Below are positions 1 through 64,000 of a stretch of DNA of 64,000 nucleotides, piece by piece; position 1 is the stretch's first letter, and each line of letters opens with the position of its first letter. Both the position numbers and the translations under genes were made by a program. The DNA is from Iamia majanohamensis. GTDB lineage: Bacteria; Actinomycetota; Acidimicrobiia; Acidimicrobiales; Iamiaceae. The notes under the pieces are model-generated. The model was not told the DNA's origin and did not search any database. It was given only the letters and a program-made list of their open reading frames with translations. The stretch covers positions 1,798,001 through 1,862,000 of the forward strand of contig NZ_CP116942.1 of the NCBI RefSeq assembly GCF_028532485.1. The letters run 5' to 3'.

Positions 1-929
1 GGCTCGGCCCCCCCGACCGAGACGAGGGCCGCCACGACGTGGCCGGGGCGGCCCTTCTTCATGAGCACGGGCGTGGTCCAGGCGTCGACCGCGCCGGCGG
101 CGAGCACGGCGGCCAGGGCGTCGGCCAGGGCCTCGCCGGTGACGTCGTCGACCGTCGTCTCCACGACCAGCACGGGCTGGGCCGGCGTGGCCCCCGCCCC
201 GGTGGGCGCCGGGCCCAGCACCACCTGGGTCGCGTTGACGCTGCCGTCGGGGTCGGCGGTGCCGGCACCGAAGCCCGACGCCCGCACGGCCAGCTCGGGC
301 AGGGGGCCGAAGGCGGTGGCCAGGGCGCCCACCAGGGCCGCCCCGGTGGGGGTGGTCAGCTCGACCGGGGAGTCGACCCCGCGCACCGGCGCCCCCACCT
401 CGGCCAGGACCCGGGTGACGGCGGGGGAGGGGTTGGGCAGCGTGCCGTGGGCGGCCCGCACCGTGCCCCGGCCCACGGTGAGCGGCGAGCAGTGGACCTC
501 GTCGACGCCCAGCACCTCGAGCGCGGCACAGGTGCCGACCACGTCGACGAGGGCGTCGAGCGCGCCCACCTCGTGGAAGTGGACCTGGTCGGGGTCGGTG
601 CGGTGGAGCGCGCCCTCGGCCCGGGCCAGCAGGGCGAAGGTGGCGTGGGCCCGGTCGTGCAGCCGCGGCGGCAGGGCGGCGTCGGCCAGCAGGGCGCGGA
701 TGGTCGCCCAGGTCCGGTGGGGCGCGTCGGCCTCCACCCGCACGTGGGCCTTGGTGGCCGCCACCCCGCCCCGCAGCACGGGCTCGGCGTCGAGGTCCCA
801 CCCGTCGATCGGCAGCCGGCGGACCAGGGCGACCACCTCGTCGAGGTCGGCGCCCGCGTCGAGCAGGGCCCCGAGGGCCATGTCGCCGGCGATGCCGGAG
901 AAGCAGTGGAACCAGGCCCGCTCACCCAC
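1..929 (-). CDS. larC: LarC, nickel insertion protein for the nickel-pincer cofactor (partial, 3' end cut by window)
   Basis: LarC inserts nickel into the pyridinium bis-thiocarboxylate mononucleotide to finish the nickel-pincer cofactor of lactate racemase and related enzymes. The frame is open from the GTG at 929 to the window edge, giving about 309 residues of a protein usually near 400. The N-terminus reads VGERAWFHCFSGIAGDMALG, followed by VHFHEVGALDALVDVVG and ELTTPTGAA, all hallmarks of this family. The start overlaps the end of larB, so the two are probably co-translated. Some Lactobacillus larC genes are split by a frameshift; the visible part here is uninterrupted. The C-terminal domain lies outside the window. 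Confidence 0.9.
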   Translation of the reverse strand, partial: MGERAWFHCFSGIAGDMALGALLDAGADLDEVVALVRRLPIDGWDLDAEPVLRGGVAATKAHVRVEADAPHRTWATIRALLADAALPPRLHDRAHATFALLARAEGALHRTDPDQVHFHEVGALDALVDVVGTCAALEVLGVDEVHCSPLTVGRGTVRAAHGTLPNPSPAVTRVLAEVGAPVRGVDSPVELTTPTGAALVGALATAFGPLPELAVRASGFGAGTADPDGSVNATQVVLGPAPTGAGATPAQPVLVVETTVDDVTGEALADALAAVLAAGAVDAWTTPVLMKKGRPGHVVAALVSVGGAE

Positions 930-1686
930 CGTCGCCCGCCCCTGGTCCGAGGAGGCGGCTCACCGCGCAGGCCGCGCCGAAGCCGTTGTCGATGCCGACG
1001 ACGGTGACCCCCGAGGCGCACGACGAGAGCATGGCCAGCAGGGCGGTGACGCCCTCGAGGGCCGCGCCGTAGCCGACGCTTGTGGGCACGGCGACGACGG
1101 GTCCGGGGGCCAGCCCGCCGACCACGCTGGCCAGGGCCCCCTCCATGCCGGCGACCACGACCACCGCATCGGCCTCCACGAGGACGTCGACGTCGACCAG
1201 GAGGCGGTGCACGCCGGCCACGCCCACGTCGGTGAGCCGGGCCGGGGGCAGGCCCAGGGCGGTGAGGGTGGCGGCGCACTCGTCGGCCACGGGCAGGTCG
1301 GCGGTGCCGGCGCTGACGACGACGGTGCGCCCGGGTCGGGTGGGAGCGGGACGCCAGGCCAGCAGCCGGTGGCGGTCGCCGGTGACCGTCGCCCCGGGGT
1401 GGTGGGCGAGGGCGGCGGCGGCCTGGTCGGCGTCGGCCCGCGACAGCAGCACCGGCCCGCCGTCGACGGCGAGCAGCTCGCCCACGAGGGCGGCGCACTG
1501 GTCCGGCGTCTTGCCCGGGGCGTAGACGGCCTCGGGGAGCCCGGTGCGGAGGGAGCGGTGGTGGTCGACCCGGGCGTAGCCGAGGTCGGCGAAGGGGAGG
1601 CGACGGAGGCGGGCCACCGCCTCGTCGGCGTCCAGCGCACCGGCCTGGAGGTCCGCGACCAGGGAGCGCAGGGCGGTCTCGTCCAC
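922..1686 (-). CDS. larB: LarB, nickel-pincer cofactor biosynthesis carboxylase
   Basis: LarB carboxylates and hydrolyses nicotinic acid adenine dinucleotide to make the first intermediate of the nickel-pincer cofactor. The 254-residue product fits the family (about 250). It has an N-terminal helical part and a C-terminal PurE-like domain with VVSAGTADLPVADE, the GMEGALASVVGGL segment and a final VVGIDNGFGAA. I chose the GTG at 1686 because the family N-terminus (VDETALRSLV) begins there; the open frame upstream is non-coding in character. It overlaps larC and is divergent from larE 87 bp away. The lactate racemase gene larA is not in the window. Confidence 0.9.
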   Translation of the reverse strand: MDETALRSLVADLQAGALDADEAVARLRRLPFADLGYARVDHHRSLRTGLPEAVYAPGKTPDQCAALVGELLAVDGGPVLLSRADADQAAAALAHHPGATVTGDRHRLLAWRPAPTRPGRTVVVSAGTADLPVADECAATLTALGLPPARLTDVGVAGVHRLLVDVDVLVEADAVVVVAGMEGALASVVGGLAPGPVVAVPTSVGYGAALEGVTALLAMLSSCASGVTVVGIDNGFGAACAVSRLLGPGAGDGG

Positions 1687-1773
1687 CGCGCCATCCTGGC
1701 CGCCGGGACCGTCGCCCACCCACCCGGTGGCCCGGGACCGGGCCCGGGGGAGCCGGCGAGGCACACTGGGCCC

Positions 1774-2610
1774 GTGGACGCGCCGACCGATGTCGACACC
1801 CCCACCGCCCCCCTCGCGGCCGCGGTGGCCGCCCTGGAGGCGGACCTGCGGGCCCGGGGCCGGGTGGTCGTGGCCTTCAGCGGTGGCGCCGACTCCGCCT
1901 TCCTCGCCCACGTCGCCCACCGCACCCTCGGCCCCGAGGGGTGCCTGGTGGCCACCGCGGTGTCGCCCTCCCTCGCCCCCGACGAGCTGGCCGACTGCCG
2001 GGCCCTGGCGGGGGAGTGGGGACTGCGCTGGGAGGGGCTGGCCACGGCCGAGGCCGACGACCCCCGCTACCGGGCCAACGACGCCGACCGCTGCCGCTGG
2101 TGCAAGACGGCGCTGATGGACGTGCTCGGCCCGCGCGCCGCGGCCGACGGGGCCACCGTGGTGCTCGGCGTGAACGTCGACGACCTGGGTGACCACCGCC
2201 CCGGTCAGGCGGCCGCGGCCGAGGCCGGCGCCGCCTTCCCCCTCGTCGAGGCGGGCTTCACCAAGGCCATGGTGCGCGAGGCCTCCCGGGCCCGCGGCCT
2301 GCGGACCTGGGACAAGCCGGCGGCGGCCTGCCTGGCCTCGCGGCTGCCCTACGGCACCCCGGTCACCCTGGGCGCCCTCGACCGGGTTGGGCGGGCCGAG
2401 GCCGCCCTGCACCGGCTGGGCTTCGCCGCCGTGCGGGTCCGCCACTACGGGTCGACGGCCCGGGTCGAGGTCCCCCTCGACCGCCTCGACGACGTGCTGG
2501 CCGCCCGGTCCGAGGTCGTCGATGCGGTGCGCGCCGCCGGCTACGGGCGGGTGACCCTCGACCTCGAGGGCCTGCGCTCCGGCAACCTCAACGCCGACCT
2601 CCCGACCTGA
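1774..2610 (+). CDS. larE: LarE, ATP-dependent sacrificial sulfur transferase
   Basis: LarE adenylates the LarB product and donates sulfur to make the thiocarboxylates of the nickel-pincer cofactor. The 278-residue protein has the PP-loop SGGADS at residues 36-41 and the family segment ACLASRLPYG around Cys186, which corresponds in context to the sacrificial cysteine of Lactobacillus LarE. A further CxxC pair lies at residues 107 and 110; extra cysteines could mean a cluster-based, recyclable version as described for some LarE proteins, but I cannot show that. The GTG at 1774 gives the normal family length. It is divergent from larBC and convergent with the TauE gene. Confidence 0.9.
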   Translation: MDAPTDVDTPTAPLAAAVAALEADLRARGRVVVAFSGGADSAFLAHVAHRTLGPEGCLVATAVSPSLAPDELADCRALAGEWGLRWEGLATAEADDPRYRANDADRCRWCKTALMDVLGPRAAADGATVVLGVNVDDLGDHRPGQAAAAEAGAAFPLVEAGFTKAMVREASRARGLRTWDKPAAACLASRLPYGTPVTLGALDRVGRAEAALHRLGFAAVRVRHYGSTARVEVPLDRLDDVLAARSEVVDAVRAAGYGRVTLDLEGLRSGNLNADLPT

Positions 2611-2635
2611 CCCCTCCCGCCGGCGGGTCGCCCGG

Positions 2636-3520
2636 TCAGACCAGGGCGACCACGGAGCTGCCCGCGGTGTAGGCGGCCACCACGACCAGCAGGCCCACGA
2701 ACCCCCGCGACAGGGTGGCGGCGGGGATGTGGCCGGCGATCCGCTCGCCGACCAGGGTGCCCACCACGGCCAGGACGAGGAAGGGGAGGGCGTCGCCCCA
2801 GGCGATGTCGAGCGAGCCGGCCCGCAGGCCGAGGGCGACGAAGGCGTTGACCGCGATCACCACCAGCGAGGTGCCCACCGCCTCGGGCATCGAGAACCCG
2901 AGGGTGAGGACGAGGGCGGGGACGATGACGAACCCGCCGCCCACGCCGAAGAACCCGGTCATCAGGCCGACGAGGGTGCCGGCCACGAGGATCCGGGGCA
3001 GGTCGGCCCGGTCGACCCGGAGCGTCGCGCTGCGGGCCTCCGACGCCTGCGTCGCGGTCGCGGCCCCGGCGGTCGTCGGTCGAGGAGCGGGACCTCCGGG
3101 TGGCGTCGCCACGGCGTCGTGCTCGACCGGCGTCTCGGGGGCGTCGCACCTCGCCTCGGGTCGGGAGCTGCGCCGCCACATGCCCGCCGCGGCCACCACC
3201 ATCACCGCGCTGAACGCGAGGAGCAGCAGGTCGGGGTCGACGTGGCGGTTGAGGACGGTGCCCACCGCGTTGCCGCCGAGGCCGACGGCGCCGAAGGCGA
3301 GGCCGGCGCCCATGCGGACGCGGCCCGCCCGCCAGTGCGAGCCCATGCCCATGAGGGCGGCCACGGCCACGACCAGCAGGCTGGTGCTGGTGGCGGCCCG
3401 GGTCGACTCCCCGGCGCCGAACACGAGGGCGGGGACGGCGAGGATCGACCCCCCGCCGCCGAGGGCACCGAGGCTGAGGCCGACCAGGAGGCCGAGCGGG
3501 CTGGCGAGCAGGCCGCGCAC
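2636..3520 (-). CDS. TauE/SafE-family sulfite/sulfonate exporter (membrane)
   Basis: This 294-residue membrane protein belongs to the TauE/SafE (DUF81) family, which exports sulfite, sulfoacetate or related sulfur compounds. Two half-repeats are visible. The first has LGALGGGGSILAVPALV near the N-terminus; the second has TGFFGVGGGFVIVPALV, the typical family signature. They are joined by a polar loop of about 60 residues rich in Pro, Ala and Thr. The GTG start at 3520 lies one base after the stop of the rhodanese gene, so the two are in one operon. With the neighbouring rhodanese and MBL-fold genes, export of sulfite made by persulfide oxidation is a reasonable inference. Confidence 0.85.
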   Translation of the reverse strand: MRGLLASPLGLLVGLSLGALGGGGSILAVPALVFGAGESTRAATSTSLLVVAVAALMGMGSHWRAGRVRMGAGLAFGAVGLGGNAVGTVLNRHVDPDLLLLAFSAVMVVAAAGMWRRSSRPEARCDAPETPVEHDAVATPPGGPAPRPTTAGAATATQASEARSATLRVDRADLPRILVAGTLVGLMTGFFGVGGGFVIVPALVLTLGFSMPEAVGTSLVVIAVNAFVALGLRAGSLDIAWGDALPFLVLAVVGTLVGERIAGHIPAATLSRGFVGLLVVVAAYTAGSSVVALV

Positions 3521-3521
3521 G

Positions 3522-4111
3522 TCAGGCCGCGACGGCGGGCGCGGTGAGCTCGGCGACGACCCGGTCGACGTCGCAGGAGGGGGCGGTGCGGTTGTAGGGG
3601 AGCCGCGAGAGCAGGCTGCCCATGGCGCAGGTGTCGGAGACGGCGGCGAAGGTGAGCCCGGCGCCGACGGCACCGGACAGGAACCGCAGGCGGGGGTACC
3701 GGAGGCTGCCGACGATGCCGGCCAGCACGAGAGAGCCGGCCGCCAGGCGCACCTGGCGCTCCAGGTCCCACCGCGAGGGGGCCCGCCGCACGGGGCGCTG
3801 CCCGTCGTCCCAGGCCTGCAGGCCCCCTCGAGGACGTGGAGGTTGGCCATGCCCGCCTCGGCCAGGGTGCGGCCGGCCCGGCCGGCCCGGGCGCCGGAGC
3901 GGCAGACGAGCACCACGGGCACCTCGACGTGGCGGCGGACCTCGGCCGCGTGCTCGCCGAGGACGTCGAGGGGCACGTTGTAGGACCCGGGGATGTGGGC
4001 GGCCTGGAACTCGGCCGGGCTGCGGACGTCCAGCAGGCGGACGTCGTCGCCGGCGTCGAGCCAGCGGGCCAGGGTGGGGGCGTCGAGGTGGGGGTCGAGG
4101 GTGGTGGTCAC
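3522..4111 (-). pseudogene. Rhodanese-DUF2892 protein, frameshifted at a G-run (possible pseudogene or assembly error)
   Basis: The gene starts at GTG 4111 behind an AGGAGA ribosome binding site. Residues 1-96 form a rhodanese domain with the active-site loop CRSGARAG (Cys70). The frame then breaks: the matching continuation, GGLQAWDDGQRP and a two-helix DUF2892-like membrane domain ending at 3522, is in another frame. The break is at a run of five C on the plus strand (3823-3827); one extra base would restore a protein of about 196 residues with a rhodanese-DUF2892 layout like YgaP. Without the shift the first frame runs on into the TauE gene. The neighbours are intact sulfur genes, so a sequencing error is a serious alternative to gene loss. 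Confidence 0.75.
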
Positions 4112-4146
4112 GGGTCTCCTGTGCGGGTGGGTCGGGTGGGGTGGGC

Positions 4147-5523
4147 TCAGGCCGCGGCGTGGCGGTCGGCCCAGGCCGCGTAGCCCCCGACGAGGTCGGA
4201 GACGTCGTCGAGGCCCTGGCTGCGGAGCCAGCTGGCGGCGAGGGAGGAGCGGTAGCCGCCGGCGCAGTGCACGACGACGGGCCGGGAGGGGTCGAGCTCG
4301 GCCCGCCGGGCCCGGAGCTCGGCCATCGGGATCGAGAGGGCGCCGGGGATGGTGCCGGCCAGCCGCTCGCCCGGCCCCCGAACGTCGACCACCTGGATCG
4401 ACGGGTCCTCGGCCCGCCGTGCGTCGAGCGCGTCGGCGGTGAGGCGCGAGGCGCGCCGGCTGAGCTCGGGGTGGGCGGCCAGGGCGGCCTCGGGCCCCTC
4501 GAGGGCGCCGAGGACCCGGTCGAAGCCGATGCGCCCGAGGCGCACGCGGGCCTCGGTCGCCTGTCCCGGGCCGGTGACCAGCACGATGTCGTCGTCGGGG
4601 GCCAGCGTGGTGCCGGCCATCTCCGCGTAGCGGCCGTCGAGGCCGAGGTTGACCGAGCCGGCGAGGTGGCCGGCGGCGAAGTCGGCCGCGGGCCGCACGT
4701 CGACGACCACGGCGCCGGCGCCCTGGGCCGCCCGCACCCCGTCGACGTCGAGCGCGGGCGGGGCACCCGGGGGGAGCAGGTCGTGGTCCCGGCGGTTGGC
4801 CCCGGCGTCGTAGGCGAAGTAGGCGGGCGCGGGCGGCTGGCCCTCGGTGACCACCTCGACGAAGCGCTCCCGGCTCATGGGGGCGAGGGCGTAGTTGCTG
4901 CGGCGCTGGTCACCGATGGTCGAGGAGGTCTCGGTCGAGAGGTCCTCGCCGCACGCCGAGCCGGCGCCGTGGGCGGGGAAGACCCGGGTGGCGTCGGGGA
5001 GGGTGAGGAGCTTCTCGTGCAGCGAGTCGTGGAGGCGGCCGGCCAGCTCGTCGGCCGAGACGCCCACCGAGGACAGCAGGTCGGGCCGGCCCACGTCGCC
5101 GATGAAGAGGGTGTCGCCGGTGAGCACGCCGTAGGGGACCTCGTCGTCGGGGTGCTCCCAGACCACGATCGAGATCGACTCGGGCGTGTGGCCGGGGGTG
5201 GTCCGGACCTCGAGGGTCACCTCGCCGAGGGAGATGCGCTCGCCGTCGGCGGCGTGGTGCACCGGGAACTCGACGTCCGCGGCCTCGCCGTAGACGATCT
5301 CGGCCCCGGTGGCGGCGGCCAGCTCGAGGTGGCCGGAGAGGAAGTCGGCGTGGACGTGGGTCTCGATGACGTGGGTGATGGTGAGGCCGGCATCGGCCGC
5401 CTCGGCGAGGTACTCGTCCACGTCCCGGCGGGGGTCGACGACGGCGGCCCGGCCGGTGGTCTCGTCGCCGACGAGGTAGCTGGCCTGGGAGAGGCAGTCG
5501 AGGTAGTGCTGGGTGAACCGCAT
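4147..5523 (-). CDS. MBL-fold hydrolase with two rhodanese domains (persulfide dioxygenase-like)
   Basis: The 458-residue protein joins a metallo-beta-lactamase domain (about residues 1-240) to two rhodanese domains. The metal motif is H56-V-H58-A-D60 with H65 following; residue 61 is Phe instead of the usual second His of HxHxDH, a variant I recall in MBL-rhodanese fusions. The first rhodanese domain has no Cys in its loop (VTGPGQAT) and is probably inactive. The second has HCAGGYRS with Cys420. Such proteins are linked to glutathione or low-molecular-weight persulfide oxidation. The ATG at 5523 has GGAGAC upstream. The next genes downstream, 35 bp away, are the rhodanese and TauE genes. Confidence 0.85.
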   Translation of the reverse strand: MRFTQHYLDCLSQASYLVGDETTGRAAVVDPRRDVDEYLAEAADAGLTITHVIETHVHADFLSGHLELAAATGAEIVYGEAADVEFPVHHAADGERISLGEVTLEVRTTPGHTPESISIVVWEHPDDEVPYGVLTGDTLFIGDVGRPDLLSSVGVSADELAGRLHDSLHEKLLTLPDATRVFPAHGAGSACGEDLSTETSSTIGDQRRSNYALAPMSRERFVEVVTEGQPPAPAYFAYDAGANRRDHDLLPPGAPPALDVDGVRAAQGAGAVVVDVRPAADFAAGHLAGSVNLGLDGRYAEMAGTTLAPDDDIVLVTGPGQATEARVRLGRIGFDRVLGALEGPEAALAAHPELSRRASRLTADALDARRAEDPSIQVVDVRGPGERLAGTIPGALSIPMAELRARRAELDPSRPVVVHCAGGYRSSLAASWLRSQGLDDVSDLVGGYAAWADRHAAA

Positions 5524-5551
5524 GTCCGGGTCTCCGATCCGAAAGAACGAA

Positions 5552-5594
5552 TGTCCGTACAATAAGCGGGCCGGCTGGACCTGACAACCGGACA
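5552..5594 (-). promoter_or_regulatory. Sigma-70-type promoter of the MBL-rhodanese operon, flanked by an inverted TGTCCG/CGGACA pair
   Basis: On the minus strand a -35 TTGTCA (5587-5582) and a -10 TATTGT (5564-5559) are separated by exactly 17 bp. They lie directly upstream of the MBL gene. TGTCCG (5552-5557) abuts the -10 and the inverted CGGACA (5589-5594) abuts the -35, so the pair brackets the promoter. ATGTCCG also occurs at both divergent start codons (5522-5528 and 5634-5640). The arms are a candidate operator for the divergent GntR regulator; that is inference from position. Confidence 0.5.
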
Positions 5595-5633
5595 AAGGTG
5601 GAAGAGACGTCCGGTCATCCGTATCTTTGGCCC

Positions 5634-6410
5634 ATGTCCGACGCCCGCCCCCCCGACCGCCGCAGCCCTCTCCCGCTCTGGAGCCAGGTGGCCGACGACC
5701 TCCGGCGCCGGCTCGACGCCGGGGAGTTCGCCTCCCACTTCCCCGGCGACGTGGAGCTCATGGGCCAGTACGACGTGAGTCGCCACACCGTCCGCGACGC
5801 CGTCCGCCGGCTGCAGGAGGCGGGCCTGGTCGTGCGGGAGCGGGGGCGGGGCACCCACGTCCGCAGCCCGGGCCTGGAGCAGCCCCTCGGCACCCTCTAC
5901 AGCCTCTACTCCTCCATCGAGGAGCAGGGCCACGAGCAGCGCAGCATCGTCCGCGCCCTCGAGGAGCGGACCGACGCCGAGGCCGCCCGCACCCTCGGGC
6001 TCGACGACGACGCCCCGCTCGTCTACCTCGAGCGCCTCCGCCAGGCCGACGGCCGGGCCGTGGCCCTCGACTGCTCCTGGCTGCCCGCGGCCGTGGCCCG
6101 CCCCCTGCTCGACGCCGACCTGGGCCACACCGCCCTCTACGCCGAGCTCCAGGAGCGCTGCGGCGTGCGCCCCCGGTCGGGGTGGGAGCGCATCCGCCCG
6201 GCGCTGCCCACGGCCGAGCAGCGTCGCCTCCTCGGCACCGCCGCCCGCCAGCCGGTGTTCGCCATCGAGCGGGTGACCGACGGCCCCGACGGCCCCCTGG
6301 AGTGGCGCCACAGCGTGGTGCGCGGCGACGTGGTCGCGTTCGTGGCCCGCTGGAGCGAGGGCGACGGCACCACCCGCACCTCCCTCGAGGCCGCCCCGGC
6401 CTCCGCCTGA
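5634..6410 (+). CDS. GntR-family transcriptional regulator, HutC type (UTRA domain)
   Basis: The 258-residue protein has an N-terminal winged helix-turn-helix (about residues 10-80; SQVADDLRRRLDAGEF, then VSRHTVRDAVRRLQEAGLV and the wing RERGRGTHV) and a C-terminal UTRA ligand-binding domain ending in QPVFAIERVT and a WRHSVVRGD strand. The chosen ATG at 5634 has no ribosome binding site, but a -10-like TATCTT lies 7 bp upstream, so a leaderless transcript is possible. An in-frame GTG at 5598 is an alternative start. The gene is divergent from the sulfur operon and probably regulates it and itself. The ligand is unknown. Confidence 0.85.
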   Translation: MSDARPPDRRSPLPLWSQVADDLRRRLDAGEFASHFPGDVELMGQYDVSRHTVRDAVRRLQEAGLVVRERGRGTHVRSPGLEQPLGTLYSLYSSIEEQGHEQRSIVRALEERTDAEAARTLGLDDDAPLVYLERLRQADGRAVALDCSWLPAAVARPLLDADLGHTALYAELQERCGVRPRSGWERIRPALPTAEQRRLLGTAARQPVFAIERVTDGPDGPLEWRHSVVRGDVVAFVARWSEGDGTTRTSLEAAPASA

Positions 6411-6493
6411 CCCCGCCGGGGGTCGTGCCAGACTCGCCCGGTGCCGACCCGCCGTGCCCCGACCGCTGCCTCCGCCACGGGGAGGGTGGGGCC

Positions 6494-7237
6494 GTGAGCT
6501 GGTGGCGCCGCCGGCCGGGGCTGCCCGAGGACGCCGCGGACCTGGTCGAGGCCAACATCACCCACTGGGCCCACCTCGACGACGACGAGAGGGGCCGCCT
6601 GCTCGAGCTCACCGAGTGGCTCCTGCTGCACAAGAGCTGGGAGGCGGCCAACGGCTTCGCCCTCGACGACACCATCCGCACCGTCATCGGGGCCCAGGCC
6701 GCCCTGCTCGTCCTCGGCCTCACCCCGGACCACTACGGCCAGGTCACGGCCATCGTCGTCCACCCCTCGACCTCGACCCAGCGGGGCGAGCGGGCCGGTC
6801 CGGTGGCCGGCACCGCCACCGACGACGTGCTCCCAATCTACGGCCTGGCCCAGGACCGCCGGGGCCCCGTGCTCATCGCCTGGGACCAGGCCCGCTCGGC
6901 CGCCCGCCACCCCGAGCGGGGCCACAACGTCGTCTTCCACGAGTTCGCCCACAAGCTCGACATGCAGAGCGGGATGATCGACGGGACCCCGCCCCTCGAC
7001 CGGGCCGACCTGCCGGAGTGGACCCGCATCTGCACCGAGGTCTACGAGGACCTGCGGGCCGGACGCCGGCGGCCGCCGCTGCGGGACTACGGCGCGGTGA
7101 ACACCGGCGAGTTCTTCGCCGTGGCCACCGAGGCCTTCTTCGACGTCCCCCGCGAGCTGGCCCACCACGAGCCCGACCTCTACCGGGTGCTGCAGGGCTT
7201 CTACCGCCAGGACCCGGCGGCCCGCGTCGCCCCCTGA
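6494..7237 (+). CDS. mtfA: MtfA-family zinc-dependent peptidase (M90)
   Basis: This 247-residue protein matches the MtfA family, best known in enterobacteria, where it is a zinc aminopeptidase that interacts with Mlc. The zinc motif HEFAHKLD gives H149, E150 and H153, and E213 in ATEAFFD is the likely third ligand. The N-terminal part contains LLHKSWEAANGFALDD, typical of the family. I chose GTG 6494, which gives a protein of normal length (about 250) behind a G-rich Shine-Dalgarno region; the frame is open further upstream but overlaps the GntR gene in shadow frame. No Mlc-type partner is seen nearby, so the role here is open. Confidence 0.85.
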   Translation: MSWWRRRPGLPEDAADLVEANITHWAHLDDDERGRLLELTEWLLLHKSWEAANGFALDDTIRTVIGAQAALLVLGLTPDHYGQVTAIVVHPSTSTQRGERAGPVAGTATDDVLPIYGLAQDRRGPVLIAWDQARSAARHPERGHNVVFHEFAHKLDMQSGMIDGTPPLDRADLPEWTRICTEVYEDLRAGRRRPPLRDYGAVNTGEFFAVATEAFFDVPRELAHHEPDLYRVLQGFYRQDPAARVAP

Positions 7238-7295
7238 GCCGCCGGCGGGCCCTTCTCGGTTGTGGGCGGGCGCGGGCGTCGGCTGGGATGCCGTC

Positions 7296-8012
7296 GTGAC
7301 CGACCCGCCCGCCCTCGTCCGCGCCGCGGTGCGCGACGGGCTGGTGGCGATGGCGCCGCTGGCCCTCGGGGTCGCCCCCTTCGGGCTGGTCGTGGGGGCG
7401 ACGGCTGCCGAGGAGGGCCTCTCCACCCTGCAGGCGGTGGGGCTGTCGGTCGGGGTGTTCGCCGGCGCCAGCCAGCTGGCCGCCATCGACCTGCTGGGCG
7501 CAGGGGCGCCGCTCCTCGTCGTCATCGCCACCGCCCTCGTCATCAACATGCGGATGGTCATGTACTCGGCGTCGCTGGCCCCCCACGTGCGCGAGCTGCC
7601 CCGGCGCCGGCGGCTGGCGATGAGCTACCTCCTGGTCGACCAGGCCTACGCCCTCTCCGTGCTGCGCTGGGAGCGCCACGACGAGCCCGTCCGCGTCCGC
7701 TTCGCCTTCTACCTGGCGGTCGCCCTCCCGCTCTGGACCATCTGGCAGACCACCACCCTGGTGGGCGCGGTCGTGGGCAGCCGGGTGCCCGACGGGGTCC
7801 CCCTCTCGTTCACCGTGACCCTCGTGTTCCTCGCCGTGCTGGTGCCGAGCCTCACCGACCGCCCCCGCATCGTCGCCGCCGTGGTCGCCGGGGGCGTGGC
7901 CATGGGCGCCCGGGGGCTGCCGGCCGACCTCGCCCTCATCGTGGGCGCGGTCTGCGGCATCGCCGCCGGCGTGTGGGCCGAGGCCCGAGCCGACACGGGA
8001 GGCGGGGCGTGA
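7296..8012 (+). CDS. azlC: AzlC-family branched-chain amino acid exporter, large subunit
   Basis: The 238-residue membrane protein is the large subunit of an AzlCD/BrnFE type exporter. The family segments MAPLALGVAPFGLVVG near the N-terminus and GVFAGASQLAAIDLL are present, followed by a series of hydrophobic segments consistent with seven to eight membrane helices. NMRMVMYSASLAPH is typical of the family. I chose GTG 7296 over the more upstream frame opening because the conserved N-terminus begins just after it. It overlaps azlD by 4 bp, so the two subunits are coupled in translation. Confidence 0.88.
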   Translation: MTDPPALVRAAVRDGLVAMAPLALGVAPFGLVVGATAAEEGLSTLQAVGLSVGVFAGASQLAAIDLLGAGAPLLVVIATALVINMRMVMYSASLAPHVRELPRRRRLAMSYLLVDQAYALSVLRWERHDEPVRVRFAFYLAVALPLWTIWQTTTLVGAVVGSRVPDGVPLSFTVTLVFLAVLVPSLTDRPRIVAAVVAGGVAMGARGLPADLALIVGAVCGIAAGVWAEARADTGGGA

Positions 8013-8320
8013 GCGACACCTGGATCGTCATCGTCGTCGTCGGCCTGGGCACCCTCGCCGCCCGGGGCTCGTTCCTCATGGTCGCCCACCGGGGCGACGA
8101 GGTCTCGCCCCGCGTCGCCCGCGTGCTGCGGATGATCCCGCCCGCCGCCCTCGCCGCCATCGTCGGCCTCCAGCTCTCCGACCCCGACGGCTCCACCGGC
8201 CTGGTCGCCCGCCTGGTCGCGGCCGGGGTGGCCATCGGGATCACCTGGCGCTGGGCCAACCTGGCCCTGGCCCTGGTCGTCGGCGTGGTGGTGGTCGTCG
8301 CCCTCGACGCCGTGATCTGA
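8009..8320 (+). CDS. azlD: AzlD-family branched-chain amino acid exporter, small subunit
   Basis: This 103-residue membrane protein is the small partner of AzlC. It has the expected length and order: an N-terminal helix (WIVIVVVGLGTLAARGSFLM), then the RMIPPAALAAIVGLQL segment that is typical of AzlD, and two more hydrophobic stretches at the C-terminus. Its GTG overlaps the azlC stop (GTGA). A REP-like palindrome half begins 5 bp after its stop codon, split by the insertion sequence that follows. Confidence 0.88.
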   Translation: MSDTWIVIVVVGLGTLAARGSFLMVAHRGDEVSPRVARVLRMIPPAALAAIVGLQLSDPDGSTGLVARLVAAGVAIGITWRWANLALALVVGVVVVVALDAVI

Positions 8321-8325
8321 TCCGA

Positions 8326-8342
8326 CGACACGTGGTGCCAGG
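8326..8342. repeat. Left half of a REP-like palindrome plus 5-bp target duplication, interrupted by the IS
   Basis: CGACACGTGGTG followed by CCAGG is the left half of a dyad whose right half lies at 9286-9302. CCAGG (8338-8342) recurs at 9286-9290, as expected for a 5-bp target duplication. Rejoining the halves rebuilds a 29-bp palindrome that matches the intact copy at 10974-11002 except at the central base. Confidence 0.8.
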
Positions 8343-8358
8343 AGGCCGCGCGGATTGG
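8343..8358 (+). repeat. Left terminal inverted repeat of the IS
   Basis: This 16-bp end matches the inverted right end (9270-9285) at 13 of 16 positions. The three mismatches are at positions 5 to 7 of the repeat. Confidence 0.8.
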
Positions 8359-8438
8359 TGACCATCCCCGGGTCGGAGCGGTGGCTCGCGTTTGATGGCG
8401 AGTGCGCCCAACACAACCGACCAGGGGAGGTCCCTCCC

Positions 8439-9281
8439 ATGATGCGCGCGCTCGATCCCGAAGTCAGCGATGCGGTCTTCGTCACCCTCGAAGCCCTGCT
8501 GCCGGCGCCTCCCACGCACCGCATCGGAGGTGGACGACCAAGGGTCCCTGACCGGCTCATCTTCCGTGGTCTGCTGCAACGGATCGTCACCGGGGCCGCC
8601 TGGGAGACCATCGAGTTCCTGCTGGACCACCAGGTCTCTGACACCACCCTTCGAGCTCGCCGCGACGAATGGGTGCACGCCGGAGTCTTTGACCGGCTCG
8701 CCGCACAAGCCCGCGCCGCCTACGACACGATCATCGGTCTCGACACCGGCCACGTCGTCATCGACGGCAGCAACCACCTCGCTCCCTGCGGCGGCCCCGG
8801 CACCGGTGTCGGCCCAGGTCAGAAGGGCCGCCTCGGCTGGAAGTGGTGCACCGGCGTCGACGCCGCAGGCATCCCGCTGGCCTGGACCATCGACGGCGCG
8901 AACCGCAACGACTACAAGATGCTCGGCCCCACCCTGGACGCCATCGCCGCCGATCCGAACCACCTCAAGATCGGCACCCTGCACCTCGACCGAGGCTTCG
9001 GCTACGCCTCACTGCCCGACCGCCTCGCCGGCTACGACATCACCGCAGTCGACGTGATCCCCCGCAACCACCCCGGCCAAGGCCGGACCCCACTGGTCGG
9101 CTTCGGACACCGCTGGGTCGTCGAGCGGACCAACTCCTGGCTGTCGAACTTCGGACAGCTCCGCCGCAACACCGACCGACGCACCGAGCACCGTCACGCC
9201 GCCCTCTGCCTCGCCACCACCCTGCTCATCACCGCCAAGCTCATCGACCACCGCAACCACCACACCCGACCAATCCGCTGA
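8439..9281 (+). CDS. IS5-family DDE transposase
   Basis: The 280-residue product has a DUF4096-like N-terminal part (GGGRPRVPDRLIFRGLLQRI, typical of IS5 transposases) and a DDE catalytic domain. Candidate catalytic residues are the Asp in VVIDGSNH, the Asp in LHLDRGFGY and the Glu in VVERTNSWL, in the right order and spacing. The C-terminal FGQLRRNTDRR segment is also typical. I chose the ATG at 8439 because AGGGGAGG lies about 9 bp upstream; an upstream TTG at 8355 would place the start inside the terminal repeat. There is no frameshift, so the gene is probably functional. Confidence 0.88.
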   Translation: MMRALDPEVSDAVFVTLEALLPAPPTHRIGGGRPRVPDRLIFRGLLQRIVTGAAWETIEFLLDHQVSDTTLRARRDEWVHAGVFDRLAAQARAAYDTIIGLDTGHVVIDGSNHLAPCGGPGTGVGPGQKGRLGWKWCTGVDAAGIPLAWTIDGANRNDYKMLGPTLDAIAADPNHLKIGTLHLDRGFGYASLPDRLAGYDITAVDVIPRNHPGQGRTPLVGFGHRWVVERTNSWLSNFGQLRRNTDRRTEHRHAALCLATTLLITAKLIDHRNHHTRPIR

Positions 9282-9285
9282 GCCT
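9270..9285 (-). repeat. Right terminal inverted repeat of the IS
   Basis: The reverse complement reads AGGCTCAGCGGATTGG, the partner of the left end at 8343-8358. It overlaps the last codons of the transposase gene. Confidence 0.8.
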
Positions 9286-9320
9286 CCAGGCACCTCGTGT
9301 CGTCCCGGCACCTCGTGTCG
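9286..9320. repeat. Right half of the interrupted palindrome plus a second direct copy of its arm
   Basis: GGCACCTCGTGTCG occurs at 9289-9302 and again at 9307-9320, an 18-bp period. The first copy with CCAGG (9286-9290) completes the palindrome split by the IS. The array ends 16 bp after the stop of the minus-strand gene at 9336, where it could act as a terminator. Confidence 0.75.
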
Positions 9321-9335
9321 CCCCGGGCGGAGGGG

Positions 9336-10217
9336 TCAGCTGCGCGGGTCGGGGACGGGCGACGGGCCCGTGTCCCCGTCATCGGTCAGCCAGCAGGTGA
9401 TCGTCCCCTCGTGGTGCTGGCGACCGAAGGCCTCGACCCTGAGGTCCACCGTCAGGTCGCAGCGTCCCCGGGCCCGGTCCAGAGCTCCTCGACCGTCGGT
9501 GACGTCGAGGCTGTAGGGCACGCCGGAGGTCCCCACCGGCGCACTGTTGACGAACGTGCCCGAGAGCCCGGACCCGTCGTCGACGTCGAGCGAGAAGGTG
9601 CCCTCGCCGTACCACCTGTCGCCCCGGTGGGTGCCGCAGTAGTCCTCGTGCAGGCGCGCCGAGCGGCCGTCGTCGAGCGCCACGTCGACGGTGAGGTCGT
9701 GGGTGATGTCGGGGCACTCGCCCGTGCCCAGTCGGTAGGTCTCGGTTCCGGAGTAGGTCCCTCGGAGGGGGGCGGCCGTCGGCGGCACCGTCGCGGGCGG
9801 CGTCGACGTCGGCGGCGAGGTGGTCGGTGGCGGGGTCACGTCGGGTGCGGTGGTCGACGGCGCTGCGGTGGTCGACGCCGGCGGGGTCGTCGTGGTGGAC
9901 GCCGACGGCTCCGGGGCGGAGGTGGTGGGCTCGGAGGAGGCGGTGGTCGGCTCGGACGTGGTGCTCGCCGACGGGTCCGGCTCGCCCTCGACGGTCGCCC
10001 TGGCCTGGTCGGAGGCGGTGATGCGCTCGCCCGGGGCACTGCGGGTGAGGGCGCCCATCCCACCGACCACGAGCAGGGCGACGACCACGGCCAGCCCGGC
10101 GCGTCGTCGGGCGAGGTGTCGACGACGGACGACGGCCCGTTCGTGGAGTGCGCTCAGGTCGAGCTGGTCGTCGTCGGGTTCGGCCGTCTGCTCGAGGTGG
10201 TCGCGCAGGTTGCTCAT
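9336..10217 (-). CDS. Single-pass membrane protein, probable anti-sigma partner of the ECF sigma factor
   Basis: The 293-residue protein has a short cytoplasmic N-terminus (MSNLRDHLEQTAEPDDDQ), one membrane helix near residues 40-57 (AGLAVVVALLVVGGMGAL), a Ser/Thr/Pro-rich linker of about 75 residues, and an outer domain with several Cys (ECPDITHDL, DYCGTHRG, GRCDLTV, TITCWL). Its ATG overlaps the sigma factor stop (ATGA), so production is coupled. This arrangement fits an anti-sigma factor, but no HxxxCxxC zinc motif is present and I do not recognise the outer domain. The anti-sigma role is inferred from context only. Confidence 0.6.
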   Translation of the reverse strand: MSNLRDHLEQTAEPDDDQLDLSALHERAVVRRRHLARRRAGLAVVVALLVVGGMGALTRSAPGERITASDQARATVEGEPDPSASTTSEPTTASSEPTTSAPEPSASTTTTPPASTTAAPSTTAPDVTPPPTTSPPTSTPPATVPPTAAPLRGTYSGTETYRLGTGECPDITHDLTVDVALDDGRSARLHEDYCGTHRGDRWYGEGTFSLDVDDGSGLSGTFVNSAPVGTSGVPYSLDVTDGRGALDRARGRCDLTVDLRVEAFGRQHHEGTITCWLTDDGDTGPSPVPDPRS

Positions 10218-10840
10218 GGTGCGTCCTCCGGTCGGCGGGGGGCGGGCTCGGGTCTCGGGTCCGGGGCGGGCCGGGTCGGCTCGCCATCGGCCACGTCGGT
10301 CTCGTCGGCCAGCCCGGCGAGACGGAGGCCGGTCAGCGCTTGGTGCAGGTGGGCCTTCACGGTCCCGGGGCGACAGCCCATCACCGCGGCGACCTCGGCC
10401 AGGGAGAGGTCGCCGTAGTACCGGAGCACGACGGCTTGGCGCTGGCGGGGGGGTAGCAGGGCGACGGCGCGACGCACGGCGATGCTGGCGGCCACGTCGA
10501 CGTCGGGCCGTCCCGGGGGCACGGGCGTGGTGCGGGCCCGGGCCCGCCGCTCGGCCGTGGCACGACGCAGTCGGGAGCGGGCGAGGTTGAAGGCGACGCG
10601 GTAGGCCCAGGCCTCGGGGTGGTCCATCGTCTGCACCGAGGGCCAGCGTTCGATGACCCGGACGAGCGCGTCCTGGGTCAGCTCGCGGGCCGTCTCGGCA
10701 TCGCCCAGGTAGAGGCGCAGCGAGCCCAGCAGGCGGGGGTGGAGAGCACGGCACAGCTCGTCGACACCGTCCGGCCGTCGCGCCGCGGCCTGCGACGGGA
10801 CGGCGCGCTCCGCCTCGGCGACAGGTGTCCCGCCGTCCAT
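10214..10840 (-). CDS. ECF-type sigma-70 family RNA polymerase sigma factor
   Basis: The 208-residue protein has sigma region 2 (LCRALHPRLLGSLRLYLGD through HPEAWAYRVAFNLARSRLRR) and region 4 (LPPRQRQAVVLRYYGDLSLAEVA, with the recognition segment PGTVKAHLHQAL). The C-terminus is a Pro-rich tail. The ATG at 10840 is chosen because AGAGGA lies about 12 bp upstream; an in-frame ATG at 10873 is an alternative. It overlaps the downstream membrane protein by 4 bp, the usual sigma/anti-sigma layout. It resembles the SigE-like actinobacterial ECF group. The signal and regulon are unknown. Confidence 0.9.
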   Translation of the reverse strand: MDGGTPVAEAERAVPSQAAARRPDGVDELCRALHPRLLGSLRLYLGDAETARELTQDALVRVIERWPSVQTMDHPEAWAYRVAFNLARSRLRRATAERRARARTTPVPPGRPDVDVAASIAVRRAVALLPPRQRQAVVLRYYGDLSLAEVAAVMGCRPGTVKAHLHQALTGLRLAGLADETDVADGEPTRPAPDPRPEPAPRRPEDAP

Positions 10841-10953
10841 CGACCCCGTCCTCTCGTCGCGCGTGGAGACCATCCTGAGGGAGAGACGCACGAGCGGGCA
10901 ACGAGGTGTAGTCCCTCCCGGCGGGCGGCGGGTGCGGTGCCCGCCGGGTCGTG

Positions 10954-11002
10954 CCCGGCACCTCGCGTCGCGACGACACGTGGTGCCTGGCACCTCGTGT
11001 CG
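10954..11002. repeat. Intact REP-like palindrome with an extra half unit
   Basis: A 29-bp dyad at 10974-11002 has 14-bp arms (CGACACGTGGTGCC and GGCACCTCGTGTCG) around a single T; the arms differ at one base. A degenerate half unit, CGGCACCTCGCGTCG, lies just upstream at 10956-10970. The dyad ends 7 bp after the stop of the alpha/beta hydrolase gene (11010) on the minus strand. It is the intact version of the site split by the IS at 8343-9285. Confidence 0.8.
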
Positions 11003-11009
11003 CCCGGGG

Positions 11010-11861
11010 TCAGGCGGGGCGGGCGCCCTCCACGAGGCGGAGGACCTCCTCGGCCACCAGGTCGGGCTCGGTGAGCAGGACCAGGTGGTCCGATGCCTCC
11101 GCCCGGACGTGGCGGCCGTCGGGGTGGGCGGCGGCCCGGGCGACGTGGGCGGCGAGCAGGGCTTCCCGGTTGCGGCGCTGGGAGCGGCTGGGTGCAGTGC
11201 CGGTGATGACGGTGAGCGGGCACGGGGCCTCGGCCGGCGGGTCGGCCCGCCAGGCGGCCAGGTCGGTCGAGAACGGTCGCAGCTCGGCCGCGAACGCCTC
11301 CGCGGCGGGCACGGCCGAGGTCTCGGCGACCAGCTCGGCGGCGTCCCCCGGTGGGAGGGGAGCCGCCGTGCGGCGCGCCGTGGCCCGGAGCAGGCCGGCG
11401 CGGGCCGCCACGGGGAGCAGCCCGGTCGAGAGGCGCTGGGCGACCCGGGGCGCGGCCCGGAAGAAGCGGTCGCAGCGCTCGTCGCTGGCGTCGACGAGGA
11501 CCATGCCTGCGACCCGGTCGGGGAGCTGGGCCGCAGCCGCCCGCACCACCAGCCCGCCGTGGCTGTGGCCCACGAGGACGACGGGCCCGTCCAGGGTCCC
11601 GAGGAGGTCGACCAGGTCGGCGGCGAGGGCGGCGAGCGGGCGCTCCCGCCCTCCCGCCGGCTCGCTGCGGCCCAGGCCGGCCCGGTCGTAGGCCACGACC
11701 TCCGTCCGGGCCGCCACGAGGGGTAGGACGAGGGCCCAGGACGACCGCGTCGCGCCCATGCCGGCGTCGAGGACGACCGTGGGGCGGCCCGAGCCGGCGC
11801 GCACCAGGTGCAGGGCCCGCCCGTCGCGGGTCGTCGCCCGCCCGTCGGTCACCGGGGTCAC
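11010..11861 (-). CDS. Alpha/beta hydrolase
   Basis: The 283-residue protein has an alpha/beta hydrolase fold. The nucleophile elbow is GHSHGG, and the preceding strand reads PTVVLDAGMGATRSSW, which would form the oxyanion region. A likely acid Asp is in LVDASDER or LTVITGT context and the late His is in ASDHLVLLTEP. Its GTG overlaps the stop of the upstream siderophore-binding lipoprotein gene (GTGA). It may be a siderophore esterase that releases iron inside the cell, which would fit the locus, but the sequence alone does not separate this from a general esterase or lipase. Confidence 0.8.
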   Translation of the reverse strand: MTPVTDGRATTRDGRALHLVRAGSGRPTVVLDAGMGATRSSWALVLPLVAARTEVVAYDRAGLGRSEPAGGRERPLAALAADLVDLLGTLDGPVVLVGHSHGGLVVRAAAAQLPDRVAGMVLVDASDERCDRFFRAAPRVAQRLSTGLLPVAARAGLLRATARRTAAPLPPGDAAELVAETSAVPAAEAFAAELRPFSTDLAAWRADPPAEAPCPLTVITGTAPSRSQRRNREALLAAHVARAAAHPDGRHVRAEASDHLVLLTEPDLVAEEVLRLVEGARPA

Positions 11862-12871
11862 CCGCCGCCCCCGGCTGCGGCCTCCAGGGCGGGGCGGATC
11901 CGCTCGAGCGACCAGGGGATCGAGAGGGGGGTGGGCGTGTTGAGCCCGGTGACGTCCGCGTAGTCGAGGGTCGCCACCGCGCCCGACCGCACCGCCGGGA
12001 GGTTGGCGTAGCCGGGGATGTCGCCGGGGTCCGCCCCGTTGGTGAACAGCACGAGGACGTCGCTGTCGAGCAGGTCGAGGTTCTCCAGGCTCAGCTCGAC
12101 CCGCCCGGTGGCCCCGTCGGCCCGGTCGAGGATCGTCGGGGTGATCTCCAGGCCCAGCTGGGAGAACAGGGTGCTCGAGCCGTCGTCGGGGTCGGCCACC
12201 ACGTAGATGGCGTCGCCGGGCACGTAGTTGGCCAGGGCGACGGTGGCGCCCTCCAGCCCGGGCAGCGCCTCCCGGACCGCGGCCGCCTCGGCCTCGGCGT
12301 CGGCGACGAGGTCGGCCGCAGCCTCCTCGTCGCCGAGCACCCGCCCGGCGACCTCGGCCATGTCCTGCCACGCGTCGACCTCCTCGTCGCCGAGCAGGGG
12401 GATGGTGGGGGCGATGGCGGAGAGGCGCTCGTAGTCCGACTCCGACTGCACCCCGAAGCTCACCACGATGAGGTCGGGCTGCAGGGCGGCCACGGCCTCG
12501 TAGGGGATCGACAGCGAGGCGCCTCGGCCCACGTCGATCGGCTCGCTGGCGCCCAGGCCTGCGCCGCGCCACGGGTAGGTGCCGCCCTCGAGGGTGGGGT
12601 CGGCGGCGTAGCCCGCCGGCGGGGCGTCGAGGGCGAGGAGGACGTCGGTCCACTGGGTGTCGAGCGAGACGACCCGCTCGGGGCCGACGGCGACCTCGGT
12701 CTCGCCGTAGGCGTGGGTCACGGTGACGGTGCCGTCCTCCGCCGCGGGTGCGGCGGCGGTCCCCTCGTCGGCGGCGTCGTCGCCGCCCCCGCAGGCGGCG
12801 AGCAGGGCGGTGGTCGCCACGAGCAGGGCGACGAGGGCCGGCGCCGGTCGGCGCCGGATCGTGCGGGGCAT
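11858..12871 (-). CDS. Iron-siderophore ABC transporter substrate-binding lipoprotein (1)
   Basis: The 337-residue protein starts with Arg-rich residues, a hydrophobic helix and the lipobox LAAC followed by GGG, so it is a lipoprotein facing outward. The mature part is a FecB/BtuF-type periplasmic-binding fold: GPERVVSLDTQWTDVLLAL, YEAVAALQPDLIVVSFG and NLDLLDSDVLVLF are typical. The ATG at 12871 follows CAGGAGGACCC. It is co-transcribed with the alpha/beta hydrolase and divergent from a second binding protein. The region between the two starts carries a partial DtxR-like half-site (CCTAACAC), so iron control is likely. Confidence 0.87.
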   Translation of the reverse strand: MPRTIRRRPAPALVALLVATTALLAACGGGDDAADEGTAAAPAAEDGTVTVTHAYGETEVAVGPERVVSLDTQWTDVLLALDAPPAGYAADPTLEGGTYPWRGAGLGASEPIDVGRGASLSIPYEAVAALQPDLIVVSFGVQSESDYERLSAIAPTIPLLGDEEVDAWQDMAEVAGRVLGDEEAAADLVADAEAEAAAVREALPGLEGATVALANYVPGDAIYVVADPDDGSSTLFSQLGLEITPTILDRADGATGRVELSLENLDLLDSDVLVLFTNGADPGDIPGYANLPAVRSGAVATLDYADVTGLNTPTPLSIPWSLERIRPALEAAAGGGG

Positions 12872-12946
12872 GGGTCCTCCTGGCTTGTGTCGGACGGCAG
12901 ACGTCAAGTAGTCCTAACACACATGCTCTGGCACCCTGATGAACCG

Positions 12947-13990
12947 ATGTCACGACGCCGCCGGGGGCGCGCCGCCCTGGCGGTCGTCGCCGTCGCCCTG
13001 CTCGTCCTGGGCGCCTGCGGGGGGTCGGGCGACGAGGGCGACGCGGAGGGCGCCGCCGCGGCTGCGCCCGCCGACGAGGGGGCCTTCCCGGTCACCATCG
13101 AGCACAAGTACGGCGAGACGGTCGTGGAGGAGGCGCCCGAGCGGGTGGTGTCGGTGGGCTTCACCGAGCAGGACTCCCTCCTCGCCCTCGGCATCGTCCC
13201 GGTCGGCATCCGCGACTGGTACGGCGACCAGCCCGACGCCACCTGGCCCTGGGCCCAGGACGAGCTGGGCGACGCCGAGCCCGAGGTCCTGAGCAGCGAG
13301 GACATCAACTTCGAGGCCGTCGCCGCCCTCCGCCCCGACCTCATCGTGGGCGTGTCCTCGGGGATGACCGACCAGGAGTACGACACGCTGTCGGAGATCG
13401 CCCCGACCCTCGCCCAGACCGACGAGTACGTCGACTTCGGCACCCCCTGGCAGGACCAGCTCGAGCTGGTGGGCCGGGCGGTGGGCCGCAGCGACGAGGC
13501 CGCCGCCCTCACCGAGGACCTGGAGGGGCGCTTCGCCGACATCCGGGCCGAGCACCCCGAGCTCCAGGGCCAGGAGGTGGCCGTCAGCTACGCGGTGTCG
13601 GAGTCCGAGATCGGCGCCTACGGCACCCAGGACGTGCGGGGCCGGCTGATGCTCGACATCGGCATGGCCATCCCCGACGAGTTCGACGAGCTGGCCGGCG
13701 ACCAGTTCTACAGCTCCTTCAGCCTCGAGGAGGTGGAGCGCCTCGATCGCGACGTCGTCGTCTGGGTGTCGGCCAGCGACGCCATCAACCAGCGCATCGC
13801 CGACTCCCCGGTGCGCCAGCAGCTCGACGCGGTGGACGAGGGCCGGGAGGTGTTCCTGACCGCCGAGCAGGCCGCGGCCGCCGGGTTCTCCAGCCCCCTC
13901 AGCCTCCCGTACCTGCTCGACGAGCTGGTGCCGATGCTCACCGCCGCCGTCGACGGCGACCCGGCCACCGAGGTCCCCGATGCGCTCTAG
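12947..13990 (+). CDS. Iron-siderophore ABC transporter substrate-binding lipoprotein (2)
   Basis: The 347-residue protein has an Arg-rich start (MSRRRRGR), a hydrophobic helix and the lipobox VLGAC. The mature domain shows APERVVSVGFTEQDSLLALG, FEAVAALRPDLIVG and a long connecting helix, as in FecB/FepB-like proteins. No good ribosome binding site precedes ATG 12947; an in-frame ATG at 12923 lies 8 bp after a weak -10-like TAGTCC and could be a leaderless start with eight more residues. Its 3' end overlaps the next gene by 11 bp. The bound siderophore is unknown. Confidence 0.85.
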   Translation: MSRRRRGRAALAVVAVALLVLGACGGSGDEGDAEGAAAAAPADEGAFPVTIEHKYGETVVEEAPERVVSVGFTEQDSLLALGIVPVGIRDWYGDQPDATWPWAQDELGDAEPEVLSSEDINFEAVAALRPDLIVGVSSGMTDQEYDTLSEIAPTLAQTDEYVDFGTPWQDQLELVGRAVGRSDEAAALTEDLEGRFADIRAEHPELQGQEVAVSYAVSESEIGAYGTQDVRGRLMLDIGMAIPDEFDELAGDQFYSSFSLEEVERLDRDVVVWVSASDAINQRIADSPVRQQLDAVDEGREVFLTAEQAAAAGFSSPLSLPYLLDELVPMLTAAVDGDPATEVPDAL

Positions 13991-14978
13991 GCGACCGACG
14001 GGCCTCACCCGGCGCGAGGTCCTGGTCGGCGGGGTGGCGACGGGGCTGCTGCTCGCGGCGTGCGGCGGGGGCGACGACGGGGACGCCTCGGCCGCGCCCA
14101 CCGACGGGGACGGAGGCGACGACGGCACCCGCACCGTCGACGTCGACGGGCGGGAGGTGGTCGTGCCCACCGACCCGCGCCGGGTCGTGGCCATGGAGAA
14201 CCGCCGGGACCTGGAGACCGCCGTGGTGCTCGGCCTGCCCCTCGTGGGCCTCGGGGTCTACGGCCAGGCGCCGGAGCCGGTGGCCCCGTTCATCCCCCAC
14301 GAGGCCGACGGCATCGAGGTCTTCGACACGGCCGAGCCCAACCTGGAGCAGATCGCCGCGCTGCGGCCCGACCTGGTGCTCTCCCGCGACATCTACCTGG
14401 GCGAGGACTTCCTCGACGGGCGCCTGCCCGACGCCGCCCCCGTGCTCCCCATCGCCAGCGAGGGGCCGTGGCGCCCCGACCTGGAGAGGGTCGCGGCCTG
14501 GCTCGGCCGGGAGCCCATGCTCAGCAGCGCCCTCGACCAGCACGACGCGGCCGTGGCCGAGGTGCGCTCCCGCCACGCCGAGGCCCTGGCCTCGGCGCGG
14601 GTGGCGGTGGTCGAGTACTACCCGACCGGCCCGTCGTTCTACGCGGGCGGGGTCGACGGCTTCCAGCTCCAGGCCGGCACCCTCGGCGAGCTCGGCGGCC
14701 AGGTCATCGACGCGGTGGCCGACCGGGACTACTTCGACGAGCCCCTCGCCCTCGAGAACGTGGGCCAGCTGGCCGCCGCCGACGCCCTGCTCGTGGTGGT
14801 GGGCGACGCCACCGCACGCGATGAGCTCGACGGGATCGAGCTCTGGCAGCGTATGCCGGCGGTGGCGGCCGGGCGGGTCGTCCACACCGACACCCGCACC
14901 AACCAGGGCTCGGTCTACGCCGCGACCGAGTGCGTGCGCCTCCTCGACGAGCTCTACGCCACCATCGACGGCCGCTGA
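13980..14978 (+). CDS. Iron-siderophore ABC transporter substrate-binding lipoprotein (3), possibly Tat-exported
   Basis: The 332-residue protein begins with TRREVLVGGVATGLLLAAC, which combines a twin-arginine-like motif with a lipobox, so export of a folded lipoprotein by Tat is plausible. The mature part has DPRRVVAMENRRDLETAVVLG, LEQIAALRPDLVLS and ENVGQLAAADALLVVVG, typical of the FecB family. It overlaps the preceding binding-protein gene by 11 bp in another frame, so two different binding proteins are made from one transcript. It is convergent with the SIP gene at 15007. Confidence 0.85.
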   Translation: MRSRRPTGLTRREVLVGGVATGLLLAACGGGDDGDASAAPTDGDGGDDGTRTVDVDGREVVVPTDPRRVVAMENRRDLETAVVLGLPLVGLGVYGQAPEPVAPFIPHEADGIEVFDTAEPNLEQIAALRPDLVLSRDIYLGEDFLDGRLPDAAPVLPIASEGPWRPDLERVAAWLGREPMLSSALDQHDAAVAEVRSRHAEALASARVAVVEYYPTGPSFYAGGVDGFQLQAGTLGELGGQVIDAVADRDYFDEPLALENVGQLAAADALLVVVGDATARDELDGIELWQRMPAVAAGRVVHTDTRTNQGSVYAATECVRLLDELYATIDGR

Positions 14979-15006
14979 CAGACCGCCCCTCGACGGAGGA
15001 CGGGCG

Positions 15007-16146
15007 TCAGGACGGGGCCCGCCAGTAGGCGACGAGGGAGACGGCCTCGCGCGCCAGGCCCCGCTCGTCGCGGACGTGGCGGCGCACCGCGGTCATGGCC
15101 CGGCTCTCGGCCCCGCCCCACACGTAGGGGGTCCCGGGCAGGGCGGGCAGGGCGCGCACGGCGTCGACGAGCAGGTCGGGTGTCCCCGGCGGGAGGCCGT
15201 CGCGGTGGAGCCAGGTGACCTCGATCCCGGGGCCCGAGGGGAGGTCCTGGCGGGCGGAGGCGTCGGCCACCTCGGCCACGACCTGGGCCGTCCACCCCTC
15301 CGGCAGCTGCTCGAGGATGACGGCCACCGCGGGCAGGCCCGTCTCGTCGGCCACCAGGACCAGGTGGTCGGTGCCGGCGGGCGGGTGGTAGGCGGTGCGC
15401 GGCCCCCAGAGGGCGACGGGGTCGCCGGGCTCGGCCCTCTGGGCCCAGGCCGAGGCCGGTCCCTCGTCGCCGTGGAGGACGAGGTGGACGTCGACCTCGG
15501 CCGCCTCCGGTCGCCAGCGTCGCAGCGTGTAGTAGGCGCCCACCGGCTTCTCGGCCTCGTCCATGCGGGCGTGCTGCTCCCAGGAGAAGTCCCGGCCCAC
15601 GGTCAGCTCGGTGCGCCCGGGCGGGGGCACCAGCAGGTAGAGGAAGGTGTCGGGGCCGCAGGGCGCGAAGTCGTCGAGGTCGCCGCCGCCGAAGGTGATC
15701 TGGCGGAGGTGGGGCCCGACATCGGTGACGGCCACGACCTCGGTGAGGAAGGTGCGGATGCGGGCGGCCTCGGCCGCGGCCCGCTCACCCTCGGTCTCGC
15801 CCCCCTCCCCGGCGACCTCCCGGGCCCGGGTCACCAGGTCGAGCAGGGCCGGGGTCAGGGCCTCGGCCCCGGCGACCGGCTCCGGGAACGCCACCCGGGC
15901 GGGGACCGGGCCGTCGGGGCCCTCGAGCACGAGGTCGACGCCCGCCGGGTCGACCCCGGTGGCCTGGGCCCCCCGGGCCTCCGGGAGGCCCCCGAGGGCC
16001 CGGCCCACCAGGAGGAGGGAGTCGGCGAAGTCGTCGTTCAGGCTGGCCAGGACCAGCGGCGCCACCTCGGCCACCTCGGCGACCACGTCGGGCGACGGCG
16101 CCGGGGCGTCCTCGGGGGCGGCGGTGCGGGATCCGGGTGCGCTCAT
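15007..16146 (-). CDS. Siderophore-interacting protein with N-terminal DUF2470-like domain
   Basis: The 379-residue protein has two parts. Residues 20-110 resemble a DUF2470-like domain (LNDDFADSLLLV, AGVDLVLEGPDGPV, ALLDLVTRAREVAGE), a fold found in heme-handling proteins. Residues 130-379 are a siderophore-interacting protein (ViuB/SIP): FAD-binding strands (HLRQITFGG, FLYLLVPPPG, YYTLRRWRPE, VLHGDEGPAS) and an NAD(P)H-side domain with LVLVADETGLPAV, VWGGAES and a C-terminal SLVAYWR. SIP proteins reduce ferric siderophores in the cytosol. A DtxR-like box lies 24 bp upstream of the ATG, shared with the divergent SIP gene. Confidence 0.87.
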   Translation of the reverse strand: MSAPGSRTAAPEDAPAPSPDVVAEVAEVAPLVLASLNDDFADSLLLVGRALGGLPEARGAQATGVDPAGVDLVLEGPDGPVPARVAFPEPVAGAEALTPALLDLVTRAREVAGEGGETEGERAAAEAARIRTFLTEVVAVTDVGPHLRQITFGGGDLDDFAPCGPDTFLYLLVPPPGRTELTVGRDFSWEQHARMDEAEKPVGAYYTLRRWRPEAAEVDVHLVLHGDEGPASAWAQRAEPGDPVALWGPRTAYHPPAGTDHLVLVADETGLPAVAVILEQLPEGWTAQVVAEVADASARQDLPSGPGIEVTWLHRDGLPPGTPDLLVDAVRALPALPGTPYVWGGAESRAMTAVRRHVRDERGLAREAVSLVAYWRAPS

Positions 16147-16169
16147 GGTCGCGGCAACCTACCAGAGGG

Positions 16170-16183
16170 TTAGGGTGACCTAA
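16170..16183. promoter_or_regulatory. DtxR/IdeR-type iron box between two divergent SIP genes
   Basis: TTAGGGTGACCTAA matches the core half of the IdeR consensus (TTAGGCTAACCTAA) at 12 of 14 positions and is a near-palindrome. It lies in the 80-bp gap between divergent SIP genes, 24 bp from one start and 44 bp from the other, so one bound dimer pair could repress both when iron is plentiful. No regulator gene of this family is in the window. Confidence 0.7.
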
Positions 16184-16226
16184 CAGGGCGTGCCGGAACG
16201 GCCGGCGGCCCCGCAGGAGGTGCCCG

Positions 16227-17039
16227 GTGCCCGATCCCCAGCCCACCTACGGCACGGTCGAGACGGTCGAGCGGCTCACCCCGTCGATGGCGCGGGTGGT
16301 GATGGGGGGCGACGGCCTGGCCGCCTTCGCCGCCACCGACCGCACCGACCAGTACGTCAACGCCCTGTTCCTCCCCGACGGCGCCCCCCACGTGCCGCCC
16401 TTCGACCCCGACGCGGCGCGGGCCGGCGACGCCGCCCACCGCCCGCGGGGCCGCCGCTACACGGTGCGGGCGTGGGACGCCGAGCACCGGCGCCTCACGA
16501 TCGACCTCGTGGTCCACGGCGACCACGGGTACGCCGGTCGCTGGGCCCAGCGGGCCCGGCCCGGCGACCGCCTTCAGGTGGTGGGTCCCTCGGGGGGCTA
16601 CCGGCCCGACCCCGGGGCGGACTGGCACCTCCTGGCCGGCGACGAGAGCGCCCTGCCCGCGATCGCGGCCTCGCTCGAGGTGATGCCGGCCCACGCCGAG
16701 GGCGTGGTGGTGGTCGTCGTCGACGGGCCCGGCCACGAGTACCCGCTGGCCGGGCCCGACGGCCTCGACGTGCGGTGGCTGCACCGTTCCGGGTCCGACG
16801 CCCCCGCCGACCTCCTGCCGGCGGCCGTGGCCGACCTGGCGTGGCGGCCCGGGACCCCCCAGGTGTTCGTCCACGGCGAGGCGGCCGAGGTGCGGGCCAC
16901 CCGTCGCCACCTCCTCGGCGCGCGGGGCGTGCCCAAGGAGGGGGCGTCGATCTCGCCCTACTGGCGACGAGGACACACCGACGAGGCCTGGCGCGAGGTC
17001 AAGCGGGACTGGATCGCGGCCCAGGCCGCCGACGTCTGA
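16227..17039 (+). CDS. Siderophore-interacting protein (ferric-siderophore reductase), stand-alone
   Basis: The 270-residue protein is a SIP/ViuB-type flavoreductase. FAD-binding features are MARVVMGGDGLAAF, RRYTVRAWDAEHRRLTIDLVVHG, and the GYAGRWAQRARPGD loop; the second domain has WHLLAGDESALPAIAASLE, a family signature, then QVFVHGEAAEVRATRRHL and the C-terminal SPYWRRGHTDEAWR. GTG 16227 follows a good CAGGAGG. It lacks the DUF2470-like extension of the divergent SIP gene, so the locus has two forms that may serve different ferric siderophores. Confidence 0.9.
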   Translation: MPDPQPTYGTVETVERLTPSMARVVMGGDGLAAFAATDRTDQYVNALFLPDGAPHVPPFDPDAARAGDAAHRPRGRRYTVRAWDAEHRRLTIDLVVHGDHGYAGRWAQRARPGDRLQVVGPSGGYRPDPGADWHLLAGDESALPAIAASLEVMPAHAEGVVVVVVDGPGHEYPLAGPDGLDVRWLHRSGSDAPADLLPAAVADLAWRPGTPQVFVHGEAAEVRATRRHLLGARGVPKEGASISPYWRRGHTDEAWREVKRDWIAAQAADV

Positions 17040-17065
17040 GGCGGCCGGTCGACGCAGCCCGCCGA

Positions 17066-18067
17066 TCAGGTCGGCAGCAGGTCGGGCAGCTCGCCGGCCA
17101 GGCGGATGCGACCCTCGACCCCGGCGTAGCCCAGGCGGTCGATGACCACGACGCGGTCCTCCCGCACGGCGGGGAGCGTCTGCCACAGCTCGTTGCCCTG
17201 CACCGCGTCGAGGGCGGCATCCTCGCCCTCGACCCCCTCGGTCTGCAGCATCACGATGACGTCGCCGTCGAGCTCGCCGATGCGCTCCAGGCTGATGTAG
17301 ACCCGGCCGCCCTGCTCTCCGTCGAGCTCACCGGCACCGGGGTCGAGGGTGACCCCGGCGTCGAGGAAGGTCGAGGGGATGTTCACCGGCCCGTCGGTCC
17401 AGACGGCCAGGTTCTCCCCCGAGTAGACGGTGGGCATCGACACGCTGACGTCGTCGGGCAGGGCCTCGTCGGCCCTGGCCACGGCCTCGTCGTAGTCGGC
17501 CAGCAGCCCCTCGGCCGCCTCGGTGGCCCCCACCTCCTCGGCCAGGGTGGTGAACGCGGCGCGCCAGTCGGAGTCGTTGGGGACGACGATGGTGTCGGCC
17601 ACCGACTCCAGCAGCTCGATGCCGACCTCGTCGACCACGTACTGGCCCACGATCAGGGTGTCGGGCCGGAGCGCCGCCAGCTGCTCGGCGTTGAGCTGGA
17701 GCTGGTCGAGGGGCTCGATGCCGCTGGTGTCGCGCTCGATGCCGCTGAAGGTGTCGCCCAGGGTGGACGTGGCCGCCACCGGCTGGACGCCGAGGGCCAG
17801 GACGTCGGCGAGGAGGAAGTCCTCGCCGAGCACCACGACCCGACCGAGCTCGTCGGCCTGCGAGGCCACCCCGGGCTCCGCGCCCGACCCGGTGCCCGCC
17901 TCCGACGAGGGGGCGTCGGCCGTGGCCCCCTCGTCGCCGTCGCCTCCGCCCCCGCAGGCGGACGCACCGGCCAGCAGCACCAGGGCCACCAGCACCGCCC
18001 GGCCGCGCCCACCTCGTCGCTCGCCCCGTCCACCCGTCAGCTTCACCGGCACCTCGCACCTGGTCAT
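17066..18067 (-). CDS. Iron-siderophore ABC transporter substrate-binding lipoprotein (4)
   Basis: The 333-residue protein has a basic start, a hydrophobic helix and the lipobox GASAC followed by a Gly-rich stretch. The mature part differs from the other three binding proteins: VVVLGEDFLLADVLALGVQPVAA, LNAEQLAALRPDTLIVG and RVYISLERIGELDGDVIVML still fit the FecB/FhuD group. The ATG at 18067 lies next to a DtxR-like site at 18073-18086. The gene is divergent from the FecCD permease genes. Which of the four binding proteins feeds the single permease pair cannot be told from sequence. Confidence 0.85.
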   Translation of the reverse strand: MTRCEVPVKLTGGRGERRGGRGRAVLVALVLLAGASACGGGGDGDEGATADAPSSEAGTGSGAEPGVASQADELGRVVVLGEDFLLADVLALGVQPVAATSTLGDTFSGIERDTSGIEPLDQLQLNAEQLAALRPDTLIVGQYVVDEVGIELLESVADTIVVPNDSDWRAAFTTLAEEVGATEAAEGLLADYDEAVARADEALPDDVSVSMPTVYSGENLAVWTDGPVNIPSTFLDAGVTLDPGAGELDGEQGGRVYISLERIGELDGDVIVMLQTEGVEGEDAALDAVQGNELWQTLPAVREDRVVVIDRLGYAGVEGRIRLAGELPDLLPT

Positions 18068-18072
18068 CGGAC

Positions 18073-18086
18073 GTAGGAGACCCTAA
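18073..18086. promoter_or_regulatory. Second DtxR/IdeR-like site, between binding protein 4 and the permease operon
   Basis: GTAGGAGACCCTAA matches the IdeR core at about 10 of 14 positions. It sits 6 bp upstream of the minus-strand binding-protein start and 84 bp upstream of the plus-strand permease start, where it could control both by iron. Confidence 0.5.
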
Positions 18087-18169
18087 CAACAGGGGGACAG
18101 CGGTCTTGCGCCCGAGGGTGTGGCGCCGCTAGGCAGGGACCTTCCCCGACCGCGACCGGGCGCCCGCCG

Positions 18170-19270
18170 ATGGCCTCTCCCACAGCCTCACCGACGCTCG
18201 GGCGCGACGCGCGACCCCCTGGGCCCGTGGCCGCCACCGTCCGGCCCCGCCGCCGGGCCGGGCTGCTCCAGGGCGGGTGGGCCCGGGGCGGCGGCCTGGT
18301 GGTCGCCCTCGGCGTCCTGGTCCTCGTGTGCCTGGCGTCGGTCGCCTTCGGCGCCAAGTCGATCGGGTTCCGCACCGTCCTCGACGCCCTGTTCTCCTAC
18401 GACCCCTCCATGGACGACCACCTCATCATCCGCAGCCTGCGGATCCCGCGCACCCTGCTCGGCATCGGGGTGGGGATGGGCCTGGGCCTGGCCGGCGCCT
18501 GCATGCAGGGCGTCACCCGGAACCCGCTGGCCGACCCGGGCATCTTCGGCGTGGAGGCCGGCGCCGCGCTGGCCGTCGTCATCGGCATCTTCGTCTTCGG
18601 GGTCGGCTCGCTCACCGGGTACGTCTGGTTCGCCTTCCTCGGCGCCGGCATCGCCAGCACCGTCGTCTACGGGCTGGGCTCGCTCGGCCGGGGCGGCGCC
18701 ACCCCGGTCAAGCTGGCCCTGGCCGGGGCGGCCATGGCCGCCCTGCTGACCGCCCTCACCCAGGCCGTGCTCATCACCGACCTGGCGACCCTCGACCAGT
18801 TCCGCTTCTGGGCCGTGGGCTCCCTCGCCGGGCGGGACGGGACGATCGTCCGCCAGGTGGCCCCGTTCATGGCCGTCGGCGTGGTGCTGGCCCTGCTCTC
18901 GGGCCGGGGCCTCAACACGCTCGCCCTGGGCGACGACGTGGCCCGCTCGCTCGGCCAGCGCGTCGCCCTGGCCCGGGCCACCTCCGGCCTGGCCGTGATC
19001 GTCTGCTCCGGGGCCGCGGTCGCCGCGGCCGGCCCCATCGGCTTCGTGGGCCTCACCGTGCCCCACGTGGCCCGGGCCATCACCGGCCCCGACTACCGGT
19101 GGATCCTGCCCTGGTCGCTGGTGCTGGCCCCCTCGCTGCTGCTCGGCGCCGACGTGATCGGCCGCCTGGTCGTGCGCCCCGGCGAGCTCCAGGTCGGCAT
19201 CGTCACCGCCCTGCTGGGCGCACCGTTCTTCATCGCCCTCGTCCGCCGGCGCAAGCTGGCCGAGCTCTAG
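18170..19270 (+). CDS. FecCD-family iron-siderophore ABC permease (1)
   Basis: The 366-residue membrane protein belongs to the FecCD/BtuC family. Signature segments are IRSLRIPRTLLGIGVGMGLG, LAGACMQGVTRNPLADPGIFG and AAAGPIGFVGLTVPHVAR, the last being the cytoplasmic coupling region that contacts the ATPase. About ten hydrophobic segments follow a basic N-terminus of some 45 residues. The gene is the first of three tightly packed genes (gap of 2 bp to the second permease). It pairs with the next permease as a heterodimer, as FepD/FepG or FecC/FecD do. Confidence 0.9.
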   Translation: MASPTASPTLGRDARPPGPVAATVRPRRRAGLLQGGWARGGGLVVALGVLVLVCLASVAFGAKSIGFRTVLDALFSYDPSMDDHLIIRSLRIPRTLLGIGVGMGLGLAGACMQGVTRNPLADPGIFGVEAGAALAVVIGIFVFGVGSLTGYVWFAFLGAGIASTVVYGLGSLGRGGATPVKLALAGAAMAALLTALTQAVLITDLATLDQFRFWAVGSLAGRDGTIVRQVAPFMAVGVVLALLSGRGLNTLALGDDVARSLGQRVALARATSGLAVIVCSGAAVAAAGPIGFVGLTVPHVARAITGPDYRWILPWSLVLAPSLLLGADVIGRLVVRPGELQVGIVTALLGAPFFIALVRRRKLAEL

Positions 19271-19272
19271 CC

Positions 19273-20364
19273 GTGGCCGCCGTCGAGCTCCCGGCCGGCC
19301 CCGGTGTGCCGCACGCGCCCACCCCGGGCACGCTCGTCCTGCGGGTGCCCCGGGTGGGGCTGTCGACCCGCGTCCAGGCCCGGTCGGTGGCCGTCACCCT
19401 CGTGGTGCTGCTGGCCGCCTTCCTCGTCTTCGCCTGGTCGCTGACGGTGGGCGACTTCCCCATCCCGCTCTCCGACGTGCTGGCCACCCTGGTGGGGCGG
19501 GGGAGCGAGGACGGCGACTTCATCATCCGCACCCTCCGCCTGCCCCGGGGCCTCACCGGCCTGCTGGTGGGGGCCGGGTTCGGGCTCGCCGGGGCCATCT
19601 TCCAGCGCATCGCCCGCAACCCGCTGGCCAGCCCGGACATCATCGGGATCAACGCGGGGGCGGCGGCCGCGGCCGTGTTCACCATCGTGGTCGTCTCCGG
19701 CACCTCCGACCAGGTGACCTGGGGTGCCCTCGTGGGGTCCCTCGCCACCGCCGTGGCCATCTACCTGCTCGCCTACCGCAAGGGGGTGACGGGCTACCGG
19801 CTCGTGCTGGTGGGCATCGGCATCACCGCCATGCTCGGCTCGGTCACCTCCTACCTGCTGACGCGGGCCGAGATCTACGACGCCCAGAAGGCGACGGTGT
19901 GGCTCACCGGGAGCCTGAACGGCCGGGGCTGGGAGCACGTGCGGCCGGTCACCCTGGCCCTCGTCGTCCTCGTGCCCGTGGCCGTGGCCCTGGCCCGCCA
20001 CCTGCGGCTCCTCGAGATGGGCGACGACGCGGCCCGGGGCCTCGGCACCCGGGTCGAGCCGGTCCGGGCCGCCCTCCTGCTCACCGGCGTGGCCCTGGCC
20101 GCGGTCTGCACCGCCTCGGCCGGACCCATCGCCTTCGTCGCCCTGGTCGCGCCCCAGATCGCCCGCCGCCTCACGGGCGGCCGCACCCTGGCCCTGCTGC
20201 CGGCGGCGGCGTGCGGGGCGCTGCTCATGACCGCGGCCGACCTGGTCGCCCGGCGCCTCTTCGCCCCCACCGAGCTCCCGGTGGGCATCCTCACCGCCGT
20301 CCTCGGTGCGCCCTACCTGCTCTACCTGCTGGCCCGGGCCAACCGGGTCGGCTCCGGAGGCTGA
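19273..20364 (+). CDS. FecCD-family iron-siderophore ABC permease (2)
   Basis: The 363-residue partner permease has IRTLRLPRGLTGLLVGAGFG, LAGAIFQRIARNPLASPDIIG and TASAGPIAFVALVAPQIARR, the family core and coupling motifs. GTG 19273 begins two bases after the previous stop; the frame is open upstream but only as a shadow of permease 1. The N-terminus has about 35 polar residues before the first membrane helix. It is followed by the ATPase gene after one base. The two permeases differ clearly in sequence, in line with a heterodimeric channel. Confidence 0.9.
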   Translation: MAAVELPAGPGVPHAPTPGTLVLRVPRVGLSTRVQARSVAVTLVVLLAAFLVFAWSLTVGDFPIPLSDVLATLVGRGSEDGDFIIRTLRLPRGLTGLLVGAGFGLAGAIFQRIARNPLASPDIIGINAGAAAAAVFTIVVVSGTSDQVTWGALVGSLATAVAIYLLAYRKGVTGYRLVLVGIGITAMLGSVTSYLLTRAEIYDAQKATVWLTGSLNGRGWEHVRPVTLALVVLVPVAVALARHLRLLEMGDDAARGLGTRVEPVRAALLLTGVALAAVCTASAGPIAFVALVAPQIARRLTGGRTLALLPAAACGALLMTAADLVARRLFAPTELPVGILTAVLGAPYLLYLLARANRVGSGG

Positions 20365-20365
20365 C

Positions 20366-21235
20366 GTGGCCGACCACCCCACCCCCGCGACCGACGATGC
20401 CCGCCTCCGGGCCGAGGGCCTCGCCCTGGGCTACGACCACCTCCGGGTGTGCGACGACCTGTCGGTCGCCATCCCCGACGGCCGGGTGACGGTGATCGTG
20501 GGGGCCAACGCCTGCGGCAAGTCGACCCTGCTCCGGGGCCTGGCCCGGCTCCTCCACCCCGAGGCCGGCCGGGTCGTCCTCGACGGCCAGGACATCCACC
20601 GGATGCCCACCCGCACGGTGGCCACCCGGCTCGGGATCCTTCCCCAGCAGCCCATCGCCCCCGAGGGCATCACCGTCGCCGACCTCGTGTCGCGGGGCCG
20701 ACACCCCCACCAGCGGTTCTTCCGCCAGTGGTCGCGCACCGACGAGGCCGCGGTCGACGCCGCGCTGGCCGCCACCCGCACCACCGAGCTGGCCGACCGC
20801 ACCGTGGACGAGCTCTCCGGCGGGCAGCGCCAGCGGGTGTGGATCGCCCTGGCCCTGGCCCAGGACACCGAGCTCATGCTGCTCGACGAGCCGACCACGT
20901 TCCTCGACCTGGCCCACCAGGTCGAGGTCCTCGACCTGTTGGCCGAGCTCAACGAGGACCAGGGCCGGACCATCGTCGCCGTGCTCCACGACCTGGGCCT
21001 CGGGTGCCGCTACGCCGACCACCTGATCGCCATGCGCGAGGGGCGCATCGTGGCCGAGGGCCCCCCGGGCGAGGTGGTCACCGACGAGATGGTCGCCGAG
21101 GTGTTCGACCTCGAGGCGCGGGTGGTGCCCGACCCGATCACCGGCACCCCGCTGGTGCTGCCCGTCCCCGCCCGCCACCGCGCCGCGGCCCGGGCCCTCG
21201 ACCGCCTCGGGGACGTCGACCACCTGGCCGGCTGA
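20366..21235 (+). CDS. Iron-siderophore ABC transporter ATPase (FepC type)
   Basis: The 289-residue ATPase has Walker A GANACGKST, the Q-loop ILPQQPIAPEG, the signature LSGGQRQRVWIALALAQ, Walker B LMLLDEPTTFLD and the switch His in VAVLHDLGL. HQRFFRQWSRTDEAAVDAAL is typical of FepC/FecE proteins. GTG 20366 starts one base after the permease stop. Together with the two permeases it forms the complete inner-membrane importer; the binding proteins are encoded by flanking genes. Confidence 0.92.
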   Translation: MADHPTPATDDARLRAEGLALGYDHLRVCDDLSVAIPDGRVTVIVGANACGKSTLLRGLARLLHPEAGRVVLDGQDIHRMPTRTVATRLGILPQQPIAPEGITVADLVSRGRHPHQRFFRQWSRTDEAAVDAALAATRTTELADRTVDELSGGQRQRVWIALALAQDTELMLLDEPTTFLDLAHQVEVLDLLAELNEDQGRTIVAVLHDLGLGCRYADHLIAMREGRIVAEGPPGEVVTDEMVAEVFDLEARVVPDPITGTPLVLPVPARHRAAARALDRLGDVDHLAG

Positions 21236-21263
21236 GCCCGCCCCCTCGGCGCCGCCGGGGCGA

Positions 21264-21989
21264 TCAGCCGGTCGGGCCGAAGCGCTCCACGCGGATGGCG
21301 GTGACGGGCATGCCCGCCTCGACCAGCAGGGCGGAGGCGGCGTCGGCGAAGCCGCTCGAGCCGCACACGTAGGCCGTCGTGCCCGGGGCGATCGCCGGGA
21401 GGTCCGCGGCGCGCAGGTGGCCCGGTGGGCGCGGGTCGCCGGGCGGCGCCCGTCGGGTGTGGACCACGGTGACCTCGGGGCCGGGGAGCTCGGATGCGTA
21501 GTACAGGTCCTCCGGGGTGCGCACCGAGACGACCATGCGGATCAGGTCCGACGCCCCGGTGCGGCGGGCGTGGCGGAGCATGGCCATGAGGGGCACGACG
21601 CCCGAGCCGCCGCCCACCAGCAGCGCGGGGGTGTCGCCCGGCCACGCCAACCAGCCGCCGATCGGGCCCCGCACCTCGAGCACGTCGCCCACCTCCAGCA
21701 CGTCGTGGAGGAACGCCGACACCTCACCGTCGGGGAGGAGCTCCACGGTGAGCTCCACCTCGCCGCTGTCGTCGGGGGCGGAGGCCACCGAGTAGGACCG
21801 GGTGGCGGCGTAGCCGTCCGGTGCGACCAGGCGGACCAGGTAGTGCTGGCCCGGGAGGTGGGGGACCGGGGCGGTCAGCCCCAGCCGGAGCGTGCGGGCC
21901 GTCGCCGTCTCGGGGTGGGTGGCCAGCACCGTGGCCCGCTGCCAGGGTCCCGGCGCGGGGGGTGCCGTCGGGGGTGCGGGCTCAGTCAC
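21264..21989 (-). CDS. FAD/NAD(P)-binding ferredoxin reductase-like protein
   Basis: The 241-residue protein is a member of the ferredoxin-NADP reductase family. It has an FAD-binding barrel (LPGQHYLVRLV, then ATRSYSVASAP, the RxYS-type flavin motif) and an NAD(P)-binding domain with LLVGGGSGVVPLMAMLRH and AYVCGSSGFADAA near the C-terminus. No Fe-S domain is present. Its GTG overlaps the end of the upstream sulfite-oxidase-fold gene by 8 bp, so the two are co-translated. It probably delivers electrons from NAD(P)H to, or accepts them from, that molybdenum enzyme. Confidence 0.85.
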   Translation of the reverse strand: MTEPAPPTAPPAPGPWQRATVLATHPETATARTLRLGLTAPVPHLPGQHYLVRLVAPDGYAATRSYSVASAPDDSGEVELTVELLPDGEVSAFLHDVLEVGDVLEVRGPIGGWLAWPGDTPALLVGGGSGVVPLMAMLRHARRTGASDLIRMVVSVRTPEDLYYASELPGPEVTVVHTRRAPPGDPRPPGHLRAADLPAIAPGTTAYVCGSSGFADAASALLVEAGMPVTAIRVERFGPTG

Positions 21990-22593
21990 CCTGGTAGCGC
22001 TGCTCGGTCCACGGGTCGCCGCGGTCGTGGTAGCCGTTCTGCTCCCAGAACCCGGGCTCGTCGTGGTCGAGGAGGCGGAGGTCGGCGACCCACTTGGCGC
22101 TCTTCCAGAAGTAGAGGTGGGGGACGAGGAGGCGGGCCGGCCCCCCGTGGGCGACGGGCAGCGGGGCGCCGTCGACCTCCCACGCCACCCAGGCCCGGCC
22201 GCCGGTCACGTCGGCGAGGGGGAGGTTGGTCGTGTAGCCGGTGTGGCTGGTGGCCAGCACGTGGGTGGCGGTCAGGAGGGGGCCGCCGGCCGCCTCCAGC
22301 AGGGTGTCGACCGAGACCCCGGTGAAGGCCATGCCCAGCTTCGACCACGTCGTGACGCAGTGGATGTCGCCCTCGTAGGTCGACGACGGCAGGGCGTGGG
22401 CCTCGTTCCAGGTCCACGTCGTCGGCGTGGCGACCAGGCCCGACACCCCGAGGGTCCAGGTGGAGGTGGGCAGGTCGGGTGTGACCTCGGCGGTCAGCAC
22501 GGGCCAGTCCGCGCCGGCGTCGTACTGGCCCGGGGGCAGTCGGGGGTCGGGCGCGGCCCGCCGGCGGCCGGTGAAGCCCCTCGTCACGTCCAT
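21982..22593 (-). CDS. Molybdopterin-dependent oxidoreductase, sulfite-oxidase fold (cytosolic)
   Basis: The 203-residue protein has the sulfite oxidase-type molybdopterin domain. The likely Mo-ligating residue is Cys79 in DIHCVTTWSKL; SHTGYTTNLPLADV, GGPARLLVPHLYFWKSAKWV and the final LRLLDHDEPGFWEQNGYH are typical of the YedY-like group. Despite an early RR pair, there is no hydrophobic signal segment, so it should be cytosolic. ATG 22593 has GGGAG upstream. The overlap with the flavin reductase gene points to a two-component enzyme that uses NAD(P)H. The substrate is unknown; a sulfoxide or N-oxide is possible. Confidence 0.85.
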   Translation of the reverse strand: MDVTRGFTGRRRAAPDPRLPPGQYDAGADWPVLTAEVTPDLPTSTWTLGVSGLVATPTTWTWNEAHALPSSTYEGDIHCVTTWSKLGMAFTGVSVDTLLEAAGGPLLTATHVLATSHTGYTTNLPLADVTGGRAWVAWEVDGAPLPVAHGGPARLLVPHLYFWKSAKWVADLRLLDHDEPGFWEQNGYHDRGDPWTEQRYQGD

Positions 22594-22631
22594 GGCGTCT
22601 GCTCCCGTGTCGGTCCGCCTCGGTGGGTGGC

Positions 22632-22648
22632 CCGGGCGTCGCGCCCGG
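22632..22648 (-). terminator. Hairpin downstream of the DUF2630 gene
   Basis: CCGGGCG and CGCCCGG form a 7-bp perfect stem with a 3-base loop, 11 bp after the stop of the minus-strand gene at 22659. There is no T-run, which is common in high-GC actinobacteria. Confidence 0.4.
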
Positions 22649-22658
22649 CGAGGCCCGG

Positions 22659-22901
22659 CTACTGCTGGTAGTGCTCCACCGTCGAGGCGTCGCGCGCCTG
22701 GGCCTCGTCGGGGTCGAGCCCGGCCGCCCGGCGGGCCCGACGCTGGCGGAGCAGGTCCCAGCACTGGTCGAGCAGCACCTCGAGCTCGGCGATGCGCGCC
22801 CGGTCGGCGTCGGTGGCCTCGCCCCGCCCCTCCTTCCGGCGCAGCTCGTGCTCCTCCTCGTCGAGGGAGGAGATGGAGCGAAGGGTGTCGTCGTCGGCCA
22901 C
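22659..22901 (-). CDS. DUF2630 family small protein
   Basis: This 80-residue acidic protein matches the DUF2630 family of actinobacteria. It begins MADDDTLRSISSLDEEEHEL, has charged helical heptads throughout and ends in EAQARDASTVEHYQQ, the conserved C-terminus as I recall it. The whole protein is predicted helical and could form a short coiled coil. GTG 22901 follows GAGGAGG. The function is unknown. It stands alone between the molybdenum enzyme and the 2OG oxygenase. Confidence 0.8.
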   Translation of the reverse strand: MADDDTLRSISSLDEEEHELRRKEGRGEATDADRARIAELEVLLDQCWDLLRQRRARRAAGLDPDEAQARDASTVEHYQQ

Positions 22902-23018
22902 GGGGCCTCCTCGGTGCCGGGCGGGACGGACCCGCGCCTCGACGAGAGCGTACGGGCCCCTCGGCGCACGCGCACCGGCCGACCGCCCCGCCGGCGGCGG
23001 ACGCCGCCGCCCGGCCCG

Positions 23019-23951
23019 TCACGAGGCGCCGATGGACTCCCGGTAGCGCGAGAGCAGCCACTCGCCGGCCAGGACGGGCGCATAGCGGGGCGGGTCGTCG
23101 GGGCCGGTGCAGGTCTCCAGCACCTCGATGCGGGCGTGGTAGTCGAGGTCGAAGAAGAGCACGAGGGAGTAGCGGTCGCGACCGACGGGGTTGCGGACCC
23201 GGTGGGTCCGGCTGACGTAGCGGTCGTTGGTCCACCGGGGGACCATGTCGCCCAGGTTCACCACCAGCGAGCCCTCGACCACGGGGGCCTCGATCCAGGT
23301 GCCGGCCTCCTCGTCGACCAGGACCTCGAGGCCCCCCACCCCGTCCTGGGCCACGACCGAGATCGCGCCCCAGTCGGTGTGGGCCCCGGCCCCCAGCTGG
23401 CCCTCGGCCACCTGGTCGGGGCGGGGGACGTAGTGGGCCAGCTTGAGGGTCGACACGGGGTCGCCGGCGAAGGGGGCCAGGTGGTCGGCGGGCAGCCCCA
23501 GCGACAGGGCGAGGTACCCGAGCAGGCGGCGGCACAGGTCGTCGGCGGCGGAGTGGTAGGCCTCCACCGCCTCACGCCAGCCGGGCAGGTCGTCGGGCCA
23601 CGGGTTGGGCCCGTACATGGGGGTGCCGGCCCGGACCTCGGGGTGGTCGGGGCCGAGGTCGCGGCCGACCATGACGAACTCCGAGAGGTCCGGCGGGGTG
23701 CCGGTCTCGAGGGACTGGCCGCCCATGGGGAACCAACCCCGGTCCTCGATGCCGGTGTCGGCCAGGGCCGCCTTGCGCTCCCGGGGCAGGGCGAAGAAGC
23801 GCTCGGCCTCGGCGAAGGCGCGGCGCACGACCTCGGCGGGGATGCCGTGGTCGACCACCACGAGGAAGCCGGCGCCCGTGCAGGCCGCGCCGACGGCGGC
23901 GGCCACCTCGGCGTCGGGGCCGGCGAGGGACACGACGGGGATCTCGATCAT
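23019..23951 (-). CDS. 2-oxoglutarate/Fe(II)-dependent oxygenase, isopenicillin N synthase family
   Basis: The 310-residue protein belongs to the isopenicillin N synthase-like dioxygenases. It has the N-terminal domain DIOX_N (IPVVSLAGPDAEVAAAVGAAC, GFLVVVDHGIP, FFALPRERKAAL) and the jelly-roll core. Iron ligands are H191 and D193 in AHTDWG and H250 in SRTHRV; the co-substrate pair R260 and S262 sits in RDRYSLV. All key residues are present, so it should be active. The substrate is not evident; related actinobacterial proteins are generally annotated only at family level. Confidence 0.87.
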   Translation of the reverse strand: MIEIPVVSLAGPDAEVAAAVGAACTGAGFLVVVDHGIPAEVVRRAFAEAERFFALPRERKAALADTGIEDRGWFPMGGQSLETGTPPDLSEFVMVGRDLGPDHPEVRAGTPMYGPNPWPDDLPGWREAVEAYHSAADDLCRRLLGYLALSLGLPADHLAPFAGDPVSTLKLAHYVPRPDQVAEGQLGAGAHTDWGAISVVAQDGVGGLEVLVDEEAGTWIEAPVVEGSLVVNLGDMVPRWTNDRYVSRTHRVRNPVGRDRYSLVLFFDLDYHARIEVLETCTGPDDPPRYAPVLAGEWLLSRYRESIGAS

Positions 23952-23996
23952 GGGGCCATCGTGGCCCCTCCGTGTGTCGGGCGGGTTTCCGTGCCG

Positions 23997-24842
23997 TCAG
24001 CGGTAGACGTTGCTGACGGTGGCGATGTCGGCGCCGTCGGGGCCCTCGTCGGCGGCCCGGGCCAGCTGGTCGCGCGTCGCCGCGGTGGCGGGGACGTCGC
24101 GCCCGGCGGTGGCGGCCAGCTCCACGGCCAGGCGGGCGTCCTTGGCGCCGAGGGCGGTGCTCCACCAGGCCTCCTGCTCGCCGGTCAGGACGCCGTCGAA
24201 GCGGTTGCCGAGCACGCCGGGCACCAGGGGCGTGCCCTCCAGCAGCTCCCGCAGCTGGTCATCGTCGAGGCCGCCGGCCCGGCCCACCGCGGTGGCCTCG
24301 GACAGGGCGACCACGGCGTCGAGGAGCAGGACGTTGGCGGTGAGCTTCGCTGCGCTGGCCTGCGCGGCGGTGGGGTAGCGGCGGACGGTCTCGGTGAGGT
24401 CGGCCAGCACCGGCTCGACGACCCGGGTGGCGGCCTCGTTCCCGCCCAGCAGGTAGGTGGCCGTGCCGCCGCCGACCCCGGCCGGCGGGCCCAGGATCGG
24501 CATGGCCGCGAAGGTGGCGATCACGGCCTCCAGCTCCCGGCTGGTGGTGGGCGAGACGGTGGAGGTGTCGATGTACGCGGTGCCGTCGGTGATGGCGGCG
24601 CGGACCCCGCCGTCGCCCAGGGCGACCTCCCGGACGGCGTCGTCGGCGGAGAGGCTGCTCAGCGCCAGGTCCACGCCGGTGACGGCCTCGCCCACGGTCG
24701 GGGCCTCCGACGCGCCGGCCGCGACCAGGTCGGGGGCCCGCCCGGGCGTCCGGTTCCAGATCGCCACGGTGTGGCCGGCGTCGAGGAGGCGACCGGCGAG
24801 GGCCTGGCCCATGTGTCCCATCCCGAGCACTGCGATGTCCAT
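23997..24842 (-). CDS. NAD(P)-dependent oxidoreductase, 6-phosphogluconate dehydrogenase / hydroxyisobutyrate dehydrogenase-like
   Basis: The 281-residue protein has the Rossmann motif GMGHMGQALAGRLLDAGHTV near the N-terminus and the cofactor-discriminating WNRTPGRAP loop, whose Arg favours NADP. The substrate-binding region GPPAGVGGGTATYLLGG stands where the family has GAPVSGG, and the catalytic Lys is in SAAKLTANVLLL. The C-terminal helical domain is complete. ATG 24842 is preferred because GGCAGG lies 9 bp upstream; an ATG at 24851 is also in frame. It may be an imine or beta-hydroxyacid reductase. Confidence 0.82.
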   Translation of the reverse strand: MDIAVLGMGHMGQALAGRLLDAGHTVAIWNRTPGRAPDLVAAGASEAPTVGEAVTGVDLALSSLSADDAVREVALGDGGVRAAITDGTAYIDTSTVSPTTSRELEAVIATFAAMPILGPPAGVGGGTATYLLGGNEAATRVVEPVLADLTETVRRYPTAAQASAAKLTANVLLLDAVVALSEATAVGRAGGLDDDQLRELLEGTPLVPGVLGNRFDGVLTGEQEAWWSTALGAKDARLAVELAATAGRDVPATAATRDQLARAADEGPDGADIATVSNVYR

Positions 24843-24901
24843 GGGGCCCATCCTGCCGACGCGATCGGCCCGGTCCCACCCGGGGGCGTCCGGGCGGGGG
24901 C

Positions 24902-25924
24902 TCAGGGGTCGATGGTCTGGAGCTCGCCGGTCTCCCGGCTGGTGGTCCAGAGCCGGCCGGTGCCGGGATCCACGGCCACCGTGTTGGCCTGCTGGACGGT
25001 GGGGATGCGGTCGACCTCGACCGGCTCCTCGCCGGAGACGTCGAGGCCGACCAGCTCGTTGGTGGCCGTGAGCGTCACCCAGACGACGTCGGCCTCGGGG
25101 TCGTAGGCGATCCCGTAGGGGGTGCCCTCGAGGGGGAGGGTCGCGACCTCCTCCAGGGGGTCGGTCGAGAACACGCGGATGGCGTCGCCCCGGGTGTCGG
25201 CCACGACCAGGCGGCCGTCGGTGGTGGCGACCAGGTGGGTGGGGCCCTCACCGCCCGGCACGGTGTCCACCCGCTCCTCGGCGGCCACGTCGTAGGTCGA
25301 CACGGTGAAGTCCCCCACGTCGACCACGCCGGCGACGTCGTCGCGCGCCGCGACCACGCCCCCCGGCTGGTCCCGGTCGTCGAAGGTGTGGACCACGTCG
25401 CCGTCGTCCACCACCGACAGGGTGCCGCTGAACTCGTCGCCCACCAGGATCCGGCCCGACGCCACGGCGTCGGCGTCGTGGGGGTACTCGCCCACCTCGG
25501 TCTGGGTGGTCTCCCCGCCGGGGAGCGCCACGGTCACCAGGGTGTTGGAGTCCTCGGCGGGCACGAGGACCGGGCCCCCGGGGCCGGCCAGGCGCAGGTG
25601 CCGGGCGTGGCCGGGCAGGGCCACCCGCCGGAGCTCCTCGCCGGTCTCGCCCTGGATCAGCACCAGCTCGGTGGCGTTGCGGACGGCCACGGCCAGGATG
25701 TCGGTCTCGTCGTCGTAGACCATGCCCTCGGGCTGGGGGGCCAGGTCGCGGACCTCGCCGGCCGGGGCCACCTCGGGCACGGGGGACTCGGCCGGCTCGG
25801 CCGCGCCCAGGGGCTCGGTGGTGGTGGCGTCGTCGGAGCCGCCGTCGTCGCCGCAGGCGGCGGCCAGGAGGACGAGGGCGAGGGCGACGACGAGGAGGCG
25901 GGTGGGGCGGGGCACCCGGTCCAC
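24902..25924 (-). CDS. Beta-propeller lipoprotein (YncE / lactonase-like)
   Basis: The 340-residue protein starts with a signal peptide and the lipobox LLAAAC followed by GDDGG. The rest consists of repeated blades of about 40 residues: PEGMVYDDETDILAVAVRN, GRILVGDEFSGTLSVVDDG, PTHLVATTDGRLVVADTRGD, PYGIAYDPEADVVWVTLTATN and NTVAVDPGTGRLWTTSRETG. This is a YVTN or YncE-like propeller on the outer face of the membrane. No catalytic residues can be assigned. It precedes an XRE regulator gene in the same direction with 37 bp between them. Confidence 0.75.
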   Translation of the reverse strand: MDRVPRPTRLLVVALALVLLAAACGDDGGSDDATTTEPLGAAEPAESPVPEVAPAGEVRDLAPQPEGMVYDDETDILAVAVRNATELVLIQGETGEELRRVALPGHARHLRLAGPGGPVLVPAEDSNTLVTVALPGGETTQTEVGEYPHDADAVASGRILVGDEFSGTLSVVDDGDVVHTFDDRDQPGGVVAARDDVAGVVDVGDFTVSTYDVAAEERVDTVPGGEGPTHLVATTDGRLVVADTRGDAIRVFSTDPLEEVATLPLEGTPYGIAYDPEADVVWVTLTATNELVGLDVSGEEPVEVDRIPTVQQANTVAVDPGTGRLWTTSRETGELQTIDP

Positions 25925-25961
25925 CCTGTCACAGGGGCTGCGGGCCGCGTCCGCGGGGGCG

Positions 25962-26777
25962 TCAGCCCGACGGGGCCGCCAGGGCGCGCAGGGCCTCCTC
26001 GGTGGCTGCGTCGGAGGGGAAGAACAGCTCCACGGCCAGCTCGTCGAGGGTGATGTCGCGGGGCGAGCCGAAGGTGGTCAGGGTGGTGAACATCGACAGC
26101 ACCGTCGACCCGACCTCCAGCTCGCAGGGCACGAGCAGGTCGGGCTCGGCCCGGGGCGAGGCCCAGTCGAGCCGCGCCCGGAGGTCGACCACGTTCGGGT
26201 AGGTGCCGACCTCGGCCTCGAGGGCGGCCAGCTCGGCGTCGCCGGTCACGGCGACCAGCCGGCGGAGCTGGGCCAGCAGGTAGCGACCCCAGTCCTCGAG
26301 GTTGCGGGTGTGGGCGGCCAGGCCATCGGGGTGGAGGCCGGCGCGGAACATGTTCAGCGGGGGCCCCGCCAGGTCGGCCGGCAGCAGCCCGGTGAGGGTG
26401 GCTGCGGGCCCGTTGGCCAGCACCACGTCCCAGTGGCGGTCGAGCACCACGCCCGGGAACGGGGCGTGGGCGTCGAGCAGGCGCTGCAGCGAGGCCTGGA
26501 CCCGGGCCATGCCCGGTGAGTCGAGGGGCGCTTCGCCGTACCGGGGGGCGAACCCGGCCGCCAGGAGGAGGGTGTTGCGCTCGCGCAGGGGCACGGCCAG
26601 GCCCTCGGCCAGGGCCAGCACCAGCTCGGGGCTGGGCCGGGAGCGACCGGTCTCCACGAAGCTCAGGTGCTTGGGCGAGACGCCGACGTCGTGGGCCAGG
26701 TCCATCTGGCTCCGCCCCCGCCGGGCCCGCCAGTCCCGCAGGAGGGGGCCGACGCCGCCCGCGGCGGTGCGGCTCAC
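25962..26777 (-). CDS. XRE-family transcriptional regulator with MmyB-like ligand domain
   Basis: The 271-residue protein has an N-terminal Xre helix-turn-helix (residues 10-65; RSQMDLAHDVGVSPKHLSFV, ETGRSRPSPE) and a C-terminal MmyB-like domain (GVVLDRHWDVVLANGPAATL, LNMFRAGLHPDGL, FTTLTTFGSPRDITLDEL). Such regulators often control a divergent oxidoreductase or SnoaL-like gene. Here a SnoaL-like gene is divergent, and a long interrupted palindrome lies between them. The HTH is typical and complete. The ligand may be a fatty acid, as in a structurally known MmyB-type protein, but this is family knowledge only. Confidence 0.88.
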   Translation of the reverse strand: MSRTAAGGVGPLLRDWRARRGRSQMDLAHDVGVSPKHLSFVETGRSRPSPELVLALAEGLAVPLRERNTLLLAAGFAPRYGEAPLDSPGMARVQASLQRLLDAHAPFPGVVLDRHWDVVLANGPAATLTGLLPADLAGPPLNMFRAGLHPDGLAAHTRNLEDWGRYLLAQLRRLVAVTGDAELAALEAEVGTYPNVVDLRARLDWASPRAEPDLLVPCELEVGSTVLSMFTTLTTFGSPRDITLDELAVELFFPSDAATEEALRALAAPSG

Positions 26778-26875
26778 CGTGCACCGCCCGGGCGGTGCTC
26801 GGAGGGGGAGGGCGGGCCCGGCGGTCGTCCGTGGGTCATGGCCCCACCCTCCCGGCTGGGGTGCGCCCCGGCAAG

Positions 26876-26911
26876 CACCTCCGAGGTAGTGGCCGCGCTA
26901 CCTCACAGGTG
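26876..26911. promoter_or_regulatory. Interrupted palindrome between the XRE regulator and the SnoaL-like gene
   Basis: The layout is CACCT, 2 bases, GAGGTAG, 8 bases, CTACCTC, 2 bases, AGGTG: two pairs of perfect arms, symmetric about one centre. It lies in the 200-bp divergent gap, 67 bp upstream of the SnoaL-like start and 98 bp from the regulator start. It is a strong candidate operator for the XRE protein. Confidence 0.6.
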
Positions 26912-26977
26912 ATCGCACCGCGGCCCGCCGGCACGGACGATGGGCCCGTCATCGACCCCGAGTCCGAGGAGACCACG

Positions 26978-27349
26978 ATGTCCGACCTGGAGACCACCAT
27001 CGACACCTACCTGGAGGCCTACGGCGAGGCCGACCCGGCCCGCCGGGCCGAGCTCACCGCCCGGTCCTGGTCCGAGGAGGGCCGCCTGTCCGACCCGCCC
27101 ATGGAGGCCCGCGGCCACGCCGACCTCGACGCCATGTTCGCCGCCGTCCAGAGCCAGTTCCCGGGCCACACCTTCCGGCGCACCTCCGCGGTCGACGCCC
27201 ACCACGGGGTGGCGCGCTACGGCTGGGACCTGGTCGGCCCCGACGGCACCGTGGCGGTGGCGGGCATGGACGTCGCCGTCCCCGGCGACGACGGCCGCCT
27301 GGTCCGGGTGGCCGGCTTCTTCGGCGACCTGCCCCCGCGCGCCGACTGA
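26978..27349 (+). CDS. SnoaL-like / NTF2-fold protein
   Basis: The 123-residue protein has the NTF2-like fold pattern: an N-terminal helix (TTIDTYLEAYGEADPARRAEL), the SWSEEGRLSDPPMEARGHADLDAMFAAVQ block and beta strands with FRRTSAVDAHHGVARYGWDLV and DVAVPGDDGRLVRVAGFFGDLP. Many such proteins are small isomerases or hydrolases; some have no known activity. ATG 26978 follows GAGGAGACC. It is divergent from the XRE regulator, which probably controls it, and ends before a strong hairpin. Confidence 0.8.
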   Translation: MSDLETTIDTYLEAYGEADPARRAELTARSWSEEGRLSDPPMEARGHADLDAMFAAVQSQFPGHTFRRTSAVDAHHGVARYGWDLVGPDGTVAVAGMDVAVPGDDGRLVRVAGFFGDLPPRAD

Positions 27350-27357
27350 CCGACGCC

Positions 27358-27404
27358 GGGTCGGGCCGAGGTGGCTGGCGGGCGCGCGGCACCTCGGCCG
27401 ACCC
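27358..27404 (+). terminator. Strong hairpin after the SnoaL-like gene
   Basis: GGGTCGG-g-CCGAGGTG (27358-27373) pairs with CACCTCGGCCGACCC (27390-27404): 15 bp with a single bulged G and a 16-base loop, starting 9 bp after the stop codon. It is a likely terminator, without a T-run. Confidence 0.6.
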
Positions 27405-27517
27405 TGCGGGGGCGGTCGCGGGGTCCGCGGGGTGGTCGGGGGCCTGTGCGACGCTGGCCGGGTCGGCCGGGCCGCCCGTGGTGGGACGCTCCCGGCGCCC
27501 GATCGGAGACACGCCCC

Positions 27518-28492
27518 ATGGACCGCACCCGCACCCGTGCCTACCGCGACGGCGCGCTGGTGGCCGAGGACTTCGTCCTCACCGAGGTGTCCGACCACCT
27601 GGCGGTCCCTGGGGCGGTGGTGTGGATCGACTTCTGCGCCCCGTCCCGGGCCCAGCTCGACGAGGTGGCCGACGAGCTCGGCCTCCACGACCTGGCCGTG
27701 GAAGACGCCCTCGAGCCCCAGCGGCCCAAGCTCGACCACTACCAGTCGCACCTGTTCCTCTCGCTGCCCACCGCCCGGCTGGTGCCCGAGGCGGGCGAGC
27801 TCTCCGAGTCCGGCGTCGCCGTGTTCATCGGCGACCGCTGGCTGGTCACGGTCCGGCGCGACGACGCCTTCGCCCTCGACCCCGTGGTTGCCCGGTGGGA
27901 CCGCTTCCCCGACCTGGCCCGCAGCGGCGTCGGGTTCCTGCTGTGGGGGCTGGTCGACGTGGTGGTCGACGGCTACTTCGACAGCGTCCAGGACTTCGAC
28001 GACTTCTACGACCGGGTCAGCGAGGGCATCTTCCGGGACGAGCCGATCGAGCCCTCCGAGCAGCGCACCTGGTTCGAGGTGCGCCGGGCCCTGGTCCGGT
28101 TCCACCGCCTGGTCGTGCCCCTGCGGGAGGCGGTCAGCTCGCTGATGCGGCGGGAGCACGGCGTGGCCGAGGGCCAGATGTACCCCTACTACCAGGACGT
28201 CTACGACCACGTCCTCCGGGTGAGCGAGGCGACCGACTCCCTGCGCGACCTCGTCTCGTCGATCGTGGAGACCAACCTCAGCCTGCGCGACTACCGCCAG
28301 AACCAGGTGATGAAGAAGGTCACCAGCTGGGCGGCCATCATCGCCGTGCCCACCCTGATCACCGGCTACTACGGCATGAACGTCCCCTACCCGGGCTTCG
28401 CCCGCACCTGGGGCCTGCTGGTGTCGGTCGTGCTCATGGTGGTCTGCTCCGTCGGGCTCTACACCAGCTTCAAGCGCCGCGACTGGCTGTAG
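27518..28492 (+). CDS. corA: CorA-family magnesium/cobalt transporter
   Basis: The 324-residue protein is a CorA-type divalent cation channel. The N-terminal cytoplasmic domain includes LGLHDLAVEDALEPQRPKLDHY, the typical DA.....RPK.....Y segment, and a long stalk helix (VYDHVLRVSEATDSLRDLVSS). Two C-terminal membrane helices flank the selectivity motif GMN at residues 286-288 in YYGMNVPYPGF. The C-terminus ends in basic residues (KRRDWL). The gene stands alone, with ATG 27518 preceded by a weak GGAGA. Substrate choice between Mg, Co and Ni is not decided by sequence. Confidence 0.93.
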   Translation: MDRTRTRAYRDGALVAEDFVLTEVSDHLAVPGAVVWIDFCAPSRAQLDEVADELGLHDLAVEDALEPQRPKLDHYQSHLFLSLPTARLVPEAGELSESGVAVFIGDRWLVTVRRDDAFALDPVVARWDRFPDLARSGVGFLLWGLVDVVVDGYFDSVQDFDDFYDRVSEGIFRDEPIEPSEQRTWFEVRRALVRFHRLVVPLREAVSSLMRREHGVAEGQMYPYYQDVYDHVLRVSEATDSLRDLVSSIVETNLSLRDYRQNQVMKKVTSWAAIIAVPTLITGYYGMNVPYPGFARTWGLLVSVVLMVVCSVGLYTSFKRRDWL

Positions 28493-28563
28493 GTCGCGTC
28501 GCACCGGGAGAGGTGCGCAGGATCGGTCGGGCAGGACGGCGCCCGGCGGGGTAGGACCGGGCC

Positions 28564-29517
28564 ATGGGCTGGGAGCCGGACCGGGACGCACTGCGAGGAC
28601 GGGTGGCGGTGGTCGCCGGCGCCACCCGTGGGGCGGGCCGGGGCATCGCGGTGGCCCTCGGGGAGGTGGGCGCCACCGTCGTGTGCACCGGGCGCAGCAG
28701 CCGCACCGGCACCCTGCGCTCCGACTACGACCGGCCCGAGACCGTCGAGGAGACGGCCGAGCAGGTGACCGCGGCCGGCGGCACCGGGGTGGCCGAGGTC
28801 GTCGACCACCTCGACCCGGACCAGGTGGCCGCGCTGGCCGGGCGGGTCGGCGCCGCCCACGGGCGCATCGACGTGCTGGTCAACGACATCTGGGGGGCCG
28901 AGGTCCTGAAGGGCGGGCCCGACCGCTGGGACACCCCGGTGTGGGAGCACGACCTCGACGACGGGCTCCGCATCCTGCGCCTGGCGATCGACACCCACCT
29001 GATCACCTCCCACCACCTGCTCCCGCTGCTCGTGGCCCGGCCCGGCGGGGTGCTGGTCGAGGTCACCGACGGCACCACCGCCTACAACGCCACCCACTAC
29101 CGGATCTCGGCCTACTACGACCTGGCCAAGGTGACCGTGAACCGCCTGGCCTGGTCCCAGGGCCACGAGCTGGCGCCCCACGGGGCGACGGCGGTGGCGG
29201 TCACGCCCGGGTGGATGCGCTCGGAGATCATGCTGGAGGCGTTCGGGACCGCCGAGGACACCTGGCGCGACGCCGTCGACCCGCCCGACGGGTCGGCCCC
29301 GACCGCCCCTCCCGGCTTCGCCGACTCCGAGTCGCCCCGCTTCGTCGGCCGGGGCATCGCCGCCCTGGCCGCGGACCCGGGCCGGGCCCGGTGGAACCAG
29401 GCCTCGGTCACCGCCGGGGAGCTGGCCCGCACCTACCACGTGTCCGACGTCGACGGCCGCCGCCCCGATGCCTGGGCGGCCATGGCCGACGAGGAGGCCA
29501 CCGGCGCCTCCGGCTGA
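28564..29517 (+). CDS. Short-chain dehydrogenase/reductase
   Basis: The 317-residue protein is an SDR with the cofactor motif GATRGAGRGIA, an Arg-containing second strand loop (CTGRSSRTG) that favours NADP, the structural VLVNDIWG in place of NNAG, and the catalytic Tyr-Lys pair in YYDLAKVTVNRLA. VTPGWMRSEIM follows the active site. The C-terminus is longer than in classical SDRs and has a SPRFVGRGIAALAADP segment typical of actinobacterial SDRs that I recall as uncharacterised. It is convergent with the DUF1275 gene. Confidence 0.87.
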   Translation: MGWEPDRDALRGRVAVVAGATRGAGRGIAVALGEVGATVVCTGRSSRTGTLRSDYDRPETVEETAEQVTAAGGTGVAEVVDHLDPDQVAALAGRVGAAHGRIDVLVNDIWGAEVLKGGPDRWDTPVWEHDLDDGLRILRLAIDTHLITSHHLLPLLVARPGGVLVEVTDGTTAYNATHYRISAYYDLAKVTVNRLAWSQGHELAPHGATAVAVTPGWMRSEIMLEAFGTAEDTWRDAVDPPDGSAPTAPPGFADSESPRFVGRGIAALAADPGRARWNQASVTAGELARTYHVSDVDGRRPDAWAAMADEEATGASG

Positions 29518-29518
29518 G

Positions 29519-29540
29519 CCCGCCGGAGCCTCGCGGCGGG
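29519..29540. terminator. Bidirectional hairpin between SDR and DUF1275 genes
   Basis: CCCGCCG and CGGCGGG form a 7-bp perfect stem with an 8-base loop. It fills the 25-bp gap between two convergent genes, so it could end both transcripts. Confidence 0.5.
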
Positions 29541-29542
29541 GG

Positions 29543-30244
29543 TCAGACGGGAGGGGCGGCGCCGGCGCGGAGGTGGGTGAGGGCGGCGGCGGCGACGGTG
29601 CCCAGGGCCAGCAGGGCGAGGGTGCCGGCCACGCTCACCCGGCTGAGGCCGGCCGCGGCGGCGGCCCCGCCGACCACGGCGAGCAGCGGGACGGCCCCGT
29701 GCCACCACCAGTGGTCGGTGTCGTCGCCGAGGGGGGAGCGCATGGCCGAGGTCGTGGTCGAGCCGGTGACGTAGCCCCCGGTCAGGTAGGACACGCCGAG
29801 CCGCCGGGCCAGGGCGGCCTGCAGGCCCATGGCCAGGGCCAGGGGCGCGGTGAGGAGGGCGGCGGGCACCTGGGCCACGCCCTGGACGAGGGCCACGGCG
29901 CCGATGACCACGCCCTCGACGCCCATCACCAGGGCCGGGCGCAGCGTGCGCCCCCGGGCCCGGCGGGCCTGGCGCCACCGGCCCAGCCCCGCGGCCCCGA
30001 CGATGAAGCCCGCCAGGGCGGCGGCCGACGCCCCGGTGTCGATGGTCGAGTCCCGGGTCACCGAGATCCCGAGCAGCAGCACGTTGCCGGTCTGGTTGCT
30101 GAGGAAGGCCCCGCCGAGGTGGAGGAAGGCGGTGGCGTCGAGCCCGCCGGCCACGACCATGAGCACGACGAGGGCCAGGGTGTCGGGCGGGTCGCCGGAC
30201 CACGGGTCGTCCGCCGCCGCGGCCTGGCCGTCCCCCGTGCCCAC
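29543..30244 (-). CDS. DUF1275 (YoaK-like) membrane protein
   Basis: The 233-residue membrane protein matches DUF1275. Family features are GGLDATAFLHLGGAFLSNQTGNVLLLGI near the first helices, GVEGVVIG, MGLQAALARRLGVSYLTGGYVTGSTTTSA in the middle, and about six membrane segments. No function is established for the family. The gene is alone between convergent and co-directional neighbours. The start at 30244 gives an N-terminal polar stretch of about 20 residues; the next possible starts would remove conserved sequence. Confidence 0.85.
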   Translation of the reverse strand: MGTGDGQAAAADDPWSGDPPDTLALVVLMVVAGGLDATAFLHLGGAFLSNQTGNVLLLGISVTRDSTIDTGASAAALAGFIVGAAGLGRWRQARRARGRTLRPALVMGVEGVVIGAVALVQGVAQVPAALLTAPLALAMGLQAALARRLGVSYLTGGYVTGSTTTSAMRSPLGDDTDHWWWHGAVPLLAVVGGAAAAAGLSRVSVAGTLALLALGTVAAAALTHLRAGAAPPV

Positions 30245-30325
30245 CCCGCCATCTTGGTCGCGCCCGATCGGCGGTGCCGGGACCCGGGCCCCGCCGGCCC
30301 GGCCCCCGCTAGGCGGCGCTCCTGC

Positions 30326-31195
30326 TCAGGTCGTGCGGGCGAAGCGGGCGGTGGCCAGGGCGCCGAAGACGACCAGGATGGCGGCGGTCCACACCAGGCT
30401 GAGCACCACCCAGTAGGCGGTGGTGTGGCCGATGCCGACCACCTCGGTCCCGCCCTGCATCAGCGACCGCACCGCGTTGATGATGACGGTGATGGGCTGG
30501 TTGGCGGCGAAGGGCTGCATCCACCCGGGCATGCTCTGGATGGGCACGTTGGCGCTGGAGATGAACGAGAACGGGATCACCAGCATGGACATCCCCTGGG
30601 CGGCCTGGGCGTTGCCCGACACCAGCCCGATGGTGATGAACACCCAGGTGAAGGCGTAGCCGGCCACCAGCATGAGGACGAAGGCCAGGATCGTGGGGCC
30701 GATGCCGCCGTGGGCGCGGAAGCCGAGCACGAAGCCGAGGGCGCCGGTGACGAGCATCCCCCAGCCCACCAGGGTGATGTCGGCCAGCGACCGGCCCACC
30801 ATCACTGCAGCACGGGGGATGGGCAGGGACCGCATGCGGTCGTAGACGCCGGTGGCCGAGTCCTCGGCCACGCCCGCGGCGGCGCCCATCCCGGTCCACA
30901 GGATCACCGTGACGAGGAAGCCCGGCACCAGGAAGTCGACGTAGCTGAGCTCGCCACCGGTGCTGATGGCCCCGCCGAACACGTAGCGGAACATGAACAG
31001 GAACAGGGCGCCCTGCACGGTGCCCATGAGCAGCAGCTGCGGGGTGCGGAAGAACTGCAACACGGTGCGGCGGGCGGTGGCCAGGGCCGTGGTGCCCAGG
31101 CCGGCGCCGCCCTGGGGGCGCACGGCGGGGACGCCGACGTCGGCGGGCGTGGGCTCGGGGGCGGTGGTGGGGGAGGGGGTGGCGGTGGTGGACAT
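30326..31195 (-). CDS. ABC-2 type exporter permease (DrrB-like)
   Basis: The 289-residue membrane protein has an N-terminal Thr/Pro-rich stretch of about 35 residues and then an ABC-2 membrane domain: RRTVLQFFRTPQLLLMGTVQ, YVDFLVPGFLV, DRMRSLPIPRAAVMVGRSLAD (the conserved coupling region), FSFISSANVPIQSMPGWMQPFA and a last helix. This is the DrrB type seen in daunorubicin-resistance and many other drug or lipid exporters. It begins 13 bp after the stop of the ATPase gene. The substrate is unknown. Confidence 0.88.
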   Translation of the reverse strand: MSTTATPSPTTAPEPTPADVGVPAVRPQGGAGLGTTALATARRTVLQFFRTPQLLLMGTVQGALFLFMFRYVFGGAISTGGELSYVDFLVPGFLVTVILWTGMGAAAGVAEDSATGVYDRMRSLPIPRAAVMVGRSLADITLVGWGMLVTGALGFVLGFRAHGGIGPTILAFVLMLVAGYAFTWVFITIGLVSGNAQAAQGMSMLVIPFSFISSANVPIQSMPGWMQPFAANQPITVIINAVRSLMQGGTEVVGIGHTTAYWVVLSLVWTAAILVVFGALATARFARTT

Positions 31196-31208
31196 CAGGG
31201 GGCTCCGT

Positions 31209-32186
31209 TCAGGCGGCCGTGGAGGCGGGGTCGGACGGGTCGGCGTCGTCGAGGGGCTGGCCGGTGAGGGCGAGGAAGACCTCGTCGAGGGTCGGGCGCC
31301 GGAGCCCGACGTCGTCGACCGGGAGGTCGCGGTCGTCGAGGACGCGGACCACCGAGGAGAGCTCGTCGGCGCCGCCCTCGATGGGGACGGTGACCCGTTG
31401 CAGGTCGGTGTCGGTGCGGGGCGCCTCGCTGCCGACGGCGGCGAGCACGTCGGCCACCGCGTCCAGGTCGGTGGCGTGGCGGGGGCGGACCTCGAGCACG
31501 TCGTTGCCGGCCCGGCCCTTCAGCTCGTCGGGGGTGCCCGCAGCGATGACCCGCCCGTGGTCGACGATCACGATGTCGCGGGCCAGCTGGTCGGCCTCCT
31601 CCAGGTACTGGGTGGTGAGCAGGACGTCGGTGCCCCCGCTGACGAGGCCCCGGATGGCGTCCCACAGCTCCATGCGGCTGCGGGGGTCGAGCCCGGTGGT
31701 CGGCTCGTCGAGCAGCAGCAGCTGGGGTCGGCCGACCAGGCTGGCGCCCAGGTCGAGGCGGCGGCGCATGCCGCCGGAGTAGGTGCGGACGAGGCGGTCG
31801 CCGGCGTCGGCCAGGCCCAGGCGCTCCAGCACGGCCCCGCTCTCGGTGCGGGCCTCGCGCCGACCGAGGCCGAAGAGCCGGGCGACCATCTCCAGGTTCT
31901 CCCGGCCCGTCATGGCCGGCTCGACCGAGGCCGACTGGCCGGCCAGGCCGATCACCTGGCGGACGGCCCTCGGGTCCCGGGCCACGTCGATGCCGGCCAC
32001 CCGCAGGGTCCCGGAGGTGGGCCGCAGGAGGGTGGCCACGGCGCTGATGAAGGTCGTCTTGCCCGCCCCGTTGGGGCCGAGCAGGGCCGTGACCCGACCC
32101 GACTCGGCGGTGAGGTCGAGCCCGTCGAGGGCGTGGACGTCGCCGTAGTGCTTGGTCAGGCCCTGGGCCTCGATGATGGTGGCCAT
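31209..32186 (-). CDS. ABC exporter ATPase (DrrA-like)
   Basis: The 325-residue ATPase has Walker A GPNGAGKTT, the Q-loop GLAGQSASVEPAMTGREN, the signature YSGGMRRRLDLGASLV, Walker B LLLLDEPTTGLD and TQYLEEADQLA at the switch region. The C-terminal DrrA-type extension (residues 230-325) contains RPTLDEVFLALTG. It pairs with the permease downstream. This type pumps hydrophobic compounds out of the cell; no biosynthetic cluster is seen next to it, so it may be for self-protection or lipids. Confidence 0.9.
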   Translation of the reverse strand: MATIIEAQGLTKHYGDVHALDGLDLTAESGRVTALLGPNGAGKTTFISAVATLLRPTSGTLRVAGIDVARDPRAVRQVIGLAGQSASVEPAMTGRENLEMVARLFGLGRREARTESGAVLERLGLADAGDRLVRTYSGGMRRRLDLGASLVGRPQLLLLDEPTTGLDPRSRMELWDAIRGLVSGGTDVLLTTQYLEEADQLARDIVIVDHGRVIAAGTPDELKGRAGNDVLEVRPRHATDLDAVADVLAAVGSEAPRTDTDLQRVTVPIEGGADELSSVVRVLDDRDLPVDDVGLRRPTLDEVFLALTGQPLDDADPSDPASTAA

Positions 32187-32374
32187 GGTGCTCCGATGCT
32201 CCGGGGGTGGGCGTGCGGGGGAGACGACGCCCGCGGACCGGACTGAGCGGCCGCCGGGGGCCGCTCGCCCCGGTCACCGGGCGACGAGGAGCACGCTACG
32301 GAGCCCCGAGGTCAGGACCTGGCCGCAGGGATGACGATCTGGAGAACAGCCGAGCCGCCGGGCCCCGCTGACAA

Positions 32375-33808
32375 TCAGGTGGCGCTGCGGAGGGCATCGA
32401 CCTGGTCGTCGGACACGCCGGTGGCCTCGACCAGGTCGGCGAGGGCCTCGTGGAGCCCGTCGGTGAGGCGGTCGACGTCGGGCAGGACGTCGGGGCAGGC
32501 CAGCACCCCGAAGTCGAGGCTGTCGCGGTAGCTCATCACCGTCATGTTCGGCCCGACGCCGTCGGCGATGGGGCCGATGGGGTAGATCGCCTCCATGTGG
32601 GCCCCGATCGAGTACAGCGAGAAGGGCGGGCCGGGCACGTTGGAGATGGTCACGTTGAACAGCGGCCGGTGGCGACCGGCCACGTTGACCCGGCTGTAGA
32701 GCTTGGCGGCGCGCCCGGCGACGGCGGGGGCCGCGAACTCGGCCCAGTCGGTGAGGGTGTCGGCCCCGATGGCCTGCTGCTGCTCCTTCACGTCGACCAT
32801 GCAGTCGTGGATGACCTGGAGGCGCGCCAGGGGGTCGTCGACGTCGGTGGCCAGCGAGGTGAAGGTGGTGGTGACCCGGTTGCCCAGGCTGTCGCGCTCG
32901 TCGTCGGAGCGGACCGACACCGGCACCATGGCGACCAGGGGGGTGTCGGGCAGGTCGCCGTCGGCCGCCAGGTAGCGGCGCAGCGACCCGGCGCAGAGGG
33001 CCAGGACCACGTCGTTGACGGTGCAGCCGGCGGCCTTCTTGACCGCCTTCACCGCCGGCAGCGAGAGCGACGTGGTGCCGAAGCTGCGACGGCCGGTGAT
33101 GGGCACGTTGAGCTCGGTGCGGGGCGCGGAGAAGGGCGAGGGCGGGGCCAGCCGGGGCGACTCCCGGTTGCGCCGGCGCAGGGCGAAGGCGGCACCGGTG
33201 GTGCGGAGCCCCGCCTTGGCCACCCGGACGGGCTGGCGGGCGAGGGAGGTGGCGGCGTAGCCGAGCAGCTCGATGTCGCTCGGCACCGGGTCGGGCTCCC
33301 AGTCGTCACCCCCGGGGTGCTCGGCGATCTCGGGGCTGAGGTCGAGCATGGCCACGGTGAGCTCGTTGCCGGAGGCGCCGTCGATGGCGGCGTGGTGCAC
33401 CTTGCTCAGGCACCCGACCTTGCCGCCCTCGAGGCCCTCGATCATCCAGACCTCCCAGAGGGGGCGGGACCGGTCGAGGGGCTGGGCCACCAGGCGGCCG
33501 ACGAGGGTCCGCAGCTGCGCGTCGCTGCCCGGGGACGGCAGGGCGGTGCTGCGGACGTGGTAGTCGATGTCGAAGTCCGGGTCCTCGATCCAGAGCGGGT
33601 GGTGCAGGCCGAAGGGCACCTCGACGAGGCGGCGTCGGAACGGGGGGGCCAGGTGCAGGCGCGACCCGTAGACCTCCTTCACCTTCTCGAGGGTCACGGG
33701 CTCGTCCGCCTCGGAGGGGTCGAGGACCATGAGGCTGGCGACGTGCATGTGCGACGACGGCGTCTCCAGGTAGAGGAACGACGCGTCGAGGCCGGTCAAC
33801 CGTTGCAC
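32375..33808 (-). CDS. Wax ester synthase / diacylglycerol acyltransferase (WS/DGAT)
   Basis: The 477-residue enzyme joins acyl-CoA to fatty alcohols or diacylglycerol to make wax esters or triacylglycerols, storage lipids common in actinobacteria. The catalytic HHxxxDG motif is H138-H139-A-A-I-D143-G. The N-terminus LTGLDASFLYLETPSSHMHV, PLWEVWMIEGLEGG, the NVPGP segment and GPNMTVMSYRDSLDFGV are all family signatures. GTG 33808 is chosen because AGGAG is upstream and the family N-terminus starts there; the frame is open for 21 more codons. The gene stands alone. Confidence 0.93.
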   Translation of the reverse strand: MQRLTGLDASFLYLETPSSHMHVASLMVLDPSEADEPVTLEKVKEVYGSRLHLAPPFRRRLVEVPFGLHHPLWIEDPDFDIDYHVRSTALPSPGSDAQLRTLVGRLVAQPLDRSRPLWEVWMIEGLEGGKVGCLSKVHHAAIDGASGNELTVAMLDLSPEIAEHPGGDDWEPDPVPSDIELLGYAATSLARQPVRVAKAGLRTTGAAFALRRRNRESPRLAPPSPFSAPRTELNVPITGRRSFGTTSLSLPAVKAVKKAAGCTVNDVVLALCAGSLRRYLAADGDLPDTPLVAMVPVSVRSDDERDSLGNRVTTTFTSLATDVDDPLARLQVIHDCMVDVKEQQQAIGADTLTDWAEFAAPAVAGRAAKLYSRVNVAGRHRPLFNVTISNVPGPPFSLYSIGAHMEAIYPIGPIADGVGPNMTVMSYRDSLDFGVLACPDVLPDVDRLTDGLHEALADLVEATGVSDDQVDALRSAT

Positions 33809-33909
33809 CTGGTGGGCTCCTTCTGGTCCGGGGGTGGGTCGGACCGTAGGCCGTGGCGTGACCGCTTTCACGCCCCCGGCGCCGACGGAGGGTCCCCCGT
33901 GGCCGCCGC

Positions 33910-34860
33910 TCAGTCCGCAGGGCGGGCCGGCGCGGCCTCGGGCGGGCGGACCAGGGCGCGCAGCGCTCCCCGCGAGCCGACCACGGCCAGCATGGCCAGG
34001 CCCCCGCCCACGCCGAGGGCCACGGCCACGCTGGCCCGGGCCACGCCGGGGGAGAGGAGCATCGGGACCTCGCCGCGGGTGAGGACCTGGCGGTTCACCA
34101 CCCCGAACAGGACGGCCAGGCCGGCAGCGCCGGTGAAGACCGGCACCCGGCCGTCGGCCCGGCGTCGGGCGGTGAGGACCAGCCCTGCGACCAGGAGGCC
34201 GGCCGCGAGCAGGGGGGCGAGCAGCGCCAGGGCCCGGGCCGGGGCTGCGTCGGCGGAGCGGGTCCAGGCCTGGGCCGCGGCGGTGGCGCAGGACGCGAGC
34301 AGGACGACGCCGGCCGCGAGGGTCACCTCGCGGCCCCAGCGGGTGAGGCCCAGGAGGGGGAGGGCGACGAGGGCGACGGCGGCGGCCGCCAGCCAGCCGC
34401 CGGCGGCGGCCCCGCCCGAGGGGCCGATGCCGATGCCGTCGTGGAGCACGACGGGGCCGGGCACGGACTCGTCGAAGGCGATGGTGCCCGGCGGCCCGTC
34501 GAGGGCGACCGAGACCTCCCAGCGCTCGACCTGGCCGCCCGGCAGGGTGGCGCGGTACACGTTGCCGTAGCGCTCGACGTCGACGGGTCCGGCGGTGTCG
34601 CCGTCGGCGCTCCCGGTGACCTCGACCCGTGCGTCCTCCACCGGGTCGCGGCCCTCCTCGGTGCGGAGGGTGAGGTCGAGCAGCACCCCCGGCGCGTCGG
34701 TGTCGTCGACGTCGCGGACGCTGGCGACCACGTCGTAGGGGCCGTAGGTGCCGAGGAAGGCGGTCCGGCTGTTGTGGGCCGCGGCCGGGCCGGCGACCGC
34801 GACGAGGGTGACCAGGGAGGCCGCCAGGGCCGCGACGAGGGCGCGGACCGCCGTCGTCAC
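33910..34860 (-). CDS. Multi-pass membrane protein with secreted N-terminal domain, partner of the copper/heme fusion protein
   Basis: The 316-residue protein has a signal peptide (LVAALAASLVTLVAVAGPAAA) followed directly by HNSRTAFLG, then an outward domain of about 110 residues with strands like YDVVASVRDVDD and RYGNVYRATLPGGQVERWEVSVAL. The signal peptide and the mature N-terminal His recall CopC- or FixH-like proteins, where such a His can bind copper, but the rest is not a clear match. Six hydrophobic segments follow. Its GTG overlaps the fusion gene stop by 4 bp (GTGA), so the two are co-translated and probably work together. Function unknown. Confidence 0.65.
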   Translation of the reverse strand: MTTAVRALVAALAASLVTLVAVAGPAAAHNSRTAFLGTYGPYDVVASVRDVDDTDAPGVLLDLTLRTEEGRDPVEDARVEVTGSADGDTAGPVDVERYGNVYRATLPGGQVERWEVSVALDGPPGTIAFDESVPGPVVLHDGIGIGPSGGAAAGGWLAAAAVALVALPLLGLTRWGREVTLAAGVVLLASCATAAAQAWTRSADAAPARALALLAPLLAAGLLVAGLVLTARRRADGRVPVFTGAAGLAVLFGVVNRQVLTRGEVPMLLSPGVARASVAVALGVGGGLAMLAVVGSRGALRALVRPPEAAPARPAD

Positions 34861-36968
34861 CCGGGGGCGCGGGTGGCGAGGGTCGAGTAGCACATCTCGT
34901 CCTCGGTGCCCTCGGCCCAGCTGATGTGGTGCGGTTCGTCGGTCGGGTCGACGAGGGCGCGGTCCCACGAGCACTCGACCCGGATGACGTCGCCCTCCTC
35001 GAGGGTGATGTCCTCGTCGAGGGCGTAGTTGAACTGCCAGTCGAAGTCCCAGCGGGGGATGTCGAGCAGCACCTTCTCCTCCGGCGTGTCCGGGTTGAGC
35101 GTCATCCGGAACGTGCTGCCGATCTCGTGCATGTGGCCGAGCACGGCGAGGACCTCCCCGGTGCTGCTCACGCCGTGGTCGCAGGAGGTGCGGGCGATGC
35201 CGTCCTCGTCGAGGTGGGAGATCTCCTCGGGGGTGGTGCCGCAGACGGCGTGGAGGCCGTTGGCGATGATCGGCCCGGCCGGGCCGTACTGCTCGCGCAG
35301 GGCCTCCATCTCGGCGTCGCGGTCGCAGCGCGGCGCCTCCTGGTCCTCGGGCAGGCACGGGATCTCGGCCGGCGCCAGGTAGGTGGAGACCTCGATGTCG
35401 TCGAGCTCCGCGGGGTCGACGTCGGACATCTGCATGGCGAGCGACGACTGGTCCGGCGGCGGGTCCTCGTCGAGGTGGTAGTGCATCTGCACCACCAGCT
35501 TGTCGCCCGGCTCCAGCTTCATGCCGGTGCCCTCGGGGAAGAGCGACGGGGGCTGGCCGGGGGCCCAGCCCATGAGCAGGTCGGAGCCGCCCATGCCGGA
35601 GGCCGACAGGCCGCTGCCGCTCACGTTGATGCCGCCGAAGCACTCCCAGCCCGGGTCGTCGTCGCGGGCCTCGGCCTCGGCCAGGGCCTCGTCGGAGTCG
35701 GTCCGCACCCGGTAGACGAGGGCGTGGTGCACGATCGGGAGCTGGTCGGGGAGGAACTGGTAGCCGGTGACGGCCGCCGGCTCGGTGAGCCCGGGGTCGA
35801 GGGTGAAGCAGCGGTAGTCGTTCTCCTTCTCCACCGTGCCGGTGTAGGGCTCGGGGAGGGTGAGCTCGACGTCGGTGCGGAGCTCGGGTCCGTCGGTCTC
35901 GGTCGCCTCGACCCGCGTCTCGGGGTCGACGTCGAGGGGCCCGCCGGCGTCGGCCCACTCGGTGATGGCGGCCACCTCCTCGTCGGTGAGGCGGGGGGAG
36001 TGCTGGAGGTCCACGCCCTCCTCGGAGGCCAGCCAGGGCGGCATGTAGCCGGACTCCACGGCGAGGCCGATGCCGGACGCGACCCGGGCCGCGTCGCCGG
36101 CGGTGGCCAGCTCCCAGGTGCCCGAGCCGGAGCCGCCGGGCTCGTGGCACGAGGCGCAGCTGCTCTCGAGCACGGGCTGGACGGTGGCGGAGAACTGCGG
36201 GTCCTCGGCGGTGGCCACCTGGTACTCGACCTGGTCGGACTCCTGCTCGTCGATGCGCAGCTGGTCGGCCTCGGGGGCCACCAGGTCGAGGTGCAGGTCG
36301 GCGTCGTCGCCCGACCTCACCAGGCCGGTGATGCTGATGGGGCCGGCGTCGAAGTCCGACAGGAGGATGTGGGCGTCGGCCACCACGTGCAGCTCGCCGT
36401 CGTCGCGGGTGACGGTGCCGGCGACCTCGACCTCGCGGGTGGTCTCCTTGATGGTCAGCTCGCCGAGGAGGGTGACGTCGTAGGCGGTGCCGTCCTCGAT
36501 GGCGTCGGGGATGCCCTCCACCTCGCGGGTCGCGAACGTGACCAGCGGGTACTGGTCGGAGCTCAGGTAGTCCTGGCGGAGGCGCTCGTCGCGCAGCGAC
36601 TCGTCGGAGGTCAGCTGCTCGACGTTGATGACGATGTCGCCCACCTCGCTGGCCGCGGGGTCGTCCTCGTCGACGAGGATGTCGCCCGCGATGCCCTGGG
36701 TCTCACCGGTGGCGGTGCTGCCCACCCCGGCGAGGATCTCCTCCACCTCATAGGTGGCGGTGGAGCGGGAGGGGTCGATGCGGTAGAGCGTCTGGCCCGG
36801 CCCGGCGGTGAGCTCGGGGGCCTCGGGCACGTCCCAGTCGACGGTGACGGGGTCGAGGCGGAACATCGACGCCCCCACCCACCCCGCGCCGGCCAGGCAG
36901 GCGAGCAGCACCGTCGACGCCACGATGGCGATCGGGTGCTTGCGCCAGAACGACTTCACCTTGGTCAT
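34857..36968 (-). CDS. Membrane-anchored YceI / cytochrome c / copper monooxygenase-like fusion protein
   Basis: The 703-residue protein has one N-terminal membrane helix (IAIVASTVLLACLAGAGWVG), then a YceI-like lipocalin domain (about residues 55-235; YRIDPSRSTATYEVEEIL, TSDQYPLVTF-like LSSDQYPLVTFATREV, LLGELTIKETTREV). A single heme c site follows, C271-A-S-C274-H275, with YMPPWLASEEGVDLQHSPRLTDEE typical of cytochrome-like domains. Residues 340-700 resemble copper type II ascorbate-dependent monooxygenases (PHM/DBH): candidate Cu ligands are H414-H415, H496 and H498 in QMHYH, and H612 and H614 in GHMHEIG. ATG 36968 has GGAG upstream. It acts outside the membrane. The substrate is unknown. 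Confidence 0.8.
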   Translation of the reverse strand: MTKVKSFWRKHPIAIVASTVLLACLAGAGWVGASMFRLDPVTVDWDVPEAPELTAGPGQTLYRIDPSRSTATYEVEEILAGVGSTATGETQGIAGDILVDEDDPAASEVGDIVINVEQLTSDESLRDERLRQDYLSSDQYPLVTFATREVEGIPDAIEDGTAYDVTLLGELTIKETTREVEVAGTVTRDDGELHVVADAHILLSDFDAGPISITGLVRSGDDADLHLDLVAPEADQLRIDEQESDQVEYQVATAEDPQFSATVQPVLESSCASCHEPGGSGSGTWELATAGDAARVASGIGLAVESGYMPPWLASEEGVDLQHSPRLTDEEVAAITEWADAGGPLDVDPETRVEATETDGPELRTDVELTLPEPYTGTVEKENDYRCFTLDPGLTEPAAVTGYQFLPDQLPIVHHALVYRVRTDSDEALAEAEARDDDPGWECFGGINVSGSGLSASGMGGSDLLMGWAPGQPPSLFPEGTGMKLEPGDKLVVQMHYHLDEDPPPDQSSLAMQMSDVDPAELDDIEVSTYLAPAEIPCLPEDQEAPRCDRDAEMEALREQYGPAGPIIANGLHAVCGTTPEEISHLDEDGIARTSCDHGVSSTGEVLAVLGHMHEIGSTFRMTLNPDTPEEKVLLDIPRWDFDWQFNYALDEDITLEEGDVIRVECSWDRALVDPTDEPHHISWAEGTEDEMCYSTLATRAPG

Positions 36969-37143
36969 GGGGCTCCGCTCCGCTGGCACCTGCCGGGGCC
37001 GCACCGGGCGGGCGCCTGCGGAGGTGGGGGTGTGACGAAAGTTGCAGTGGCAGTGACACAACGTAGTGGTCGTCGCGCGACGTGTCGACCATGCCACGGG
37101 CCCGTGCCGGGCGCCCGCGGGGTGGTGGCCGTAGCCTCCGGCG

Positions 37144-37548
37144 ATGCCCGGCGGCGCGGACCTCGACCAGCTGCTGGCCGCCCTCGACCCGTGGCTGGAC
37201 CCGACCGTGCTCGTCTACGTCCGGGTGCCGCCGGGCGACGAGGTGCCCGGCGGGCGCGCCTTCGCCCGGGTGGAGGAGCGGGAGGGGACCACGCTCGTGG
37301 TGGCCGCCGACGACGCCGAGCGGCAGGGCCTCGAGCCCGTCTTCCGCTGTCGGCGCCTGGAGCTGCGGGTCGCCTCCGACCTGGGCGCGGTGGGCCTCAC
37401 CGCCGCGGTCGCGGGCGCGCTGGCCGGGGCCGGCATCGCCGCCAACGTGGTGGCCGCGGCCGTCCACGACCACGTGCTGGTGCCCGACGACCGGGCCGAG
37501 GAGGCCCTGGAGGTGCTGCGCGCCCTCTCGGCCGCGGCCCGGGCCTGA
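37144..37548 (+). CDS. ACT-domain protein
   Basis: The 134-residue protein resembles small ACT or CASTOR-like ACT proteins: LDPTVLVYVRVPPGDEVP, EREGTTLVVAADDAERQGL, FRCRRLELRVASDLGAVGLTAAVAGALAGAGI, AANVVAAAVHDHVLVPDDRAEEALEVLRAL. The last half is a clear ACT pattern (beta-alpha-beta with Gly at the turn), used for amino acid sensing. No catalytic domain is attached. It is divergent from the copper/heme fusion gene and convergent with the LLM gene. What it senses is unknown. Confidence 0.8.
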   Translation: MPGGADLDQLLAALDPWLDPTVLVYVRVPPGDEVPGGRAFARVEEREGTTLVVAADDAERQGLEPVFRCRRLELRVASDLGAVGLTAAVAGALAGAGIAANVVAAAVHDHVLVPDDRAEEALEVLRALSAAARA

Positions 37549-37564
37549 CGCCCAGGCGCCGGGC

Positions 37565-38419
37565 TCAGAGCCCGGCGGCGTCGGCCATGCGGTCGACCTG
37601 GTCGAGCCCGGCGGCCATGGGCCACAGGCACAGCTCCTCGACGCCGACCTCGGCCAGGGCGTCGCGGGCGCCCTGCACGTCCTCGGGGGTGCGCAGCATG
37701 TTGTCCTTGATCATCTGGGCCATGTCCGGCGCGAAGGCGTAGTAGCTGCCGGCGTTGCGGTCGGCCTCCTCCCGGACGTCGTCGCCCAGGGCCACGTAGG
37801 TGGCGGCGTAGAGCCGGGGGGCGGGCCGGCCCGCGGCCTCGGCCTCCTCGGCCATGACCTGGCGGGCGCCGGCGACGGCGTCGGGGGGGATGGGCCCGGC
37901 CACGAAGGCATCCGCGATGCGGCCGGCCCGGCGGAAGGCGGGCTCGGAGAACCCGCCGAGCACGATCTCCGGCGACGGCGGCGTGGGGCCCACGGGGAGC
38001 TCGGCCCCCTCGGGCGTCTCGCCGGCCCACACGGACCGGCAGGTGGCGACGACCTCCTCGAGGGCGTCGCCCTTGCCGGTGGGCTCCTCGCCCAGGGCCA
38101 GGTAGTCGTCGTCGCGGCCCCCGATGCCGATGCCCAGGCGGAAGCGCCCGCCGGAGATGGCGTCGAGGGTGGCGGCCTGCTTGGCCAGGAGCACGGCCTG
38201 GCGGGGCGGGGCGACCAGGACGGTGGGCATGAGGTCGATGCGCTCGGTGGCGCCCGCGGCGGCGGCGAGGGCGATGAGCTCCTCGTGGGTGTCGTAGGCG
38301 ATGCGGCCGATGGTGCCGAGCACCGAGAAGCCGCGCTCCTCGGCCTTGCGGGCCCAGGTGACCAGCTCGGGGCCCTCGACCCCGATCAGCGAGTTGGGCA
38401 GTCCGATGCCGATGTCCAT
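37565..38419 (-). CDS. LLM-class F420-dependent oxidoreductase
   Basis: The 284-residue protein is a luciferase-like monooxygenase family member with the TIM-barrel pattern MDIGIGLPNSL, WARKAEERGFSVLGTIGRI, RIDLMPTVLVAPPRQAVLLAKQAATLDAISGGRFRLGIGIG and VLGGFSEPAFRRAGRIADAFV. The LGIGIGGRDDDYLALG segment is typical of the F420-using group common in actinobacteria. Cofactor choice (F420 or FMN) is inferred from resemblance. It is transcribed towards the ACT gene. The substrate is unknown. Confidence 0.87.
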   Translation of the reverse strand: MDIGIGLPNSLIGVEGPELVTWARKAEERGFSVLGTIGRIAYDTHEELIALAAAAGATERIDLMPTVLVAPPRQAVLLAKQAATLDAISGGRFRLGIGIGGRDDDYLALGEEPTGKGDALEEVVATCRSVWAGETPEGAELPVGPTPPSPEIVLGGFSEPAFRRAGRIADAFVAGPIPPDAVAGARQVMAEEAEAAGRPAPRLYAATYVALGDDVREEADRNAGSYYAFAPDMAQMIKDNMLRTPEDVQGARDALAEVGVEELCLWPMAAGLDQVDRMADAAGL

Positions 38420-38503
38420 GTCCTCTGACCTCCGGTGCGGGTGGGGCGGGGCCGAGTGTACGGACGGACCCGCCCGACCCGCCCGGGGGTCAGCGGCGGC
38501 GGC

Positions 38504-40162
38504 TCAGGACGACGTCACCCACAGCCCCTGGGTGGGGTGGCCGGTGGCCAGGCCCGGGAACGGGTCGCTGCCGTCGGGGAGCTTGGGCAGGGTGTCGAGG
38601 GTGTAGCCGTGCACGGTGGGCTGGGCCGACACCCGCCAGGTCGTCCAGTTGGCCCACAGGCTGTAGGCCTCGCTGCCGAAGCGCCGGTTGATCTCCTCGT
38701 AGATGGCGGCCCGGGCGTCGGGGTCGGGCTCGGAGCGGCCCTCGTCGAGGAGGCGGTCGATCTCGGGGTCGTCGATGCGGCTGAAGTTCGCCGGCGAGGT
38801 GCTCTTGAACCACACCGTGAGCTCGTCGGGGTCGCCGCCCGGGTAGTTGCGGAAGCCGGTCAGGTCGTACTCGCCGCTGATGGCGTTGTCGATCTGCTTG
38901 TCCTGCTGGACGGTGGCCAGCTCGATGTCGATGCCGATCTCGGCGAACGCCTGCTGGTAGTAGACCGCCGTCTCGCGGGCGCCGGCGTCGGGCGTGTCCT
39001 GGAGGGTGATCGGGGGGAGCGGGCCCTTCTCGGCCTCGTACTCGGCGACCAGGGCCCTGGCCCCGTCGAGGTCCTGGGTGGGGTAGCCGGCGTCCTCGAG
39101 GTAGCCCACCGACCCGGGCCCGTAGGGGCCCGACGCCATGGTGAACAGGCCCCGGGTGATGACCTCGCGGTAGTCCTGGCGGTCGATCGACATGGCCATG
39201 GCCCGCCGGATGCGGACGTCGTCGAAGGGCGGCTTGGACGTGTTGATCTGCAGGAACGCGACCTCGGCGTAGTCCTCCGAGTCGCGGTTGTCGACGATGC
39301 CCTCCTCGGCCAGGTCGTCGAGGGTGAGGAAGGCCTGGGCCTGCGAGGTGTGCATGAGGTCGATCTCGCCCGACTCGAGGGCGTTGACCCGCTGCTCGGC
39401 CTCGACGATGGGGGTGAAGCGGAGCTCGTCGAGGTACGGGTAGGGCTGGCCGTCGGGCGCCTCCTGCCAGTAGTCCGGGTTCTTCTCGGCGATGAGCTCC
39501 CGGCCCTTCTCCCAGCTCTGGAGCTCGAACGGGCCGGTGCCGATGAGGTTGCTGTCGCAGCGCTCGGCGTCGTCGAGCTGGGCCTGGCCGCTGATGCCGA
39601 GGCGCCCGCTGGAGAACAGGAAGGCGGGGAAGGCGACCCAGGGGACCTTGGTGGTGACGGTGACCTCGAGGTCGCCGGTGACCTCGACGGTGTCGATGTT
39701 GTCGAGCACGAACACGAACAGGAGGGGGCTGCGCCCCTCGTACTGGCCGCGGTAGGCGTCGAGGTTGTTCTTGACCACCTCGGCGGTGAGGTCCGAGCCG
39801 TCGTGGAACGTCACGCCGTCGCGCAGGGTGATGGTCCACTCGGTGAAGTCGTCGTTGGGGTCGACCGACCGGGCCAGGTAGGGCACGTACTCGCCCTCGG
39901 CGTTGGGGGCGGTGAGCGTGTCGTAGATGCTGCGGGCGACCATGATCCCGGAGATGGCCAGCTGCGCCTCCTGGAGGCACCAGCCGTCGCCGGTCTCGGC
40001 CTCCAGCCCGTAGGACACCGACCCGCCCCGGACCGGGTCGCCCACGTCGTCGCCCGACGCGGTGCCGCCGTCGCCCTTGCCGCCGCCACAGGCGGTGGCG
40101 AGCAGGGCGAGGGCGACGCCCAGGCCGAGCAGGCGGAGGCGACGGGGGCGCAGGCTGGTCAT
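38504..40162 (-). CDS. ABC transporter substrate-binding lipoprotein, family 5 (peptide/nickel type)
   Basis: The 552-residue lipoprotein has a signal peptide with lipobox LATAC and a Gly/Asp-rich linker. The mature part is a family-5 solute-binding protein: GGSVSYGLEAETGDGWC, MVARSIYDTLTAPNAEG, YLARSVDPNDDFTEWTITLRDGVTFHDGSDLTAEVV (the family signature), LIGTGPFELQSWEKG, RIRRAMAMSIDRQDY and DYDLTGFRNYP-like EYDLTGFRNYPGGD. ATG 40162 follows AGGAGA. No permease or ATPase genes are near, so it is an orphan. Peptides are the usual ligands; nickel is possible given larBCE elsewhere in the window. Confidence 0.88.
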   Translation of the reverse strand: MTSLRPRRLRLLGLGVALALLATACGGGKGDGGTASGDDVGDPVRGGSVSYGLEAETGDGWCLQEAQLAISGIMVARSIYDTLTAPNAEGEYVPYLARSVDPNDDFTEWTITLRDGVTFHDGSDLTAEVVKNNLDAYRGQYEGRSPLLFVFVLDNIDTVEVTGDLEVTVTTKVPWVAFPAFLFSSGRLGISGQAQLDDAERCDSNLIGTGPFELQSWEKGRELIAEKNPDYWQEAPDGQPYPYLDELRFTPIVEAEQRVNALESGEIDLMHTSQAQAFLTLDDLAEEGIVDNRDSEDYAEVAFLQINTSKPPFDDVRIRRAMAMSIDRQDYREVITRGLFTMASGPYGPGSVGYLEDAGYPTQDLDGARALVAEYEAEKGPLPPITLQDTPDAGARETAVYYQQAFAEIGIDIELATVQQDKQIDNAISGEYDLTGFRNYPGGDPDELTVWFKSTSPANFSRIDDPEIDRLLDEGRSEPDPDARAAIYEEINRRFGSEAYSLWANWTTWRVSAQPTVHGYTLDTLPKLPDGSDPFPGLATGHPTQGLWVTSS

Positions 40163-40301
40163 CGGGTCTCCTGGGGGTCCGTGGTGCGAGGAGCCGAGGC
40201 TACGACCTCGCGACCACCGCCCGTGACCGCTGCGGCGCAGGTCACACCGGCGCGCGGTAGCGTTGCGACCGGCGGACACCGTCCCGCCCCGAGGAGGCCC
40301 C

Positions 40302-41480
40302 GTGGCCATCGACGACATCCGCTCGAGCATGCGATCGAACGAGGAGATCATCGGCCGGTCCGACCTCGACGACGCCGAGGCGATCCTCGCCATCACCACC
40401 CTCGATGAGACCGCCACCGTCCACGCGGTGGCCGACCACGCCGACGCCATCTTCACCTGGGACTACGAGAAGGGCGCCCGACCGGCCCTCTCCAAGCTCT
40501 ACGAGAAGGCCAAGACCTCGCAGTGGAACGGCGAGACCGACCTCCCCTGGGACACCGCCGTCGACCCCGAGCAGGCGGTGCGGGAGCAGAACGCGGCGAT
40601 GAACCCGGGCGCCGAGAGCCTCGTGCCCCCGTTCGACACCACCGGCACCCCCCTCGCGTCCTGGGGCGAGGCCGAGTACCTGGCCCTGGGCATGGAGATG
40701 CAGAACCACCTGCTCAGCCAGTTCATGCACGGCGAGCAGGGCGCCCTGCTGTGCACGGCCAAGATCGTCGAGACGGTGCCGTGGATCGACGCCAAGTACT
40801 ACGCCGCCACCCAGGTGGTCGACGAGGCCCGCCACGTCGAGGTCTTCGCCAAGTACCTCGACACCAAGCTCGCCGGCCACTACCCGGTGAACGCCCACCT
40901 CCGGATGCTCCTCGACGACATCATCGAGGACTCCCGGTGGGACATGACCTACCTGGGCATGCAGATCATGGTCGAGGGCCTGGCCCTGGCCGCCTTCGGG
41001 ATGATGCACCAGACCACGTCCGAGCCCCTGCTCAAGCAGCTGCTCCGCTACGTGATGAGCGACGAGGCCCGCCACGTGGCCTTCGGCGTGCTCAGCCTGA
41101 AGGAGTACTACGCCGAGCTGTCGGCCTCGGAGCTGCGCGAGCGCCAGGAGTTCGCCTTCGAGGCCGCGGTGCGCATGCGCGACCGCTTCCTCCAGCAGGA
41201 GGTGTGGCAGCGCCTCGACATCGACGTCGCCCCCCTCATCCCCATCCTCCGCCAGGACCCGGGCCGCATCCTCTTCCAGCAGCTGCTGTTCTCCAAGATC
41301 GTGCCCAACTGCAAGAAGCTGGGCCTGCTCGACGCCGGCGCCCCCGCGGGCGGCAAGGGCTGGCTGCGCGAGCGCTTCGAGGAGATGGACGTCATCCAGT
41401 TCGAGGACATGGTCGACACCGGCGAGGAGTACGAGGCCCTCGACGCGGTGGCCGCTGACCGGGCCACCGCCGGCGCCTGA
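40302..41480 (+). CDS. Ferritin-like diiron protein (AurF/R2-like)
   Basis: The 392-residue helical protein has two DEARH motifs, VVDEARHVEVFAKYL and VMSDEARHVAFGVLSLKEYY, each supplying Glu and His ligands, plus Glu residues in EMQNHLLSQFMHGEQGALL and QIMVEGLALAAFGMMH. This four-helix, two-iron pattern is shared by ribonucleotide reductase R2, AurF-type N-oxygenases and related oxidases. The N-terminal 90 residues and the C-terminal tail are extra to the ferritin core. GTG 40302 follows GAGGAGG. The substrate is unknown; it stands alone, with no ferredoxin reductase beside it. Confidence 0.82.
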   Translation: MAIDDIRSSMRSNEEIIGRSDLDDAEAILAITTLDETATVHAVADHADAIFTWDYEKGARPALSKLYEKAKTSQWNGETDLPWDTAVDPEQAVREQNAAMNPGAESLVPPFDTTGTPLASWGEAEYLALGMEMQNHLLSQFMHGEQGALLCTAKIVETVPWIDAKYYAATQVVDEARHVEVFAKYLDTKLAGHYPVNAHLRMLLDDIIEDSRWDMTYLGMQIMVEGLALAAFGMMHQTTSEPLLKQLLRYVMSDEARHVAFGVLSLKEYYAELSASELRERQEFAFEAAVRMRDRFLQQEVWQRLDIDVAPLIPILRQDPGRILFQQLLFSKIVPNCKKLGLLDAGAPAGGKGWLRERFEEMDVIQFEDMVDTGEEYEALDAVAADRATAGA

Positions 41481-41576
41481 GCCGCCCTCCACCGCCGGGC
41501 GCCACCGCGCGCCCCCCAGGCAGGAGTCGACCTTGGTCGGTGCCGCCGGCGCGACACGGTCCCTACCGTCGCGGCC

Positions 41577-42683
41577 GTGGACGCGCCCCGCCCCGACCGC
41601 CAGGCCCTCCTCGTCCGGATGGCCCTGCTGGCGGTGGTGGGCGCCGTGCTGGTCGGCGAGGGGGCGGGGGCGTCCCGACCGGGCCCCGCGCTCCTCGTGC
41701 TCGACGGCGTGGTCGGGGCCGCCGCCGCCCTGGCGGCCCCCGGCCTCCGGCACCGTCCGGTCGGCGCCGCCCTCGCCCTCGCCGGGTTGAGCGCGCTCGT
41801 CCCCACCGTCACCCCGGTGGCCGCCACCGCGGTGCTGTGGACCGCCGAGCGGGAGCGCCTCCCGATCGCCGCCGTCACCGCCGTGGCCGCCGCCGCAGGG
41901 CAGGGCGTGCGGGGCCTCTGGCGACCGGACCTCGGCGTGCCGACCGGGTGGTGGCTGGCGGTGGTCGTCCTGGCCTACGTCGGCCTGGTGGGGTGGGGCG
42001 CCTGGCTCCAGGCCCGACGGGCCCTGTTCGACGCGGTGGTGGAGCGCACCCGCCACGCCGAGCGCACCCGCATCGCCCGGGAGCTGCACGACACCCTCGC
42101 CCACCGGCTGTCGCTGGTGGCGACCACCGCCGGGGCCCTCGAGTACAACCGGGCGGCAGGGCCCGAGCGGACGGCCGAGGCGGCCGGCGCCATCCGCACC
42201 GCGGCCCACCAGGCGCTGGCCGAGCTGCGGGAGGTGGTCGGCCTGCTGCGGGAGGACGAGAGCGCGGGTCGGGGACGCCCCCAGCCCGGCGTCGCCGACA
42301 TCGCCGCGCTGGTCGAGGAGGCCCGGGCCGCCGGGGCGCCCGTGGCCCTCGACGACGGCCTCGCCCCCAACGATCGGGAGCAGGTGCCCGCCGGCCTCGG
42401 GCGCACCGCCCACCGGGTCGTGCAGGAGGGCCTGACCAACGCCCGCAAGCACGCCTCCGGCGGCGACGTGCGGGTGGCCCTGGCCGGCCACCCCGGGGCC
42501 ACGCTGGAGGTCGAGGTGGTGAACGGCCCCGGCGCCGGTGGGCACGCCCCGGCGCCCCCCGGCGCAGGGGTGGGCCTGGTGGGGCTCCGGGAGAGGGCGG
42601 AGCTGAGCGACGGGCACCTCGAGCACGGGCCCACGCCCTCGGGCGGCTTCCGGATCGCCGCGTCGCTACCGTGGCCGCGGTGA
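41577..42683 (+). CDS. Two-component sensor histidine kinase (HisKA_3 type)
   Basis: The 368-residue protein has an N-terminal membrane region of about five hydrophobic segments, a short linker helix, and a HisKA_3 dimerisation domain with RIARELHDTLAHRLSLV, where H171 is the phospho-acceptor. The ATPase domain has the N-box VVQEGLTNARKHA and a G-box GVGLVGLRERAELSDG. There is no extracytoplasmic sensor domain, so it probably senses a membrane state, as related NarL-system kinases do. The response regulator gene starts 28 bp downstream. Confidence 0.9.
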   Translation: MDAPRPDRQALLVRMALLAVVGAVLVGEGAGASRPGPALLVLDGVVGAAAALAAPGLRHRPVGAALALAGLSALVPTVTPVAATAVLWTAERERLPIAAVTAVAAAAGQGVRGLWRPDLGVPTGWWLAVVVLAYVGLVGWGAWLQARRALFDAVVERTRHAERTRIARELHDTLAHRLSLVATTAGALEYNRAAGPERTAEAAGAIRTAAHQALAELREVVGLLREDESAGRGRPQPGVADIAALVEEARAAGAPVALDDGLAPNDREQVPAGLGRTAHRVVQEGLTNARKHASGGDVRVALAGHPGATLEVEVVNGPGAGGHAPAPPGAGVGLVGLRERAELSDGHLEHGPTPSGGFRIAASLPWPR

Positions 42684-42711
42684 GCCCGCCCTGCTCGCCA
42701 CCGCCCCGGCC

Positions 42712-43365
42712 GTGACCACACCGCTGCGCGTGCTGCTGGTCGACGACGACCCGCTGGTGCGGTCCGGCCTCGCCCTCATGCTGGGCGGCGCCCACGACGT
42801 GGAGGTGGTGGGCGAGGCCGCCGACGGCGACGAGGTCCCCGACGCCGTGGCCGACCTGGCGCCCGACCTCGTGCTCATGGACATCCGCATGGCTCGGGTG
42901 GACGGCATCACCGCCACCGAGAACCTGCGGGCCGCGCCCCGTCCGCCCGAGGTGGTGGTGCTCACCACCTTCGACTCCGACGACAACGTGCTCGCCGCCC
43001 TCCGGGCCGGGGCCTCGGCCTTCCTGCTCAAGGACACGCCGCCCGCGGACGTGGTCGACGCCCTCCGTCGCGTCGCCCGGGGGGAGCCGGTGCTCTCGCC
43101 CCAGGTGACCCGTCGCCTGATCGAGGCCGCCACCGACGCCGCCAGCCGTCGCCAGCGGGCCCGGCGCCGGCTGGCCGCGCTCAGCGACCGCGAGCGCGAC
43201 GTGGCGCGAGCCATCGGAGCAGGGCAGTCGAACGCCGAGGTGGCCCGGGGCCTGCACATGAGCGTGGCCACCGTGAAGGCCCACGTCACCCACATCTTCA
43301 CCAAGCTCGACCTGGGCAACCGCACCCAGATCGCCCTCCTCGCCCAGGAGGCCGAGCCGGGCTGA
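42712..43365 (+). CDS. Two-component response regulator, NarL/LuxR family
   Basis: The 217-residue regulator has a receiver domain (VDDDPLVRSGLALML; phospho-acceptor D57 in LVLMDIRM; conserved Thr in VVVLTTFDSDDNV and Lys in FLLKDTPP) and a C-terminal LuxR-type helix-turn-helix (LSDRERDVARAIGAGQSNAEVARGL, SVATVKAHVTHIFTKL). It is the partner of the kinase immediately upstream. Likely targets include the small membrane protein downstream or the operon itself; no operator is evident. A perfect palindrome follows its stop and may be a terminator. Confidence 0.92.
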   Translation: MTTPLRVLLVDDDPLVRSGLALMLGGAHDVEVVGEAADGDEVPDAVADLAPDLVLMDIRMARVDGITATENLRAAPRPPEVVVLTTFDSDDNVLAALRAGASAFLLKDTPPADVVDALRRVARGEPVLSPQVTRRLIEAATDAASRRQRARRRLAALSDRERDVARAIGAGQSNAEVARGLHMSVATVKAHVTHIFTKLDLGNRTQIALLAQEAEPG

Positions 43366-43376
43366 GCCCGTCGCGC

Positions 43377-43394
43377 CCCCGACCATGGTCGGGG
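43377..43394 (+). terminator. 18-bp perfect palindrome after the response regulator gene
   Basis: CCCCGAC-CATG-GTCGGGG is fully symmetric and starts 12 bp after the stop codon. It can form a 7-bp stem with a 4-base loop. Being symmetric, it could also be a protein-binding site for the next gene, which starts 98 bp downstream. Confidence 0.4.
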
Positions 43395-43491
43395 TGGCCT
43401 CCGACGACCGGCGGTCCACGACCGCCTCCGGTCCGATGCCGGCGGGCCGCTGCGGAGCGGACGATGAGGTCCCCGAGGAGAGGAGGACCCC

Positions 43492-44007
43492 ATGTCCACC
43501 ACCATCGCCCTGCGGTCCCGCCCCCGCATCCGTCCGTCCCGCCGTGCGCAGCGCGCCGTCGCGGTGGCGGCCGCCACCGTCGTGGCCGCCGTCGGCTGGG
43601 CCGACCTCCACGTGCTGGGCGGCGTCGACCTGACGATCGACTCGGGCCCCGACGCCCGGTCGGTCGGCCTGGTCGAGGTCGTCGTGGCCGCCGCCCTGGC
43701 CGGCCTGGCCGGCTGGGCCGCCCTCGCCCTGCTGGAGCGGCGCCGGGGCCGGGGGCCGCGCAGCCTCCGGCTGTGGGTCGGCCTCGGCCTCGCCGCCATG
43801 GCCCTGTCGCTGGTCGGTCCGCTGACCGCCGACGCCCCGTCGTCGACGCAGTGGTCGCTCGTCGCCCTGCACACCAGCACCGGCGTCGCCCTCCTCGCAG
43901 CCATGGCCCGCACCCGGGCCGGCGGAGGGGGGTGCCCCGAGCCGAGCCGCCGACCGGCACCCACCGACGCCGGGGGGGAACGGCTGCGCCAGCAGGTCCC
44001 CCGGTAG
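43492..44007 (+). CDS. Small membrane protein, DUF6069-like
   Basis: The 171-residue protein has a basic N-terminus and four hydrophobic segments: RAVAVAAATVVAAVGWADLHVLGG, VEVVVAAALAGLAGWAALALL, LWVGLGLAAMALSLVGPL and LHTSTGVALLAAMA. The pattern resembles DUF6069 proteins, which I recall only as uncharacterised actinobacterial membrane proteins; the match is tentative. The C-terminus is a polar Pro-rich tail. ATG 43492 has a strong GAGGAGAGGAGG upstream. It may belong to the regulon of the adjacent two-component system. Confidence 0.65.
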   Translation: MSTTIALRSRPRIRPSRRAQRAVAVAAATVVAAVGWADLHVLGGVDLTIDSGPDARSVGLVEVVVAAALAGLAGWAALALLERRRGRGPRSLRLWVGLGLAAMALSLVGPLTADAPSSTQWSLVALHTSTGVALLAAMARTRAGGGGCPEPSRRPAPTDAGGERLRQQVPR

Positions 44008-44086
44008 CGGGACCGTCACCCGACGAGCGGGGAGGGCTCGATCGGCCCCGACGCAGCCCGGGCCGGCGCGTCCGCCCCGCCGCGCC

Positions 44087-45400
44087 TCAGGACGCCGGCA
44101 CGGGGGCCTCGTGCCGGGCCAGGGCGCCGCGCCAGACGACGAGGGTGGTGACCAGGCCGGCGACGAGGACGGCGGGCTGGGGGCTGGACCAGGCCTTGAT
44201 GCCGAGCGACAGCAGCGCGGCCGCCGCCAGCATCGACGGCGTGCCCCACCGACACCGGCGGGTGCCACCCAGGAGGGCCCGCTGCTCGACGGGGGCGACC
44301 CGCCGCACGATCGGGACGAGCACGGCCAGGTTCGCCAGCAGGAACGGCCCCTTGGTCCACCACCAGGCGGTGGTGCCGGGCTCGGCCGTCGGCAGCAGCC
44401 CGGTCGCGTGGGCCACCCCGGCCACGAGCACCGCGGCGGTCATGTGCCAGAGGTACACCGACATGGCGACGCCGTTGGCCGCGATCGTCACCCGCCAGGC
44501 CCGGGCCGAGCGCTCCAGCCACCGCGTCACCGCAGGGGCCAGGGCTGCGGCCGTGGCCGAGTAGGCGAAGCCGAACAGCAGCAGGGCGGTCGACGGCGGG
44601 TGGGTCGGGCTGTGGTCGAGCCCGGCGTGGTGGAGCATGGTCCCCGGCCACGGCCCCAGGGTCACCGCGGCCAGGGCCAGGGCCCAGAGCCCGGCGGCGA
44701 GGGCGGCCAGGCGCCGGCCGGTGGGGAGTCGCCCGTCCTGCCAGGCGAACCCGGCCACCTGGAAGATGAGCCAGCCCACGACCCAGCTGACCTGCGGGAC
44801 CAGGGGGACGCCGGCGAAGCGGGCCGCCTCGGCGACCCCGAAGAGGAGGGCCAGGACCGCCACCAGCCGCCCCGGGTGCGACCGGAACCAGCGGAAGGTG
44901 AACGGCGCCAGGGCGGTGTCGATCGTGTAGTTGGCGAGGAACCAGAGCGGGATGGCGGCGCCGGCCGCGCCGAGGGCCACGACCCCGAACCCGCCGAGGG
45001 CCGCGCCCACCACGAGGGCGACGGCCCAGGTGGCGGCCAGGGCGGCGGCGGGGGTGGCCATGCGGTGGAGGCGGGTCGCGATCCAGTCGGCGGGCCGCAC
45101 GCCTCGGCGCTCGGCGGAGCGCAGCGAGGTGGCCGAGGCGAAGCCGCCCACGAAGAAGAACAGCGGCATCACCTGGCCGACCCAGGTCAGCCAGCCGTAC
45201 CCGGGGGAGCCGTCGAGCAGGTTGCCGCCGTCGAGCTCCCCGTCGGCGACGACCACCACCATCAGGAGCCAGTGGCCCACGGCGACCACGGCCATGGCCG
45301 CGGCCCGGTAGAGGTCGACGGCCCGGTTCCGGTCGGTGGGCGTGGCCGCGGCGACGTCGGACGCGGACAGGGGAGCGGCAGAGCCGGTGGGGGAGGGCAT
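44087..45400 (-). CDS. Acyltransferase 3-family membrane protein
   Basis: This product of 437 residues is a polytopic membrane protein of the acyltransferase 3 group (OafA/NodX-like). It begins with RNRAVDLYRAAAMAVVAVGHWLL, the family's conserved first helix with the catalytic-type Arg and His, and MPLFFFVGGFASATSLRS follows. About ten hydrophobic segments are present, with SVYLWHMTAAVLVAGV near the end. Such proteins acylate sugars or lipids at the membrane. ATG 45400 is preferred; an ATG 12 codons upstream is also open. The gene stands alone. Confidence 0.82.
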   Translation of the reverse strand: MPSPTGSAAPLSASDVAAATPTDRNRAVDLYRAAAMAVVAVGHWLLMVVVVADGELDGGNLLDGSPGYGWLTWVGQVMPLFFFVGGFASATSLRSAERRGVRPADWIATRLHRMATPAAALAATWAVALVVGAALGGFGVVALGAAGAAIPLWFLANYTIDTALAPFTFRWFRSHPGRLVAVLALLFGVAEAARFAGVPLVPQVSWVVGWLIFQVAGFAWQDGRLPTGRRLAALAAGLWALALAAVTLGPWPGTMLHHAGLDHSPTHPPSTALLLFGFAYSATAAALAPAVTRWLERSARAWRVTIAANGVAMSVYLWHMTAAVLVAGVAHATGLLPTAEPGTTAWWWTKGPFLLANLAVLVPIVRRVAPVEQRALLGGTRRCRWGTPSMLAAAALLSLGIKAWSSPQPAVLVAGLVTTLVVWRGALARHEAPVPAS

Positions 45401-45490
45401 GGCCCCAGTGGGCCACGACCGGCGGGGCCCGCCCATGCGGGGATCCCCCCAGATCGACCCGGGGACGGCCCCAGGGGCCGACGAGCAGAG

Positions 45491-45565
45491 TGGTGCGCCC
45501 CCTGGGATTCGAACCCAGAACCTGCGGATTAAGAGTCCGTTGCTCTGCCGTTGAGCTAGAGGCGC
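45491..45565 (-). tRNA. tRNA-Lys (anticodon CTT), CCA encoded
   Basis: The minus strand folds into a full cloverleaf: acceptor GCGCCTC/GGGGCGC, D stem GCTC/GAGC, anticodon loop CTCTTAA with anticodon CTT, and T arm CTGGG-TTCGAAT-CCCAG. The discriminator A is followed by a genomic CCA. The first base pair of the anticodon stem is an A-C mismatch. Confidence 0.95.
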
Positions 45566-45644
45566 AGACCGGCGACCCTAGCCGTCGGTGGTGGGAGGTC
45601 CGCCAGCCGATCGGGGCCGCGGACCGGGCGTCGCCGCCCCGGGA

Positions 45645-46964
45645 TCAGGTCCCGTCGTTGCTCCAGTGCCACGGCTCGGAGGGCAGGTTGTACAGCCCGA
45701 ACCGGGAGGCGTTGGCGTTGAGCCACTGGTAGCAGGCGCTGCCGCGGGACTGGCAGTTGCTGAAGTCGATGGCCAGGCCGACCTCGTGGTTCGAGGAGCC
45801 GGGGCGGGCCGTGGGCGGCGAGCAGGACGACGACGACATCTCGTAGATGGCGTAGTAGCTGCTGCCGCAGTTCTGCTCGCGGAGGGCGATCTGGTTCGAC
45901 GGGTCGCGGTAGCCGCCGCCGGAGAGCTGGAGCCCGTCGGCCGCCGCCGCGGCGAGGAGGCTGCGGACCTGCTCGGCGATCTGGCAGTTCACGGTGATGC
46001 CGCCGGCGTTGCAGAGGCTCACGCCGCCGCCGCTGCCGGCCGGGGTGACCCCGCCGGGGGCCGCCACGGGGGCGGGCTCGCTGCCGCCGTCGCCGTAGGA
46101 GGGGGCGGGTGCGGGGGCCGGAGCCGGGGCCTCCTGGGCTGCGGCCTCCTCCGCCTCGGCGGCAGCGGCGGCCGCCGCGGCCTCCTCGGCGGCCTTCTGC
46201 TCGCGGTAGCGCTGGAGGGCGAGGCGGGCCTGGAGCTCGGCCTGCTCCCGGACGATCTGGGCCGACAGCTCGCGGTCGCGCTGGCCCAGCTCGATGGCCC
46301 GGGCCAGCTCGCCGTCGATGCGGGTCTGGACGTCGGCGGCGAAGCCCTGCTGCTCGGCGCGGGCGGCCTCGACGGACTCGATGCGCTCCTGCACCTCGGC
46401 CGCCTTGTCGGCGGCGCGCTCGCCGGCCTCGGTGGCGGCCCGGCGCTGGGCCTCGAGCTCGGCCTCGGCCGCCCGGACCTGGTCGGTGAGGTCGTCGTCG
46501 TCGGCGGCCTGGCCCTCGAGGATGGCCCGGCGCTTCACCAGGTCGGTGGCCGAGGAGGCGTCGAGCACGCCGACCGAGCTGTTCTCGCCGTCGGTGTAGG
46601 CCTCGACCATCTGCTCCCGCAGGCGCTGCTCGAGCTCGCCGAGGCGGGCCTCGGCCTCGTCGATGCCCTCCTGGGCCCGCAGCTGGGCCTCGTCGGCCTC
46701 GGCCTTCTCCCGCTCGGCGTTGTCGAGGGCGGCCTCCTCGCCGGCGAGGCGCTCGTTGAGCGCCTGCAGCGCGGCCTCGACCTCGGCCTTGTCGCCCCGC
46801 AGGGCGTCGACGTTGGTGGCGGCCGCGGCCCGCTCCTCGCGGACGCGCTCGCGCTCCTCCTCGGCCTCGGTGCCGCTCGCCAGGTGGGGCAGCAGGAGGA
46901 CGACGAGGAACGCGGACAGGACGGTCGTGATGAGCGGTGCCTTGCGGGTGCGCACGTGGTTCAC
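45645..46964 (-). CDS. Coiled-coil protein with C-terminal M15 (VanY/D-Ala-D-Ala carboxypeptidase) domain
   Basis: The 439-residue protein has an N-terminal membrane or signal segment (PLITTVLSAFLVVLLLPHLA), a long charged coiled coil (about residues 32-275, rich in Glu, Ala and Arg), an Ala/Pro-rich linker and an M15B peptidase domain. Zinc-site residues are H393 and D400 in SSNHEVGLAIDF and H433 in SEPWHW, with catalytic E430. Cysteines in CGSSYYAIYEMSSSSCS and NCQSRGSACY may form disulfides. The layout resembles cell-wall hydrolases controlled by their coiled coil. It acts on peptidoglycan outside the cell. GTG 46964 is the chosen start; the frame is open upstream. Confidence 0.85.
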   Translation of the reverse strand: MNHVRTRKAPLITTVLSAFLVVLLLPHLASGTEAEEERERVREERAAAATNVDALRGDKAEVEAALQALNERLAGEEAALDNAEREKAEADEAQLRAQEGIDEAEARLGELEQRLREQMVEAYTDGENSSVGVLDASSATDLVKRRAILEGQAADDDDLTDQVRAAEAELEAQRRAATEAGERAADKAAEVQERIESVEAARAEQQGFAADVQTRIDGELARAIELGQRDRELSAQIVREQAELQARLALQRYREQKAAEEAAAAAAAAEAEEAAAQEAPAPAPAPAPSYGDGGSEPAPVAAPGGVTPAGSGGGVSLCNAGGITVNCQIAEQVRSLLAAAAADGLQLSGGGYRDPSNQIALREQNCGSSYYAIYEMSSSSCSPPTARPGSSNHEVGLAIDFSNCQSRGSACYQWLNANASRFGLYNLPSEPWHWSNDGT

Positions 46965-47191
46965 GGGGGTGGGGGCTCCGGGTGAATCGAGTGGACGGCG
47001 GGAGGGGCGGGACGGTGGGGTGGCCCGGAGGGGAGGGGTCCCCCCTGGGCGGTCACGAGACTGTAACAAACTTCATGGGGCTGCCAACAACACCCTCCAG
47101 CGTGACCGGTCCGACGACCGGCGTGGTGCATGCCCGACGGTGGCGGGCCAGGGGCCATCGGACGCGGTCGGCGGGGTGGGAGGGGCGTGGG

Positions 47192-48013
47192 TCAGGTCGG
47201 TCGTGGGTCGGGGTGGTGGTCGTGGGCGTCGTCGGCGTGGCCGTGGCCGGCGCCGTGGTCGTGGTGGGGGTCGTCGAGGAGGACCAGTTCGTCCCCGAGG
47301 GGCACGATCCTGCCGCCGTAGGCCTCCCGGAGGGGCGCGTCGACGAGGACCTCGGCCGGCGGGCCCGAGGCCACGACCCGGTTGGCGAGCAGCAGCACCT
47401 GGTCGGCCCGGTGGGCGTCGGCCAGGTCGTGGGTGGAGACGACCACGGTGCGCCCCGCGGCCCGCTCCTCGTCGACGGCCCGGTCGATCAGCCGGCGGGA
47501 GACGACGTCGAGGCCGGTGACGGGCTCGTCGAGCAGCAGCAGGTCGGCCTCCTGGGCCAGGCCCTGGGCCACCAGCACCCGCTGGCGCTGTCCGCCCGAG
47601 AGCTCGTGGAGCTGGCGGCCGGCCAGGTCGTCCACGCCCATGCGGGCGAGGGCCGTCGCCACCGCCTCCCGGTCGGCGGCGCGCATGCGGCCGACGACGC
47701 CGCGGTGGGGGTAGCGGGCCATGGTGACCGCCTCGCGCACGGTGAGGGGGAGGGCAGCGTCGACCTCGGTGGTCTGCAGCACGAGGGCGACCCCGCCCCG
47801 GCGGGCCCGGGCCGGGACCTCGAGGGTGCCGGAGGCGGGGGCGAGGAGGCCGGCCGCGGCGCGCAGGACCGACGACTTGCCCGAGCCGTTGGGCCCGATG
47901 AGCGCGGCGAGCGAGCCGCGGGCCACCGAGAAGGTGGCCGCCCCGAGGGCGGGGTGGGGGCCGTAGGCGAGGGTGAGGTCGGTGGCCCGCAGGGCGGGCG
48001 GGGCGCCGCTCAC
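47192..48013 (-). CDS. Zinc/manganese-type ABC transporter ATPase with His-rich tail
   Basis: The 273-residue ATPase has Walker A GPNGSGKSS, the signature LSGGQRQRVLVAQGLAQ, Walker B LLLLDEPVTGLD and the switch His in VVSTHDLADAH. It resembles ZnuC/MntB-type ATPases. The last 25 residues hold about nine His (DDPHHDHGAGHGHADDAHDHH), a likely metal-binding tail. It is divergent from an ABC-3 permease gene, with a Zur/Fur-like box between. No binding protein gene is adjacent, so the third subunit is encoded elsewhere. Confidence 0.88.
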   Translation of the reverse strand: MSGAPPALRATDLTLAYGPHPALGAATFSVARGSLAALIGPNGSGKSSVLRAAAGLLAPASGTLEVPARARRGGVALVLQTTEVDAALPLTVREAVTMARYPHRGVVGRMRAADREAVATALARMGVDDLAGRQLHELSGGQRQRVLVAQGLAQEADLLLLDEPVTGLDVVSRRLIDRAVDEERAAGRTVVVSTHDLADAHRADQVLLLANRVVASGPPAEVLVDAPLREAYGGRIVPLGDELVLLDDPHHDHGAGHGHADDAHDHHPDPRPT

Positions 48014-48026
48014 CGAGTCCGTTGCG

Positions 48027-48046
48027 AATGAGAATGATTCTTCACT
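48027..48046. promoter_or_regulatory. Zur/Fur-like box in the divergent zinc-ABC promoter region
   Basis: TGAGAATGATTCTTCA holds an 11-bp perfect palindrome (AGAATGATTCT, 48031-48041) and resembles Zur boxes of the TGAAAATCATTTTCA type. On the plus strand it fills the spacer between TTGCGA (48022-48027) and a weak TAGCGT (48046-48051), where binding would block RNA polymerase. Metal identity (zinc or iron) is inferred from the gene neighbours. Confidence 0.65.
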
Positions 48047-48111
48047 AGCGTCACGCTACCCCGACGGGCCTCGCCGCCGCCGGGTCGTCCGCTGCCCGGG
48101 AGGAGGTCCCG

Positions 48112-49077
48112 ATGGTCCCCTCGGCCTGCCTGCCCGCCCTGCTCGGCACCGCCGGCACCGGCTGGCTCACCGAGGCCTTCGCGCCGTCGTTCATGCAGCG
48201 GGCCCTCGTCGCCGGGCTGGTGGCGAGCGTGGCCGCGGCCGTGGTCGGCACGTGGATCGTGCTGCGGGGGCTCACCTTCCTCGGCGACGCGCTGGCCCAC
48301 GGGGTGATCCCGGGGCTGGCCCTGGCCGTCCTGTGGGGCTTCAGCCCCATCCTCGGGGCCCTGCTGAGCGCCCTGGTGATGAGCGGCGCCGTGACCCTCG
48401 TGGGGCGACGGGCCCGGGTGCGCGAGGACGTCGGCATCGGGCTGCTGTTCGTCGGGATGCTGGCCCTCGGCGTGGTCATCATCTCCCGCTCGCAGTCGTT
48501 CTCGACCGACGTCACCGCCCTGCTCTTCGGCGACATCCTCGGGGTGACCGCGGCCGACATCCGGGGCCAGGTGGTGGCCGCCGTCCTGGTCGTCGGCGCC
48601 TCGCTGGTGCTGCACCGGCCCTTCCTCGCCCTGGCCTTCAACCAGGACAAGGCGCGGACCCTCGGCATGCGCCCGGCCCTGGCCCACACCGCCCTCCTCG
48701 TGCTGGTGGCGGTGGCCATCGTCGCCTCCTTCGACGCCATCGGGACGCTGCTCGTCTTCGGCCTGCTCATCGGCCCGCCGGCCACGGCGACCCTCCTCGT
48801 GCGCCGGGTGCCGCTGGTGATGACCGTCGCCGTCGCCCTGGGCGCCTCGGCCGTGGTCGTCGGCCTGCTGATCAGCTACCACCAGGGGACCGCCGGCGGG
48901 GCGACCATCGCCGGCGTGGCCGTCCTCGAGTTCCTCGTCGTCCTCGCCGCCCAGGAGACCCGCCGGGCGGTGCGCGAGGCGCGCACCCGGCGAGGAAATC
49001 CCTCCGGCGGACCAAACCGCCCCCACCCAGGGGCCGAACCAGCGCCCGAGAGACCGGTCACTCCGATCGACCCTTAG
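48112..49077 (+). CDS. ABC-3 family metal permease (ZnuB/MntC type)
   Basis: The 321-residue permease matches the ABC-3 family: FMQRALVAGLVASVAAAVVGTWIVLRGLTFLGDALAHGVIPG, GALLSALVMSGAVTLVGRR, EDVGIGLLFVGMLALGVVII and FDAIGTLLVFGLLIGPPATA (the cytoplasmic coupling region). Eight to nine hydrophobic segments precede a polar C-terminal tail of about 35 residues. ATG 48112 follows GGGAGGAGG. It pairs with the divergent ATPase. Strand-split ATPase and permease genes are unusual for this family, which is normally an operon. Confidence 0.9.
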   Translation: MVPSACLPALLGTAGTGWLTEAFAPSFMQRALVAGLVASVAAAVVGTWIVLRGLTFLGDALAHGVIPGLALAVLWGFSPILGALLSALVMSGAVTLVGRRARVREDVGIGLLFVGMLALGVVIISRSQSFSTDVTALLFGDILGVTAADIRGQVVAAVLVVGASLVLHRPFLALAFNQDKARTLGMRPALAHTALLVLVAVAIVASFDAIGTLLVFGLLIGPPATATLLVRRVPLVMTVAVALGASAVVVGLLISYHQGTAGGATIAGVAVLEFLVVLAAQETRRAVREARTRRGNPSGGPNRPHPGAEPAPERPVTPIDP

Positions 49078-49135
49078 TCCGGTCCGGACGACCAGTGTCG
49101 GTTCGTGGTGTGCCCAGCTGGTCGACCGGTCCTCC

Positions 49136-49167
49136 GACGATGCCCCGCCCCACGGCGGGGCATCGTC
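49136..49167. terminator. 14-bp perfect hairpin between convergent genes
   Basis: GACGATGCCCCGCC and GGCGGGGCATCGTC form a 14-bp perfect stem with loop CCAC. It lies between the permease stop (49077) and the lipoprotein stop (49186), so it can terminate both directions. Confidence 0.75.
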
Positions 49168-49185
49168 GCGTCCGCCCTGCGGCGG

Positions 49186-49626
49186 TCAGCCGCCGCCCAG
49201 CTGCCCGCACGGGCCCCCGAGCTCGTCGACGAGGGTCGCCAGGGCGGCGTCGGCCTCCTCGTCGCTCGGCACGTCGGGGCCGTCGGGCTCCTGGAAGCTG
49301 ACGTCGCGCAGCGTGTCGATCGCGCCCTGCACCTCCTCGGAGCGCTCGGGCACGACCTCCTCGAGCTGGTCGAGGGCGCTGCTCAGGGTGGCGTCGGCCG
49401 CGGCCCGGCCCTCGGCGCTGCCGGTGGCCACGTCGTTGAGGTCGACGAAGATCCCGTTGAGCGACGCCAGCGGGGCGCACACGACCAGCTCGGTGGCGGC
49501 ATCGGTGGGCACCGCCTGGTCGGTGGTGGTGGACGAGCTGCTGGCGTCGCCGTCGTCGCCGCACCCGGCCAGGGTGCAGACGACCAGGGCGGCGACGGCG
49601 AGGGCGACGAGGGGGGAGCGGCGCAC
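49186..49626 (-). CDS. Small putative lipoprotein
   Basis: The 146-residue protein has a short basic start, a hydrophobic helix and the lipobox TLAGC followed by GDDGDASSSS. The mature part is acidic and mostly helical (ASLNGIFVDLNDVATGSAEGRAAADATLSSALDQLEEVV) with one internal Cys (LVVCAPLAS) and another near the end (GGPCGQLGGG) that could form a disulfide. I do not recognise a family. GTG 49626 is chosen because the signal peptide begins there; no better start is seen. Function unknown. Confidence 0.75.
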   Translation of the reverse strand: MRRSPLVALAVAALVVCTLAGCGDDGDASSSSTTTDQAVPTDAATELVVCAPLASLNGIFVDLNDVATGSAEGRAAADATLSSALDQLEEVVPERSEEVQGAIDTLRDVSFQEPDGPDVPSDEEADAALATLVDELGGPCGQLGGG

Positions 49627-49785
49627 CGCGACCTCCGGGGCTCGGGGCGGGCGGCGCCCGCCGGACCGTCGGACGCTACCCGGGCCCCTCGGCCCATCCG
49701 GCCGCAGGACCCGACGAGGCCGGGTCGTACCATGGCGGCGACGTCGGGGAGCGGTGCGCCACGGGGCGCGCCCCGGCGCCCACCC

Positions 49786-49862
49786 GCCTCCGTAGCTCAG
49801 TAGGACAGAGCAGCGGACTTCTAATCCGACGGTCGCAGGTTCGAATCCTGCCGGAGGCGCCA
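49786..49862 (+). tRNA. tRNA-Arg (anticodon TCT), CCA encoded
   Basis: A complete cloverleaf: acceptor GCCTCCG/CGGAGGC, D stem GCTC/GAGC, anticodon stem GCGGA/TCCGA around loop CTTCTAA with anticodon TCT, and T arm GCAGG-TTCGAAT-CCTGC. Discriminator G is followed by a genomic CCA. AGA codons, which it reads, are rare in such GC-rich genes. Confidence 0.95.
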
Positions 49863-50031
49863 CACAGCGGCTCGATCCGCCGCTCTGAGCCTGGAGCGGC
49901 AGCGGTCCACGTCGCATGCGGCGGAGCGGCCCGATGGCGCCCCCGGCTGGTGCTCGAAGTCGGTGATGGGCTCCCTCGCCGGTCGGTGCGACGACCACAG
50001 ACGCCGCTGATCGCCTCCTACCCTGCTCGGG

Positions 50032-50316
50032 GTGGGCCTCCTCGATCGCTGGGACCGGCGGAACCAGGACACCCTCGAGTTCCACAACGAGGTGGAGCGA
50101 CGGGAGCGGGCGGGGAACCCGATCTTCAAGCCCGTCACGGCCGGGGTGCTGCTGGCGCTCTGGGTCGGGAGCTGGATGCTCCGCTCAGTGCTGGTGGCCG
50201 CCTTCGGTGGTGCTGTGGCGATCGGCGTGCTGGCCGGGATCGCGGGGATCCTCCTGGTCGTGCTCGTCGTCCAGGCACGAGGCGCGCGCCGCAAGTGGGA
50301 CGCCGGCGAGCTCTGA
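50032..50316 (+). CDS. Small two-helix membrane protein of unknown function
   Basis: The 94-residue protein has a polar N-terminus of about 33 residues (LLDRWDRRNQDTLEFHNEVERRERAG is charged and helical), two hydrophobic segments (TAGVLLALWVGSWMLRSVLVAA and AVAIGVLAGIAGILLVVLVV) and a basic tail (GARRKWDAGEL). GTG 50032 is the start; codon use fits a real gene. I do not recognise a family. It lies between tRNA-Arg and a convergent MerR gene, ending in front of a hairpin. Confidence 0.6.
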   Translation: MGLLDRWDRRNQDTLEFHNEVERRERAGNPIFKPVTAGVLLALWVGSWMLRSVLVAAFGGAVAIGVLAGIAGILLVVLVVQARGARRKWDAGEL

Positions 50317-50330
50317 CCCGGAACTCCACG

Positions 50331-50366
50331 GGCGCCTTCGGCGACCGGACGCCGACCGGAGGCGCC
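50331..50366. terminator. Hairpin between the small membrane protein and MerR genes
   Basis: GGCGCCT and AGGCGCC form the outer stem and TCGGCG and CGCCGA the inner stem, with a four-base bulge on one side. It lies in the gap of a convergent gene pair. Confidence 0.5.
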
Positions 50367-50399
50367 AGCCGGAACCCCTGCGCAGGGCCCGCCGGCGGC

Positions 50400-51197
50400 T
50401 CAGCCGGGGCCCACCCGGAAGACGGGCCAGCCGATCTCGGTGCGCCAGCCCGTGGGGTCGGGGGTGTCGCGGGGCCCGACGAGGTAGGTCTCGCGCACGG
50501 GACCGTCGACGGCGAGGGCGTTGTCGACCACCCACGTGCCCAGCTCGCCGTAGGTGACGTCGATGTCGTGGTGCTCACCGACGTGGGTGGTGAGGGCCAG
50601 CTCGACGGCGGGCAGCGTCACCGGGTGGACCCGGCCGACGTGGGGCGGATCGGGCGTCGGCCGGTACACGAGCAGGTGGCCGCGGCCGTCCTCGAAGAGC
50701 GCACCGTCGTACAGCCCTCCCGGACTGCCGGAGCCGGGTGGGACGACGGCGTCCAGCTCGGCCATGGCGCCGGCGTACCAGTCGAGGACGTCGTCTCTTT
50801 CCACGTCGTCCTCGACCGCGGCGACCACGAGGGCGGGGGTGTGGCGCAGCTCCACCTCCAGCTCCGACGTCGGGGGGCGGAGCAGGCGCTGCAGCGAGGC
50901 CACTGCGGCCCGGGTCCGGTCCAGCTGCGACTCGAGCCGCACCAGGTGGTCGGCGACGAGCTCGGCCCGCTGGGCGGGGTCGGGGGAGTGCAGGATGCGG
51001 CGGACGTCGGCGACGGGGACCTCGAGCTCGCGCAGTCGGCCGATGACCTGCGCCGTGGCGATCTGGTCGACGGCGTAGTAGCGGTAGCCGCTCGACGGGT
51101 CGACCCTCGCCGGCTCGAGCAGCCCGGAGTCGTGGTAGCGGCGCAGCGTGCGGACGCTCAGGTGGGTGAGCTGGGAGAACTCGCCGATCGAGAGCAC
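50400..51197 (-). CDS. MerR-family regulator with GyrI-like effector domain
   Basis: The 265-residue protein has a MerR winged helix (VLSIGEFSQLTHLSVRTLRR, YHDSGLLEPARVD), the typical coiled-coil linker (LRELEVPVADVRRILHSPDPAQRAELVADHLVRLESQLDRT) and a C-terminal GyrI-like effector-binding domain with ELRHTPALVVAAVED, VTLPAVELALTTHVGEHHDI and a final WPVFRVG strand. This is the BmrR/TipA-like layout that senses drugs. GTG 51197 is chosen because the conserved N-terminus starts there. A large palindrome lies 10 bp upstream of it, shared with the divergent SnoaL-like gene. Confidence 0.88.
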   Translation of the reverse strand: MLSIGEFSQLTHLSVRTLRRYHDSGLLEPARVDPSSGYRYYAVDQIATAQVIGRLRELEVPVADVRRILHSPDPAQRAELVADHLVRLESQLDRTRAAVASLQRLLRPPTSELEVELRHTPALVVAAVEDDVERDDVLDWYAGAMAELDAVVPPGSGSPGGLYDGALFEDGRGHLLVYRPTPDPPHVGRVHPVTLPAVELALTTHVGEHHDIDVTYGELGTWVVDNALAVDGPVRETYLVGPRDTPDPTGWRTEIGWPVFRVGPG

Positions 51198-51206
51198 CGG
51201 GCCAGT

Positions 51207-51235
51207 GTGGACCCTCTCCCCGGGGGAGGGTCCAC
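51207..51235. promoter_or_regulatory. 29-bp palindrome, probable MerR operator
   Basis: GTGGACCCTC (51207-51216) and GAGGGTCCAC (51226-51235) are perfect inverted arms around TCCCCGGGG. TTGACC follows at 51240-51245 on the plus strand. The site lies between the MerR start (51197) and the divergent SnoaL-like start (51276), the usual place for a MerR operator in a divergent promoter. Confidence 0.7.
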
Positions 51236-51275
51236 CGCTTGACCCTCCGGCGACAGGAGGCCGCACGGTGGGCCC

Positions 51276-51629
51276 ATGACCTCACCGACCAGCACCGAGC
51301 CCGGCGACCTCCCGGCCGCGATCCGCAGCTACCTCGCCGCCCACGCCGAGCGCGACACCGACACCGCCCTCCGGTCCTTCGCCGCCGACGCGGTGGTGGT
51401 CGACGATGGTCGGACCTTCCGCGGCATCGACGGGGTGCGCGACTTCCTGCGCAGCGCCGGGGCGGAGTTCCGCTACACCACCACGCTCATCGGCTGCGAG
51501 CGCCTCGACGACGGTGCGTGGATCGTGCGGAACCGCCTCGAGGGCGACTTCCCCGGCGGCGTGGCCGACCTGGCCTACGGCTTCACCACCGACGCGGACC
51601 GCATCACCGAGCTGGTCATCGCGCCCTGA
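51276..51629 (+). CDS. SnoaL-like / NTF2-fold protein, probable MerR target
   Basis: The 117-residue protein has the NTF2-like pattern: AAIRSYLAAHAERDTDTALRSFAADAVVVDDGRTFRG, the IDGVRDFLRSAGAEFRYTTTLIGCERLDDGAWIVRNRLEGDFPG block and a final strand FTTDADRITELVIAP. It is close to SnoaL-like ketosteroid isomerase relatives, most of which are uncharacterised. Divergent from the MerR gene and facing its palindrome, it is the likely target. ATG 51276 has only a weak purine stretch upstream. Confidence 0.8.
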   Translation: MTSPTSTEPGDLPAAIRSYLAAHAERDTDTALRSFAADAVVVDDGRTFRGIDGVRDFLRSAGAEFRYTTTLIGCERLDDGAWIVRNRLEGDFPGGVADLAYGFTTDADRITELVIAP

Positions 51630-51644
51630 GCGGCACTCGTCCGA

Positions 51645-51670
51645 GTCATATGCCTTGACAGGAATATGAC
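51645..51670. promoter_or_regulatory. Palindrome upstream of the ArsR gene, probable autoregulatory operator
   Basis: GTCATAT (51645-51651) and ATATGAC (51664-51670) are perfect inverted arms 12 bp apart. They lie 12 bp upstream of the ArsR-family start, in one of the few AT-rich patches of the window. An ArsR-family dimer would fit this size of site. Confidence 0.6.
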
Positions 51671-51681
51671 CTCGCCGTACG

Positions 51682-52026
51682 GTGCGCGACGTGCAGGCAG
51701 CGGTGTTCGGCGCTCTCGGGGAACCGAGTCGACTGCAGATCGTCGAGCTGCTGCGGCGAGGGCCCCACGGCGTGGGCGAGATCGCCGAGGCGCTCGGGCT
51801 CCGCCAGCCCCAGGTGTCCAAGCACCTGAAGGTGCTGGACCGCCTGGGCATCGTCGACGTCGAGGCCCGCGCCCGCCGGCGGATCTACCACCTGCGGGCC
51901 GAGCCCTTCGACGAGATCGCCCACTGGGTCGACTCCTTCGAGCACCTCTGGGAGGTGCGCCTCGACGCCCTGGGCGAGCACCTGCGCACGCACGCGACCG
52001 ACACCACGAGAGAGGACGACCAGTGA
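51682..52026 (+). CDS. ArsR-family transcriptional regulator
   Basis: The 114-residue protein has the ArsR winged helix: MRDVQAAVFGALGEPSRLQIVELL, RRGPHGVGEIAEALGLRQPQVSKHLKVL (recognition helix) and the RRRIYHLRAEPFDEI wing. No Cys pair for metal binding (ELCVCDL type) is present, so it belongs to the group that controls SRPBCC/AHSA1 genes and not metals. The SRPBCC gene overlaps its stop by 4 bp (GTGA). A GTG nine bases downstream is an alternative start. Confidence 0.87.
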   Translation: MRDVQAAVFGALGEPSRLQIVELLRRGPHGVGEIAEALGLRQPQVSKHLKVLDRLGIVDVEARARRRIYHLRAEPFDEIAHWVDSFEHLWEVRLDALGEHLRTHATDTTREDDQ

Positions 52027-52532
52027 TCCAGCTGCTGCGGAGGAAGAAGGAGCTGAGCTTCGAGCGCCGGTACCCGGCGTCGATCGAGGCGGTGTGGCGG
52101 GCGTGGACCGGCGCCGAGCAGCTGCGGTCGTGGTGGGGCCCGGAGAAGACCACCATCCCCGAGTGCGAGGTCGACCTGCGGGTCGGCGGGCGCATCCGCA
52201 TCGTCACCGAGGCCACCGAGGCGATGGGGAAGTACCAGGGCACCCGGTGGCCGATGGAGGGCACCTTCACCCTCGTCGAGGCACCGCACCGCCTGAGCTA
52301 CGACGCCAGCTCGTGGACCGAGGGCGAGCAGGACACCAGCACCATCCGCCACACCAACGACCTCGAGCTCACCGAGACCGCCGACGGCACGCTGCTCACG
52401 CTGCGCATCTCGATCACCGAGATCGGGCCCAAGGCCAAGATGGCCGCCTTCGGCATGAAGTGGGGCTACAAGGCCCAGCTCGACACCCTCGAGCAGCACC
52501 TGGCGGCCGCGGGCGACGGGGAGGTGGGCTGA
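52023..52532 (+). CDS. SRPBCC (AHSA1-like) domain protein
   Basis: The 169-residue protein belongs to the AHSA1-type SRPBCC family: LSFERRYPASIEAVWRAWTGAEQLRSWWGP at the start, VDLRVGGRIRIVTE, GTFTLVEAPHRLSYDASSW and the final helix FGMKWGYKAQLDTLEQHL, all typical. These proteins bind hydrophobic ligands. The gene is co-translated with ArsR and followed by a DUF1801 gene with 1-bp overlap, a common actinobacterial arrangement. The ligand is not known. Confidence 0.87.
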   Translation: MIQLLRRKKELSFERRYPASIEAVWRAWTGAEQLRSWWGPEKTTIPECEVDLRVGGRIRIVTEATEAMGKYQGTRWPMEGTFTLVEAPHRLSYDASSWTEGEQDTSTIRHTNDLELTETADGTLLTLRISITEIGPKAKMAAFGMKWGYKAQLDTLEQHLAAAGDGEVG

Positions 52533-52951
52533 TGGCCGGCGACGGGGAGGTGACGCTGCTCGCGGGTGGCAACCCCCAGATCCCCAAGGGCGACGGCCCC
52601 GAGCCGGTCGAGGCCTTCATCGCGGCCATGCCCGGCTGGAAGCACGACGTCGGCCGGGCCCTCGACGAGCTCGTCGTCGAGCTGGTGCCCGAGGTGCGCA
52701 AGGCGGTGCGGTGGAACTCGCCCTTCTACGGCGTCGAGGGCATGGGCTGGTTCGCGAGCCACCACTGCTTCACCCACTACGTGAAGGTCACGTTCTTCGA
52801 CGGGGCTGCGCTCGACCCGCCCCCGCCCGAGGCGTCGAAGGACCCCCACGCCCGCTACGTCCACATCCGCGAGGGCGACGACGTCGACACCCCGGAGATG
52901 CGGGGGTGGATCCGCCAGGCCGCAGCCCGCCCGGGCTGGGACGGCTTCTAG
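52532..52951 (+). CDS. DUF1801 family protein
   Basis: The 139-residue protein matches DUF1801: NPQIPKGDGPEPVEAFIAAMPGWKHDVGRALDELVVELVPEVRKAVRWNSPFYG and GWFASHHCFTHYVKVTFFDGAALDPPPPEASKDPHARYVHIREGDDVDTPEMRGWIRQAA are spread over the usual positions, with the conserved W-x-S-P-F-Y segment. It resembles IF-YfhB or YdhG-like small folds of unknown role. It is the last gene of the ArsR operon and ends before a strong hairpin. Confidence 0.85.
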   Translation: MAGDGEVTLLAGGNPQIPKGDGPEPVEAFIAAMPGWKHDVGRALDELVVELVPEVRKAVRWNSPFYGVEGMGWFASHHCFTHYVKVTFFDGAALDPPPPEASKDPHARYVHIREGDDVDTPEMRGWIRQAAARPGWDGF

Positions 52952-52966
52952 CCCTCGCCGCCCGGT

Positions 52967-52996
52967 CCGCTCCCGGCCGCCGGGGGCCGGGAGCGG
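52967..52996. terminator. 12-bp perfect hairpin between convergent genes
   Basis: CCGCTCCCGGCC and GGCCGGGAGCGG form a 12-bp perfect stem with a 6-base loop, between the DUF1801 stop (52951) and the DUF421 stop (53003). Confidence 0.7.
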
Positions 52997-53002
52997 CCGT
53001 CG

Positions 53003-53509
53003 TCAGTGGCGACCGAGCGCAGCGGCGGGGTCGGCGTCGGAGAGCACCGAGATGCGCCCGTCCGGCTCGAGGAGCACCAGCGCCGGGGACGACTCGTCCA
53101 CCACGCCCTGCTTGCGCAGCTGGGAGCGGAGCTCGTCGAGGGTCATCTGCGAGGTGGACGGCCCGGTCGGCAGGTGGACCTCGCCGTCCTCCACCACCAC
53201 CTCGGGGGCGAACTCCAGCAGGCGCCGGAGGCGGGGGAACCGCCGCCGCACGAAGGCCAGGCCGACCTGCAGCACCAGGAGGGTGACGATGGCGGTGGCC
53301 CCGACCGCGTAGCTCACGTCCTTGCTCACTGCGGTGGTGGCGAGGACGCTGCCCAGGGCGATGGTGACCACCGCGTCGTAGGCCGACATCTGGGCCACCG
53401 TCCGTCGCCCGGCGAGCCGCACGGCCACGACGGTCGAGGCGTAGATCGCCAGGGTGCCCCCGGCCACGAAGCCGATCGTCGTCCACGCTGCGCCGAACCA
53501 CGTCTCCAC
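53003..53509 (-). CDS. DUF421 (YetF-like) membrane protein
   Basis: The 168-residue protein has three N-terminal membrane helices (TIGFVAGGTLAIYASTVVAVRL, YDAVVTIALGSVLATTAV and ATAIVTLLVLQVGLAFV) and a cytoplasmic domain with the DUF421 pattern: RRLLEFAPEVVVEDGEVHLP, MTLDELRSQLRKQGVVD and LVLLEPDGRISVL. In YetF-type proteins this region is a small beta barrel of unknown role. GTG 53509 follows GAGGAG. It stands alone. Confidence 0.87.
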   Translation of the reverse strand: METWFGAAWTTIGFVAGGTLAIYASTVVAVRLAGRRTVAQMSAYDAVVTIALGSVLATTAVSKDVSYAVGATAIVTLLVLQVGLAFVRRRFPRLRRLLEFAPEVVVEDGEVHLPTGPSTSQMTLDELRSQLRKQGVVDESSPALVLLEPDGRISVLSDADPAAALGRH

Positions 53510-53674
53510 TGGGGCTCCTCCCGGTCGGTGTCCTGGGCCGTCCCCCCGGCTGCCCCCGCGGCGCGCCCGAGAGGCGCCGGAGGCACGGGGCCTGTGGCCC
53601 CGGTCCGCCCTACCCGGCCGGTCGGGCCGCAACCGGGGGAAGGGCCGTCGGCCGGGTCGCTTGGCGCCCGAGCG

Positions 53675-53932
53675 CTACCTCCCGGCGCGGCCCTCGGCGA
53701 GGAGGCGGCAGGCCTGGCAGCCGCCGATGCCGGCGTCCCACTGCTCGTCCACGACGAGGAGGCGGGGCGTGCCGCACAGCGAGGTGGCCCGCACCTGGCC
53801 CGGCTCGGCGTCGACGACGTGGAGGGGGGAGAGGGGGAGGCGGCGCCGGATGCGACGGGCCCCCCGGGTGCGGGGGCCCAGCCCCCGGTGCTGGGCGGTG
53901 ATGAAGCCTCGTGTCGCGCGCTGCAGTGCCAT
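53675..53932 (-). CDS. Small hypothetical protein with a CxxC motif
   Basis: The 85-residue reading frame starts at ATG 53932 and has a basic N-terminal third and a C-terminal part LHVVDAEPGQVRATSLCGTPRLLVVDEQWD, followed by GGCQACRLLAEGRAGR. The Cys in SLCG and the pair in CQAC are a plausible metal site. The C-terminal half reads like a real protein and recalls small actinobacterial proteins ending in a CxxCRRL-type segment. The basic N-terminal half is less convincing. It lies upstream of no obvious operon. Function unknown. Confidence 0.5.
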   Translation of the reverse strand: MALQRATRGFITAQHRGLGPRTRGARRIRRRLPLSPLHVVDAEPGQVRATSLCGTPRLLVVDEQWDAGIGGCQACRLLAEGRAGR

Positions 53933-54016
53933 GCCCCGATGGTCGCGCCCGGCGGTGGACCTGACGCGCACCTGACCCCTGGACCGGCACCCGGGCGCGC
54001 CGCCGGCGCCGCCGGC

Positions 54017-55330
54017 TCAGGCGGCCCGGTCGGCGATCAGCTGGTCGACCCGTCCTCGGATCCGCTCGACGACGGGGTCGCGCTGATGCGACGGTCGTCG
54101 ACGGCGGCTCGGGGTGAGGGGCGTCCCGTCGGGCCGCAGCACCTCGAGCGTGCCGTCGGTCAGCCGGGCCATCCGGTAGCCGTCGTCGTGGACCCGGTGG
54201 TGGTGGAACCGACACAGCAGCACCAGGTTGGGCAGGTCCGTCGGGCCGTCGTCGTCGCGCCAGACGATGTGGTGGGCCTCGCACCAGGAGGCGGGGGCGG
54301 AGCAGCCGGGGAACGCGCATCCCCGGCTCTGGAAGCGCAGGGCCCGTCGCTGGGCCCGGTTGGCCAGCTCGACGTCGCGGCCGAGGTGGAGCGGCTCGCC
54401 GTCGGCGCCGAAGACGAGGCCGTGGATGCGGGCGGTGCACAGGTAGCGGCCCAGGGCGGCCATGGAGATGGGCCCGACGTCGCGGATCTCGCACACGCGG
54501 GAGGCGGCGTCGTCGGCGTCGACGGGCACCAGCCCGGCAGCGGTGCGGGCGTCGGCGCTGATCTCGAGCGACGGGCGGGGCGCGCCCTGCTTGGTCCCGG
54601 CCCGACCGTTGCGCACCAGCACCTCGACCAGGGCGAGGCCGCGCCGCTGCCGGGCCGTCAGCCCGTCGTCGGCGGAGAACACGCCCAGCCGGAACATCTC
54701 GTCGACCTCGGCCGCCAGCACGCCGGAGGCGAGGGCGCCGTGCTCGGCGTCCATCTCGCCGTCGAGCACCCAGCGACCCTCGAAGGTCGGGGACAGGTCG
54801 ACCGCGGCGCGCGGCGCCTCCGGCGGGTCGGGGCGCTCGTCCGGGTCGGTCCAGCCCACGGCCTCCCGGGCCCGGACCTGCCAGTGCCGCAGGAAGGCGG
54901 CGGCGTCGCGCACGGTCAGCCCGGCCACGGTGTCGACGAGGAACTGCTCCTGCTCGGCGAACACCTCCTCCACCTCGGGGGTGCGCACGGCGAGGAGCAG
55001 GTCGACCTTCACCCGGCCCAGGTCGCCGGCGAGGGACGCGGCCTCGACGAGCGGGGTGGCCCGCAGGGTGCGGCCCAGGGTGACCTCGGCCTGGGCCCGG
55101 CCCCGACCCAGGTCGACGCGGGCGGCCAGCCACCCGGCCGCCGAGCGGGCCCCGTCGGCGGCCCACGCGGTGCGGGCGTCGAACGCCCCGGTGGCGGCGA
55201 CCAGCGCCCCCTCGACCTGGGCCCGGAGCCGGTGCAGCTCCAGCACGTGGGTGCGCAGGGCCTCCTCGGAGAGGTCCGCACACGCCGCCGCGCCCAGGCC
55301 CAGGGGTGGGGCGCTGGCGTCGGCGGGCAT
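54017..55330 (-). CDS. DUF222 and HNH endonuclease domain protein (13E12 repeat family)
   Basis: The 437-residue protein has a DUF222 domain (residues 20-300; LRTHVLELHRLRAQVEGALVAATGAFDAR, LARATPLVEA-like LRATPLVEAASLAGDLGRVKVDLLLAV) and a C-terminal HNH nuclease domain with RDRGCAFPGCSAP-like QSRGCAFPGCSAPASWCEAHHI, the DLPNLVLLCRFHHHRVHDDG segment and Cys pairs for a zinc knuckle. The His-His in EAHHI and the C-terminal H-x-x-x-H fit an active site. Such genes occur in many copies in actinobacteria and may be mobile or selfish. ATG 55330 is the start; an AT-rich stretch with repeated ACAAGG lies upstream. Confidence 0.85.
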   Translation of the reverse strand: MPADASAPPLGLGAAACADLSEEALRTHVLELHRLRAQVEGALVAATGAFDARTAWAADGARSAAGWLAARVDLGRGRAQAEVTLGRTLRATPLVEAASLAGDLGRVKVDLLLAVRTPEVEEVFAEQEQFLVDTVAGLTVRDAAAFLRHWQVRAREAVGWTDPDERPDPPEAPRAAVDLSPTFEGRWVLDGEMDAEHGALASGVLAAEVDEMFRLGVFSADDGLTARQRRGLALVEVLVRNGRAGTKQGAPRPSLEISADARTAAGLVPVDADDAASRVCEIRDVGPISMAALGRYLCTARIHGLVFGADGEPLHLGRDVELANRAQRRALRFQSRGCAFPGCSAPASWCEAHHIVWRDDDGPTDLPNLVLLCRFHHHRVHDDGYRMARLTDGTLEVLRPDGTPLTPSRRRRPSHQRDPVVERIRGRVDQLIADRAA

Positions 55331-55375
55331 GCCCGTCAGCCTACCGAACAGGTGTTGGGTCCACAAGGGGTTTTG

Positions 55376-55390
55376 CCTTGTAGGACAAGG
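55376..55390. promoter_or_regulatory. Small palindrome upstream of the HNH gene
   Basis: CCTTGT-AGG-ACAAGG is a perfect 6-bp dyad in an unusually AT-rich patch. A further CACAAGG lies at 55362-55368. It is 46 bp upstream of the HNH start on the minus strand and could be an operator or part of its promoter. Confidence 0.3.
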
Positions 55391-55544
55391 GTCCGTGGGA
55401 TCGCCACGGCCCCGGCCGACGGGTCGCCGGGCCGCTCCCGGGCTGGGTCGACGACGCCTCCACGGGCCCGCCTCGTGCGGGCGGCCGGGCCGGGCCTCCG
55501 TCGACGGGCGGTACCCTCGGCCCACGCCGATCCGAGGAGGACTC

Positions 55545-56027
55545 GTGGCCGAGGTGACCGAGGTCCAGCTGCCGGGCGTCGGGGTGCGCCTCGAGCTGGA
55601 GACGAGGGCCGGGTCCCGGCTCGGGGTGATCGCCCACCGCACCGGGCGCCGGGAGCTGGTGGTCTACAGCGCCGATGACCCCGACCGCTGCGTGGCCCAG
55701 GTGCAGCTCGACACCGACGAGTCCCGGACGGTGGCCGAGATGCTCGGCGCGGCGCAGGTGAGCGAGATCCACGCTGCTGTCCAGCAGCAGGTCGAGGGCC
55801 TCTCGATCGAGTGGATGCCGGTCGAGCCGGCCTCGCCGTTCGTGGGCCGCACCATCGCCGAGGGCGAGTTCCGGACGCGCACCGGTGCGTCCATCGTCGC
55901 CGTGGTCCACGGCGACAGCACCACACCGGCCCCCGGCCCGGAGCACCGCTTCGTCGGGGGCGAGACCGTCGTGGCGGTCGGCACCGCCGAGGGCCTGGTG
56001 GCCCTGGCCGAGCTCCTCCACGGGTGA
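55545..56027 (+). CDS. Cation/proton antiporter regulatory subunit with TrkA-C domain (KhtT-like)
   Basis: The 160-residue protein has an N-terminal ferredoxin-like domain (EVTEVQLPGVGVRLELETRAGSRLGVIAHRTGRRELVVYS) and a C-terminal TrkA-C/RCK_C domain (SIEWMPVEPASPFVGRTIAEGEFRTRTGASIVAVVHGD, PGPEHRFVGGETVVAVGTAEGLVALAELL), the KhtT layout. GTG 55545 follows GAGGAGG. It overlaps the antiporter gene by 4 bp. KhtT proteins are cytosolic regulators that bind nucleotides such as cyclic di-AMP; whether this one does is not shown by sequence. Confidence 0.87.
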   Translation: MAEVTEVQLPGVGVRLELETRAGSRLGVIAHRTGRRELVVYSADDPDRCVAQVQLDTDESRTVAEMLGAAQVSEIHAAVQQQVEGLSIEWMPVEPASPFVGRTIAEGEFRTRTGASIVAVVHGDSTTPAPGPEHRFVGGETVVAVGTAEGLVALAELLHG

Positions 56028-57259
56028 CCCCCGTGCTCGGGGCGGCGGGCGGGGAGGCCGCCACCGCCTTCGTCGAGATCGGCGTGGTGCTGCTGGTCCT
56101 GGCCGTCCTGGCCCGGCTGGCCGACCGCTGGCGCATCACCGCCATCCCGCTGTTCCTGCTGGCCGGGCTGGCCGTGGGCGACGGGGGGCTGGCGCCGCTC
56201 GACGTGAGCGAGGACTTCATCTCCCTCGCCGGCGAGATCGGCGTGCTCCTCCTGCTGCTCACCCTGGGCCTCGAGTACACGCCGGCGGAGCTGCGCTCGG
56301 GGCTGCGGCGGGGGGCGGTGCCGGGGGTCCTCGACGCCGCCCTCGGGTTCACCCCCGGGCTGGTGGCCGGCCTGCTGCTCGGGTGGGACGTGCGGACCGC
56401 CGTGCTCCTCGGCGGCGTCTGCTGGATCAGCTCCTCGGGGGTGATCGCCAAGGTCCTCTCCGACCTGGGCCGCCTGGGCAACCGGGAGACGCCCTCGGTG
56501 CTCAACCTCCTCGTGCTCGAGGACCTGGCCATGGCCGTCTACCTCCCCATCGTCGGTGCCCTGCTCACCGGGCGCGACGCGGCGGCCACGATCGTGACCG
56601 TCGGCGTCGCCCTGGCCGCGGTGGGGGTCATCCTCCTGGTGTCGATGCGGTGGGGCGACCGCCTCAGCCAGCTGTTGGCCCCGGCGTCGGACGAGTCGCT
56701 GCTGCTGTCGGTGTTCGGCCTCACGCTTCTGGTCGGGGGTGTGGCCCAGCGCCTCGAGGTCTCCGCCGCCATCGGCGCGTTCCTCGTGGGCCTGGCCGTG
56801 TCGGACCCGGTGCGCGATCGGGCCGAGGTGGTCATCGCCCCGCTGCGCGACCTCTTCGCCGCCCTGTTCTTCCTGTTCTTCTCCTTCCAGGTCGACCTGG
56901 GCGACCTGTGGGGCTCGCTGCTGCCCGCCCTCGCCCTGCTGGTCGTCACCGGCGCCGGCAAGGTGGTGACCGGCTGGGTCGCGGCCCGGCGCGACGGGGT
57001 GGCCGTCCCCGGTCGGGTGCGGGCCGGCACCGTGCTGATCGCCCGGGGCGAGTTCTCCATCGTCATCGCCGCCCTCGGAGCCTCCGCCGCGTTCGGCTCC
57101 GAGCTGGCCACCTTGGCCGCGGCCTACGTGCTGCTGACGGCCCTGGCCGGCCCGCTGCTCACCCGCAGCGCCGACGGCATCGCGGCCCGCCTGCGCAACG
57201 CAGGGGTCGGGGCGCCGGCCCCGTCGCCCCCGGCACCGGCCGCCGGCGCCGACCCCTGA
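56024..57259 (+). CDS. Monovalent cation/proton antiporter (KhtU/KefB-like, CPA2)
   Basis: The 411-residue protein is a CPA2-type antiporter with about 12 hydrophobic segments: FVEIGVVLLVLAVLARLADRW, ITAIPLFLLAGLAVGDGGL, SLAGEIGVLLLLLTLGLEYT, GGVCWISSSGVIAKVLSDLGRLGNRETPSVLNLLVLEDLAMAVYL (the family's conserved core with the acidic ED pair) and ARGEFSIVIAALG. It overlaps khtT by 4 bp. There is no C-terminal RCK domain, so regulation comes from the separate subunit. It probably exports K+ in exchange for protons. Confidence 0.88.
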   Translation: MTPVLGAAGGEAATAFVEIGVVLLVLAVLARLADRWRITAIPLFLLAGLAVGDGGLAPLDVSEDFISLAGEIGVLLLLLTLGLEYTPAELRSGLRRGAVPGVLDAALGFTPGLVAGLLLGWDVRTAVLLGGVCWISSSGVIAKVLSDLGRLGNRETPSVLNLLVLEDLAMAVYLPIVGALLTGRDAAATIVTVGVALAAVGVILLVSMRWGDRLSQLLAPASDESLLLSVFGLTLLVGGVAQRLEVSAAIGAFLVGLAVSDPVRDRAEVVIAPLRDLFAALFFLFFSFQVDLGDLWGSLLPALALLVVTGAGKVVTGWVAARRDGVAVPGRVRAGTVLIARGEFSIVIAALGASAAFGSELATLAAAYVLLTALAGPLLTRSADGIAARLRNAGVGAPAPSPPAPAAGADP

Positions 57260-57268
57260 GGCGCGGGC

Positions 57269-59665
57269 TCAGGGCGTGAGGTGGAGCGGCGGGCCGAACA
57301 GGTGGCCCTGGCCCAGGGTGACGCCCAGGTGGAGCAGCTCGGTCACCTGGGCCTCGACCTCGATGCCCTCGACCACGACCTCCAGGCCGACCCGTTCGCA
57401 CATCTCGCGCACCGACCCGACGAGCGCCGCGGCCCGCGTGCCCCGCCCGAGGCCGTCGAGGAACAGGCGGTCGAACTTCACCATGGTGAGGGGCAGCTGC
57501 TGGAGCACCTCGAGCGACGACCAGCCGCTGCCGAAGTCGTCGAGGGCCACCCCCACGCCGAGGTCGGCGAGGTGGTGCACCCCCCGCACCGCGTCGGCGT
57601 CGGCGACGGTGCGGCCCTGCTCGGTCAGCTCCACCACGACGAGGGCGGGGTCGACCCCGTGGGCGCCGAGGGCCCGCTCGAGCAGGGTGGAGGCGCCGGT
57701 GGCCAGCTCGCGGGTCGAGAGGTTGACGAACCACCGCACCCCGGGGGCCTGGCGCGGCGCGTGGGTCGCGACGGTGGCCGCGAAGTGCTCGACCACCCAG
57801 GCGCCCAGGTCGACGATCAGGCCGGACCGCACCGCGGCCCCGATGAAGGCCTCGGCCCCGACGACCTGGTCACCCCGCCGCCAGCGGAGGAGGGCCTCGT
57901 GGCCCCGGACGTCGCGCCCGGCCAGGTCGACCAGCGGCTGGTGGTGGAGCTCCAGGCCCCCGTCGTCGAGGGCTCGACGCAGGTCGGTCAGGTCGTCGTC
58001 GCGCCGACGCCACCGCGACCCGACCCGCGCGGCGATGCGCGCCGACTTGGCCGCGTACATGGCCCCGTCGGCGTCGGCGACCAGCCGCTCGGGGGTGCTG
58101 CGGCCGCCCTCCCCCCAGGCGCTGCCCACGGTGGCGGCCACCGGGATCCGCATGCCGTCCACCACCACCTGGTGGGAGGCAGCGGCCTCGATCCGCTCGG
58201 CCAGCTCCAGGGCCTCGTCGGGTCCGGGCGCGTCGGGCGAGACGATGAGGAACTCGTCGCCGCCCAGCCGGCCGACCAGGTCCTGCTCGTCGCGGACGGC
58301 GGCCCGGATGCGCTCGACGACCGACACCAGCACCTGGTCGCCGACGCGGTGGCCGTGGGTGTCGTTGACCTCCTTGAAGCGGTCCAGGTCGAGGAACACC
58401 ACGCCGACGCCCCGGCCCGGCTCGGCCAGCAGCGCCTCGAGGGTGGCCATGGTGGCGGCCCGGTTGTGGCACCCGCTGAGGGCGTCGACGGTCGCCTGGC
58501 GCACCAGCTCGTCGCGCAGCCGGACGCTCTCGGTCACGTCGGTCACGCAGCCCACCGCGCCGGTGACCGCGTCGTCGTCGTCGGTGAGGGGCCGGAGGCT
58601 CACCTGGTAGTGGCGGACCTCCTGGCCGCGCCGCTGGCGCAGCTCGAGCTCGGTCGGGCGGCCCTCGCCGAACACGGCGTCGAGGGCGGCCTCGAGCACG
58701 GGCCGGTCCTCAGGCATCGCCAGGGCGATCTGCGCGGCCAGGGCGGCGCCGGGCCGGGCCTCGTCGGACATCGCCCGCATCCGGTGGTTGGCGAAGACCA
58801 CCTCGCGGTCGGGTCCCAGCTGCACGAGGCCGACGGGCACGGTGTCGGACACCTCGCGCAGGAGGCGCTCGCTGGCCCGCAGGGCCTCCTGGGCGGCGAG
58901 CTCCTCGGAGATGTCGAGGACCTCGGAGACGACCTCGCCGTCGCCGGCGGGGCCGAGGCGGTTCTCGTTGCTCATCTCCACCCACAGGTGGGTGCCGTCG
59001 GCCCGCCGGTGGCGGAGCCGCACCCGGTGGGTGAGGCCGGGGACGGTGAGCATCTCCATCCAGCTCCCGATGGCGAGGGCGTGGTCGTCGGGGTGGATGA
59101 AGGCGAGGGAGCGCTCGCCCACCAGCTGGTCGGCGCGGAAGCCGAGCATCCGCGACGCGGCCTCGTCGGCGTGGAGGATGACGGCGCGGGCGTCCTTGCG
59201 CATCCGGCAGATGCGGGGCACGACGGCCGGGGCCAGGTCGCCGGTGACGGGTGGGGGCGCGTCGTCCTCCTCCGTGCCGGCGGCGAGGAAGAGGGCGAAG
59301 AGCACGCCGTGGTCGGACCGGGCATCGACGAAGTGCAGGTCCATCAGCTGCCGGGGGGCCACGCGCAGGTGGATCGCGGCCCGGGAGGTGCCCGTGGCCG
59401 GCACCTCCTCCCAGGCCCGGATCACGGCCTCGGCGTCGGCGGGCACGACCATGTCGATGACCGAGCGACCCGCGACCACGCGGTGCCGGGGCGAGAGGGG
59501 CACGTCGTCGGGCACGGCGACGAAGATGCCGTCGTCGCGGATGGCGGCCACGTGGGCGTCGGGGTGGCGCGCCAGCAGGTCGTGCAGGAGGGGCCGGTCG
59601 ACCGGTCCACCTCCCGCTGGTCCCTCGTCCCGGGGGACCGTCGCCGCCGACTCCCTCTCACCCAT
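57269..59665 (-). CDS. PAS-GGDEF-EAL cyclic di-GMP signalling protein
   Basis: The 798-residue cytosolic protein has a PAS-like domain near residues 25-130, a second PAS/PAC near 165-260 (MLGFRADQLVGERSLAFIHPDDH), a third near 270-385 (SDTVPVGLVQLGPDREVVFANHRM), a GGDEF domain with the intact motif at residues 468-472 and an EAL domain with E590-A-L592. EAL residues look complete: ELTEQGRTV, LDDFGSGWSSL, VEGIEVEAQ and QGHLFGPP. Both cyclase and phosphodiesterase activity are possible. No membrane segment is seen. ATG 59665 is the chosen start; the frame is open upstream. It is convergent with the antiporter operon. Confidence 0.92.
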   Translation of the reverse strand: MGERESAATVPRDEGPAGGGPVDRPLLHDLLARHPDAHVAAIRDDGIFVAVPDDVPLSPRHRVVAGRSVIDMVVPADAEAVIRAWEEVPATGTSRAAIHLRVAPRQLMDLHFVDARSDHGVLFALFLAAGTEEDDAPPPVTGDLAPAVVPRICRMRKDARAVILHADEAASRMLGFRADQLVGERSLAFIHPDDHALAIGSWMEMLTVPGLTHRVRLRHRRADGTHLWVEMSNENRLGPAGDGEVVSEVLDISEELAAQEALRASERLLREVSDTVPVGLVQLGPDREVVFANHRMRAMSDEARPGAALAAQIALAMPEDRPVLEAALDAVFGEGRPTELELRQRRGQEVRHYQVSLRPLTDDDDAVTGAVGCVTDVTESVRLRDELVRQATVDALSGCHNRAATMATLEALLAEPGRGVGVVFLDLDRFKEVNDTHGHRVGDQVLVSVVERIRAAVRDEQDLVGRLGGDEFLIVSPDAPGPDEALELAERIEAAASHQVVVDGMRIPVAATVGSAWGEGGRSTPERLVADADGAMYAAKSARIAARVGSRWRRRDDDLTDLRRALDDGGLELHHQPLVDLAGRDVRGHEALLRWRRGDQVVGAEAFIGAAVRSGLIVDLGAWVVEHFAATVATHAPRQAPGVRWFVNLSTRELATGASTLLERALGAHGVDPALVVVELTEQGRTVADADAVRGVHHLADLGVGVALDDFGSGWSSLEVLQQLPLTMVKFDRLFLDGLGRGTRAAALVGSVREMCERVGLEVVVEGIEVEAQVTELLHLGVTLGQGHLFGPPLHLTP

Positions 59666-59835
59666 GCCGAGTGCATCGGCAGCGACTGTCAGCTTGTGAC
59701 CCTGGTCTCCCCATCTCCACCCGTTCGGTGCGCCGGCCCGACCGGTTCGTGCCGCCAGGTGTGACCCTCGACCCATGACGATCCGGTGACGGTCGTTGGG
59801 ATCGCACCGGGGCGGCCCCCACCCTCGGGCGCGAC

Positions 59836-60780
59836 ATGGCACACCGCACCGCCCCGACCGCCCTGCACCGCCTCGCCGTCCTCGTCGCCGCCGTGGTCCT
59901 CGTCGGCGCCTGCGGCGGCGGTGGCGACGACGCCTCGGCCGATGGCGACGCGGCGACGACCGTCGCCCCGACCACCGCCCCGGCGACCACCGCACCCGAC
60001 GGGTCGAGCACGACCACGACGGCGCCCGACCGCAGCACCACCACGGCGCCCCCGCCCACCACGGCCCCGCCGTCGACCACGGCGCCGCCGCACACCGCCG
60101 CCCCGCCGCCCACGACCGCGCCCCCCACCACGGCCCCGCCGAGCACCGAGCCCCCGCCGCCGGCCCCCGAGGTCCTCGAGCCGGGCGACGAGGGTCCCGC
60201 CGTCGAGCTCCTCCAGACCCGCCTGCGGGACCTGGGCTACTGGGTCGGCCCCGTCGACGCGACCTACGGCACCCTCACCGAGCAGGCCGTCTTCGCCTTC
60301 CAGAAGGCCCAGGGCCTGGCCGTCGACGGCGTCACCGGCCCCTCGACCCGCACCGCGCTGGAGGCCCCGGCGCCGGTGAGGACCCGCACGACGTCGGGGA
60401 CGGCCTGGGAGGTCGACAAGACCCGCCAGCTGCTGATCCTGGCCGTGGACGGCCGGGCCGTCGAGGTCCACAACACCTCGACCGGCACCGAGGACGCCTA
60501 CACCTACGACGGCCGCGAGAGGCTCGCCGACACCCCCGAGGGCGACTTCACCCTCGACTGGCAGGTCGACGGCGTGCGCGACGGCGCCCTCGGCCGGCTC
60601 TACCGGCCCAAGTACTTCCACCCCGACGGCATCGCCATCCACGGCTACGGCTCGGTGCCCCCGGTGCCGGCGTCCCACGGCTGCGTGCGGATCACCAAGG
60701 CGGCGATGGACCACGTCTGGGCCGACGGTCGGGCGCCGCTCGGCACCCGCGTCCTCGTCTACGGCGACTCGCCCGTCTGA
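59836..60780 (+). CDS. L,D-transpeptidase lipoprotein with peptidoglycan-binding domain
   Basis: The 314-residue protein has a signal peptide with lipobox LVGAC, a Thr/Pro/Ala-rich linker of about 75 residues, a peptidoglycan-binding domain (GDEGPAVELLQTRLRDLGYWVG, LTEQAVFAFQKAQGLAVDGVTG) and a YkuD L,D-transpeptidase domain. The catalytic motif is HGYG...SHGCVRI with Cys283. It cross-links peptidoglycan outside the membrane. The linker is probably exposed in the wall. ATG 59836 is the start. A perfect 10-bp hairpin follows the stop. Confidence 0.92.
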   Translation: MAHRTAPTALHRLAVLVAAVVLVGACGGGGDDASADGDAATTVAPTTAPATTAPDGSSTTTTAPDRSTTTAPPPTTAPPSTTAPPHTAAPPPTTAPPTTAPPSTEPPPPAPEVLEPGDEGPAVELLQTRLRDLGYWVGPVDATYGTLTEQAVFAFQKAQGLAVDGVTGPSTRTALEAPAPVRTRTTSGTAWEVDKTRQLLILAVDGRAVEVHNTSTGTEDAYTYDGRERLADTPEGDFTLDWQVDGVRDGALGRLYRPKYFHPDGIAIHGYGSVPPVPASHGCVRITKAAMDHVWADGRAPLGTRVLVYGDSPV

Positions 60781-60801
60781 CCGCGCCCGGCCCGGGCGCG
60801 G
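60781..60801. terminator. 10-bp perfect hairpin between convergent genes
   Basis: CCGCGCCCGG and CCGGGCGCGG flank a single C, beginning directly after the L,D-transpeptidase stop and 13 bp before the stop of the convergent SRPBCC gene. A real loop would open the innermost pairs. Confidence 0.65.
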
Positions 60802-60813
60802 TGACGGCGGGGC

Positions 60814-61200
60814 TCAGCCCTCCATGTGGGTCTTCAGGTGGTCGAGGGCGCCCTGGTAGATGTCGCGGAACATCGGGGTGGCCTCCTCGGGCACGACCCC
60901 GACCGCCCAGGTGACGTGGCTGCCGCCGTCGGGCTTGTCCATCACCGTGATGGTGGCCTCGTGGGACTCAACCGGCGCCCCCTCGCCCACGATCGAGTAG
61001 GTGAGGGTGCGGGCCTCGGCGTCGCGGGAGACCAGCTCCTCCTGGATCGACATGCCCATGGTCTGCACGGTCCGCACCTTGCCGTCGACCTCGCAGCTGT
61101 CGACCCCGGCCATCCAGCCCAGGTCGCCGAAGTCGCCCACCAGGGCCCAGACCTCGTCGGGGCTGGCGTCGATGTGGATGTTGGCCGGATCGGTGGTCAC
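60814..61200 (-). CDS. SRPBCC family protein (polyketide cyclase-like)
   Basis: The 128-residue protein has the START/SRPBCC pattern: NIHIDASPDEVWALVGDFGDLGWMAGVDSCEVDG, VQTMGMSIQEELVSRDAEARTLTYSIVGEG, ATITVMDKPDGGSHVTWAVGVVP and a last helix FRDIYQGALDHLKTHMEG. The pattern MSRDAEARTL-like charged turn and GW motif are typical of the polyketide cyclase-like group. GTG 61200 is the start of the conserved sequence. It is divergent from the helicase gene. Ligand and function are unknown. Confidence 0.82.
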   Translation of the reverse strand: MTTDPANIHIDASPDEVWALVGDFGDLGWMAGVDSCEVDGKVRTVQTMGMSIQEELVSRDAEARTLTYSIVGEGAPVESHEATITVMDKPDGGSHVTWAVGVVPEEATPMFRDIYQGALDHLKTHMEG

Positions 61201-61325
61201 GGGCCGCGAGGGTAGCCGTGCGGGGTCCTCCGGGCTGGCGCCGCCGGGGCTCCCGGGGGCCCCGCCCGGACCCGTCGGTCGATGTCCGGGGGAGGGGGTG
61301 GGCCGTGCCACACTCGACGGTCCCG

Positions 61326-62960
61326 ATGACCCGATCGATCCGACTCCGCCCCTGGCAGAAGGCCGCGCTGGACCAGTTCGTGGAGGCCCGTCGGCCCGAC
61401 TTCCTGGCCGTGGCCACGCCCGGGGCGGGCAAGACGACCTTCGCCCTCACCGCCGCCCGCCACCGCCTGGCCATCCGGCCCGGTCGCCTCGTGGTGGTGG
61501 CCCCCACCGCCCACCTGAAGCTGCAGTGGGCCCGGGCCGCGTCGCGCTTCGCCCTGCACCTCGACCCGGCCTGGTCGGCCACCGACGGCGGGCTCCCGGC
61601 CGACATGCACGGCATCGTCACCACCTACCAGCAGGTCGCCACCAGCGCCCCCGCGATCCGCCCCCTCGCCCGGGGGTCGTTCGTGGTCTTCGACGAGCTG
61701 CACCACGCCGCCGACGACCGGGCGTGGGGCGACGCCGTGCGCCACGCCTTCGAGGACGCCGACCGCCGCCTGGCCCTGTCGGGGACGCCGTTCCGCTCCG
61801 ACACCCGGGCCATCCCGTTCGTCGACTACCACCTCGACGAGGCCCGCCCCGACTACGAGTACGGCTACGGCGACGCCCTCCGCGACCGGCGGGTGGTGCG
61901 GCCGGTGTTCTTCCCCCGCACCAACGGCCAGATGGAGTGGTCGGCCCCCGACGGCACCGAGCACTCCGCCACCTTCGACGACGACCTCGACGCGGTGCGG
62001 GCCAGCCAGCGGCTGCGCACCGCCCTGTCGCTGGAGGGGGAGTGGCTGCCCACCGTGCTGCGGGCCGCCCACGCCCGCCTGGTGGAGGTCCGGGCCGAGC
62101 AGCCCGACGCCGGCGGCCTCGTCATCGCCTCGGACCAGCAGCACGCCCGGGGCATCGCCGAGATCCTCCACGGCCGCTTCGGCACCCGGGCCACCGTCGT
62201 CACCTCCGACGACCCTCGGGCGTCGATGAAGATCGCGGCCTTCGCCTCGGGCGCGGAGCCGTGGCTGGTGGCGGTCCGGATGGTGTCCGAGGGGGTCGAC
62301 ATCCCCCGCCTGCGGGTGGGCGTCTACGCCACCACCACCTCCACCGAGCTGTTCTTCCGCCAGGCCGTCGGCCGCTTCGTGCGCTGGACGCCGGGCGTGC
62401 CCCGCCAGAAGGCGTGGATGTTCATCCCCGACGACCCCCGCCTGCGGCGCCTGGCCCACGGCATCGCCGAGCAGCGCCGGCACTCGCTCCAGCGCCGGGA
62501 GCGGCCCACCGACCACGACGGCCTCGACGAGGCCGCGGCCCAGCCCGACGAGGTCCCCGGCGAGGAGCAGATGTCGCTGTTCTCGGTGATCTCGGCCGTG
62601 GCCACCGACGCCGAGGCCGGCCCCGAGGGCGACGACGACGACCTCGACGACGACTACGGCGAGGGGTTCGGCTTCGACCTGGAGCTGGGCCCGCCGCCGC
62701 CGCTCGCCGGCGTGGGCACGGGCGGCGCGGGGGAGGCGCCCGGGGAGGGCGTCGCCACCAGGCGGGAGGACAAGAAGCGCCTGCGCGACCTCAACGCCGA
62801 GCTGGCCCGCGACCTGGTCCGGACCACAGGCTGGTCCCACGCCCAGGTCAACCAGGAGCTCAACCGCATCGCCGGGGTCACCCGGGTCACCGAGGCCACC
62901 GTGGCCCAGCTCCGCACCCGGCTGGAGAAGGGCACCCGCTGGCTCGGCCGCTCGGCCTGA
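61326..62960 (+). CDS. DEAD/DEAH-box helicase family protein (SF2)
   Basis: The 544-residue protein has SF2 helicase motifs: Q-type LRPWQKAALDQF, motif I TPGAGKTT (K36), motif Ia VVAPTAHLKLQW, motif II FDELHHAA, motif III LSGTPFRSD, motif V MVSEGVDIPRLRVG and motif VI FRQAVGRFVRW. Between the helicase core and the C-terminus lies an acidic low-complexity stretch (EGDDDDLDDDYGEGFGFDLEL). The C-terminal region (RDLNAELARDLVRTTGWSHAQVN) is conserved-looking but unassigned. No nuclease or methylase partner is adjacent. ATG 61326 is the start; a role in DNA or RNA remodelling is open. Confidence 0.85.
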   Translation: MTRSIRLRPWQKAALDQFVEARRPDFLAVATPGAGKTTFALTAARHRLAIRPGRLVVVAPTAHLKLQWARAASRFALHLDPAWSATDGGLPADMHGIVTTYQQVATSAPAIRPLARGSFVVFDELHHAADDRAWGDAVRHAFEDADRRLALSGTPFRSDTRAIPFVDYHLDEARPDYEYGYGDALRDRRVVRPVFFPRTNGQMEWSAPDGTEHSATFDDDLDAVRASQRLRTALSLEGEWLPTVLRAAHARLVEVRAEQPDAGGLVIASDQQHARGIAEILHGRFGTRATVVTSDDPRASMKIAAFASGAEPWLVAVRMVSEGVDIPRLRVGVYATTTSTELFFRQAVGRFVRWTPGVPRQKAWMFIPDDPRLRRLAHGIAEQRRHSLQRRERPTDHDGLDEAAAQPDEVPGEEQMSLFSVISAVATDAEAGPEGDDDDLDDDYGEGFGFDLELGPPPPLAGVGTGGAGEAPGEGVATRREDKKRLRDLNAELARDLVRTTGWSHAQVNQELNRIAGVTRVTEATVAQLRTRLEKGTRWLGRSA

Positions 62961-63092
62961 GGGCCCGGCGCGAAGACCACACCCGCCCTCTAGCCACCAC
63001 CCTCAGGGGCGCGGGGCCCACCAGGGCGGCAGCTCCGGCAGAGAGACGTCACCGCGGCTCCGCACCGATCACCGCCGAGACGGTGACCGCGG

Positions 63093-63923
63093 TCAGCCCA
63101 TCTCGTCGGGGTCGGGGCCCCTGCGCCCGTCGTCGCGCCCGAGGGCCGTGAGGCGGGCCACCTCGTCGTCGGTGAGGGTCACGTCGAGCGCCCCCCAGTT
63201 CTCCTCCATGCGCTCGCGGTGGGAGGACTTGGGGAACACCACGTCGCCCCGCTGGAGGTGCCAGGCCAGCACGACCTGGGCCGGGGTGGCGTCGTGGTCC
63301 TCGGCCAGCGCGGTCACCACGGGGTCGTCGAGCACGTCGCCCTGGGCGATGGGCGACCAGGCCTCGACGGCGATCCCGCGGTCCCCGGCCTCGGCCCGCA
63401 CCTCGGTCTGCGGGAAGTACGGGTGCACCTCGATCTGGTCGACCGAGGGGACCACGTCGCACTCCCGCGCCAGGCGGTCGAGGTGGTGGGGCTGGAAGTT
63501 CGACACCCCGATGGAGCGGGCCTTGCCCGCCGCCTGCGCCTCCTGCAGCGCCGTCCAGGCCTCGACGTAGAGGTCCTGGCTCGGCAGCGGCCAGTGGATG
63601 AGGAACAGGTCGACGTGGTCGAGGCCGAGGGCGGCCAGGCTGCGGTCGATGGCGGTGACGGCGTCGTCGTGGGCGTGGAAGCCGTTGTCGAGCTTGGTGG
63701 TCACGAACACCTCGCCTCGGTCGAGCCCGGAGGACCGGACGGCCTCGCCCACCTCGGCCTCGTTGCCGTACATCTGGGCCGTGTCCACGTGGCGGTAGCC
63801 GACCTCCAGGGCCGTGGTCACCGCCTCGGCCGTGTCGCCGGGGTCGATCTGGTAGGTGCCGAAGCCGAGCTGGGGGATCTCGACGCCGTCGTTCAGGCGG
63901 ATGGTGGGCGCGGCGGTGGGCAC
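63093..63923 (-). CDS. Aldo/keto reductase
   Basis: The 276-residue protein is an AKR with the catalytic tetrad visible: Asp and Tyr in RHVDTAQMYGNEAEVGEAV, Lys in VFVTTKLDNGFH and His in DLFLIHWPLPS. The cofactor loop has VFPKSSHRERMEENWGAL, which suits NADPH. It resembles 2,5-diketo-gluconate reductase-like (AKR5) enzymes. RSIGVSNFQPHHLDRLARE and EVHPYFPQTE are family signatures. It is an NADPH-dependent carbonyl reductase; the natural substrate is unknown. The last 77 bp of the window after its start contain no gene. Confidence 0.9.
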   Translation of the reverse strand: MPTAAPTIRLNDGVEIPQLGFGTYQIDPGDTAEAVTTALEVGYRHVDTAQMYGNEAEVGEAVRSSGLDRGEVFVTTKLDNGFHAHDDAVTAIDRSLAALGLDHVDLFLIHWPLPSQDLYVEAWTALQEAQAAGKARSIGVSNFQPHHLDRLARECDVVPSVDQIEVHPYFPQTEVRAEAGDRGIAVEAWSPIAQGDVLDDPVVTALAEDHDATPAQVVLAWHLQRGDVVFPKSSHRERMEENWGALDVTLTDDEVARLTALGRDDGRRGPDPDEMG

Positions 63924-64000
63924 GGGCGGCTCCTCAGGTGGGGGACCCGCGTCCGCTGCCCGGGCCCGCCCCCGGGGAAACGGCGCAGGTCCCGCACGCC

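Follow-up and report, generated by a model that had tools for sequence, protein, structure and literature searches.

A bacterial fusion of a membrane anchor, a YceI barrel, a c-type heme domain and a predicted PHM/DBH-type copper monooxygenase

PHM and DBH are textbook enzymes that take their electrons from ascorbate, and these animal relatives make noradrenaline and amidated hormones. For DBH, the CuH site has been suggested to transfer electrons and the CuM site to hold oxygen and substrate, and how the two distant coppers of PHM/DBH cooperate is described as unsettled (PMC4846438). Ahead of CuH, DBH carries an extra domain, DOMON, of a class with heme-binding members; the human DBH DOMON lacks heme ligands (PMC4846438).

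Cbp2D and Cbp2E of Cellvibrio japonicus are secreted proteins with YceI/X158 domains and a link to a copper monooxygenase reaction. Cbp2D also contains CBM2, FN3, and two cytochrome c domains, and its target would be a separate LPMO (PMC8981238). That report proposes that YceI together with cytochrome c donates electrons and states that the isolated Cbp2D heme domain reduces LPMO copper, that the heme-to-LPMO rates were rather slow, and that full Cbp2D could not be produced (PMC8981238). In Burkholderia, the YceI barrels BcnA/LcoA are encoded beside a heme redox partner, cytochrome b561; these are separate genes, the b hemes lie in the membrane, and the system detoxifies lipid peroxyl radicals (PMC9113575). 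YceI barrels are known to hold nonredox isoprenoids too (PMC9113575), and the structure of a related YceI contains ubiquinone-8 (PMC10154616).

We analyzed a 64,000-nucleotide stretch of Iamia majanohamensis DNA (the window) that contains a gene for a 703-residue protein combining these elements in one chain (Table 1). An initial annotation had given the open reading frame exactly, leaving its strand (minus) unstated. The frame is open upstream of the ATG at 36968 as far as a GTG at 37097, and we took the ATG as the start codon because the anchor segment comes after it. The domain order in that annotation was also confirmed: Pfam placed YceI at residues 62 to 231, heme c at about 264 to 338, and the copper monooxygenase at about 380 to 703, and profile searches, ligand counts, and fold matches agreed. 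The domain order, the fold of the copper part, the copper and heme ligands, the anchor, and the cytochrome maturation genes are shown computationally. An NCBIfam search of the protein gave nothing above the cutoff, and a full-length structure prediction from a three-row alignment (the window protein plus L032 and L033) had a pLDDT of 34.7.

Table 1. Positions in the window of the fusion gene, its predicted domains and key residues, and the gene that follows
Feature	Position	Strand	Support or remark
Whole fusion gene, 703 aa	34857..36968	-	Membrane anchor, YceI, heme c, Cu monooxygenase
Predicted membrane anchor, residues 13-31	36876..36932	-	Kyte-Doolittle 19-window mean 2.17
YceI (lipocalin-like) domain, residues 62-231	36276..36785	-	Pfam PF04264; solved YceI structures matched
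c-type cytochrome domain, residues 264-338	35955..36179	-	PF13442/PF00034 below cutoff; invariant heme residues
CxxCH heme-attachment motif, residues 271-275	36144..36158	-	106/106 heme-bearing relatives
Met309 (MPPW motif), probably the distal ligand of the heme	36042..36044	-	106/106 heme-bearing relatives
Predicted CuH domain, about residues 380-520	35409..35831	-	PF01082 at 408-498 below cutoff; PHM/DBH profile match; fold
His414-His415, predicted CuH ligands	35724..35729	-	124/124 relatives; aligned to HH pair of PHM and DBH
His496 in QxHYH, predicted third CuH ligand	35481..35483	-	124/124 relatives; aligned to QVHY of PHM
His498, without a ligand role in PHM; follows the presence of the heme domain	35475..35477	-	Residue counts, tree
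Predicted CuM domain, about residues 589-703	34860..35204	-	PF03712; profile match
His612-x-His614, predicted CuM ligands	35127..35135	-	124/124 relatives; aligned to HTH of DBH
Met692 in DEMC, predicted CuM ligand	34893..34895	-	124/124 relatives; aligned to DEMC of PHM
Next gene, 316 aa	33910..34860	-	GTG start overlaps stop codon of fusion gene

The predicted copper part has in common with PHM/DBH the two-domain fold, three histidines at CuH, His-x-His plus Met at CuM, and Gln-x-His-Tyr at the third CuH ligand. Unlike PHM/DBH, the protein appears from its sequence to be a bacterial, membrane-anchored fusion in which YceI and a covalently attached heme c take the place of DOMON or lyase domains; among the Pfam matches up to an E value of 1 for the window protein, none was to DOMON. 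Like DBH, it has additional sequence ahead of CuH, but where the human DOMON lacks heme ligands, the fusion protein has a CxxCH heme site. Unlike Cbp2D, it has the copper enzyme inside the same chain, and neither CBM2 nor another carbohydrate-binding module was matched by Pfam up to an E value of 1.

Relatives were sought in the genomes of this phylum. The search returned 136 matches besides the window's own, and we took 121, leaving out 15 pieces that were short or lay at contig ends (G539:C119, G539:C80, G633, G631 twice, G583 twice, G389, G602:C283, G602:C399, G405:C98 twice, G584 twice, and G375). Counting the window protein, 55 of 124 relatives, from 51 genomes, show the YceI-heme-copper order; it is not a one-off, and the fusion is therefore not due to chance. 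Heme and copper parts without YceI were found in 51 relatives and the copper part alone in 18, among which L164, cut by a contig end, was counted as copper only and excluded from the tree. Thus, 51 of the 106 heme-bearing relatives have the same heme and copper ligands and no visible YceI, although in one of them the sequence breaks off where the contig ends; L120 and L149 are truncated on the 5′ side, and L149 may have lost its YceI in this way. YceI presence among the heme-bearing members changed at least three times on the tree. Since most members without YceI carry a lipobox, they would remain membrane bound, and since about half of the heme-bearing members do without YceI, this domain is not required for electron supply. 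PF03712 was a poor probe for the family because it scored no match in three genomes that have members (G031, G113, and G134). A search of a plasmid collection gave seven records: one, from Nonomuraea (33%), matched the copper part at residues 367 to 693, and the other six matched along the YceI part.

Fusions of heme c to PHM are probably annotated in other phyla too. The idea of such a hydroxylase had initially been called new, and a literature search that covered few subscription papers yielded, among the matches listed, no description of a YceI-heme-copper monooxygenase fusion. The word needs qualifying, because the fusion is common across its order. The accessible part of PMC6529398 gives no bacterial case.

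Pfam scores for the copper part of the window protein lay near or below the cutoffs: 18.8 against 30 for Cu2_monooxygen (PF01082) and 22.7 bits against 23 for Cu2_monoox_C (PF03712), which reached 25.8, above the cutoff, in the genome scan. A single-sequence search with the window protein matched no PHM or DBH structure. Among 25 aligned triple proteins, Cu2_monooxygen was matched in 18 and Cu2_monoox_C in 17 at E values of ≤0.01 (best, 2.9e-8 and 3.7e-8). A profile of these 25 matched PHM with an E value of 0.017 and DBH with 0.087, and a wider profile of 43 copper parts (A3, drawn from the first 45 members minus L093 and L100) matched DBH at 1.3e-7 and PHM at 1.3e-6 with the ligands aligned. 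We modeled the copper part from the window, L032, and L033 sequences and obtained a model of moderate quality (pLDDT, 57.6; pTM, 0.57) built of two beta-sandwich domains as in the PHM core. The first 26 matches listed by VIA-align were all PHM/DBH structures, with Z scores of 13.3 to 14.8, and the next had 8.5. The first 30 rows from Foldseek were also PHM/DBH (E value, 6.7e-10), with TM-scores, by model length, of 0.42 to 0.50 overall and 0.43 to 0.50 against PHM, and root mean square deviations of about 7 to 9. A monooxygenase-fold match within residues 340 to 700 is thus found by profile, VIA-align, and Foldseek, in line with the PHM/DBH-like region of the initial annotation, and identity to PHM/DBH in the structural alignment is about 16%. 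The Pfam matches near or below the cutoff, the profiles, the moderate model, and the invariant ligands together suggest that the copper part is a PHM/DBH-type dicopper monooxygenase.

Alignment with PHM/DBH assigned the conserved histidine clusters to two copper sites, with H414, H415, and H496 at CuH and H612, H614, and M692 at CuM; at CuM, the printed PHM alignment stops short of HxH, and the DBH Met motif, EEMC, lies where the alignment is shifted and gapped. The three pairs picked out at the start (414/415, 496/498, and 612/614) are all present, but H498 is an additional histidine next to a ligand, and Met692 had been overlooked. Position 498 is His in all 106 heme-bearing relatives and Asn in all 17 complete heme-less ones. 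Likewise, W640 and W644 occur in 106 of 106 heme-bearing members and are mostly replaced in heme-less ones. The heme-less relatives form one group on the tree, and the H498/Trp correlation represents one split.

For the heme domain, two Pfam models scored 16.8 against a cutoff of 27 and 17.4 against 21.3 in the window protein, and PF13442 (Cytochrome_CBB3) was matched at E values of ≤0.01 in all 25 aligned triples (best, 7.6e-6). The CxxCH motif lies where it was initially reported and is invariant among heme-bearing relatives. The genome has System I maturation genes, with CcmE and two Cytochrom_C_asm genes clustered at 660 to 663 kb, which makes heme attachment feasible; ResB, sought in the genome for System II, was not found. 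The YceI domain was matched by PF04264 in the window protein with an E value of 6.8e-22 (78.9 bits against a cutoff of 23.7) and at E values of ≤0.01 in 25 of 25 aligned triples. The supposed membrane anchor was borne out by a predicted hydrophobic stretch, and such a stretch (mean, >1.6) precedes YceI in 52 of the 55 triple proteins, the remaining three having means of 1.55 to 1.59.

We propose that the protein may be a dicopper monooxygenase like PHM and DBH that is tethered to the membrane, faces outward, and has its own electron wire, in which the order along the chain (anchor, YceI, heme c, CuH, and CuM) would mirror the flow of electrons. The YceI barrel would acquire a prenyl quinol, which for these bacteria is menaquinol, and the heme would pass single electrons to CuH, replacing ascorbate. 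CuH would be the electron-transfer copper and CuM the oxygen and substrate copper, which would hydroxylate, at a C-H bond, a small substrate located outside the cytoplasm and held between the two copper domains. We give this route from quinol through heme and CuH to CuM a probability of about 0.5. Its steps differ in strength: reduction of CuH by the heme is probable, and delivery of quinol by YceI has an even chance. The YceI-heme pair we read, by analogy with the proposal for LPMO-linked YceI-cytochrome proteins, as an electron-delivery module and not a substrate domain. Perhaps the fusion lets the enzyme take electrons from the membrane rather than from vitamin C. That the family forms an ascorbate-free, respiration-powered PHM/DBH branch, in which electrons from YceI-held menaquinol run through heme c and a His498/Trp relay to CuH, is a more tentative idea that falls somewhat short of even odds. 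If this idea is true, one polypeptide would couple the membrane quinone pool to extracellular C-H hydroxylation. A natural fusion of heme to the copper core would offer a one-electron-at-a-time handle on the PHM/DBH active site, and this family, which is bacterial and common in one order, offers a direct test of the role of the YceI lipocalin fold when joined to redox enzymes.

The initial annotation had instead assigned the YceI domain to the substrate, with the barrel presenting a lipid-like molecule to the copper domain and the heme giving electrons in a self-contained lipid hydroxylase. Isoprenoid binding by YceI barrels (PMC9113575) and our matches to polyisoprenoid-binding structures fit this idea, as do a wax ester synthase encoded two genes downstream of the fusion gene in the window and an EXPERA (sterol isomerase-like) protein beside one relative. 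However, among 43 loci, a wax ester synthase relative was present only in the window and in L088, where it is far from the fusion gene, and EXPERA was at no other locus; the lipid-gene context does not recur. In PHM/DBH, moreover, the substrate site is at CuM (PMC4846438). A lipid-substrate role is made less likely by the YceI-less heme-bearing relatives, which keep the catalytic residues, and by tandem copies in genome G469 (L064), in which one YceI-heme module serves two different copper domains. The two copies share an identical 1,034-bp anchor-YceI-heme tract, and their copper domains are 63% alike, opposite to what that role predicts. The identical tract may stem from gene conversion by chance or from the assembly, and as a rule the pattern was rejected, since other same-genome pairs had nothing similar and this is a single case. 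On balance, we consider the lipid-hydroxylase explanation doubtful. YceI might otherwise be a spacer or lipid shield near the membrane, with the heme reduced by the respiratory bc complex or a cupredoxin instead of by quinol in YceI, in keeping with the tether and heme retained by YceI-less relatives and with the position of a cupredoxin-like gene, which separates the two tandem copies in L064. That gene had no Pfam cupredoxin match and weak PDB matches, and a cupredoxin-like protein was found at 1 of 43 loci. A spacer also leaves unexplained why a ligand-binding barrel and not a linker is used and why Cbp2D, too, pairs YceI with heme, and we think it unlikely.

Two further explanations concern the chemistry. 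Cytochrome domains often collect electrons, and the same parts would serve a dehydrogenase or oxidase in which the copper domain oxidizes a substrate and heme and YceI pass the electrons to the quinone pool. Against such reverse flow, which we judge quite improbable, none of the six monooxygenase ligands is lost in any of the 124 relatives, and to our knowledge the characterized members of the PHM/DBH fold are all monooxygenases. The fold matches PHM best, which would suit a bacterial peptide-amidating enzyme. The positions of PHM Arg240, Asn316, and Tyr318, which we take to be the peptide carboxylate contacts, are Leu610, Tyr694, and Thr696 in the window protein by hand alignment, and in the 55 triples they are Leu in 46, Phe or Tyr in 55, and Thr or Ser in 47. 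As these presumed contact residues of PHM are not kept in this alignment, we rejected an amidating enzyme, and a true PHM is hardly credible.

The neighbors of the fusion gene point to no pathway. We clustered neighboring genes from 40 regions of 12 to 20 kb plus the window and L032/L033, considering clusters in at least four loci; genes were picked crudely by length and third-position GC, which missed short genes and the window's own next gene. No partner appeared at a fixed place, and a conserved operon was rejected. Among the 43 loci, three from near relatives (L070, L071, and L101) have a glutaredoxin gene adjoining the fusion gene, and in L072 it is far off. The next gene in the window had no family match, and its product, sought at the 43 loci, was found only in the window and beside no other member. 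By eye, this product carries a signal peptide, probably has His at its mature N terminus, and combines a single outer domain with several membrane helices; it is a possible copper partner. Its relatives occur in 7 of 198 genomes of the order, its own included, the six others having partial matches to its C-terminal half with E values of 9e-12 to 3e-4.

The window gene encodes, in a single open reading frame, a YceI domain, a heme c domain and a copper monooxygenase-like region, in that order. A scan of the 4.58-Mb genome placed its Cu2_monoox_C match at 25.8 bits, above the cut-off, as the sole match at an E value of ≤0.001. A hydrophobic segment starting at residue 13 lies N-terminal to YceI.

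Features of the fusion gene, its surroundings and related loci (window positions unless residues or a locus are given)
Feature	Position	Strand	Remark
Fusion gene, one ORF, 703 residues	34857-36968	minus	
YceI domain	residues 62-231		Pfam E 6.8e-22
Cytochrome c domain	residues 264-338		Pfam models, E about 0.01, under cut-off
Cu2_monooxygen	residues 408-498		Pfam E 0.0019, under cut-off
Cu2_monoox_C	residues 589-694		Pfam E 7.6e-5, 22.7 bits vs cut-off 23
Adjoining gene	33910-34860		start within fusion gene's stop codon
Luciferase-like monooxygenase gene	37565-38419	minus	
AurF-like protein gene	40263-41480	plus	
Tandem triple genes, genome G469	L064 7220-9451 and 9949-12165		
Identical tract of both tandem genes, 1,034 bp	L064 7364-8397 and 9985-11018		
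Cupredoxin-like membrane-anchored protein gene	L064 9448-9864		between tandem copies; overlaps first gene's stop
EXPERA-family membrane protein	L080 8344-9093		directly downstream of triple fusion gene
Glutaredoxin gene	L071 492-809; L070 about 8720-9013; L101		adjoins fusion gene

The initial annotation had read the C-terminal region as PHM/DBH-like, with three His clusters. PHM/DBH structures were not found with the single fusion protein sequence as the query, and a profile from 25 triple proteins reached them at E values of 0.017 and 0.087 only. A profile from 43 copper parts (the C-terminal dicopper regions) matched human dopamine beta-hydroxylase at 1.3e-7 over two stretches (13.5 and 18.9 bits); for rat PHM the E value was 1.3e-6 (20.8 and 7.4 bits). 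In this 43-row profile, H414-H415 and H496 align with known ligands of both enzymes, H612-x-H614 aligns with DBH ligands, and M692 aligns with DEMC of PHM. The DBH ligands were taken from passages of PMC4846438, where CuH is the suggested site of electron transfer and CuM the suggested oxygen and substrate site. A copper-part model built from three sequences had moderate confidence (pLDDT, 57.6; pTM, 0.57; full-length model pLDDT, 34.7). The top 30 rows listed by Foldseek were all PHM/DBH (TM-scores by model length, 0.42 to 0.50), as were the top 26 listed by VIA-align (Z, 13.3 to 14.8; next, 8.5). By profile and predicted fold, the copper part is a PHM/DBH-type core.

Among 397 genomes from the order, 109 had a match to the copper part. 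A whole-protein search of 296 drawn phylum genomes gave many YceI-only matches and full-length matches confined to the same order. PF03712, which misses known members, scored in 11/396 phylum genomes, 10 of them within the order. Two of the loci carry names, as Acidimicrobiales/Acidimicrobiia MAGs. The window, L032, L033 and 118 further regions supplied 124 open reading frames with a copper part: 55 YceI-heme-copper, 51 heme-copper (including L149, cut on the YceI side) and 18 copper only (including L164, cut likewise). The 55 triple proteins are spread over 51 genomes and nine family codes, the window's own taken as f1. The copper part found no match in G463 or G643, both from the window's genus; its distribution is therefore patchy even at genus level. 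A copper-part match in Nonomuraea gerenzanensis (NZ_LT559118.1, 339205-340146; 33% identical, outside the genes listed in the plasmid collection) extends the copper domain past the order.

All six copper ligands, Q494 and seven copper-part Cys residues are invariant in the 124 reading frames, and an eighth, C387, is kept except in one gapped and one masked row. The heme Cys, Cys and His and Met309 are invariant in all 106 heme-bearing proteins. So are H498, W640 and W644, which are replaced in most heme-less frames, with Asn at position 498 in all 17 complete ones; these form a single group on the tree, and the difference is thus one evolutionary contrast rather than repeated evidence.

The distribution of architectures on a quick tree (123 copper parts) requires 4 changes; for the presence of YceI in heme-bearing members 3 are required, each a gain or a loss. 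A transmembrane-like N-terminal stretch occurs in 52/55 triple proteins and a lipobox pattern in 39/51 heme-copper proteins (the other 12 being 11 lipoprotein-like by eye and one cut), 1/55 triples and 5/18 copper-only frames. The type of tether thus changes with gain or loss of YceI, and membrane attachment is retained along with heme and copper.

Menaquinone is a quinone that these bacteria generally use. By analogy, menaquinol bound in YceI would be the electron source, and electrons would pass to heme c, CuH and then CuM, a route suggested by the chain order and by Cellvibrio Cbp2D and Cbp2E. Passages of PMC8981238 and PMC10154616 report ubiquinone-8-binding YceI in both, and two cytochrome c domains in Cbp2D; LPMO copper is reduced by one of these domains in isolated form, although its authors describe the rates as "rather slow". 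Passages of PMC9113575 describe YceI proteins with bound octaprenyl lipids or ubiquinone-8. YceI is absent from about half of the heme-bearing family and so cannot be the sole electron entry. ResB was not found in the genome; CcmE and two Cytochrom_C_asm genes are clustered there, which makes heme attachment feasible.

The catalytic kind, the YceI-cytochrome pairing and, for LPMOs, heme-domain reduction of a copper monooxygenase are already known. None of the listed matches among open-licence papers had YceI, heme c and copper monooxygenase covalently united, and relative to these that union is the new element.

The identical tract in G469 spans the anchor, YceI and heme domain and ends at the linker, after which the copies drop to 62 to 78% DNA identity per 100 bases; their copper domains are 63% alike. 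We read the pair as one electron module shared by two catalytic domains; the tract could also be an assembly effect or the product of gene conversion whose boundary fell there by chance, and other same-genome pairs lack a comparable one. The intervening product, not called a cupredoxin by Pfam, has copper nitrite reductase (E value, 0.0025), plastocyanin and amicyanin as its best solved relatives.

Neighbors of the fusion genes in the compared loci gave no pathway pointer. Inspected by eye, the product of the window's adjoining gene has a signal peptide followed by what is likely a His at the mature N terminus, and several membrane helices; it is a possible copper-handling partner. It has no Pfam match, and no counterpart was found next to other fusion genes. 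The EXPERA protein has no relatives in other loci. The glutaredoxin gene occurs in three near relatives, assigned by Pfam in L071 and by similarity in L070 and L101. Near the window gene, the luciferase-like and AurF-like genes are two further oxygenase-like genes within 37565-41480.
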